Assembly: GCA_944384505.1 (NCBI GenBank)
Contig: CALWTQ010000039.1
Coordinates: 1-34,565 of the forward strand
Source: an uncultured Mediterraneibacter sp.
GTDB lineage: Bacteria > Bacillota > Clostridia > Lachnospirales > Lachnospiraceae
DNA length: 34,565 nucleotides
Direction: 5' to 3'
Positions 1 through 34,565 of this stretch are shown one piece after another (the first letter of the stretch is position 1; each line of letters starts with the position of its first letter). The translations under genes and the position numbers were made by a program. Below the pieces are notes generated by a model. It was not told the origin of the DNA. It saw only the letters and a program-made list of their open reading frames with translations, and made no database searches.

Positions 1-542
1 CCCTCAAGATTTTCAGCGGATTCCTCCAAAGTCACATCTCCCGGCTGTCCCCTTCCCCAGAAAGTATGCTCAAACCACCCGCTCCGCTTCCTGCGCATTC
101 CCAGACGGAAGTGTCACTGCCCTAAACAGAGCTGTAAAGTGCAGTTTGGCGCGGCTTGTAGGCTTTCCATTGCGAAAGTCTTCTGGCCGCGCCGTACTTC
201 TGGAAGCTATATATTCACTGGCTTCCGTCTTGAAAACCCCAGAAAACAGATCCATTTCGGGAAAAATTCTGCGGGGATGGAGGATGGCGACGGGCGCCTT
301 CGAAAGGGGATTAGGGAAACTTGAAGCTGCGGCTGCGGATGTTAGGACAGGAGGGGAGATTGTCTGAGCGAAGTGAGTTGCTCCCCTCCTGTCCTTGCAT
401 CTAATCCGCAGCCGGAACTTCTTAGTTTCACTTATCCCCTGTAGCGAAGCCCTGAGCCGTCCTCCATCCCCGCAGAATACGTCCTGGCAAAGGAACTGTT
501 TTCGGACGTTTCGCATCCGAACGTTAGTGAACTTTATAGCTG
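1..542 (-). repeat. Large double-hairpin repeat, copy 1 (cut by window edge)
   Basis: This is non-coding repeat DNA shared with 4677-5269, 10329-11090 and 34428-34565. The right end (523-542) is GTTAGTGAACTTTATAGCTG, the same terminal repeat as in the other copies. Hairpin A runs from about 205 to 542, with opposing arms such as TTCTGCGGGGATGGAGGA against TCCTCCATCCCCGCAGAA. Its apical loop at 360-379 reads TTGTCTGAGCGAAGTGAGTT and sits on the stem GACAGGAGGGGAG/CTCCCCTCCTGTC. A GC-rich hairpin (GGCGCGGC/GCCGCGCC, 148-193) separates A from hairpin B, which starts inside the window and continues past base 1. The repeat ends 11 bases beyond the thioesterase stop. Open frames across it change between copies and look spurious. 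I do not recognise a named family. Strand is given relative to copy 3, which is called plus. Confidence 0.85.
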
Positions 543-553
543 TTGAGCTTCTT

Positions 554-964
554 CTATAGAAGAGGTGTCCCCAGATTGTAATAGGAAAACGTCCCTTTCG
601 CAATCCGTTTCCCCTTATCATCTGAGATTTCCACATCATAGACGGAAATCTTCTTTCCTTTTTTTATCTCCTTCGCCTCCGCAGTGAGTTTTTCTGCCCC
701 TATGGCCGGCGACAGATAATGCATATCGCTGGACACTGTTGTCATCTTCATTCCGCCGGATGCGGCCGCCGCCCCGCCGATCGTATCTGCCAGGGTGAAG
801 ATGCATCCTCCGTGGACAGAGCCGACCACATTATCATAATCCGGCTTCAGTTCCATCTCGCCCCGTGCATACCCCTCTTTTATCTCCAGAGTTACGATCC
901 CGAGCATAGCAGCAAACCGGTTTTGATCGTCCCTGTATTTTCTTATCTTTTCAAGCTGATCCAT
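554..964 (-). CDS. PaaI-type hotdog-fold thioesterase
   Basis: This 136-residue protein matches the usual length of single-domain hotdog thioesterases of the PaaI/YbgC-like group, which hydrolyse acyl- or aryl-CoA thioesters in the cytoplasm. The diagnostic stretch is NVVGSVHGGCIFTLADTIGG (residues about 45-64), where the HGG turn and the Asp in the following helix are the family's substrate-binding and catalytic region. MHYLSPA further on is the typical central strand. The start has AGGCAGG about 8 bases upstream. A possible -10 (TATAAT on the minus strand, 1001-1006) has no convincing -35. The substrate cannot be told from sequence. The gene stands alone, with the AAA-ATPase pair upstream in the same direction and repeat copy 1 directly after its stop. 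Confidence 0.85.
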   Translation of the reverse strand: MDQLEKIRKYRDDQNRFAAMLGIVTLEIKEGYARGEMELKPDYDNVVGSVHGGCIFTLADTIGGAAAASGGMKMTTVSSDMHYLSPAIGAEKLTAEAKEIKKGKKISVYDVEISDDKGKRIAKGTFSYYNLGTPLL

Positions 965-1173
965 AACAATACCTGCCTTTCAAAAAAATTATGATTATCT
1001 ATTATAATTCTTTTTCAGGTATTCTACCAGTCCCCTCTGCTTCAATAAGAGGCATAAAATGTTCCGGGATTTTAGAGCACGGGTATTCCTGCTTTTGTGT
1101 CAGATTGTAAACCATGCCGCACATGTCCCGGACGTAAATACGTTGCGCCTCAGCCCGGGCCCGGACACGGGAC

Positions 1174-2865
1174 TTAACCGCCCGCGATCAGCACCTCTTT
1201 TCCGCGGAATGCGAATCCGTATCTGCGGATTCTTTCCTTTGAAATCCCTCTGGATATAAGTACCGCCTCGTATTTTCTTTCATCAATCTGTCTCAGTGCT
1301 GTCCTCGCAGTATCCTCCAATGAATTTTCTTCTGACAGATCCTGCACTTTGAACTCCAGGATTACGGCATTATCCTTCTGATTCTTTGGCTCCAGCATGA
1401 CGTCATATCTCCCGAATCCGCTTTCCCTGTTTGACGTAATTATATATCTGTTTTCAAGTTCTACCATCAGCCCCAGAATAAATCCATGATAAAAACGCTC
1501 AGGCTCATTTCCTTCTGTTCTGTTTCCGGTCATATCGAAAAAGCTGAATGTACTCAATGCCACACGATTCATATATACGTTCATCGCTTTCAGGTCATCG
1601 GACAGCAGTGCCTTTATAAAATCATTATAACCGCTGTCATAATCTGTAAACCATCCGCGTATCATGTCTTCAAACATCATCCGAACTTCCTGGTTCGTCA
1701 GGGACAGTGTATAAAATACGCGTCCCGTCGCATCATCAAACTCACATTTTTCCACTTTCAGATATCCGCTGGCGAGGAACAGACTCCAGACAGCACTTTC
1801 ACGTTCTGACAATTGATTATAGACGATCTGCTCATCAATCTGCGTCTTTATATATCCACCGCCCAGCAGGTCTTCAAACTGAATTTTTATATCTTTACTT
1901 CCTTCTCTTATCAGACGGTCCGCGAGATAATTGGAGCTTGTATTTGCCCAATATGGCCGCAGCAGGCCCGTGTCAAGAAAGTTTATAATCGACCACGGAT
2001 TATAAATATCCGATATATTCCCAAACGTAAATCCATCGTACCATCTTTTCACATCATCCCGTCTTTCGGAATAGCCATACTCATCAAGCGCAGCAAACAC
2101 TTCCTCTTCCGTAAACCCAAAGGCTTCTGCATATTCCTGTGACGTCGTTGTAATTACCTTCAGATTATTCAAGTCTGAAAAAATGGACTCCCTGCTCCCC
2201 CTTGTTATCCCGGTCATAAGAGCCCGTTCCAGATATGGGTTATTTTTAAAGGCAGCATTAAAAAAACTTCTTGTAAATGCCGCAAGTTCATCCCAGTATC
2301 CTCCCTCGTATGCCTCCAGCATAGGCGTATCATATTCATCCAGCAGTATGATCACTTTTTTCCCGTAATACCTCTGCAGATACCCCGAAAGACGTCTTAA
2401 AGAGATTGATGCCTCCGCGTCTTCCATATCAGAAGATACCCGGTTAAAATATTCCTTTTCTCTGCTGTTGAGCAGATCTCCTTCCAGAAGGAATCCGTAA
2501 TGATTATATAGATCAACCACAGACTCGCAGATCTTTTTCCTCACTTGTGAATATGACTTTTCTTTGATGTCGGAAAAGCTGAGCGAAATCACAGGATATG
2601 TGCCCTGGATCTTCCTGTACGCTTCATATTTCCATATGTTTAATTCCCGAAAAAGTTCTCCGTTCTCGCTCAGTTCTGCTGAAAAGAAATTCTTGAGCAT
2701 ATCGAGCGTCAACGTTTTCCCGAATCTTCTCGGGCGGGTAATCAGTGTAACCCTGTCCGCACTCTCCCACCACTCCCTGATAAAAGATGTTTTATCTATA
2801 TAGAATATATTGTTCTTTATGATATCTTCAAATTCCTGATATCCAATTGCTACTTTTCCTGACAT
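1174..2865 (-). CDS. AAA-ATPase-like / PD-(D/E)XK nuclease protein, paralog 1
   Basis: This 563-residue protein has two parts. The N-terminal AAA-ATPase-like domain carries a Walker A-like RPRRFGKT (44-51), a Walker B VIILLDEYDT (171-180) and a conserved TGITR further on. The C-terminal part has a PD-(D/E)XK nuclease signature: Asp488 in RYDVML and Glu504-Phe-Lys506 (ExK). This architecture (AAA-ATPase_like plus PDDEXK_9, formerly DUF1703) is common and multi-copy in gut clostridia and Bacteroidetes. Its biological role is not established; defence or mobile-DNA functions are only guesses. It lies 36 bases downstream of its paralog, with an AAGGA ribosome site, so the two are probably co-transcribed. 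Both proteins end in nearly the same residues (RRYGFAF.GKEVLIAGG), and the DNA around the stop codons is nearly identical, which points to tandem duplication. Confidence 0.9.
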   Translation of the reverse strand: MSGKVAIGYQEFEDIIKNNIFYIDKTSFIREWWESADRVTLITRPRRFGKTLTLDMLKNFFSAELSENGELFRELNIWKYEAYRKIQGTYPVISLSFSDIKEKSYSQVRKKICESVVDLYNHYGFLLEGDLLNSREKEYFNRVSSDMEDAEASISLRRLSGYLQRYYGKKVIILLDEYDTPMLEAYEGGYWDELAAFTRSFFNAAFKNNPYLERALMTGITRGSRESIFSDLNNLKVITTTSQEYAEAFGFTEEEVFAALDEYGYSERRDDVKRWYDGFTFGNISDIYNPWSIINFLDTGLLRPYWANTSSNYLADRLIREGSKDIKIQFEDLLGGGYIKTQIDEQIVYNQLSERESAVWSLFLASGYLKVEKCEFDDATGRVFYTLSLTNQEVRMMFEDMIRGWFTDYDSGYNDFIKALLSDDLKAMNVYMNRVALSTFSFFDMTGNRTEGNEPERFYHGFILGLMVELENRYIITSNRESGFGRYDVMLEPKNQKDNAVILEFKVQDLSEENSLEDTARTALRQIDERKYEAVLISRGISKERIRRYGFAFRGKEVLIAGG

Positions 2866-2901
2866 ATCGCACCATCCTTACCATGACGTAACTGCCGTAA
2901 C

Positions 2902-4599
2902 TTAACCGCCCGCGATCAGCACCTCTTTCCCGCAAAATGCGAATCCATATCTGCGGATGCATCCCACGGGAACTCCCTGTGCTTTAAGCTCCCCTGCATA
3001 ATTCTTTTCCTCAATCTGCTTCAGCGCATTTTCCGCCGCATCTTCCAGAGTCTTTTCCCTGCGCGGATTGAATACCTTAAACTCTATAATCATCGCATCT
3101 GCCCCCTCTTTCCGGGGAGTCAGCATCACATCATATCGTCCGAACCCGCTTTCTCTGTTCGATGTCAGCCTGTACCTGTCCGACAATTCTACCAAAAGTC
3201 CGAGCACAAATCCATGGTAGAACTTTTCCGGCTCAGCGGTTTTCCCGTCTCCCGATGTATCAAAGAAGCTGAACACACTTTGCGCTATGCGGTTCATATA
3301 TTCATTCATCGCTTCCAGATCTCCCGCAAGCAGCGCCCTGATAAACTCATTATAGCTTGACGCCGACTGAGAAAACCAGCCTTTTACCATATACCGGAAC
3401 ATCACTTTCACTTCAAAATTGGTCAGTTCAAGTGTATAAACTTTCTTCCATTCTTCATATCCGTTCTGACAGGTATCCACGTCTTTCACTTTAAGATACC
3501 CTCCTGCAAGCAGCAGACTCCACACAGCACTCTCATCCAGATCCAGCTGTTGATATACAATCTGTTCATCAATCTCCGTTTTCACATTCCCTCCGGCGAG
3601 CAAACACTGGAAATCTTCTTTTAGCCTTGCAGATCCTTCCCTGATCAATTTACCGGCGAGACTGTTGCTGCTTGTATTTGCCCAGTACGGCTCTGCTTTC
3701 TTATTCCTGAGATAATTTATAATGGACCATGGATTATAAATGTCTGATATGTTTCCAAATGTAAATCCATCATACCAGAACTTTACTTCCTGCTGCCTGT
3801 CCGACAGATCAAACTCACTGAGAGCCCCGCGGACCTCCTCCCCGGTGAATCCAAAACATGTCTCGTACTTGGGGACAGTCGTGGTTACTACTTCAAGATT
3901 ATTCAGGTCAGAAAAAATAGACTCTTTACTGACCCGTGTGATTCCTGTCATAAGGCCTCTTTCCAAATACGGATTCGTCTTAAATGTACAGTTAAACATA
4001 CTTCTTGTAAATGCAGCAAGCTCTTCCCAGTAGCCATTAATATAAGCTTCCTGCATCGGTGTATCATATTCGTCCAGAAGAATTATCGTTTTCTCCCCAT
4101 AATATCTGCACAGATAGTCCGACAGACTGCGAAGAGCAGATGCTGCCGTACTGTCATCCATTCCGGATGTCACTTTATTATAATAATCTTTTTCTTTTTC
4201 GTTCAGGAGTTCCCCTTCCAGGAGAAAATCATATTTATTATACAGCTCTTCTATTGTCCGGCAGATGCTTTCCCTCGCTGACAGATAAGTCTGATCTTTA
4301 ATCCCCGCAAAAGTCAGGGCTATAACAGGATATTTTCCCTGCAGTCCCCGGAATCTTTCATTCTTCCATATATTCATGCCCTCAAACAAGTCACTCCGTC
4401 CAGAATAATTTACAGAAAAAAACTTTTCTGTCATACTCATGTTCAGCGTCTTCCCGAAACGCCTCGGACGGGTAATCAGTGTCACAATATCCCCTGAATC
4501 CCACCATTCTCTTATAAAATCCGTCTTGTCCACATAAAAATAATCGTTAACGCGGACCGTCTCATAATCCTGATGCCCGATTGCCGCTGTTCTCGCCAT
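2902..4599 (-). CDS. AAA-ATPase-like / PD-(D/E)XK nuclease protein, paralog 2
   Basis: This 565-residue protein has the same architecture as its downstream neighbour. RPRRFGKT is at 44-51, a Walker B IILLDEYDTP lies near residue 175, TGITR follows, and the C-terminal nuclease signature is Asp490 (RYDVML) plus Glu506-Phe-Lys508. The two proteins align over their whole length with long identical runs, for example the NISDIYNPWSIIN region. It is the first gene of the pair. A promoter with a perfect 15-bp inverted repeat lies just upstream (4621-4670). The ribosome site (GAGG) is weak. A frameshifted remnant of a third family member lies at about 31013-31192. The cellular role is unknown. Confidence 0.9.
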   Translation of the reverse strand: MARTAAIGHQDYETVRVNDYFYVDKTDFIREWWDSGDIVTLITRPRRFGKTLNMSMTEKFFSVNYSGRSDLFEGMNIWKNERFRGLQGKYPVIALTFAGIKDQTYLSARESICRTIEELYNKYDFLLEGELLNEKEKDYYNKVTSGMDDSTAASALRSLSDYLCRYYGEKTIILLDEYDTPMQEAYINGYWEELAAFTRSMFNCTFKTNPYLERGLMTGITRVSKESIFSDLNNLEVVTTTVPKYETCFGFTGEEVRGALSEFDLSDRQQEVKFWYDGFTFGNISDIYNPWSIINYLRNKKAEPYWANTSSNSLAGKLIREGSARLKEDFQCLLAGGNVKTEIDEQIVYQQLDLDESAVWSLLLAGGYLKVKDVDTCQNGYEEWKKVYTLELTNFEVKVMFRYMVKGWFSQSASSYNEFIRALLAGDLEAMNEYMNRIAQSVFSFFDTSGDGKTAEPEKFYHGFVLGLLVELSDRYRLTSNRESGFGRYDVMLTPRKEGADAMIIEFKVFNPRREKTLEDAAENALKQIEEKNYAGELKAQGVPVGCIRRYGFAFCGKEVLIAGG

Positions 4600-4620
4600 A
4601 TATCATCATCCTCATCGAAA

Positions 4621-4670
4621 AAAATCGTCTATACTATTAAAAGTATAGACGATTTTCCCCCACATCACAA
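4621..4670 (-). promoter_or_regulatory. Promoter with overlapping perfect inverted repeat, AAA-ATPase pair
   Basis: On the minus strand a -35 TTGTGA (4665-4670) and a -10 TATACT (4642-4647) are 17 bases apart. The -10 lies inside a perfect 15-bp inverted repeat (4621-4635 with 4642-4656, 6-base centre). On the minus strand the repeat is followed by a run of T, so it could instead be an intrinsic terminator for transcripts arriving from the MetE-like gene through repeat copy 2. The overlap with the -10 favours an operator. Both readings are inference from sequence. Confidence 0.5.
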
Positions 4671-4676
4671 TATCAA

Positions 4677-5269
4677 CAACTATTTAGCGCACTAACATTT
4701 TTTGTAACTCACGTCCGGAAGCGGAGCGGATGGTTTGCGATACGTATTCTGTGAAAGGGGACAGCCGGGAGATGTTCCCTTCCCCAGAAAGTATACTCAA
4801 ACCATCCGCTCCACTTCCTGCGCATTCCCTGTCGGAATGTTACTGCCCCAAATGAGCTGTAAAGCACGAATTGGCGCGGCTTGAGGACTTTCAGCTGAGA
4901 AAGTCTTCCGGCCGCGCCTGCTTCTTCTGTCAGCTATATATTCACTGACTTCTGGTTTGAAGAGCCCAGAAAACAGCCCCATTTCAAGAAAAATTCTGCG
5001 GGGCTGGAGGATAGCGACGGGCGCCTTCGGAAGGGGGTTAGGGAAAGTTAAAGCTGCGGTGACAGACGTTAGGGCTGACGGTGGAATTGTCTGAGCGGAT
5101 GCGAGTTGTCCACCGTCAGTCCTTGCATTTAGTCTGTCGCCGCAGCTTTTAGTTTCCCTTATCCCCTGGAGTGAAGCCCTGAGCCATCCTCCAGCCCCGC
5201 AGAATATGTCTTGGCAAGGACTCTGTTTTCGGACGTTTTACACGGGGAGGTTAGTGAACTTTATAGCTG
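4677..5269 (-). repeat. Large double-hairpin repeat, copy 2 (complete, short B arm)
   Basis: This is a complete 593-bp copy. The left terminus CAACTATTTAGCGCACTAAC (4677-4696) and the right terminus GTTAGTGAACTTTATAGCTG (5250-5269) are imperfect inverted repeats. Hairpin A spans about 4931-5269, with the apical loop TTGTCTGAGCGGATGCGAGTT at 5087-5107 on the stem CTGACGGTGGA/TCCACCGTCAG. The GC-rich hairpin is at 4873-4918. Hairpin B (about 4677-4862) lacks the long apical arm seen in copies 1 and 3 and closes at GGGAGATGTTCCC, so that arm behaves as a module. The right end runs into the MetE-like gene and encodes its last residues. Confidence 0.88.
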
Positions 5270-6398
5270 TCCCGCCCCACACTTCTTCTGCAATCTCTTT
5301 TACCAGTCTCAGCTTCGCCCACTGTTCCTCCTCTGTCAGTTTATTCCCGATCTCACAGGATGCGAATCCGCACTGAGGGCTGAGGTAAAGCCGGTCAAGG
5401 GGCACATACTCCTCCGCTTCTTTAATTCTCTGCTTCACAGTTTCTTTTGCTTCCAGTTCCGGTTTCTTACTGGTAATCAGACCGAGAACTACTTTCTTTT
5501 CTCCCGAGATATATTTCAGTGGTTCGAATCCCCCGGAGCGTTCATCATCGAATTCGAGATAATACGCAGAGACATTTTCTTCGCCGAACAAATACGGAGC
5601 GACCGGCTCATATCCTCCTGAGGACGCCCAGGTGGAATGATAATTTCCTCTGCATACATGCGTTGTGACTGTCAGGTCTCCCGGCAGGCCCTCAAGCGCC
5701 AGATTGTTCAGGTGCAGGAACTTCTGCGCCTCCTTTTCCACACTGCCGCCCCAGGATTCGAGCGCTTTTCTGTATCCCGCGTCACAGAGCATTCCCCAAG
5801 TGCAGTCGTCAAGCTGCACATTCCTGCATCCTGCGTCATACAGCTCTGTGATCACCGTCCGGTAGGCTCCCGCGATGTCCCGGATCAGCTCCTCTTCATC
5901 CGGATAATACTTCACTGTATTTTTCCCGTTTTCCTCGCGGAACAGCTCTGCCAGCAGCTGAGCCGGCGCCGGGATTGTCTGACGCGCCAGTGTATTCTCA
6001 TCTTCAAACTGCTTTACGAACTTAAAATGTTCTACGAAAGGATGCCCCTCTCCGCTGATCTTCCCTGTCACCTGTACAGAACCGTGAGTCGTCTCTTCTC
6101 CGTGGAAGTAGTATCCATGATCCAGCTCCAGACGTTCCAGTCCTACCAGCCCCCACATAAAATCAAGATGCCAGTAGCTCCTTCTGAACTCTCCGTCTGT
6201 AATCACATGATATCCTGCCGCCTTCTGTCCCGCAATCAGTTCTTCAATCGCTTTATCCTCGATTTCTTTCAGTTCTTCCGCCGGAATCTTTCCGTTCTCA
6301 TAGTCTGCTCTCGCTTTTTTTAAATGCTCCGGCCTTAAAAAACTCCCCACATAATCATACCGAAACGGTGCCTGCAGTCTTTTCTTATTTTCACTCAT
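5238..6398 (-). CDS. MetE-like (YxjG/YxjH-type) cobalamin-independent methyltransferase
   Basis: This 386-residue protein belongs to the short, C-terminal-domain-only branch of cobalamin-independent methionine synthases. It has a single barrel with the zinc ligands HxC in THVCRGN and Cys in SPQCGF. These enzymes move a methyl group to homocysteine or a related thiol; the methyl donor for this branch is less certain than for full-length MetE. I chose the ATG at 6398 because AGGAGG lies 9 bases before it; the frame is open 9 codons further upstream. The protein ends in GTAIKFTNLPV, and these last codons plus the TAA are written by the terminus of repeat copy 2. Relatives I know usually end near EEVWG, so the tail is probably acquired. 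A LysR regulator lies directly upstream. Confidence 0.85.
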   Translation of the reverse strand: MSENKKRLQAPFRYDYVGSFLRPEHLKKARADYENGKIPAEELKEIEDKAIEELIAGQKAAGYHVITDGEFRRSYWHLDFMWGLVGLERLELDHGYYFHGEETTHGSVQVTGKISGEGHPFVEHFKFVKQFEDENTLARQTIPAPAQLLAELFREENGKNTVKYYPDEEELIRDIAGAYRTVITELYDAGCRNVQLDDCTWGMLCDAGYRKALESWGGSVEKEAQKFLHLNNLALEGLPGDLTVTTHVCRGNYHSTWASSGGYEPVAPYLFGEENVSAYYLEFDDERSGGFEPLKYISGEKKVVLGLITSKKPELEAKETVKQRIKEAEEYVPLDRLYLSPQCGFASCEIGNKLTEEEQWAKLRLVKEIAEEVWGGTAIKFTNLPV

Positions 6399-6474
6399 AT
6401 TCTGTCTCCTCCTATGTTCTGTCATTCTATTCTGCCACGATATTTTTGAACTCTTTGTATCCGTTCACGGTACG

Positions 6475-6504
6475 AGTATACGATTTCTCCGGGCTGTCTG
6501 TAAA
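6475..6504 (-). promoter_or_regulatory. Candidate promoter of the MetE-like gene
   Basis: On the minus strand TTTACA (6499-6504) and TATACT (6475-6480) are 18 bases apart, between the LysR gene's terminator and the MetE-like start. The leader of about 70 bases shows no recognisable S-box or other methionine riboswitch. Confidence 0.45.
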
Positions 6505-6557
6505 ATACAAAAAACAGGGGTCCCTCCATAGTTTCAAACTATAGCAGTTCCCCTGTC
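6502..6557 (-). terminator. Intrinsic terminator of the LysR gene
   Basis: On the minus strand ACAGGGG...CCCCTGT closes a stem whose inner part pairs CTATAGTTT with AAACTATGG. It is followed by TTTTTTGTATTTT. The hairpin begins within the TGA stop of the LysR gene, so the regulator and the MetE-like gene are probably separate transcripts. Confidence 0.8.
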
Positions 6558-7458
6558 ATTTATTTACATGTCTTTTCAAAGCGTCTGTATACGCGGTTCC
6601 AAGCCTGCTCAAGACACAGTTTTTATGAGTGATAAACCCGATCTGCATGTCTCCCTCTTCATCCAGAGGCACGGACACAATGTCCGGTCCATTCAGCTCA
6701 TTATCAATAATTCCGCTGCAGACCGTATATCCATTCAGACCGATCAGCAGATTAAAAAGCGTGGCCCTGTCTCTCACTCGGATATTCTTCGGCCTGTTCA
6801 CAGAACTGAATATCTCTTCTGAGTAATAGAACGAATTGTGCTCTCCCTGTTCAAAGGACAAATACGGATAGGGCTTTAATTCCTCCATCGTGACCTTTTC
6901 CCGTCCGGCCAGCGGATGCCTGCTGCTCACAAAAACATGAGGCCTTGCGGTAAACAGTTCATGGAACACCAGGCTTTCCGCTCTCAGGATCTTATTCAAA
7001 GCCGGAGCATTGAAATCATTCAGATACAGCACTCCGATCTCACTTCTCATGCGCGCTACATCGTCTATGATTTCATAGGTCTGGGTCTCCCGGAGGCTGA
7101 AATCATACTCCTGCCGTCCGTATTCTTTAATCAGATCCACAAATGCATTTACCGCAAAAGAATAATGCTGGGTAGACACGCAGAACTGCTGCTTTCCAGC
7201 GCCTCCCCGAACATATCTCTCCTCCACGAGATGAACCTGCTCTGTGATCTGCCGGGCATATCCCAGGAATATCTCTCCTTCTTTTGACAGCGATATTCCT
7301 TTATTTGTCCTGATGAATATAGAGATTCCAAGCTCTTTTTCCAGTTCCTTTACTGCATTGGTCAGGCTGGGCTGTGAGACGAAGAGCCGTCTGGCCGCTT
7401 CGCTCACACTTCCCGCCTCAGACACCGCGATCACATATCTAAGCTGCTGTAATGTCAT
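6556..7458 (-). CDS. LysR-family transcriptional regulator
   Basis: This 300-residue protein opens with the canonical LysR winged-helix (MTLQQLRYVIAVSEAGSVSE, then RRLFVSQPSLTNAVKELEKE). A periplasmic-binding-like effector domain fills the rest. The length is normal for the family. The ribosome site is GGAGTGGAGA immediately before the ATG. It lies upstream of the MetE-like gene in the same direction, with a terminator between them, and cysK is nearby, so control of sulfur amino-acid metabolism is a reasonable guess. The sequence alone does not prove that target or reveal the ligand. Confidence 0.88.
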   Translation of the reverse strand: MTLQQLRYVIAVSEAGSVSEAARRLFVSQPSLTNAVKELEKELGISIFIRTNKGISLSKEGEIFLGYARQITEQVHLVEERYVRGGAGKQQFCVSTQHYSFAVNAFVDLIKEYGRQEYDFSLRETQTYEIIDDVARMRSEIGVLYLNDFNAPALNKILRAESLVFHELFTARPHVFVSSRHPLAGREKVTMEELKPYPYLSFEQGEHNSFYYSEEIFSSVNRPKNIRVRDRATLFNLLIGLNGYTVCSGIIDNELNGPDIVSVPLDEEGDMQIGFITHKNCVLSRLGTAYTDALKRHVNK

Positions 7459-7506
7459 TCTCCACTCCGCATCTTTCGATTCGAATTAACCCGAACTGTT
7501 ACATTT

Positions 7507-8949
7507 TTAATAAGCTCTTCCCCAGTAAACCATATGTTTCGCCGGTTTTCCGCAGCACACGCACACATCGGAGAGATGTTCTTCCTCCATAGGAATACAT
7601 CTGGACGTCACGCCGCCTGCCTGAGCTTTGATCTCATCCTCGCATGCTTCCTCGCCGCACCACATAGCTTTTACAAATCCTTTCTTATTCTGGACAGCGT
7701 CCTTCATCTCATCCATTGTCACCGCTGTGCTGATATGCTCATCGAGGAATGCTTTCGCTTTTGTATAGAGATCTTTCTGGACAGTCTCCAGAATCTCACC
7801 AAGCTTTGTCGTGATTTCGTCCATAGAAACAACGATCTTCTCTCTTGTATCACGGCGCACAACCACAACCTGTCCGTTCTCGATATCCTTCGGGCCGATC
7901 TCAATACGTGTTGGGATGCCAAGCATCTCCTGCTCGCTGAACTTCCAGCCGGGACTCTTCTCAGAGTCATCGATCTTTGCGCGGTATCCTGCTGCCTTCA
8001 GTGCGTCCAGAAGCTCATTTGCCTTGTCAAGAACTCCTTCCTTGTGCTGAGCGATCGGGATTACCCTTACCTGAACAGGAGCGATTCTCGGAGGAAGGAC
8101 CAGACCGCTGTCATCGCCATGTACCATAATGATAGCACCGATAATTCTTGTGGACAGTCCCCAGGAAGTCTCGTAAACGCTGTGAAGCTCATTGTTCTTA
8201 TCCGCGTATTTAATGTTAAACGCATCCGGAAATGCATTTCCAAAGAAATGGCTCGTCGCTGACTGCAGCGCCTGTCCGTCATGCATCAGCGCCTCAATTG
8301 TATAAGTATCCTGAGCGCCCGCAAACTTTTCACTCTCCGTCTTCCTTCCGGCAACAACCGGAATCGCCAGATCTTCCTCTACGAAGCTCTTATACACTTC
8401 CCACATCATTTTCGTGCGTTCTTCCGCTTCCTCATATGTGGCATGGATCGTATGTCCCTCCTGCCACAAGAACTCTCTGGAACGCAAAAACGGTCTTGTC
8501 GTCTTCTCCCATCTGAGAACAGAACACCACTGATTCCATACTTTAGGCAGATCGCGGTAGGACTGCACTGTCTTGCTCCACACATCACAGAACAATGTCT
8601 CAGAAGTCGGGCGGATACAGAACCGCTCCTGCAGCTCCTCCATTCCGCCGTGCGTCACCCATGCAACTTCCGGAGCGAATCCCTCAATATGATCCTTCTC
8701 CTTCTGGAGCAGACTCTCAGGAATCAGGACAGGCAGATAAACATTCTCCACGCCTGTCTCTTTAAACCTCTTGTCCAGATCCGACTGGATATTCTCCCAG
8801 ATTGCGTATCCGTTCGGCAGGTAATTCAGACACCCCTTTACCCCGGAATAATCGCAGAGCTTTGCCTCACGCACAACATCTGTGTACCACTGCGCAAAGT
8901 CTTCGTCTCTTGACGTGATCGACTGTACCAGTTTCTTTTCTTTCGCCAT
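7507..8949 (-). CDS. proS: Prolyl-tRNA synthetase, type 3
   Basis: This 480-residue class II synthetase charges tRNA-Pro. Class II motif 2 is seen around [14 protein letters not shown] and [17 protein letters not shown], and motif 3 in [20 protein letters not shown]. The C-terminal zinc-type domain has Cys pairs ([16 protein letters not shown]) and the protein ends in Tyr (WGRAY). These features and the missing editing insert mark the archaeal/eukaryotic-like ProS type 3. The start has an AAAGGAGAG ribosome site. A proline T-box leader precedes it at 8987-9262. Confidence 0.97.
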
Positions 8950-8972
8950 CTTTCTCTCTCCTTTTCTTCAAT

Positions 8973-9000
8973 TATAAAAGAACGCCTATAAAAGAACGCC
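8973..9000 (-). repeat. 14-bp tandem duplication at the T-box terminator tail
   Basis: TATAAAAGAACGCC occurs twice in direct succession (8973-8986 and 8987-9000). On the minus strand this duplicates the T-rich tail of the T-box terminator, giving two TTCTTTTATA runs before the proS ribosome site. Confidence 0.85.
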
Positions 9001-9262
9001 GGGAGATCTGATCCCCCGTAAAACAAGGGACCGGTTCTCCCGGCGGTACCACCCTAATTAACAATATATCCTGGCCTTCAGGCCCTGATCCATATACTGC
9101 TCACTCTTTTGTCCGTAACGCAGATCTGCGCCGCACTTTCATGCAGAAGCTCCCGGGCCGGTTCTACCGAGTCCTGCAGGAGCTCTCACCAGGCGCTCCC
9201 TCTCTGGGGCATTCTCTCAGATATACTAATCCCGTTCATTGCTTTTCGTAACTGTGATTCTA
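8987..9262 (-). promoter_or_regulatory. T-box riboswitch leader of proS (specifier CCG, proline)
   Basis: On the minus strand the T-box sequence AGGGTGGTACCGCC (9042-9055) is followed by a terminator, GCCGGGAG...CTCCCGGC (8998-9044), with a TTCTTTTATA tail. Stem I contains AGAGAGGGAG and CTGGTGAGAGCTCC. On its 3' side GTAGAA-CCG-GC places the specifier codon CCG at 9159-9161, which is proline and agrees with proS downstream. Uncharged tRNA-Pro would stabilise the antiterminator and allow proS expression. The specifier is assigned by eye. Confidence 0.93.
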
Positions 9263-9285
9263 AACGAAAATACAGGATGTGTCAA
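9257..9285 (-). promoter_or_regulatory. Promoter of the proS T-box transcript
   Basis: A consensus -35 TTGACA (9280-9285) and a -10 TAGAAT (9257-9262) are 17 bases apart on the minus strand. The promoter starts just 7 bases downstream of the cysK stop. Confidence 0.85.
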
Positions 9286-9292
9286 GGCAGTA

Positions 9293-10234
9293 TCATTTAA
9301 AAACTTCCTCATCAAACAGCGGCGTGGAGAAATATCTCTCTGCTGTATCCGGAAGCACTGTCACTACATTCTTTCCTTCGCCGAGCTTTCTTGCCAATTT
9401 CAGCGCGGCCGCCACGTTAGTCCCCGATGAGATCCCGCACATGATCCCCTCTTTTGAAGCCAGATCCCGCGATACGCGGATCGCCTCCTCGTCTGTCACA
9501 ATGCAGATATCATCATAGATATTCATGTTCAGAATCTCCGGAATCACGCCGTCTCCGATCCCCATCTGGAGATGGGTCCCGATTGATCCGCCTGAGAGGA
9601 TCGCCGCATTTTCCGGCTCTACCGCCCAGATCTCTATATCCGGATTCTTCTCTTTCAAAACCTCTCCGATGCCGGTGATTGTTCCTCCGGTTCCAATTCC
9701 TGAGCAGAAACCATCGATCCTGCAGTCCGCCTGCTCAAGAATCTCAATCGCTGTCTGGCTTCTGTGCACTGCCGGGTTCGCCGGATTTTCAAACTGCTGA
9801 GGAACAAAAACATTCGGATCTTCCTTCGCCATACGGAGCGCTGTGTTCAAGCATTCCTCAATACATGCGCCGATGTTGCCCGCGTCGTGGATCAGAATCA
9901 CTTCCGCTCCATAATGACGCACCAGCTTTCTTCTCTCCTCGCTCACCGAATCAGGCATAATAATCTTTGTCTTGTATCCGCGCACCGCGCCTACCAGCGC
10001 CAGGCCGATTCCCTGGTTTCCGCTTGTAGGCTCAACGATAATCGTATTCTCATTAATCAGACCTTTCTCCTCCGCGTCACGGATCATATTATATGCGGTT
10101 CTCGTCTTAATCGATCCTCCCACATTAAGTCCCTCAAACTTCACCAGAATCTGCGCGCTTCCCTTTTCTGCCATACGCTCCAGACGAATCAGAGGCGTAT
10201 TTCCCATTGCTTCAAGAATATTATTATAAATCAC
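9293..10234 (-). CDS. cysK: Cysteine synthase (O-acetylserine sulfhydrylase)
   Basis: This PLP enzyme condenses O-acetylserine with sulfide to give cysteine. The PLP lysine lies in GGSIKTRTAYNM, the substrate loop is TSGNQGIGLA, the phosphate-binding loop is GIGTGGTITG, and the C-terminal LPDTAERYFST is typical. KTRTA in place of the common KDRIA is a mild variant. I prefer the GTG at 10234 (313 residues, starting as M-IYNNILEAMGNTPLIRL). This is the usual CysK N-terminus, and the promoter -10 at 10282-10287 would leave only a few leader bases before the upstream ATG at 10270. GGGAAAGG precedes the GTG. No terminator is visible at its 3' end. Confidence 0.93.
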   Translation of the reverse strand: MIYNNILEAMGNTPLIRLERMAEKGSAQILVKFEGLNVGGSIKTRTAYNMIRDAEEKGLINENTIIVEPTSGNQGIGLALVGAVRGYKTKIIMPDSVSEERRKLVRHYGAEVILIHDAGNIGACIEECLNTALRMAKEDPNVFVPQQFENPANPAVHRSQTAIEILEQADCRIDGFCSGIGTGGTITGIGEVLKEKNPDIEIWAVEPENAAILSGGSIGTHLQMGIGDGVIPEILNMNIYDDICIVTDEEAIRVSRDLASKEGIMCGISSGTNVAAALKLARKLGEGKNVVTVLPDTAERYFSTPLFDEEVFK

Positions 10235-10281
10235 TGTTGTTTCCACGCCTTTCCCGAAAACTAATTGCATTTAACCGTATT

Positions 10282-10310
10282 ATTATATTCCTTCATATCA
10301 AAGAACTCAA
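10282..10310 (-). promoter_or_regulatory. Promoter of cysK
   Basis: On the minus strand TTGAGT (10305-10310) and TATAAT (10282-10287) are 17 bases apart. The -35 is only 18 bases from the terminus of repeat copy 3. Confidence 0.7.
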
Positions 10311-10328
10311 CTGGTTTTCAGAAATTTT

Positions 10329-11090
10329 CAGTTATAAAGTTCACTAACTTACCTGTGCGAAACGTCCGAAAACAGGGGCTATTCTCAAGACGTATTCTGC
10401 GGGGACGGAGGACGGCTCTGGGCTTCGCTCCAGAGGATAAGGGAAACTACAAAGTACCGGATATGGATTAAAGGCAAGGACAGCCGGGGCTTAACTCGCT
10501 GACGCTCAGACAAGCGCCCCATCTGCCCTAACATCCGTATCCGGTACTTTAAGTTTCCCTAACCCCCTTCCGAAGGCGCCCCTCGCCATCCTCCATCCCC
10601 GCAGAATTTATCTTGAAATGGGGCTGTTTTCTGGGCTTTTCAGGCCGAGAGTTAATGAATTATAGCTGTCAGAAGTGTGGCGCGGCAGGCAGGCTTTCGA
10701 AGTAGAAAAGCCAACAAGCCGCGCTAGTTGTGCGTTTCAGCCTGTTTAGAGCGGTAACAGTTCCGACAGGGAATGCGCAGGAAGGGGAGCGGACGGTTTG
10801 AGCATACTTTCTGGGGAAGGGGACAGCCGGGAGATGTGACTTTGGAGGAATCCGCTGAAAATCTTAAAGGGCGAAGAGCTGTTGTTAAGCGGCGCGCAGG
10901 GACTTGTCTGAGCAAAGCGAGTTTCCCTGCGCGCCGCTTTGCCCTTAAACAGCTCTTCGGCCTGTTAGATTTTCCGGATTCTGGAACGGAGCATCGCACG
11001 GCTGTCACCTTTTCACAGAATACGTATCGCAAAACATCCGCTCCGCTTCCGGACGTGAGTCACAGGAATTGTTAGTGCGCTAAATAGCTG
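10329..11090 (+). repeat. Large double-hairpin repeat, copy 3 (complete, long form)
   Basis: This is the longest complete copy, 762 bp. Its termini are CAGTTATAAAGTTCACTAAC (10329-10348) and GTTAGTGCGCTAAATAGCTG (11071-11090). Hairpin A covers 10329-10668 and carries the loop motif on the minus strand (10493-10513). A GC-rich hairpin follows (10679-10724). Hairpin B (about 10736-11090) carries the loop motif on the plus strand (10904-10923, TTGTCTGAGCAAAGCGAGTT) on a stem of at least 14 bp. The two outer arms share ordered blocks CACTAAC, ACGTCCG and GTATTCTG, so the whole element is an extended imperfect inverted repeat. It fills the gap between cysK and the ABC exporter stop, and no credible gene lies inside. 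Confidence 0.9.
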
Positions 11091-11099
11091 TTGAACTGT

Positions 11100-12830
11100 T
11101 CAGAGTTCCCACTTCTGGCTGACCGCCTGTAACTCCACCATATGCGGATATATCTTCCCTCTTTCCATCAGTTCCTCCGGTGCACCCTGCTCGGCGACTG
11201 TGCCCCCTGAGAGTACGACTACTTTATCCGCGCCGCTGACGGTCCGCATACGGTGTGCGATGACAAGCACGGTTTTGTCCCGGATCAGTCTCGACAGAGC
11301 AGTCTGGATTAATGTTTCGTTCTCCACGTCAAGGCTTGCTGTCGCCTCGTCCAGCAGTATGATGGGAGCGTTTTTCAAAAAGGCTCGCGCAATTGAGATC
11401 CTCTGCCGCTCTCCGCCGGAGAGTTCGCATCCGTTCTCCCCGATCATGCTGTGATACCCGTCGGGAAGTTTTGCGGCGAATTCCTCACAATTTGCCAGTC
11501 TGGCAGCCGCAATCACCTCTTCGTCGGTGGCGTCTTTTCTGCCGATCCTGATGTTTTCCATGATCGTGTTATTAAACAGTGTCACGTCCTGGAATACGAT
11601 AGAGTACAGCGACAGTAATGTCTCTGGTTCTATTTCTGATATGTCCATTCCGCCGACCGTGATTCTGCCTTTCTCTGTGTCCCAGAATCGTGCGGCCAGA
11701 CGCGATACAGTGGTTTTTCCGCCGCCGGACGGTCCGACCAGGGCAGTCACCTGCCCCTGCTTTGCCGTAAATGACACATCTTTGAGTACCGTTTCTCCGG
11801 TATTGTAGGCGAAGGCCACATGATCAAATACGATGTCATACCCTTTGTTTGTCAGCCGGCTGCTTCCCGTCTGTACAGGCTGTTCCAGGATTTCATTCAT
11901 ACGGTTTATATTTGTCCTGGTGGAGATGATCGCAGCAAGATTCTGCAGCGCGCCTTCCAGCGGGGCGTACAGCCTGGAAGCCACGAGCAGGAACATGAAG
12001 AACAGAGGGATGTCGATCTCTCCCCGAATGAGCAGCGAGGATCCTGTCAGGGCAACTGTCGCGATCCCGAATTTTAAGATCAGGGTTGAGGATACGACGA
12101 AAAGCGCAGTCCCAAGTTCAGTAATAATATGACGTTTTTCTGCATAATCAATCTTCTTGTCAAGCCCCTTCACATAATCCGTTTCCGCATTATTTGCTTT
12201 TAGATCCTGCAGACTTTCGATGCACTCCTGCACGCCGCTCTCAAGGGCTACATTTGCTTCTACGGATTTGCGGTTGAAATACTCCTGTATGCGGGCGGAG
12301 AAGAACGTAATAACGAACGCAACCGGCAGAACCCAGACTGCTGCAAGGGCCATCCTCCAGTCGTAGGCAAACAGGCAGATCGAAATCAACGTAGTTGATA
12401 TCAGAGAGCCGGCCAGAGCGGGCACATAGTGGGAAAATGCAGTCTCAAGCGTCGCGCAGTCGCCCATAATGGAGTTTGTCAGATCTGCAAGATCCTTTTT
12501 CCCAAAGAAGGACAGCGGGATTTTCCTCAGCTGTTCCGCCAGGGAAATCCGCCTTACCCCGCTCTCTACATAAGTAGCCAGATAGGTGGCGTTATATTGA
12601 AACCACGTCACAATAAATATAAGGACAAGGCACACGAGCGCCCCTGCCGCATAGAATACAATACGGCTTCCGCTTACTCCCCCGTTCATCATATCAATAA
12701 CGAAATAATATAGCAGTCCGACAGGAATCATAAACGATATATCCTGCGCCACGCAGGCAGCGCAGCCCTTTATCAGATCAATTGCCCCCTGCCTCGACAG
12801 CGCGAAGCGCCTCTGCAATGTTTTAATCAT
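11100..12830 (-). CDS. ABC exporter half-transporter, second subunit
   Basis: This 576-residue protein fuses an N-terminal six-helix exporter membrane domain (about 1-310) to a C-terminal ATPase. Walker A is GPSGGGKTT, the signature LSGGERQRISIARA, and Walker B IILLDEATASLD with the catalytic Glu. Its start overlaps the stop of the preceding half-transporter by 4 bases (ATGA), so the two are translationally coupled and most likely form a heterodimer. Pairs of this kind export drugs, peptides or lipids, and the IrtAB/YbtPQ-like branch imports siderophores. The sequence does not settle the substrate. The stop lies 9 bases from repeat copy 3. Confidence 0.9.
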   Translation of the reverse strand: MIKTLQRRFALSRQGAIDLIKGCAACVAQDISFMIPVGLLYYFVIDMMNGGVSGSRIVFYAAGALVCLVLIFIVTWFQYNATYLATYVESGVRRISLAEQLRKIPLSFFGKKDLADLTNSIMGDCATLETAFSHYVPALAGSLISTTLISICLFAYDWRMALAAVWVLPVAFVITFFSARIQEYFNRKSVEANVALESGVQECIESLQDLKANNAETDYVKGLDKKIDYAEKRHIITELGTALFVVSSTLILKFGIATVALTGSSLLIRGEIDIPLFFMFLLVASRLYAPLEGALQNLAAIISTRTNINRMNEILEQPVQTGSSRLTNKGYDIVFDHVAFAYNTGETVLKDVSFTAKQGQVTALVGPSGGGKTTVSRLAARFWDTEKGRITVGGMDISEIEPETLLSLYSIVFQDVTLFNNTIMENIRIGRKDATDEEVIAAARLANCEEFAAKLPDGYHSMIGENGCELSGGERQRISIARAFLKNAPIILLDEATASLDVENETLIQTALSRLIRDKTVLVIAHRMRTVSGADKVVVLSGGTVAEQGAPEELMERGKIYPHMVELQAVSQKWEL

Positions 12831-14638
12831 GCTTCCACCTCCGAATCTTTGTTCACATTCTCCGAATTTTTATTCTCATTTAATATTTTCCATTCTGCCG
12901 CCTGAGAATATTCCTTCCACATATGTGAGAAAATGCCGTTTCTTTCTGTCAGTTCTTTATGTGTGCCGCTCTCGGCAATCTCTCCGTCCTTCAGGACATA
13001 GATGCAATCCGCTCCTGTAATTGAGGACAGTCTGTGCGCAATCATGATCACCGTTTTCCCTTTTGACAGAACTGACAAGGCCTGCTGTACGCGCACCTCA
13101 TTATCCGGGTCGGCAAATGCTGTCGCTTCATCAAGAATCAGAATAGGCGCATTTTTCAAGATCGCACGGGCAATTGTAATGCGCTGCTGTTCTCCGCCGG
13201 ACAGGTACACGCCGTCCGCTCCGATCACCGTGTCTATGCCCTCCGGCAGTTTCTCAATGATGTCCATGCACTGCGCGGTTTCCAGCGCCCGGGCGACTTC
13301 CTCGCGGGAAGCGTCAGGTCTCGCCATGCGCACATTTTCCAGTATGGATGTTTTAATAAGGCGGCTGTCCTGAAACACAAAGGATACCTTGTTCATCAGC
13401 GTCTCTTTCGGAATATCGCGTATGTCAATGCCGCCGATCAGTATGCGCCCCTTCTGTGGATCGAAAAATCTTGTAATCAGATTCGCGAGGGTTGTTTTCC
13501 CGCTGCCGGAGACGCCCGCCAGCGCCACGGTCTGCCCCGCTTTAATTGACATTGATACGTTATTTAATGCATTTTTCTTTCCATCATAGCTGTAACTCAC
13601 CTGTTCCACTGTAATGGAATTATCGGCCGGGACATGATTGACCGGGCTTTCTGATAACGGCTTTTCTCTCAGTACTTCATCGATCCTGTTTATCGCGTCT
13701 CCGACGATCATCGAGTCCTCGCTCATAAACATAATCTTCGTAAGCGTTGTGCCGATCACCGGTGTGATCACAATATAAAAGATCAGATTCAGGAGCAGTT
13801 TATCCGTCACGCCGTTCCTCGTGAAGATGATGCCTCCTGCAATCAGAAAAGCAAACACGCCGTTTACCGCGGTTGTGTAAAACATCATTGGCAGCCGTAA
13901 AGCTTTCGTATATTCGATAACCCATTTTTCATAGTTATCAATCGCGCCTTTGAAACGCTTGAAAGAAAAAATCGTCTGCCCGAAAGTCTTGACTACAGGA
14001 ATCCCGCGTACATATTCAACCGCTTCATTCGACATATCGGAAAGCGCGTTCTGATACTCTTTCATCTTTTGTTCCATTCTGGATCCGGTCATTTTCATCA
14101 TAATCAGAAAGCCGAGAACTACAGGGACTAGGCTGAGCAGCCCCAGACGCCAATCAAAGACAAGCAGCAGAAACAGCAGTCCTATCGGCGTGGCAATCGC
14201 CCCCGCTTTATCCGGAAGCCTGTGCGCAAGATAGGTTTCCGTCGCTGCGCTTGATGTATTTACTATCCTTCGCAAATTTCCGCTTCCGAATTTTTCCGTT
14301 ATTCCCAGAGGAAGAACTGCTATGTGCCGCAGAAGCTCCTTTCTGATATTCGCCGCAACCCGGAACGCGCTCAGATGCGAACACAGCAGGGCGGCTATAT
14401 ATACAACAACCGATATAACGGCAAACAGAACAGCTGACCAACCGTACCGTATCAGATTCCCTGCCCGGGAGAAATCGGGTGAAACTTCCAGTACGTCGTG
14501 AATAATGCGCCAAATGTACCAGAAAGGCACAAGCGCCAGCAGCGCACTCACAGCCGACAATCCCCAGGAAAGCCAGGTCAATATTCTGTGCCCTCCTGCA
14601 TAACCCATTAATCTTGACAGATTAGACTGCTTTTTCAT
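12827..14638 (-). CDS. ABC exporter half-transporter, first subunit
   Basis: This 603-residue protein has an N-terminal membrane domain (about 1-320) and a C-terminal ATPase. Walker A is GVSGSGKTT, the signature LSGGEQQRITIARA, and Walker B ILILDEATAFADPD. Both ATPases of the pair keep the catalytic Glu, so neither site looks degenerate. A short Asn/Glu/Lys-rich tail ends the protein. The ribosome site AGGAGG lies 8 bases before the ATG. It follows the TetR gene, with an inverted repeat in the gap. Confidence 0.9.
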   Translation of the reverse strand: MKKQSNLSRLMGYAGGHRILTWLSWGLSAVSALLALVPFWYIWRIIHDVLEVSPDFSRAGNLIRYGWSAVLFAVISVVVYIAALLCSHLSAFRVAANIRKELLRHIAVLPLGITEKFGSGNLRRIVNTSSAATETYLAHRLPDKAGAIATPIGLLFLLLVFDWRLGLLSLVPVVLGFLIMMKMTGSRMEQKMKEYQNALSDMSNEAVEYVRGIPVVKTFGQTIFSFKRFKGAIDNYEKWVIEYTKALRLPMMFYTTAVNGVFAFLIAGGIIFTRNGVTDKLLLNLIFYIVITPVIGTTLTKIMFMSEDSMIVGDAINRIDEVLREKPLSESPVNHVPADNSITVEQVSYSYDGKKNALNNVSMSIKAGQTVALAGVSGSGKTTLANLITRFFDPQKGRILIGGIDIRDIPKETLMNKVSFVFQDSRLIKTSILENVRMARPDASREEVARALETAQCMDIIEKLPEGIDTVIGADGVYLSGGEQQRITIARAILKNAPILILDEATAFADPDNEVRVQQALSVLSKGKTVIMIAHRLSSITGADCIYVLKDGEIAESGTHKELTERNGIFSHMWKEYSQAAEWKILNENKNSENVNKDSEVEA

Positions 14639-14696
14639 TTACAGAAACCTCCTATAAATTTTTTATGATATAAAGCGTTAGCCTTGTATCCTTTTT

Positions 14697-14712
14697 GTTA
14701 GGTGTATCTAAC
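14697..14712. promoter_or_regulatory. Inverted repeat between TetR and ABC genes
   Basis: GTTAG-N6-CTAAC lies between the TetR stop and the first ABC gene. It could be a second operator. It does not match the palindrome in front of tetR, so the assignment is weak. Confidence 0.25.
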
Positions 14713-14733
14713 TATCAGGCCAAAATTATAGGG

Positions 14734-15351
14734 CTACTGCCCCATAATTTTCATCCAGCCCGCAGTGTAGAACGCCCTCATTTCATCCAGATAATGCATT
14801 GCTTCCTCAAGCGGCATCTCATGTATAATCAGCTCGAAAAACGTATTAAACATCCCTGTAATCAGTATATGCTCCAGCCGTTCGTCAATATGAGGCGACG
14901 GCCGCCCAAGCTTTTCAAGCACCGCTATATAATCATGCGTCCCTTTTGTTTCAATTTCTACCATTTCGTCAATCAGATGCGAGAACCTCGTGCCCTCCGA
15001 ATGACAAAGAATCAGCTTAAATTCATTCAGATGCTCATAAGCATATAAAAGCATGTCATACATACATTCGCCGGAAGTGGAAGTAAGATTATCCGGCTGC
15101 TCCTGCGGCGGTAACTCGGCAAATTCTTTCTGAGCCCTGCAAAAACGTTCTAAAAGAAAGTCATACTGCTTCCCGACCAGCGCCTCAAACAGATCCTCCT
15201 TACTGTCATAATAACCGTAAAACGCGCCTGTCGTCACGCCCGCTGTTTTAACTATATTCCGAAGAGAGGCAGATTTAAAGCCCTTGTCAAGAAACTCCTG
15301 CATGGCGGCCGAATGAATTAGGTCTAATGTTGTCTTTCCTGTTTCATCCAT
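14734..15351 (-). CDS. TetR-family regulator of the ABC exporter
   Basis: This protein of about 205 residues has the TetR N-terminal helix-turn-helix: ILDLIHSAA-type first helix, then GFKSASLRNIVKTAGVTTGAFYGYYDSKEDLFEAL. The ligand-binding C-terminal domain is diverged, as is normal for the family. The ATG at 15351 has AGGTG at a good distance; the ATG at 15360 is only 3 bases after it. The gene precedes the ABC pair on the same strand. A perfect palindrome lies just upstream (15365-15379), so autoregulation with control of the exporter is the natural reading. Confidence 0.88.
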   Translation of the reverse strand: MDETGKTTLDLIHSAAMQEFLDKGFKSASLRNIVKTAGVTTGAFYGYYDSKEDLFEALVGKQYDFLLERFCRAQKEFAELPPQEQPDNLTSTSGECMYDMLLYAYEHLNEFKLILCHSEGTRFSHLIDEMVEIETKGTHDYIAVLEKLGRPSPHIDERLEHILITGMFNTFFELIIHEMPLEEAMHYLDEMRAFYTAGWMKIMGQ

Positions 15352-15364
15352 AAATGTCACCTTT

Positions 15365-15392
15365 TATAACGCCGTTATATAGCACTGTTATA
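15365..15392. promoter_or_regulatory. Palindromic operator in front of tetR
   Basis: TATAACGCCGTTATA (15365-15379) is a perfect 7-1-7 palindrome. It is overlapped by a second imperfect one, ATATAGCACTGTTATAT (15376-15392). The size and position fit a TetR dimer site close to the promoter; binding is inferred. Confidence 0.6.
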
Positions 15393-15493
15393 TTTTACGG
15401 TAAAAAAATTTATTTGTCAATATATTACAGCTATTTAGTTCTAATTTGGTTCTAACACTATCCGCCAGGCAGAGCAATTTCTGCATAGTGAAA

Positions 15494-15519
15494 AGACCGC
15501 AGGTGTCTGCCCACGGTCT
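15494..15519 (-). terminator. Weak terminator after the Fic gene
   Basis: On the minus strand AGACCG...CGGTCT closes a hairpin with a large interrupted loop, followed by TTTT. It lies 20 bases after the Fic stop. Confidence 0.4.
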
Positions 15520-15538
15520 GATACATTATGGTAATTTA

Positions 15539-16306
15539 TTACATCGTATGTGTTGGGGAGCCGTCTTCCGTAACCTGTTCGCTGATGATGGCAAGGTATT
15601 CATCCAGCCGGGTATCCTCTAAGCCGGCAACCATATCTGCAAATAGCTTCAGATCCCCGCCCACAGCATAAGCTTCCAACGCATCGAAGTATTCAAGCCG
15701 TTTTTCTTTTGCGATGGAGACGGGGAGAAACCCTTTTGACATAAGCTGGTAGTTCATCAGCATCCTGGAGGTTCTGCCATTCCCGTCGACAAAGGGATGG
15801 ATCTTGACAAACTCAGCATGCGTCCATGCAGCAAGCTCAATGGGATTTAGGTCTGTCCGGTACGGCAGATCCGCAAAGAAATTTTTGATCTGCCGGAACA
15901 TTTCATTCGGCGCTGGTGGTTTGAAGCCCGCACCGGAAATGCGGACTTCCACGTTGCGGTAAACGTCTCCCACAAGGATATTTTCCATCAGCAGTGCGTG
16001 AATATCCTTTGCTGTCGGCTCGTCCAGCGTTCTTCCTTCTGCGACACATTTTTTTACAAAGGCAAATGCCTTTGCGTGGTTTGCCACCTCATAAATCTCA
16101 CGGAGTGTCTTCCCGCCAACGGAAAGGCCGTCTTCCAGGATTGCCTTCGTTTGAATCAGCGTCAGGGTATTTCCCTCGATGGCAGTGGAGTTGTGCGCGT
16201 ACTCAACGTCAAAACTTTTTTCAAAGCTCTCCAGCGCCTCCGGCTGAATGCTGCTCCGAATTTTGGCAAGCTGTTCTTTTTTATCGTAAAGCATATCGTA
16301 GTCCAT
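15539..16306 (-). CDS. Fic-domain AMP-transferase (class II)
   Basis: This 255-residue Fic protein probably transfers AMP or another nucleotide part to a hydroxyl side chain of a target protein. The full Fic motif HPFVDGNGRTSR is at 170-181, with catalytic His170. An inhibitory-helix motif STAIEG (40-45) lies before the core, which marks a class II protein whose Glu44 would block productive ATP binding. It therefore looks auto-inhibited and does not need a separate antitoxin; none is encoded beside it. It has its own promoter. The target is unknown. Confidence 0.92.
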   Translation of the reverse strand: MDYDMLYDKKEQLAKIRSSIQPEALESFEKSFDVEYAHNSTAIEGNTLTLIQTKAILEDGLSVGGKTLREIYEVANHAKAFAFVKKCVAEGRTLDEPTAKDIHALLMENILVGDVYRNVEVRISGAGFKPPAPNEMFRQIKNFFADLPYRTDLNPIELAAWTHAEFVKIHPFVDGNGRTSRMLMNYQLMSKGFLPVSIAKEKRLEYFDALEAYAVGGDLKLFADMVAGLEDTRLDEYLAIISEQVTEDGSPTHTM

Positions 16307-16344
16307 GCCTGTTTCACCTCATTTCAACGACATCTCAGTGATTC

Positions 16345-16373
16345 ATTATAGCATTTTACACCTGTTAGAACAA
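16345..16373 (-). promoter_or_regulatory. Promoter of the Fic gene
   Basis: On the minus strand TTGTTC (16368-16373) and TATAAT (16345-16350) are 17 bases apart. They lie about 40 bases before the Fic start, which has an AGGTGA ribosome site. Confidence 0.7.
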
Positions 16374-16512
16374 ATTCTTTATCTGTCGGACAGCGGGATC
16401 AGAATTTTATCCCACCCAGAGATGTTTTTCACGCAGAAGCAGGGATGGACGGAACCAGTTTATCCAAGCAGAACGGATCTGCAGGCGGATATATGGTCAA
16501 GAAGATAATCAA

Positions 16513-16881
16513 TCATCCAAGCGGTATCTGCTCCACTTTTCTTATTACTTCTTCCATCTGCCCGTCTGTAATATTATCTACATGGAATCCTCCTGTACAC
16601 GCCACGACTGCACCTGTCTGTGCTGACATTTTTTCAGCCAGCTTCCTGCACAAGTATTCATCCTTATGTCCGGTCACATTGATAACCGATGCCGTACTGC
16701 TCTTTTCTCCTCCTCCTTTTAAAGACGCCCTGGGGATGGCTAGAACAGTACATCCTATGTGCGGTTTATCACCTCCCTGGAGCAGGATGTGGTAATCGCC
16801 GCCTATTTTCGATATTTTCAGCGTCAGTACTGAATAGGACAGCTCAATTTCAATGACCTTTTCATTTAAATCCTTTTCCAT
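16513..16881 (-). CDS. lpdD: LpdD-type prenylated-flavin chaperone
   Basis: This 122-residue protein looks like the small third subunit that accompanies UbiX/UbiD-type aryl-acid decarboxylases (LpdB-LpdC-LpdD). Features I associate with the family are the GGDKPHIGCTVLAIPRASL core, VINVTGHKDE, and a late conserved CTGGFHVDNIT. The proposed role is to help supply prenylated FMN to the decarboxylase. It overlaps the UbiX fragment by 16 bases, as in intact operons. It appears full length, while both of its partners are truncated, so it is probably functionless unless it serves another decarboxylase. Confidence 0.7.
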   Translation of the reverse strand: MEKDLNEKVIEIELSYSVLTLKISKIGGDYHILLQGGDKPHIGCTVLAIPRASLKGGGEKSSTASVINVTGHKDEYLCRKLAEKMSAQTGAVVACTGGFHVDNITDGQMEEVIRKVEQIPLG

Positions 16882-17291
16882 CTTCTGTATTCCTCTGCTT
16901 CAATTCCGAATGGTTCCACCAGCTTTGCCGCGAGATGATAAACCATCTCTTCTATATTCTCAGGTTGATGATAAAAGGTAAGCATGGGAGGTATGATCCT
17001 CACATTATGTACTTTCGACAGCTCATAGAGATTCTTCAGATGAATCTTGCTGAGCGGGATTTCTCTGACTGCGAGCACAAGAGGCCTTTGTTCTTTTATC
17101 GTTACATCTGCAGCCCGGAGAATCAAATTATCTGCATAGCCGCAGGCTATCCCTGCTGCAGTTTTCATACTGCAGGGTACAATCAGCATTCCCTCTGTCC
17201 TATAACTTCCGCTGGCTGGCCCTGCGCCAATCTCTTCGGGAGAAAACACAGCGTCTGCCAGGCACTCTACATCTTCTTTTGCCATACCCAT
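16866..17291 (-). pseudogene. UbiX/LpdB flavin prenyltransferase, N-terminus missing
   Basis: The 141 residues match the C-terminal two thirds of UbiX-type flavin prenyltransferases: IVPCSMKTAAGIACGYADNL, ILRAADVTIKEQRPLVLAVRE, PLSKIHLKNLYEL, IIPPMLTFY. Family members are about 190 residues and begin with a GxSGASG nucleotide loop, which is absent. The homologous frame can be followed 4 codons upstream of the first ATG, to a TGA next to the stop of the UbiD fragment. This suggests that a deletion removed the N-terminal coding part. Confidence 0.75.
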
Positions 17292-17303
17292 TTCATGGTC
17301 AAA

Positions 17304-17714
17304 TCACATTCCTCCGTCAGAATCTTTCAGCCATTCCTCCGGGTTTACCTCCATAAAGCGCGCTCTCTGAAAACGGAACTTTTGATCATACGGGACAGTA
17401 CAGTCAAAAATCGTTTTACAGGCAATACCATGATCCCTGATCGAAGCGGAGTATGATGCATCATTTGACGGATCCAGTGGATGACATCTCACCCCGGGAA
17501 TCGTGATGATATCCACGTCTCCCTGAAATCTTGTATTTAAAGCCCACAATACGTCATTCATGTCAAAGCAGTCTACATCTTCATCTACAATAAATATATG
17601 TTTCAATTCGCTGAATGCGGAAGCTTCCTCCGGTTCACAGCCGAGAAGAGCTGCCGCTCTCTTTCTGCTTGCCAGCAGTCCTATCAGCACTCTCGCGCCC
17701 GGATGTCCCTTCAC
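17304..17714 (-). pseudogene. UbiD/LpdC decarboxylase, C-terminal fragment
   Basis: A 136-residue open frame, starting at a GTG, matches only the C-terminal end of UbiD-family decarboxylases (HIFIVDEDVDCFDMNDVLWA, then DIITIPGVRCHPLDPS). The full enzyme has about 450-490 residues, and its Glu-Arg-Glu catalytic set and prenyl-FMN site lie in the missing part. The break falls 39 bases from the stop of sulfatase 1, so the sulfatase locus or a deletion boundary replaced the 5' part of the gene. Confidence 0.75.
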
Positions 17715-17753
17715 ATTGTATACTATTTAACATTCATGTAATCTCCTATTATT

Positions 17754-19214
17754 CTATTTGAATCCGGTTCTTTCAAACACTTCTTCCGGAGCATCTAATT
17801 TCTGCATAGCTGCCTTTAGCTTTTCACACATTTCGTCCACCAGGGTTTCATCTGTCAGATTATGTTCCTGCAAAGGATCTTTTTCCATATCGAACAGCAG
17901 ATCGCCATATTTCTGTGAATTTATAAATGTCGGTTCGTAGTATTTCAACGCCGGTATCTGATTTGTGAACCTGGAGCCGGGAACTAACTGAGGGCTGCTC
18001 AATGTTTCTCCACTGAAAAATCCTCTCATCCGTGTTGGCATAAGCGTGATGCTCGGGAGGGGAATCTCACTGTCGGCCGACTTCATATATACATATCTTC
18101 CGTCAAAAATATTGACGTGTCCCCCATGAATTCCATACAGCGCATATTCATGCAAAGGCTGATCCTTCTCAATCACTTTTCTAAGCGACTGCCCGTCCAT
18201 ATCCTCTGTCCCGTCAGCCGCGCCGAAATAATCCAGCAATGTGGGCGCGATATCAATTGTCTGAGAGAGCGCCTTCCTTCGTCCTGCCTCCTTCATCCCC
18301 GGAACATGAATATAAAACGGAAGGTGCACAATTTCATCATACATGGGCATATAATTTTTCCCCAGATAACCTTTTTCTCCAAGAAAGAATCCGTGATCTG
18401 TATTGACAATCAGCATCGTATCCTCCCACATATGATTCTCATCCATAAAATCTAAGATTTTCCCCAGATGAGCATCGCACATCGTAATCAGCGCCGCATA
18501 CTCTTTTCTCACATCCTCCAGATCTCTGTCACCAACAGACGGGGAAACCATTTGATAAGGCGGCCAGAAAAAAGCATCGTTTCTATCAACACAGCCATAC
18601 ATTTTTCTATACTTCTCCGGCACATAAAACGGTTCATGAGGATCAAAACATTCTATTTGTAAAAACCAATTGTCTTTATCTTTATGATGCTCCAGGAACT
18701 CCATACCTGCCTGCATTGTCCGTATACTCGGCATATCGGACTCTGCTTTTATCTTCGTGCGGTTCGCATAATGCTGTATTACAGCGTCCCCCTTTTTATT
18801 CAGGGGATTCCGGTTATCGATCCTTGCCAGGCGCTTCGGCTGCCACCTGTCTCCCTCTTGTCCCCGGAACCCTTCCCACGTATCATACCGGTTATGATAT
18901 GTAGCTCCACCGTCTTCAAAATAGTGAGAATGGTCTGTGACAAGATGCGTATAAACACCCCTTTCCCTCAAACGTTCGAACACCGAGAAGTCAAACGGTT
19001 CCAGCGGCCCCCAGCCTCTGTGCAGAAAATTATATCTTCCGGTATGCAGTTCGCGTCTCGCCGGCATGCACGGCATACTTCCTCCGTAGAAGTTTTCAAA
19101 CACACAGCAGTTTTTTTCCAGCCTTTCAAAGTTGGGCGCAATGATCTGTTCCGCACCATACGATGGCAGATACCTCCTGCTCAGTGTATCAAACATGACC
19201 ATAACAGCTCTCAT
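17754..19214 (-). CDS. Cys-type sulfatase 1 (S1 family)
   Basis: This alkaline-phosphatase-fold sulfatase removes sulfate esters from a sugar. The modification motif C49-M-P-A-R needs oxidation of Cys to formylglycine; in anaerobes a radical-SAM anSME does this, and none is encoded here. Metal ligands are visible at Asp9 (FDTLSR) and in NTDHGFFLGEKG. There is no signal peptide, so it would act in the cytoplasm on imported sugars. I prefer the ATG at 19214 (486 residues) over the GTG at 19223, because AAGGG precedes it at normal distance and the N-terminus then aligns with sulfatase 2. It is the third gene of the GH3-pgmB-sulfatase operon. Confidence 0.9.
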   Translation of the reverse strand: MRAVMVMFDTLSRRYLPSYGAEQIIAPNFERLEKNCCVFENFYGGSMPCMPARRELHTGRYNFLHRGWGPLEPFDFSVFERLRERGVYTHLVTDHSHYFEDGGATYHNRYDTWEGFRGQEGDRWQPKRLARIDNRNPLNKKGDAVIQHYANRTKIKAESDMPSIRTMQAGMEFLEHHKDKDNWFLQIECFDPHEPFYVPEKYRKMYGCVDRNDAFFWPPYQMVSPSVGDRDLEDVRKEYAALITMCDAHLGKILDFMDENHMWEDTMLIVNTDHGFFLGEKGYLGKNYMPMYDEIVHLPFYIHVPGMKEAGRRKALSQTIDIAPTLLDYFGAADGTEDMDGQSLRKVIEKDQPLHEYALYGIHGGHVNIFDGRYVYMKSADSEIPLPSITLMPTRMRGFFSGETLSSPQLVPGSRFTNQIPALKYYEPTFINSQKYGDLLFDMEKDPLQEHNLTDETLVDEMCEKLKAAMQKLDAPEEVFERTGFK

Positions 19215-19227
19215 TCGATTCACCCTT

Positions 19228-19884
19228 TCATTTTAAACGCGCCTCAATCTCTTCTATTCCTATTCCCTGGAAGCCCGGTATCACGAGGTCAGCGGCCTTT
19301 AGAATATCTGCGTTCCCGATTCCCACAGCCTGCATGCCTCCATTATGCGCGGCCTCAATTCCCGCAGCGGCATCTTCAAAAACGATACACTCAGCGGGAG
19401 AAAAACCAAGCTCCTCCGCGCCTTTTAGAAAGACTTCCGGGTCTGGTTTCGCCTTGCTGACCTTTGTCCCATCGACAATTGCGTCAAACAGATCTCTAAT
19501 CTGCAGTCTGTCCAGAATCAGCGGCGAATTTTTACTGGCGGATCCCAACGCAATTTTATACCCTTTTTCCTTTGCCTCCGTGAGGAACTCCCTGACGCCC
19601 GGAAGGATTTCGCTTTGGTCTAGCTTGCTGATATAAGATACATATATATCATTCTTTTTCGCGCAGTTAGCTTCTTTTTCTTCCTGGCTCATTGTCCGCC
19701 CGCCAATTTCAAGAATGATCTCAAAGCTTGCCATCCGGCTGACCCCTTTGAGCCGTTCGTTATCTGCCTTGTTAAAAGGAATTCCCAGCTCATCCGCCAG
19801 TTCTTTCCATGCAATATAATGATACTTTGCCGTATCAACCAAAACTCCGTCCAAATCAAACAATAATCCTTTATGTTGTTTCAT
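19228..19884 (-). CDS. Beta-phosphoglucomutase-like HAD protein
   Basis: This 218-residue protein of the HAD superfamily has the catalytic FDLDGVLVDT (Asp10, Asp12), KGVSRMAS as the cap-side substrate loop, GSASKN and KPDPEVF, and EDAAAGIEAA. This set is typical of PgmB, which interconverts beta-glucose-1-phosphate and glucose-6-phosphate. PgmB normally works with an inverting glycoside phosphorylase, and none lies here. The protein may therefore act on another sugar phosphate released in this pathway, or as a phosphatase. It lies 13 bases after GH3 and is followed closely by sulfatase 1. Confidence 0.85.
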   Translation of the reverse strand: MKQHKGLLFDLDGVLVDTAKYHYIAWKELADELGIPFNKADNERLKGVSRMASFEIILEIGGRTMSQEEKEANCAKKNDIYVSYISKLDQSEILPGVREFLTEAKEKGYKIALGSASKNSPLILDRLQIRDLFDAIVDGTKVSKAKPDPEVFLKGAEELGFSPAECIVFEDAAAGIEAAHNGGMQAVGIGNADILKAADLVIPGFQGIGIEEIEARLK

Positions 19885-19897
19885 CTTAATCTCCTTT

Positions 19898-21595
19898 TTA
19901 CAGATGTGCGTCCCATTTTCCGCAAAACGGGTCTACAGGATTCTTCCCTTTAAAGCTGCTGCGTCCCAGCAATTTCTCTACAACCTGATGAATACAGCGG
20001 TCATTATTGCTGTAGCAGTTGATATACGTCTTTACCCTCGGGAAATCCAGCAGATGGTATGGATTTTCAAGTGATATGAATATTGTCGGTATATCTTGTA
20101 TATAATGTCCGCAGTCTGCTCCCATTGGCTGTTTCCACTCAATACGCACTGTTGTCTGGTTACTCTTTGTTGCAAGATTAGCTGCATATATAATCAGGTC
20201 ATATCGGTTGACAAAATCCATATATTTTGTTGTAAATCCTTCTCCATACGGCTGGGGCACGAACTCCTCTACTTCAAAGCCTTCCTTAATCAGCAGATTC
20301 TTAATTTTCTGACATGCAGGAATGACTCTGTAGCTGCTCTCCCCTCCTTCCTCCGGCTCTATGGTATAGAAAAGGATTCTTTTATATTTGTCCGGCGTAA
20401 TCGGCAGAACGTCCTTCTGTTCCTTCACCAGCGTGATGCCCTGATCTGCGCACTCTTCGGACCATTCCATATGCGCCTTACATCCTACAATCTGCCTTGC
20501 CTTTTCCAGGGATATCTCCGGTATGTGTTTGTGGAGCCCGAGTGCGGCTTTTGTCGCAAGGACACGTGTTACCGCCTCGTCCAGACGTTCTTGTGTAATA
20601 ATTCCCCTTCGGATTCCGTCTACCATGAATCCGAAATCTTCCTCCAGATTTCTGGCAAACAAGAACATATCGCTGCCTCGTGCAATAGATTCCGGAACAG
20701 CATCTCTGCGGCTCATCGCCAGAGTATACCCTGCCATTGTCGTGGCATCCGTACAGATAAGTCCGTTAAATCCAAGCTCTTTCCTGAGCAGCCCCTGCAT
20801 GAGTTCCGTGCTCAGTGATCCCGGCATAATATCTTCATCTTTAATCTCCGGATTAATTTTTTTCGTCCATGCAGGCTGCATAATATGTCCTACCATCACG
20901 GTCAGGCTCCCCGCTTCTATTCCTGCTTTATAAGCCGCTCCATAAGTTTCCATCCAAGTGTCACAGTCCATATCATTGATAGTCGTGACCAGATGCTGAT
21001 CTCTTTCGTCCTGTCCGTCTCCAGGGAAATGTTTAATTGATGCGGCCATTCCAAGACTCTGTACCTTCTTTACATAAGCCTCCCCCATTTTCCTGACCCG
21101 CTCAGGATCTGATCCGAAAGTCCGGGTGTTTGTGATCGGATTCCGGAAATTGGAGTCAATATCAATAATCGGAGCAAACGCCCAGTTCGCTCCTACAGCA
21201 CATGCCTCTCTGGCACATGCTTCCGCCATCTTCGAAGCCATCTCTACATTGTCCGCAGCCGCGATTTCCATAGGAGAGCCCACCAATGTCCCTTCACTTA
21301 CAATGCCGTTTCCGCCTTTTTCCAGATTGGCTGCTATAAGAAGCGGGATTCTGCTTCTCTCCTGCAGAACCTGACTTGCCTTTACCGCCCGCTCAGTTGG
21401 AACTACACGATACATACACGCTCCCGGCTTTAGAATATTAAATACATATTCAAACTCTTCCGGCTTTGCCTCTTTAAATAAAACGCAGAAAAGCTGCCCG
21501 GCCTTTTCCTCCGCTGTCATCCCCGCCAGCGTATCCTGAACCCATCGGATGGCCTCATCATCCAGATAAAACGGTTTTGTTTTTAAATCGACCAT
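19898..21595 (-). CDS. GH3 beta-N-acetylhexosaminidase-like enzyme (NagZ branch)
   Basis: This 565-residue GH3 protein has the NagZ-type catalytic apparatus: KHFPGDG (188-194), the Asp-His dyad in RDQH (Asp199, His201) and the nucleophile Asp283 in GLICTDATTMAG. The dyad is the mark of GH3 N-acetylglucosaminidases as opposed to beta-glucosidases. A second domain of about 200 residues follows, as in the two-domain Gram-positive NagZ. No signal peptide is present, so it is cytoplasmic. I prefer the ATG at 21595, which has AAGGAG 10 bases upstream; the ATG at 21622 has none and lies about 14 bases from the expected transcription start. It heads the operon with pgmB and sulfatase 1. Confidence 0.88.
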   Translation of the reverse strand: MVDLKTKPFYLDDEAIRWVQDTLAGMTAEEKAGQLFCVLFKEAKPEEFEYVFNILKPGACMYRVVPTERAVKASQVLQERSRIPLLIAANLEKGGNGIVSEGTLVGSPMEIAAADNVEMASKMAEACAREACAVGANWAFAPIIDIDSNFRNPITNTRTFGSDPERVRKMGEAYVKKVQSLGMAASIKHFPGDGQDERDQHLVTTINDMDCDTWMETYGAAYKAGIEAGSLTVMVGHIMQPAWTKKINPEIKDEDIMPGSLSTELMQGLLRKELGFNGLICTDATTMAGYTLAMSRRDAVPESIARGSDMFLFARNLEEDFGFMVDGIRRGIITQERLDEAVTRVLATKAALGLHKHIPEISLEKARQIVGCKAHMEWSEECADQGITLVKEQKDVLPITPDKYKRILFYTIEPEEGGESSYRVIPACQKIKNLLIKEGFEVEEFVPQPYGEGFTTKYMDFVNRYDLIIYAANLATKSNQTTVRIEWKQPMGADCGHYIQDIPTIFISLENPYHLLDFPRVKTYINCYSNNDRCIHQVVEKLLGRSSFKGKNPVDPFCGKWDAHL

Positions 21596-21629
21596 AACTC
21601 TTGTTCTCCTTGTATCTTTCATTTAATTA

Positions 21630-21670
21630 TTTAATTTATTTAATTATATCACTTCTATATTTAAATTCAA
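21630..21670 (-). promoter_or_regulatory. GH3 operon promoter with AT-rich operator
   Basis: On the minus strand TTGAAT (21665-21670) and TATAAT (21643-21648) are 16 bases apart. From the -10 onward the 19 bases TATAATTAAATAAATTAAA (21630-21648) are identical to those at the importer promoter (29174-29192). This is a candidate site for the divergent ROK regulator. Confidence 0.6.
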
Positions 21671-21756
21671 TTCGAAATAACGCCGAAATATGAGCTGAAA
21701 ATTTGTGAATACTGCTGTTTTTTTTGTTGGTACTTCCTTTTTTTGTCAGGACATGG

Positions 21757-21779
21757 TTTAATTAAATTGATTATTAATC
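21757..21779 (+). promoter_or_regulatory. Operator-like palindromes before the ROK gene
   Basis: TTTAATTAAAT (21757-21767), a string also present at the sulfatase 2 promoter, is followed by the perfect palindrome GATTATTAATC (21769-21779). They lie 17 bases before the ROK start codon and could mediate autoregulation. A TTGTCA 10 bases upstream may be the -35; the -10 is unclear. Confidence 0.45.
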
Positions 21780-21795
21780 ACTTGGAGGTGACATA

Positions 21796-23013
21796 ATGAA
21801 CAGAGGGAAAGGCAACAATCTCCCCCGTGTAAAGATTACAAACCAATCTGCCATACGGAAAATCATCTACTATGACGGCCCTATTCTCCGGGCTGAAATT
21901 GCGAAACGCCTCGGACTTACAGTTCCCACTATCACCACAAACGTCAACAGTATGATTTCCTGCGGGCTTGTCAGTGAAACCGACGGATCGTCTGTTCCGA
22001 CAAATACTCTCGGCCGTAAGGCAAAACCCATTGATATTGTACAGGATTCTCGATATTTTATTGGCGCAGAGCTGCACCGTCATGCCAGATATTTTGTAAT
22101 TACCGACTACAGGGGCAAAATCGTTCATTCAGAAAAAGATGGGGAAAACATCGTGGAATATGAGGATATGATCCGGGCGGCAGGTATAATTATCAAAAAG
22201 ATGCTAAATGCCGGTATTGTTCCCCGCGGAAAAATCGGAGGAATCGGCCTCGCAGTTCCCGGAGTAATTAACCCTGAGACCGGACTGCTCGGAGTTCTAA
22301 AGCCCTATGGCTGGAAGAACAAAGATATCGTCCGCGACATCCGCCAGTACATTGATTATGACGGCCCGGTTAAAATTGAAAACGATGCCCGGGCACGCGC
22401 TTATGCCTGCCAGCTTTTTCAGCGGGCATTACTTAAGGATTCTTCTTCCTATACGTATTTGTATGTAAAAGATGGTATTTCCTGCCCTTTCTTCACCAAT
22501 GCAGACAACTTTCAGATCCATGTGATCGCTCCCGGCGAGCTCGGATATATGGTAATCATTCCAGGTATGCCAGGTGACAATGGAAGATTAAATTCTCTTG
22601 CGGGCGAACGCGCTGTAAAGGAATTCTGTCATTCGGCGATGGTACAGGGAGAGGCAAAAATATTGTCCGAAATCTGTCCTGAAAATGCTGCTCCTAACAT
22701 AAACCAGATCGTACAGGCGCAAAAGCGGGGAGATGCTGCGATTGATAAGATCATTACCAACGCTGTCCGTTATCTCGGAATCGGTGTTGCAAACAGCGAG
22801 AATTTTGTTCACTCTGATACACTTTTAGTGGACAGCAAATATTTTGGCCATGAACCGAACCGAGAACTGCTGCGTAAAACAATATACGAGAACCTGATCC
22901 ATCCTGATTTCTTCACTCCTGAAATTGTTTTTGTCACTCCCGAAGAATATAACGGAGCCAGAGGCGGCGCGGCAGTTGCGATTATGGCTGATCTGGATAC
23001 TTATATAGAATAG
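21796..23013 (+). CDS. ROK-family transcriptional regulator (NagC/XylR-like)
   Basis: This 405-residue protein has an N-terminal winged helix (about 15-65: AIRKIIYYDGPILRAEIAKRLGLT, TITTNVNSMISCGLV) and a ROK sugar-binding domain (GIGLAVPGVINPETG, KIENDARARAYA, GELGY). It is the only regulator of the locus and is divergent from the GH3 operon, so it probably senses a sugar from the imported glycan. Two features are odd. The ROK zinc motif CxCGxxGCxE is absent where SLAGERAVKEF aligns, and GEIGH is GELGY. The zinc-His centre is therefore lost. GGAGGTG is the ribosome site. Confidence 0.88.
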   Translation: MNRGKGNNLPRVKITNQSAIRKIIYYDGPILRAEIAKRLGLTVPTITTNVNSMISCGLVSETDGSSVPTNTLGRKAKPIDIVQDSRYFIGAELHRHARYFVITDYRGKIVHSEKDGENIVEYEDMIRAAGIIIKKMLNAGIVPRGKIGGIGLAVPGVINPETGLLGVLKPYGWKNKDIVRDIRQYIDYDGPVKIENDARARAYACQLFQRALLKDSSSYTYLYVKDGISCPFFTNADNFQIHVIAPGELGYMVIIPGMPGDNGRLNSLAGERAVKEFCHSAMVQGEAKILSEICPENAAPNINQIVQAQKRGDAAIDKIITNAVRYLGIGVANSENFVHSDTLLVDSKYFGHEPNRELLRKTIYENLIHPDFFTPEIVFVTPEEYNGARGGAAVAIMADLDTYIE

Positions 23014-23024
23014 GAGCTTTTACC

Positions 23025-23516
23025 ATGAATAAGAACAAATTTTTTCTTCACCCCGCCAAGTTTGCAGCCGCATCAGTCACCTGGGTTTTCTGTGCGGTCA
23101 TCGGCATTACTCTGGTCACGCTTCACTTAGCTGCTTCCGCCGCCTTATTCCTCGGGATTTCACTGCTTTTCCTCATTGTTTCGCTATATGAGGGGACTGT
23201 AATTTCTGTCTCTGCTGACGGTGTCCTGAGTTCTGTCTGCGGGAAAAAACTGCAGTATTTCCCGTGGGCCAAGATCGCCGAGATCGGCGTAATCAATACA
23301 AAGGTATTTGGGAATACAAAGAAACAGTCTCCAGGAGCTTTATACATCTATATATCTCCAGAAAAAACGACTGAGGAAGAACGCTTTAACATGGCGCTCA
23401 AATGGCCTCCGAAAGGCAGAATTTCCATGCAGTATACGCAGAAACGTCTAGACAGCATCCGGATGTACTGGGATGGACAAATTACCGCTTATAATGTAGA
23501 TTTATACAAGAATTAA
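23025..23516 (+). CDS. Small membrane protein with PH-like C-terminal domain
   Basis: This 163-residue protein is not assigned to a named family. Two hydrophobic segments (about 13-34 and 36-55) form a hairpin in the membrane. The rest is a soluble beta-rich part (TVISVSADGVLSSVCGKK, FPWAKIAEIGVI) resembling bacterial PH domains attached to membrane hairpins. It starts 11 bases after the ROK stop on the same strand, so the two are probably one transcript, ending at the bidirectional terminator 23519-23559. A link to ROK signalling is only suggested by that pairing. Confidence 0.65.
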   Translation: MNKNKFFLHPAKFAAASVTWVFCAVIGITLVTLHLAASAALFLGISLLFLIVSLYEGTVISVSADGVLSSVCGKKLQYFPWAKIAEIGVINTKVFGNTKKQSPGALYIYISPEKTTEEERFNMALKWPPKGRISMQYTQKRLDSIRMYWDGQITAYNVDLYKN

Positions 23517-23518
23517 AC

Positions 23519-23559
23519 AACAGGGGATTTCACAAAACTAATCTGTGAAATCCCCTGTT
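23519..23559. terminator. Bidirectional terminator between ROK operon and importer operon
   Basis: A perfect 16-bp stem, AACAGGGGATTTCACA with TGTGAAATCCCCTGTT, encloses a 9-base loop between two converging transcripts. Confidence 0.88.
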
Positions 23560-23576
23560 ATATTCTCTCATCTTTA

Positions 23577-24533
23577 TCAGATCTTCTGAATCTCATGAAC
23601 CCGGCAGCATGTTACAAAATGTCCCGGCGATACTTCTTCCTGTACCTGCGGCTGATGACATGCCTCAACCGCGAACGGGCATCTTGCCGCAAAACGGCAT
23701 CCTGGTTTCGGATTGATCGGAGATGTAATCTCTCCTTTCAGAATCTCGCGTTTTGTCTTATTATGTATGTCCGTTGACGGAATTGCTGACAACAGAGCTT
23801 TTGTATATGGATGAAGCGGTCTGGCAAACAGCTCCTTTGCCTCACATTTTTCTACTACCTGTCCCAGATACATAACGCAGATATCATCGGAAATGTGCCT
23901 TACAACCGACATATCATGGGTAACAAACATATAGGTCAGCCCGCGTTCAATCTGAAGTTTTTTCAATAGATTCAGCACCTGTGCCTGAATAGATACGTCA
24001 AGAGCTGACACCGGCTCATCACAGACCACAAATTCAGGTTCCAGCGCCAGCGCTCTGGCAATGCCGACGCGCTGACGGCGTCCGCCGTCAAGCTCGTGCG
24101 GATACGATCTTCGCAGTCTCTCATCTATTCCGACCAGGCTCATTAATTCCAGCGTCTTCTCTTCGATCTCGCTCTTACTGTACCTCTTTGATACAACGAA
24201 CGGCTCTCGTATCGTACTCTCGATCGTTTTTCTCGGGTCAAGAGAGGAATAAGGATCCTGGAAAATGATCTGCATTTTTTCACGTACCTTCTTTAACTCT
24301 TTTCCCTTTAGCTTCGTGATATCATTTCCATCAAGAAAAATCTGTCCGCCTGTACTTTCATGAAGGTGTATGATGGTACGGCCAAGCGTGGATTTCCCAC
24401 ATCCTGACTCGCCTACCACACCAATCGTTTTCCCCTTTTCGATCTTGAAGCTGACATTATCTACCGCATGAAGTGTTCCATGAGGAGTAGGAAAGTATTT
24501 CTTTAAATTTTTAACTTCTATAACCGGTGTCAC
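23577..24533 (-). CDS. Oligopeptide-type ABC importer ATPase (OppF/DppF-like)
   Basis: This 318-residue ATPase powers the importer. Walker A is GESGCGKST and Walker B FVVCDEPVSALD. The C-terminal Opp/Dpp extension has Cys in GCRFAARCPFAVEACHQ and TCCR, the pattern of the iron-sulfur or Cys-rich tail. The signature is LDGGRRQRVG, with Asp where most have Ser; I have seen this in other OppF-like proteins. It overlaps the OppD-like gene by 4 bases. With sulfatases and a glycosidase alongside, the cargo is more likely an oligosaccharide than a peptide, as in several known Opp-type sugar importers. Confidence 0.93.
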   Translation of the reverse strand: MTPVIEVKNLKKYFPTPHGTLHAVDNVSFKIEKGKTIGVVGESGCGKSTLGRTIIHLHESTGGQIFLDGNDITKLKGKELKKVREKMQIIFQDPYSSLDPRKTIESTIREPFVVSKRYSKSEIEEKTLELMSLVGIDERLRRSYPHELDGGRRQRVGIARALALEPEFVVCDEPVSALDVSIQAQVLNLLKKLQIERGLTYMFVTHDMSVVRHISDDICVMYLGQVVEKCEAKELFARPLHPYTKALLSAIPSTDIHNKTKREILKGEITSPINPKPGCRFAARCPFAVEACHQPQVQEEVSPGHFVTCCRVHEIQKI

Positions 24534-25546
24534 TTCTGGTCCTCCTCCCTTTTCATTTTCTTAATCTCTTCTATACGGCAGCATCTGCACTGATGCCCGT
24601 CTTCTGTCATATGGAACCCTATTCCATCCTTTCTGCACATATCGGATGCATATTGACACCTCGGACTAAAAGGGCAGCCCTCCGGCAGATTTGTCGGATC
24701 CGGCGGCAGGCCGTCAATCGGATGTAGCCACATCTCGTCACCGCTCATACTCGGTATCGCGCCGAACAGGCCTATTGTATAAGGATGCGTGGGATAATCA
24801 AATATCTGTTCTTTTGATCCATATTCCAGAATCTGCCCGGCATAAATAATCGCCACATCATCACATACCTGCGCCACAATCCCCATATCATGAGTAATCA
24901 GGATCATCGCCGTATTATACTTCTTCTGCAGCTCCCCAATCAGATCCATCACCTGTGCCTGAATCGTCACGTCCAGAGCTGTGGTAGCCTCATCAGCCAG
25001 AAGCAGGTCTGGATTGCACGCAAGAGCGATCGCAATCACTACACGCTGCTTCATTCCCCCGGAAAACTGATGTGGATATTCATAGTAGCGCTCCGCCGGT
25101 ATTCCTACGATTTCCAGCATTTCTTTCGCGCGTTTCTCCGGATTCACCTTTTCATCATTGTGCAGGCGCACAACTTCTGCGATCTGGTCGCCCACTCTCT
25201 GCACGGGATTAAGCGCCGTCATCGGGTCCTGGAAAATCATAGACACCGTATTCCCCCTGATCTTTCTCATCTCAGTCTCAGACAGCTCTAATACATTACG
25301 TCCGTCAAGAAATATCTCACCGCCTGTAATTTTGGCCCCTACATCCGGAAGAATCCGCATGATAGATTTGGCGATTGTAGTTTTCCCTGCTCCGGTTTCA
25401 CCTACCAGACCAAGCGTCCTCCCCTTTCCGAGATTTAGGGAAACTCCATTGACTGCATGTACGATCTGATCATCCGATTTATATTCCACTACCAGATCTT
25501 TTATCTGGAGAAATGGAGACTCTTCTTTTTTCATTTCTTTCGCCAT
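24530..25546 (-). CDS. Oligopeptide-type ABC importer ATPase (OppD/DppD-like)
   Basis: This is the second ATPase of the importer, 338 residues. Walker A is GETGAGKTT, the Q-loop MIFQDPMTALNP, the signature FSGGMKQRVVIAIAL and Walker B LLLADEATTALDVT. The Cys-rich C-terminal Opp domain reads GCPFSPRCQYASDMC, with a terminal CRCC. A charged tail (KKMKREEDQK) ends the protein. It follows the OppC-like permease by 11 bases and overlaps the OppF-like gene by 4. Confidence 0.93.
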   Translation of the reverse strand: MAKEMKKEESPFLQIKDLVVEYKSDDQIVHAVNGVSLNLGKGRTLGLVGETGAGKTTIAKSIMRILPDVGAKITGGEIFLDGRNVLELSETEMRKIRGNTVSMIFQDPMTALNPVQRVGDQIAEVVRLHNDEKVNPEKRAKEMLEIVGIPAERYYEYPHQFSGGMKQRVVIAIALACNPDLLLADEATTALDVTIQAQVMDLIGELQKKYNTAMILITHDMGIVAQVCDDVAIIYAGQILEYGSKEQIFDYPTHPYTIGLFGAIPSMSGDEMWLHPIDGLPPDPTNLPEGCPFSPRCQYASDMCRKDGIGFHMTEDGHQCRCCRIEEIKKMKREEDQK

Positions 25547-25557
25547 TTCGATTCCTC

Positions 25558-26445
25558 CTAGTTTTTCAGTTTCGGGTCAAGTGCGTCACGAAGGCCATCC
25601 CCTAGAAGATTCAGCGCCAGAACAGTAATTGCAATGGCAAGTCCCGGGAAGATAACCAGATGCGGCGCCTGACGGATAAATGATCTGGCAGCAGAAAGCA
25701 TAGCTCCCCATTCCGGTGCCGGAGGCTGGACTCCAAGTCCTATGAAACTTAAGCTGGCTGCCATTGTAATCGTCTGCGCAACTCCCATTGTAGCCTGGAC
25801 AATAATCGGCGATAAGCAGTTTGGCAGCAGATGGGACACGATGATTCGCATCTTACTGCAGTTAATAGACTGAGCCGCTTCTATATATTCATTGTCTCTT
25901 TCTTTCATCATCTGAGCGCGGAGCATTCTTGCCATTCCGGGTATATTGCTTACGGAAAGCGCTATAATCGTATTCACAAATCCGGGCCCTAAAACAGCTG
26001 AGATAACGATCATCAGAAGCATGCCTGGAATTGCCTGCACAATATCAAGAAAACGCATCAGAATATTATCGGTCATCCCGCCAAAATATCCTGCCAATGC
26101 ACCGATAATCATTCCAATAACCACGGAAATCAGAACTGCCAGTATACCGATAGAAATTGAAAAACGTCCGCCATATAGCACACGGCTGAATATATCCCTT
26201 CCCATGTCGTCACAGCCGAAAAGATGTGTCAATGAAGGTGTAGCAAATGTCTGGGTCAGATCCATTTCCGCATAGCCATACGGCATAATCAACGGAGCCA
26301 GAGCAGCAAGCAGGCACTCTATAATCAGGATGACCAGCCCTGCCATAGCGATCTTATTTTTGCTCAGCTGCTTCATAACCCTGGCAAACTCCGATTGTCT
26401 CTTTACTTTTGGAGACGCTGTTTTTGTCATTGTCACGCTAGCCAT
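25558..26445 (-). CDS. Oligopeptide-type ABC importer permease (OppC-like)
   Basis: This 295-residue inner-membrane permease has an N-terminal cytoplasmic stretch, a first membrane segment (about 34-55), the conserved HLFGCDDMGRDIFSRVLYG block of the OppC family, and the EAA loop EYIEAAQSINCSKMRIIVSHLLPN, where the ATPase docks. Its first 8 bases overlap the end of the OppB-like gene, showing tight coupling. It pairs with the OppB-like protein to form the channel. Confidence 0.93.
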   Translation of the reverse strand: MASVTMTKTASPKVKRQSEFARVMKQLSKNKIAMAGLVILIIECLLAALAPLIMPYGYAEMDLTQTFATPSLTHLFGCDDMGRDIFSRVLYGGRFSISIGILAVLISVVIGMIIGALAGYFGGMTDNILMRFLDIVQAIPGMLLMIVISAVLGPGFVNTIIALSVSNIPGMARMLRAQMMKERDNEYIEAAQSINCSKMRIIVSHLLPNCLSPIIVQATMGVAQTITMAASLSFIGLGVQPPAPEWGAMLSAARSFIRQAPHLVIFPGLAIAITVLALNLLGDGLRDALDPKLKN

Positions 26446-27418
26446 TTGCTTTCACCTTCTTTCTTTTCTTTCCTGCAGCAGAATACTGTGCCTTAATACG
26501 TGGATCTACTGCTGCATACAGCAGATCAATAATAAGCATTGCAATACTAAAAGCAATTGCAAGAACAATCGTCCCGCCCTGAACAACCGGATAATCCCTG
26601 TTATTCACTGCATCAATAATAAATTCACCCATGCCGGGCAGAGAAAAAATCGTCTCAATAATCATCGCACCCCCGAGAAGGCGTCCAAACGTAGTTCCCA
26701 TCTGTGTAATAATCGGGATAAGTGCGTTTTTAAGTCCATGCTTATAAATAACCGACCTTTCCGGCACACCTTTCGAACGCGCCGTCGTAATATAATCTGC
26801 ACGTATAACATCCAGCATAGAAGACCTTGTCTGCCGCGCACAGTTCGCTAGCGCACCGGCACAGTTAGAAAGCCCGGGAAGTATGTAATATTTTAATCCT
26901 GCGATTCCGGTTCCTACCCCCATTGCTGGCAGCCAGCCCAGATTAACTGAAAATACAATTATCAGAAGCAGTGCAAGCCAGAAGTTCGGGATTGCCACGC
27001 CAATCAGCGCGAGGATCATTGATATATGGTCCTGCCACTTATTCTGATGTGTCGCCGCTACAATTCCAAGCGGAATGCCAAGCCCATACGCGATCAAAAG
27101 TGTTACTACTGCAAGAATCAAAGTTCTAGGCATACGGTCTGCTATTGTCGATGCAATATCTACCTTTGTAATCCATGAAGACCCCAGGTCAAAATGCAGG
27201 AAAACATCGTTCATATATGTTGCAAGCCGTACCAGACGCGACTGGTTTAATCCGAGTTCGACGCGCATTGCTTCCAGATCAGCCTGTGTAGCGGTTGAAC
27301 CAAGGATAATCTGCGCCGGGTCGCCCGGACAAAATGTCATCAGCAGGAATACAATAACAGTAACTCCCAAAATAATCGGAATCATCCATAAAAGCCGTTT
27401 GATGATATATCTAATCAT
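26438..27418 (-). CDS. Oligopeptide-type ABC importer permease (OppB-like)
   Basis: This 326-residue permease begins with the family's typical MIRYIIKRLLWMIPIILGVT. It contains FCPGDPAQIILG, and an EAA loop in DYITTARSKGVPERSVIYKHGLKNALIPI. The first helix and the later membrane segments match OppB/DppB in number and length. It is downstream of the binding-protein gene, with a stable hairpin in the gap (27441-27475) that may lower permease expression relative to the binding protein. Confidence 0.93.
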   Translation of the reverse strand: MIRYIIKRLLWMIPIILGVTVIVFLLMTFCPGDPAQIILGSTATQADLEAMRVELGLNQSRLVRLATYMNDVFLHFDLGSSWITKVDIASTIADRMPRTLILAVVTLLIAYGLGIPLGIVAATHQNKWQDHISMILALIGVAIPNFWLALLLIIVFSVNLGWLPAMGVGTGIAGLKYYILPGLSNCAGALANCARQTRSSMLDVIRADYITTARSKGVPERSVIYKHGLKNALIPIITQMGTTFGRLLGGAMIIETIFSLPGMGEFIIDAVNNRDYPVVQGGTIVLAIAFSIAMLIIDLLYAAVDPRIKAQYSAAGKKRKKVKANG

Positions 27419-27440
27419 GCTGTTCCTCCTGTCTTTAAGA

Positions 27441-27475
27441 GAGCTGGCAGCTGCACTATATTCAGCTGTCAGCTC
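27441..27475 (-). terminator. Intercistronic hairpin between binding protein and permease
   Basis: A 13-bp stem with one G-T pair (27441-27453 with 27463-27475) and a 9-base loop lies between the binding-protein stop and the OppB-like start. It lacks a good T-run, so partial termination or protection of the upstream mRNA 3' end is likelier than full termination. Confidence 0.6.
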
Positions 27476-27488
27476 TGCCTCCGTTCAA

Positions 27489-29123
27489 TTATTCACGTGT
27501 AAACTGGCATGCAGAAGGCATCACATAGTTGTTGATTCCGCCGGTAACTGCTTTTACCATGCCAAGATCATTTCTCCAGATCGTAAATACCTGAGGATTC
27601 ACAAGCCCATATCCATATGCACTGTCTTTGATATATGTATGGACTTCATCGATATTTTCATCTGTATATCCCTCATTTGTCCATGTGGAATATAACAGAT
27701 CTGCAAGCTCCTGGTCGTTGCGGCTCGTTGCATCGCCCGCCTCATAAGCCGCCGGATCAAAACGGAGTGACCAGACGTCTGACAGATATGTCCCGCCAAC
27801 TGTGCCCAGCACCATATCGTACTGTGTACCATCCAGACGTGTTGCTGTATACAAAGCCATATCAACCGCATTCAGTTCTACTTTGATTCCCACTGCATCC
27901 AGATAATTCTGAATCAGCTGACCTAGTGTAGACGCCGTAGCGCTTGAAGAGCTCAGCAGTGTAAGTGTCTCGCCGTTATATCCGGATTCTTCAATCAGCT
28001 GCTGCGCCTTTTCTACATCATACGTATAGTAATCTTCATCTTTCCATTTATCGAGGAATCCGATCAGTCTTGGTGCACATACATCCCACATCGGCGTGCC
28101 ATATCCGGAACACAGTCCCTGAACAAGACCGTCCGCATCAATCGCATAGCAGATCGCCTGTCTTAATGCTTCATTCTCTGCCAGGATACTGTTCTCAGCG
28201 CCTGAGAAAAATACCTGCCATCCCTGGGCCCCATCCTGAAGATTTACCGTATAGGCATCTGTCTGATCTACAAATTGAGCTCCCGTAGAAGCAGCAATGT
28301 CAATGGCAACGTCAATCGTACCTGTCTCAAGAGCGATACCCATCTGCGAAGCCTCTGTGATAATCTGATAATTTACTGTTTTCTGAATCGGACGTACACA
28401 TTCCGGCATATTGGCAATGTCCTGCCAGTAGTCGTCCCTGCGCTCAAATGTCAGGCTTGCACTCGGTACAAATTCAGTACACACATATGGAGATGTACTT
28501 ACACAGCTTGTTGCAAATTCATCCGCACTCGCCTCAAATGCCGCCTGTGAAACCACAAATGTATCCTCCATCAGTGTCTCAAATACGCCCACCCTGTTGT
28601 CTGAAAATTTAATCTGTAAAGTATAATCTCCTGTCTGTTCTACACTTTCCACTTTGCTGAAATTCGTAATCAGCCCACGGTTCTTCGCTTCCTGGATAAA
28701 CCATACAATGTCTGCCGCCGTAATCGCGTTTCCCTGACTGTCGGAAATATTGTCCCAGATTTCCAGATCGTAGGTATAGCCATTGTCAGTAGTCTCCCAT
28801 GACTTTGCCGCATATGGCTGATACTCATTATTGCTGTCCCTGACCGCCAGGCGTTCATAAAGAATATCCAGATATGGCGCATTTCTCGCAGTTGCCGAAC
28901 GGAACGGCGTTAATGAATCAATCGCTGTCCCATAGCCGACATTAATTGTATTATCTGTCAGCTCCGTTGTGGCCTCTACATCCGCTCCGATCATTTCCGT
29001 TTCTTCTACTGCTGCAGGCTCACTTGTCTGGCTCGAGCTTTCTCCTGATCCGCCACATCCTGCTAAGACAGATACCGACATAACCGCCGTTAAAATAGCT
29101 GCCCAGATTTTTTTACTTCTCAT
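27489..29123 (-). CDS. Extracellular solute-binding lipoprotein (family 5, OppA/DppA-like)
   Basis: This 544-residue family-5 binding protein captures the substrate outside the cell. A lipoprotein signal ends in the lipobox LAGC (Cys at about 22), followed by a Gly/Ser/Glu-rich linker. Family marks are IDSLTPF, PYAAKSWETTDNGYTYDLEIW, and RQAICYAIDADGLVQGL. The ribosome site AGGAGG is strong. It is the first gene of the importer operon and has its own promoter with an AT-rich operator-like block. Family-5 proteins bind peptides, nickel or oligosaccharides; this locus suggests a sulfated saccharide, as inference. Confidence 0.93.
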   Translation of the reverse strand: MRSKKIWAAILTAVMSVSVLAGCGGSGESSSQTSEPAAVEETEMIGADVEATTELTDNTINVGYGTAIDSLTPFRSATARNAPYLDILYERLAVRDSNNEYQPYAAKSWETTDNGYTYDLEIWDNISDSQGNAITAADIVWFIQEAKNRGLITNFSKVESVEQTGDYTLQIKFSDNRVGVFETLMEDTFVVSQAAFEASADEFATSCVSTSPYVCTEFVPSASLTFERRDDYWQDIANMPECVRPIQKTVNYQIITEASQMGIALETGTIDVAIDIAASTGAQFVDQTDAYTVNLQDGAQGWQVFFSGAENSILAENEALRQAICYAIDADGLVQGLCSGYGTPMWDVCAPRLIGFLDKWKDEDYYTYDVEKAQQLIEESGYNGETLTLLSSSSATASTLGQLIQNYLDAVGIKVELNAVDMALYTATRLDGTQYDMVLGTVGGTYLSDVWSLRFDPAAYEAGDATSRNDQELADLLYSTWTNEGYTDENIDEVHTYIKDSAYGYGLVNPQVFTIWRNDLGMVKAVTGGINNYVMPSACQFTRE

Positions 29124-29173
29124 AATTCATCCTCCTTTTTCTGTCATGTTTTTTGGATCTTTCATTTTTATTT

Positions 29174-29216
29174 TTTAATTTATTTAATTATAATACCTGT
29201 ATATCTTGTTAAGCAA
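29174..29216 (-). promoter_or_regulatory. Importer operon promoter with AT-rich operator
   Basis: On the minus strand TTGCTT (29211-29216) and TATAAT (29187-29192) are 18 bases apart. The 19 bases starting with the -10 (29174-29192) are identical to those at the GH3 promoter. No other feature was seen in 29124-29296. Confidence 0.6.
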
Positions 29217-29296
29217 TTGACTGATCTTACAAATTTACATTTCAATTTTTGTTTATTATGCCTTTGTTTTTTTATTTATATTAATCAACTATGTTA

Positions 29297-30814
29297 TCAA
29301 TAGCTTACATTATATTCCGCAGGATGTTTTTTCTTTAAAGCTTCCGCCAGATCTCCCCGCCCAGTCTTCTCCAGGCGAATACAATAATCATGTAAGTATC
29401 CCCTGCAGTGATGCGGTCCGCCTTCTGCTATCACCGTCCACATTGGATCATTGTGATAATGATAAATATTGCTCAGCATATTATCTGCGATCCAGTGTTC
29501 CAGATACCAAGCTCCATGCCAGCATACTTCCGGCAGTTCTTCAGCAAGATTCTTTGTTTCATGGGGATCTTCCTTTACATTAAACAGCTCATCATCTTCT
29601 GTAAGGTGGTATCCATCGTGATATGTCCGAATGTACAGATAATCGCCAAAACGTACGCTGCGCTGGCAGACATGAGCACACTGACTCACAACCAGATATT
29701 CGCGCCCTCCATCCTTCCCCGCTCTCAGGCAGTCTGCAAAACTTTCACCGTCATATACAACAGGATTGGGCTTACCCACAACGCGGTTGCACGTAAACGG
29801 GGGAATATTCCCTATCATATCCATCAGCGTCGGAAGGAGATCAACATTATAATGCAATCCCCGGGACTCCACATTCCGGGGGCATCCCGGCCATTTAATA
29901 ATCAGCGGTATATGAGTCGTAATATAATCAGCCTCTCCATGTTCACAATAACTGCCCATCTCTCCCAGGCATTCTCCGTGATCCGAACTGATAATAATCA
30001 CCATATCATCGTAAATTCCCTGTGATTTTATCTTATCCAGAAGCAGGCCGACCTGATAGTCCCCATACTGTACACCTGTATCATACTCATCTATGAGCCG
30101 TTTAAAGTCATGCAAATTCTTAATTTCTGTTATCTGCCTTGGATGCGCCTTATCCGGCTCATTCGTATATCCGTTCACTTCACATGCGCTGTGGGCTCCC
30201 GGCTTTTTTGTTCGGTGATAGTTCAAAATCTCTTCGGTCATCCACGGATCCGGAAGCTCGCTGTTCGCGAAAGGCTGACCGTATTCCATCGGAACCCTGT
30301 ACGGAATGTGGGGATCCCAATAGTGTACATGTAAAAACCAGTCTTCTTCATCTTTTTTACGCTCCAGCCAGTCCAAAGCAATTTCTGTCACTTCCTCTCC
30401 CGACTCCAGACCACGTTTCCCGACATTGTAGCATTCATCGAATCCGCCGTTGAACCACCATGCAGCGTGTCTGTCCGGGAAACTGGAAACAGATGCCGTT
30501 TTCATCCCGGCGCGCCTCATAACCGCCGGCAGATTATAGCGTCCGTTAAAATCTGCCATACCTCTCTCCGGCCCTTCCCATCGCATCTCAGCCGCAGTTC
30601 CTCCATGTGAGATACATCCATTATGGATCCCGAATCTTCCAGTAAACATGGCAGCTCTGCTGGGAAGGCAAGGCGCATCAGAGCAGTAATAATCCATAAA
30701 TCTTACTCCTTCTTTCGCTACTGAATCAATGTTCGGACTGGTATTGCGTGCATATCCATAACAGCCTAAGTGATCCGGTCTGAGCGTATCAATATCAAGA
30801 TACAAAACTCTCAT
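29297..30814 (-). CDS. Cys-type sulfatase 2 (S1 family)
   Basis: This 505-residue sulfatase is distinct from sulfatase 1. The modification motif is C49-L-P-S-R in DAPCLPSRAAMFTGR. Metal-binding Asp9 lies in LDIDTLRPDHLGCYGY, and SSDHGECLGEMG supplies the second Asp-His. It also requires anSME. There is no signal peptide, so desulfation would follow uptake. The ribosome site AAGGAG lies 8 bases before the ATG. Its promoter carries a 31-bp palindrome. The importer operon is downstream on the same strand, 173 bases away, with no terminator seen between. The two sulfatases differ throughout and may cut different sulfate positions. Confidence 0.92.
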   Translation of the reverse strand: MRVLYLDIDTLRPDHLGCYGYARNTSPNIDSVAKEGVRFMDYYCSDAPCLPSRAAMFTGRFGIHNGCISHGGTAAEMRWEGPERGMADFNGRYNLPAVMRRAGMKTASVSSFPDRHAAWWFNGGFDECYNVGKRGLESGEEVTEIALDWLERKKDEEDWFLHVHYWDPHIPYRVPMEYGQPFANSELPDPWMTEEILNYHRTKKPGAHSACEVNGYTNEPDKAHPRQITEIKNLHDFKRLIDEYDTGVQYGDYQVGLLLDKIKSQGIYDDMVIIISSDHGECLGEMGSYCEHGEADYITTHIPLIIKWPGCPRNVESRGLHYNVDLLPTLMDMIGNIPPFTCNRVVGKPNPVVYDGESFADCLRAGKDGGREYLVVSQCAHVCQRSVRFGDYLYIRTYHDGYHLTEDDELFNVKEDPHETKNLAEELPEVCWHGAWYLEHWIADNMLSNIYHYHNDPMWTVIAEGGPHHCRGYLHDYCIRLEKTGRGDLAEALKKKHPAEYNVSY

Positions 30815-30830
30815 ATTTTTCTCCTTCCAA

Positions 30831-30881
30831 TATTATTATTTAATTTAATTAAATAATAATACATCTAAATTATTCTTTCAA
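30831..30881 (-). promoter_or_regulatory. Sulfatase 2 promoter with 31-bp palindrome
   Basis: On the minus strand TTGAAA (30876-30881) and TATTAT (30853-30858) are 17 bases apart. The -10 lies within a perfect AT-only palindrome of two 15-bp arms around one base (30831-30861), whose left half is TATTATTATTTAATT. It shares TTTAATTTA with the GH3 and importer sites and TTTAATTAAAT with the ROK upstream region. Confidence 0.65.
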
Positions 30882-30966
30882 TTATTACAATTCACAATAT
30901 TTTTGACCCGCTTTTGTGCATATTCACGAATGAATGTCACTCTATTCTCTCCATTTCATAAAATCA

Positions 30967-30995
30967 GCCTGGGTAACATTTTTGATTACCCAGGC
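30967..30995. terminator. Terminator-like hairpin beside the AAA-ATPase remnant
   Basis: A perfect 10-bp stem, GCCTGGGTAA with TTACCCAGGC, encloses a 9-base loop. No strong T-run follows on either strand, so it may be a decayed terminator. Confidence 0.5.
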
Positions 30996-31012
30996 CTTAA
31001 ACCTGATATATA

Positions 31013-31192
31013 TTTTTATATGTCCCCTGGATTTCTCTGTACTTTTCATGGTCCCAGACCTACAGTCCGTCAAACAGTCCTCCCTCTCCTTTATACTTAA
31101 GATAGAAAAAATGCTCCAGCATGCTCGTATTCAGCGTTTTCCCAAAACGGCGCGGTCGGGTATCAAGGTCACGCTGTCTCTGTCTCCTATCA
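31013..31192 (-). pseudogene. Frameshifted fragment of an AAA-ATPase/PD-(D/E)XK gene
   Basis: On the minus strand, reading frames joined by frameshifts match the N-terminal AAA domain of the pair at 1174-4599. DSVTLI is followed, after a one-base loss, by RPRRFGKTLNTSMLEHFF, and then in a further stretch by YREIQGTY (compare YRKIQGTYPVISL). Stop codons interrupt it and the remaining ~500 residues are gone. The rest of 30882-31452 shows only the hairpin at 30967-30995 and the alsT ribosome site. Confidence 0.8.
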
Positions 31193-31452
31193 GTATAATT
31201 ATTTTGTCACAAAATTACTACTCTCTCCTGAGAAAAACGCATGTATCCCTGGACATCAGCAACTTCCTAAGCTATAATAAAGTCCGCTCGCATCCTGGCG
31301 GCGATATCTTTCCCCGCAATGGCAGCTCTCACACCGTCAGGGGCATACATACAGCGCGTCTTTTCAAGATGCTGATTTACATCTGCTGAATCATGAGTAT
31401 CAATCCGGCAAAAGAGCCATACTGATACAGCTGAAGAAAGAGAGGAAGAAAA

Positions 31453-32856
31453 ATGTTTGCAGAATTTATCAACTCACTGAGCGATCTGCTCTACACCTAT
31501 ATTCTGATCGTCCTGCTGCTTGGCACGGGCATATATTTCACCATCCGCACGCGGTTCGTACAATTCCGCATGTTCCGGGAATCCATCCGCGTTGTCATGG
31601 AACCGAAAGACGATGAAAACGGCCTTTCGTCTTTCCAGGCGCTGATGGTCTCCACCGCCTCCCGCGTAGGCACAGGAAATATCGCGGGGATCTCCACCGC
31701 GATCTGTCTTGGCGGCCCGGGCGCGGTATTCTGGATGTGGCTTACCGCCCTTCTCGGAAGCGCCTCCGCTTTTATCGAAAGCACTCTGGCTCAGATCTAT
31801 AAGCGCCGCGCTGATGACGGGAGCTGTTACGGAGGGCCGGCCTACTATATCCAAGCCGTGCTCAAACGCCGCTGGCTCGGCGTATTATTCGCCGTTTTTC
31901 TAATCATGACCTATATGGTTGGCTTCAATATGGTCGCATCTTTTAATATTACTGACACATTCCGGGCGTACAGCTTTTTTAACGAGGAAAGAACGCCCGC
32001 CATCATCGGCGCAGTCCTCGCGATTGTTTTCTGTATCTGCATTTTCGGCGGGAGCCGTCAGATTTCAAAGGTGACAGAATTTCTCGTGCCTATGATGGGG
32101 ATATTTTACCTGGCCGTATCGCTGTTTATTGTTGTAACGCACTTTCAGCTGATTCCCGTAATGTTCAAAGACATTTTTACAAATGCCTTTGATTTTCAGG
32201 CGGTCTTCGGCGGATTTACCGGCTCCTGCATAATGCATGGCATCAAGCGCGGCCTCTTCTCCAATGAAGCCGGTGTTGGTTCCGCTCCCAATGCGGCTGC
32301 CAGCGCGTCCGTCTCTCATCCGGCGAAACAGGGGCTGGTCCAGATGCTCTCTGTGTTCATTGACACGCTGCTCATCTGTACGGCCACGGCTTTCATGCTG
32401 CTCTGCTCTGGCGTCGCTCCCAGCGCGGAACTTAGAGGCATGCCCTGGGTGCAGGCCGCGGCGGCCGAAGCTCTGGGCGGATTCGGAACCACATTTATCA
32501 CAATTGCTCTGTTTCTCTTTGCTTTTACAACTTTGATCGGGAATTTCTTCTATGCAGAAATGGGGCTCAGATATCTGTGTGGAAAAGTTCCGGGGAGGCA
32601 TATAATGACTGCGTTCCGGCTTCTTGCAACAGTGATTGTCTTCGGCGGGTCTCTGATGGAGTTCAGCGTGGCGTGGAGCACAGCGGACGTGATCATGGGA
32701 TGCCTGGCGCTGATCAATCTGCCTGTCATCATTCTTCTCGGAAAACCTGCCATTCAGTGTCTCCGGGACTATATCAGGCAGAAAAAGGAAGGCCAAAATC
32801 CTGTGTTCAAAGCCCGGGATATTGGATTGGAAAATAAAACAGACTTCTGGCAGTAA
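31453..32856 (+). CDS. Alanine/glycine:cation symporter (AGCS family)
   Basis: This 467-residue polytopic membrane protein takes up alanine or glycine with sodium. Family marks are the N-terminal GTGIYFTIRTRFVQFRMF, the conserved STASRVGTGNIAGISTAI with GGPGAVFWMW, and GLFSNEAGVGSAPNAAA near residue 275. About ten hydrophobic segments are visible, as expected. AGAGGAAG precedes the ATG. It is a single gene on the plus strand that ends at a bidirectional terminator. The exact amino acid is not determined. Confidence 0.93.
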   Translation: MFAEFINSLSDLLYTYILIVLLLGTGIYFTIRTRFVQFRMFRESIRVVMEPKDDENGLSSFQALMVSTASRVGTGNIAGISTAICLGGPGAVFWMWLTALLGSASAFIESTLAQIYKRRADDGSCYGGPAYYIQAVLKRRWLGVLFAVFLIMTYMVGFNMVASFNITDTFRAYSFFNEERTPAIIGAVLAIVFCICIFGGSRQISKVTEFLVPMMGIFYLAVSLFIVVTHFQLIPVMFKDIFTNAFDFQAVFGGFTGSCIMHGIKRGLFSNEAGVGSAPNAAASASVSHPAKQGLVQMLSVFIDTLLICTATAFMLLCSGVAPSAELRGMPWVQAAAAEALGGFGTTFITIALFLFAFTTLIGNFFYAEMGLRYLCGKVPGRHIMTAFRLLATVIVFGGSLMEFSVAWSTADVIMGCLALINLPVIILLGKPAIQCLRDYIRQKKEGQNPVFKARDIGLENKTDFWQ

Positions 32857-32885
32857 CGGGACCCTCTGGGAACAGACAGAGCTGA

Positions 32886-32927
32886 ACAGGGGAAGGTATG
32901 ACTTGTATAAGTCTTACCTTCCCCTGT
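32886..32927. terminator. Bidirectional terminator between the symporter and xpt
   Basis: A 19-bp stem with one mismatch (32886-32904 with 32909-32927) and a GTAT loop lies between converging genes. The base of the stem is ACAGGGGAAGG. Confidence 0.88.
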
Positions 32928-32936
32928 ACTGCTTAC

Positions 32937-33599
32937 TTAATCCAGTGTCGCACTCCTGCAGATACCGCATTCCCCATCCCCGGCATGGTCAGAATCTTCT
33001 GCTTTTCCCGCCTCTTTCTCCTGATCGCGGAACTGAATCTCTCCCGTCTCAGCATTCATGCCGTCCACAATGGCCAGCGATTCCAGCTGATAGCCCAGGT
33101 TGCGGATAATCCGTCCTCCTGACTGGAAGCCCTTCTCAATTGCAATTCCAATTCCTTCAATAGTAGCGCCGGATGACTGCACGATCTGAATCAGGCCCTG
33201 GAGCGCGCAGCCATTTGCCAGGAAATCATCAATGATCAGCACATGGTCAGCAGGCGTCAGGAACTTCTGCGCCACGATCACGTGATTGATGCATTTATGT
33301 GTAAAGGACTCCACCTCAGCCACATACATGTCACCGTCCAGGTTAATACTCTGGGACTTCTTCGCAAAGACAACCGGCACGTCAAAATGCTGGGCCGCCA
33401 CACATGCGATCCCGATTCCTGACGCCTCTATGGTCAAAATCTTATTGATCGGTTTATCGGCAAATCTTCTTTTAAACTCCGCGCCCATCTGATCCAGAAG
33501 CTTAATATCCATCTGGTGGTTCAGGAAGCTGTCAACTTTCAGTACATTTCCCTCTTTTACAACTCCGTCCTTCACAATTCGTTCTTCCAAAAAGTTCAT
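32937..33599 (-). CDS. xpt: Xanthine phosphoribosyltransferase with C-terminal extension
   Basis: This enzyme converts xanthine and PRPP to XMP in purine salvage. The N-terminal [23 protein letters not shown] and the PRPP loop [11 protein letters not shown] (120-130) are characteristic. The Xpt fold ends near residue 191 (ETGEIQFR). Residues 192-220 are an extra polar, Cys- and Asp-containing tail not seen in the Xpt proteins I know, which are about 190-197 residues long. The gene starts 18 bases after the DUF624 stop, so it is probably in that transcript. No purine riboswitch was seen before it. Confidence 0.92.
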
Positions 33600-33617
33600 C
33601 CTTTCCCTCCTCTTATC

Positions 33618-34277
33618 TTAATCATTTTCGCTTTTGTTCTCATTTTCACTGTCATTTCCGCTTTCCAGTACAAGGAACACTCTCCGCAGCAGGAATGAAT
33701 TAAGCCAGGCGATCAGTGAACCGCCGATCAAAAGCCAGAGCGGAATTGCAAACAGCAGAGTAACCGTATTCCACAGAGACGCTATCACCGCGGCCACAAG
33801 CACAATCACCATCAAAAACGTATACGGCAGTTTCCCCACTGTCAGAATAAGGGCGTTTTTCAACGTTGCTTTAATCGTATTTTCATACCGCGCCGTCAAA
33901 GGAAACGCATAGATGTTTACCGATAAGAGGATAAAGCCTATCGCAAGGAAGATCACGCTCATAACCACTCCCACATTTCCCGGCATAATCATCGCCACCC
34001 TGTAATCTATCAGCCACACAATCCACAGCGCGGCCAGGATCAGCCACATAAATGTACTCTGCTTAAAATTAGATTTGAACGCTTTAAAAAATCCCCGGAA
34101 AATATAGCCTTCCTCGTTCTTTACCATTTTCAGCATCACCGAATACAGCGCCGTTGTCGACGCGCCGATCGTAACAACCGGAATACAGCAGATCAGCCAC
34201 AGGACATTCAGACAGACCATATCACAGATCCTGGAAAGGGCACGGACCACAACATTATCAGTAATATTAAATCTCAT
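33618..34277 (-). CDS. DUF624 (YesL-like) membrane protein
   Basis: This 219-residue membrane protein resembles the DUF624/YesL family, often found beside carbohydrate transporters in Firmicutes; its function is not established. About five hydrophobic segments are visible, with the family's N-terminal pattern LNVLWLICCIPVVTIGASTTALY and VVRALSRICDMV before it. I prefer the ATG at 34277, which has AGGAGG 13 bases upstream; the open frame extends 31 codons further to an ATG at 34370 but with un-family-like sequence. It is followed by xpt. A polar Asn/Glu-rich tail ends it. Confidence 0.85.
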   Translation of the reverse strand: MRFNITDNVVVRALSRICDMVCLNVLWLICCIPVVTIGASTTALYSVMLKMVKNEEGYIFRGFFKAFKSNFKQSTFMWLILAALWIVWLIDYRVAMIMPGNVGVVMSVIFLAIGFILLSVNIYAFPLTARYENTIKATLKNALILTVGKLPYTFLMVIVLVAAVIASLWNTVTLLFAIPLWLLIGGSLIAWLNSFLLRRVFLVLESGNDSENENKSEND

Positions 34278-34427
34278 ATCAGCTTCCGCTCCTCCTGATA
34301 AATTAAACCAGCTCAGCCCATGACATTCATAGGGCCAAACTGATTTGGTAAATTTCTTACAGTATATCACACGGGCTGATTTGATACAATCAAAAGAAAA
34401 TATAATTCTCCTTGCAGCAGGGCAGTT

Positions 34428-34565
34428 CAGCTATAAAGTTCACTAACTTCCGCAGGCAAAACGTCCGAAAACAGAGGCTATTTCTGAGGCGTATTCTGCG
34501 GGGATGGAGGACGGCTCAGGGCTTCGCTCCAGGGGATAAGGGAAACTAAGAAGTTCCGGCTGCGG
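34428..34565 (+). repeat. Large double-hairpin repeat, copy 4 (cut by window edge)
   Basis: It begins with CAGCTATAAAGTTCACTAAC (34428-34447), the A-side terminus, and continues with ACGTCCGAAAACAG, GTATTCTGCGGGGATGGAGG and CTTCGCTCCAGGGGATAAGG. It closely matches copies 1 and 3. The orientation is that of copy 3. The rest lies beyond the window. Confidence 0.85.

What the first reader, a model, noticed from the sequence alone, without database searches (positions are those of the whole stretch)
10329..11090. Large non-coding element made of two hairpins with terminal inverted repeats, present four times
Four copies (1-542, 4677-5269, 10329-11090, 34428-34565) share terminal repeats of about 20 bp, CAGCTATAAAGTTCACTAAC and CAGCTATTTAGCGCACTAAC, identical at 16 of 20 positions. 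The outer arms of hairpins A and B share ordered blocks (CACTAAC, ACGTCCG, GTATTCTG), so the element is one extended inverted repeat folded into two hairpins. It is too long and too structured for a REP sequence and has no transposase. I do not recognise it among named large RNAs or MITEs.
Basis: partly seen in the sequence, partly recalled or inferred. Interest (0 to 1): 0.78.

Follow-up and report, generated by a model that had tools for sequence, protein, structure and literature searches.

The report
Hairpin-carrying mobile element of gut bacteria
The 762-base element is a protein-free, probably jumping piece of DNA, with very many copies in this gut bacterium, built from two related giant hairpins placed back to back whose core keeps an RNA-like shape in several genera of its family, which suggests a transposon that carries a structured RNA of unknown job.

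Summary
The window has four copies; two are cut by contig ends, one has lost its second hairpin core. The genome has 186 matches to one end sequence, 0 to the reversed control: roughly 170-190 copies. A covariance model built only from hairpin B finds hairpin A on the opposite strand, in 34 of 35 Mediterraneibacter loci tested: two inverted copies of one hairpin unit. The model hits 48 of 58 genus genomes and 21 genomes of other genera among 397 Lachnospiraceae. Over 90 hairpins, 48 of 52 pairs show compensatory changes; in the core, G-U far exceeds A-C in one orientation, as expected of RNA. Single-hairpin relatives in genus g47 have 8-bp target duplications and two empty sites; their terminal repeat resembles that of an IS66-family transposon present in this genome. 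Best reading: a non-autonomous, IS66-type, MITE-like transposon carrying a structured RNA of unknown function. Own copies show only traces of target duplications; loci from other genera showed none. No Rfam family, phage or plasmid matched.

The parts
10329..11090 (+). full-length element (copy 3), 762 bp; probable true ends about 9 bp further out on each side
10329..10668 (-). hairpin unit A, closed by its own terminal repeats (CAGTTAT...ATAGCTG); sense strand is minus
   Evidence: sequence, pairs, model hit
10424..10577 (-). conserved core of hairpin A (model R1, 97 bits)
10493..10513 (-). apical loop motif of A (TTGTCTGAGCGTCAGCGAGTT on minus)
   Evidence: alignment
10679..10724 (.). short GC-rich central hairpin C (GGCGCGGC...GCCGCGC)
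10738..11090 (+). hairpin unit B, closed by its own terminal repeats; sense strand is plus
10838..10990 (+). conserved core of hairpin B (model R1, 161.5 bits; this copy was among the 20 sequences the model was built from)
10904..10924 (+). apical loop motif of B (TTGTCTGAGCAAAGCGAGTTT)
1..542 (-). copy 1, inverted, cut by the contig start inside hairpin B; A core 296-448 (+) 98.8 bits, B remnant 1-33 (-)
4677..5269 (-). copy 2, inverted, 593 bp; A core 5023-5175 (+) 119.9 bits; core of B deleted
34428..34565 (+). copy 4, cut by the contig end

Best explanation
The element is a non-autonomous DNA transposon of IS66 type (MITE-like) whose cargo is a large structured RNA hairpin. SHOWN: one hairpin unit (conserved core of about 155 nt, variable palindromic arms) occurs once per element in genus g47 and twice, back to back, in the Mediterraneibacter element; copies are dispersed; the single-unit relatives of g47 have terminal repeats of the type GTWACAGTTCA, 8-bp target duplications and, in two cases, an empty site in the sister species. 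SHOWN: an IS66-family transposon with similar terminal repeats (GTTACTGTTCA) exists in this and a few related genomes, with an 8-bp duplication at one insertion. INFERRED: an IS66-type transposase cuts and inserts the hairpin elements in trans by recognising their ends; two units in inverted orientation became mobile as one 762-bp element and multiplied in this lineage. INFERRED: the core acts as RNA in the orientation with loop GUCUGAGCGAAGCGAGUU. With one unit on each strand, any transcript that runs through the composite contains one sense core, whichever way it inserted. My best guess for its job (probability about 0.3) is that the folded core is bound or processed by a host RNA-binding factor or ribonuclease so that insertions between genes do little harm to neighbouring transcripts.
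For: Copy number. A and B are inverted homologues: and 34 of 35 Mediterraneibacter loci. Covariation: A2, 97.8% of cells paired against 84.6% shuffled, 157 double-change cells against 43.8±5.6, at most 32 when slid; 90 distinct hairpins, 48 of 52 pairs compensatory. RNA-strand signature in the core, G-U against A-C cells in sense orientation: 44:6 (g47, 25 elements), 29:3 (own B, plus), 53:10 (own A, minus), while the antisense folds give 3:7, 13:10 and 17:26. Mobility: empty sites between G103 and G417 with one copy of the 8-bp word; of 28 single-hairpin elements, 14 have 8/8 and 9 have 7/8 matching flanks. IS66 link: transposase PF03050 98 bits and NCBIfam transpos_IS66 160.8 bits, below its cut-off of 180; ends GTTACTGTTCACAC on both sides; related elements in four other genomes have GTTACTGTTCA ends, one insertion with an exact 8-bp duplication. 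Own ends carry a decayed version of a similar repeat: mean score 3.72 against 2.67±0.19.
Against: Own 762-bp copies show no clear target duplication: best offset 0.39 identity against mean 0.27, sd 0.03, over 900 offsets and 25 copies; matched flanks share words barely longer than mismatched ones, 6.17 against 5.82, 29 copies. The IS66-like transposase is in only 6 of 54 genomes searched, one of them a weak hit, and does not track hairpin number: G005 has it with no hairpin found, while G029, G057 and G417 lack it. Its 8-bp duplication rests on one insertion: the copies in G051 and G005 have identical flanks; the copies in this genome, G001 and G355 show none. No pair of exact GTWACAGTTCA ends at transposon-like spacing in G417 or G103, apart from neighbouring short elements. 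28 low-copy loci from other genera showed no such ends with duplications. No orientation bias relative to genes for 33 hairpins by a crude test, which gives no support to a cis role in mRNA. On A2 the number of further pair types was reached by 30 of 500 shuffles. The antisense fold of own B still has slightly more G-U than A-C (13:10). No transcript data.
Confidence: 0.6

Rival explanations
1. A DNA-level foldback MITE only. Pairing of the arms is restored by replication template switching between the two arms (quasipalindrome correction); the RNA is irrelevant.
For: Arms change as blocks on both sides: in g47, 58 of 61 arm pairs have double changes with little strand asymmetry, 28 G-U to 18 A-C. 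In L102/L103, at the same locus in two species of one genus, the core is 93-97% identical but about 90 bp of each arm is only 46-70% identical, and still 27-30 of every 30 bases pair in each species. Template switching is reported to make and repair hairpin stems and to explain asymmetric pair frequencies (PMC8794818, abstract and outline read).
Against: In the core, A-C cells are much rarer than G-U cells in one orientation, for A and B on opposite strands, and motifs outside the pairs are conserved across genera.
Confidence: 0.2
2. A host regulatory or processing RNA family, older than the transposons, that was picked up by transposon ends in Mediterraneibacter and genus g47 and amplified there.
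For: Low-copy hairpins without recognisable terminal repeats in other genera; one kept at the same locus in two species; element at the cysK locus in three species, G000, G033 and G057.
Against: The flanks that I read in other genera showed no common neighbour gene, though no systematic test was made; 10 of 58 genus members gave no hit; no host function known.
Confidence: 0.13
3. A single-strand-DNA element moved like IS200/IS605 or REPIN/RAYT elements, using the hairpins as recognition structures.
For: Own copies lack clear target duplications; hairpins paired in inverted orientation as in REPINs (family knowledge, recalled).
Against: 8-bp duplications and terminal inverted repeats in single-unit relatives. 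A Y1-type transposase was not searched for.
Confidence: 0.05
4. Bidirectional transcription terminators or attenuators spread between genes.
For: Window copies sit between long reading frames or at their ends.
Against: A terminator scan of 10200-11200 found 0 sites, 1.2 expected by chance.
Confidence: 0.05

Closest known systems
MITEs of bacteria (Correia, ERIC, RUP, BOX, QMITE; PMC10969869 and PMC3049150, passages read)
   Same: short, protein-free, terminal inverted repeats, target duplications that wane with age, many copies, transcripts that would fold, thought to be mobilised by the transposase of a related insertion sequence
   Different: larger (762 bp composite), two inverted copies of one homologous hairpin, a core kept with compensatory changes in many genera, arms that change in step on both sides
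IS66 family insertion sequences (Pfam PF03050, NCBIfam NF033517)
   Same: terminal repeat GTTACTGTTCA of the related autonomous element found here, with an 8-bp duplication at one insertion
   Different: the hairpin element has no transposase gene
MRSC-65-2 motif (PMC11109978, section 13 read)
   Same: single long covarying stem, often dozens of copies per genome, proposed selfish element, sometimes near transposases
   Different: over 20,000 examples from diverse phyla with a UYCCGG repeat; its alignment and figure were not available, so identity with this family could be neither shown nor excluded
REPINs/RAYT system (recalled; REP passage in abstract of PMC3733652 seen in a listing)
   Same: two inverted hairpins as the mobile unit, many copies
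   Different: REPs are 20-40 bp; single-unit relatives here make 8-bp duplications
IStrons (abstract of PMC4227781 seen in a listing), TnpB omega RNA and IS110 bridge RNA (both recalled)
   Same: a structured RNA carried by a DNA transposon
   Different: no protein gene in the element; RNA role unproven

Membership tests
MITE / non-autonomous IS66-type element | terminal inverted repeats shared with an autonomous element of the same genome | tested here: inconclusive
   own copies carry a decayed GTWACAGTT and this genome has an IS66-like element with GTTACTGTTCACAC ends: similar, not identical. In g47 the ends are clear but no autonomous element with them was found in G103 or G417
MITE / non-autonomous IS66-type element | 8-bp target duplication, in single-unit relatives | tested here: met
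   23 of 28 g47 elements with at least 7/8 matching flanks (the script's choice of ends rewarded matching flanks), two empty sites
MITE / non-autonomous IS66-type element | 8-bp target duplication at the 762-bp copies of this genome | tested here: inconclusive
   weak excess only
MITE / non-autonomous IS66-type element | no transposase gene | tested here: met
   longest ORF within 10329-11090 is 102 aa, and copies differ by 1-2 base indels
MITE / non-autonomous IS66-type element | partner transposase present where the element is amplified | tested here: not met
   the L178-type transposase is in 6 of 54 genomes without relation to hairpin number; IS66 transposases of any kind occur in 8 of 12 genomes, but of 11 loci scanned for ends only L178 matched (output partly cut)
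Rfam families | score above gathering threshold | tested here: not met
   best sub-threshold hit MIR1858, 46.9 bits against 137 (E 9.1e-7), which I take for a long-hairpin artefact
REP/REPIN (RAYT) | 20-40 bp palindromes | tested here: not met
   units are about 270-350 bp
REP/REPIN (RAYT) | Y1/RAYT transposase in the genome | not tested
   no search made
MRSC-65-2 | consensus sequence and structure of the published motif | not testable with these tools
   figure and supplement not held

The most novel reading that the evidence does not exclude
The core is a new class of transposon-borne functional RNA, older than the ends that now move it. It has been re-armed repeatedly with new palindromic arms and terminal repeats, and it acts in trans or in cis for the element itself, for example by guiding or licensing transposition, or by excising or shielding the insertion at RNA level.
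Probability: 0.15. Interest if true: 0.9.

Novelty: new variant of a known kind. Interest (0 to 1): 0.62.

Why it matters
If true, a single protein-free element makes up roughly 3% of this genome (about 170-190 copies of up to 762 bp in 3.95 Mb, an estimate) and belongs to a hairpin family found in 20 of 334 Lachnospiraceae genera sampled that no Rfam family matched here. It would be a clear bacterial case of a DNA transposon that keeps an RNA-strand-specific structure, and it makes two questions testable: what an RNA does for a non-autonomous transposon, and how very long palindromes diverge strongly in both arms while staying paired. It also explains assembly breaks: both ends of this contig lie in the element.

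Tried and rejected
Known RNA families: no match. Protein coding: rejected, frames are broken by indels between copies. Phages and plasmids: no match by blastn at E 1e-5; viral contigs: no exact match to one hairpin pattern. Terminator: none found. Promoter scan: 2 weak sites against 0.7 expected, not pursued. Cis role by gene orientation: no bias (crude ORF test, 33 hairpins). AAA-ATPase/PDDEXK_9 genes next to copies 1 and 2 as mobiliser: considered, not tested beyond the window. Other IS66 transposases: no matching ends in 10 of 11 loci scanned. Low-copy loci in other genera: terminal repeats and duplications looked for and not found (28 loci). G029: a search for TCTGA.TTTGT ends found both ends in 1 of 9 loci, not pursued. 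First alignment of copies mixed orientations and was discarded and redone. Group 'g47' includes one Mediterraneibacter hairpin (L097); 25 antisense hits were dropped before the count; three g47 elements with misplaced ends were dropped. I first took the middle arms of L102/L103 for unrelated; one search shows 46-70% identity, so I now call them strongly diverged. Papers: the listings showed no title or abstract describing this element; I opened passages of PMC10969869, PMC11109978 (section 13 in full), PMC3049150, PMC13155455 and PMC2864571 and the abstract and outline of PMC8794818. The library holds open-licence papers only.

Full report
OBSERVATION. The window is a complete contig (G000:C39, 34,565 bp) of a 3.95-Mb draft genome of 141 contigs. 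The four copies reported are real. Copy 3 (10329-11090) is complete. Copies 1 and 4 are cut by the contig ends. Copy 2 lacks the core of hairpin B. The same DNA occurs again and again: 40 long places at 82-100% identity when 40 of 341 candidates were scored, 186 matches to one end against 0 for the reversed pattern, 339 matches to a looser pattern that can catch both ends, again against 0. I estimate 170-190 copies; contig breaks and copies with alike ends make this rough. Twenty-six full-length copies (25 own, 1 from G056) align with 89% mean column identity; 33 of 223 predicted pairs in that alignment have compensatory changes.

TWO INVERTED COPIES OF ONE HAIRPIN. Hairpin B cores from at least eight genomes were aligned (A2, 20 sequences) and a covariance model R1 was built. 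On the window it finds B at 10838-10990 (+) with 161.5 bits and, although no A hairpin was used to build it, A at 10424-10577 on the minus strand with 97 bits, as well as the A hairpins of copies 1 and 2. Sixty loci were given to a second search. Of the 35 Mediterraneibacter loci among them, 34 (L001-L034) have one B and one A hit on opposite strands; the other, L097 of G044, has a single hit. Each unit is closed by its own CAGCTAT...ATAGCTG-like repeats. The element therefore reads as two complete units, back to back, with a short GC-rich hairpin between them. In G417 two single hairpins in opposite orientation, each with its own exact 8-bp duplication, lie about 0.6 kb apart (L144), a plausible picture of how such a composite could start.

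DISTRIBUTION. DNA similarity reaches 17 of 58 genomes of the genus; the covariance model reaches 48 of 58 (at most 52 candidates scored per genome and stricter filters, so copy numbers are floors). Among 397 Lachnospiraceae drawn evenly, 23 have a hit: this genome, one other of the genus, and 21 from other genera, from 88 down to 25 bits, with only 7 candidates scored per genome. That pattern had no match in viral contigs, and the element had none in phages or plasmids.

STRUCTURE IS KEPT, MOST STRONGLY ON ONE STRAND. On A2, 28 of 52 pairs have compensatory changes; 97.8% of cells pair against 84.6% after shuffling, and 157 cells change on both sides against 43.8±5.6 shuffled and at most 32 when slid; the number of further pair types is less telling (55 against 50.9, reached by 30 of 500 shuffles). 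Over 90 distinct hairpins (B 29, A 34, g47 19 including L097, other genera 8; 25 antisense hits dropped) 48 of 52 pairs show compensation; in the eight from other genera 94.0% of cells pair against 61.9% shuffled (this alignment was fitted to the model, which favours it). G-U and A-C mispairs should arise equally from single transitions at DNA level, so their ratio can tell the strand. In the core, sense orientation gives G-U:A-C of 44:6 (g47), 29:3 (own B, plus strand) and 53:10 (own A, minus strand); the antisense folds give 3:7, 13:10 and 17:26. In the arms the sense ratio is weaker for g47 (28:18) and own B (39:26) but as strong for own A (49:10). The fold prediction favours G-U pairs in whichever strand is folded, which is why both strands were tested. 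A paper on template switching says that this process also explains asymmetric pair frequencies (PMC8794818, abstract), so the strand test is strong but not proof.

ARMS CHANGE IN STEP. In genus g47, 58 of 61 arm pairs have double changes while only 8 of 56 core pairs do. In genus g16 the same locus in two species (L102, L103) carries cores 93-97% identical, but about 90 bp of each arm is only 46-70% identical in an optimised alignment, and in each species 27-30 of every 30 arm bases pair with the other arm. All 29 single hairpins folded from other genera (L098-L107 and 19 of the 20 loci) have 72-205 concentric pairs, more than the 52 of the core model. Template switching between arms is the simplest cause of such block changes.

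MOBILITY. In genus g47 the L104 hairpin (about 290 bp) is present in G417 and absent from G103, and the L101 hairpin is present in G103 and absent from G417; in both, the empty site has one copy of the word that flanks the element twice, GAAAATCA and TCATCGCC. Of 28 single-hairpin elements with recognisable ends (269-290 bp), 14 have identical 8-bp flanks, 9 differ at one base, 2 at two bases, and for 3 the script placed the ends on an inner palindrome (the choice of ends rewarded both terminal-repeat and flank agreement). Their ends are GTWACAGTTCA and variants. For the 762-bp element the evidence is weaker. No clear duplication: the best offset gives 0.39 identity against a mean of 0.27 and sd 0.03 over 900 offsets. 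But the nine bases outside CAGCTAT resemble GTWACAGTT: mean 3.72 against 2.67±0.19 at 85 control offsets, 11 of 54 ends scoring 6 or more against 1.9% of controls. At the cysK site of copy 3, of 16 other genomes whose sequence I printed, G033 and G057 also hold an element and 14 do not, so this insertion is probably old.

PARTNER. This genome has one IS66-type transposase (PF03050, 98 bits) in a 2,253-bp element with ends GTTACTGTTCACAC on both sides (L178). Relatives of the protein occur in 6 of 54 genomes searched, one of them a weak hit. Of five such elements with ends, those in G051 and G005 have an exact 8-bp duplication, but with identical flanks, so they are one insertion; those in this genome, G001 and G355 have none. 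The similar end sequence and the duplication length point to IS66-type transposition. Against a tight partnership: presence of this protein does not follow hairpin number, and no element with exact GTWACAGTTCA ends and transposon-like length was seen in G417 or G103. Low-copy hairpins in other genera, 28 loci, showed no such ends.

MECHANISM AND VERDICT. I read it as an IS66-type non-autonomous transposon that carries a structured RNA core, doubled in inverted orientation in this lineage. Steps shown: dispersal, two homologous units, conserved fold, target duplications in single-unit relatives, an IS66-type transposon with similar ends. Steps inferred: trans mobilisation, transcription, and any benefit of the RNA. 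The crude test of orientation relative to genes found no bias for 33 hairpins. As a kind it is MITE-like; its size, its double-unit plan and its RNA-like core kept in many genera of one family make it a new variant. The nearest published description that I found is the MRSC-65-2 motif (PMC11109978, section 13 read), whose sequence I could not compare.

Noticed in passing
L039 about 1095-1200; L088 about 1210-1330; L105 about 1180-1400: A second recurrent GC-rich hairpin with a shared run like CGCAGCGGCRCRTAAGGSCGCAAA...ACGCGSCCYAARYGCCGGCG in three Lachnospiraceae genomes, seen by eye; may be another structured repeat.
   Followed up: no
window 1174-2865 and 2902-4599 (-): Two tandem paralogous genes with AAA-ATPase_like (PF09820) and PDDEXK_9 (PF08011) domains lying between element copies 1 and 2.
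   Followed up: partly
window 9023-9248 (-): T-box leader upstream of the prolyl-tRNA synthetase gene.
   Followed up: no
window 5238-6425 (-): The MetE-like reading frame ends inside element copy 2, so the insertion probably supplies its last codons.
   Followed up: no
G417 contigs, positions: Shorter palindromes of about 35-151 bp with the same GTAACAGTTCAG ends, probably further MITEs of the same kind of transposase.
   Followed up: no
L102 and L103, 1358-1778: A hairpin of about 420 bp at the same locus in two species whose middle arms are only 46-70% identical between the species but almost fully paired in each.
   Followed up: partly
window 4677-5269: Copy 2 has lost the hairpin B core, with an altered outer stem arm left behind, as slippage or template switching across a hairpin could do.
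   Followed up: no
L212 and L214: The same IS66-like insertion with identical flanks and identical 8-bp duplication in two genomes of the genus, G051 and G005.
   Followed up: no
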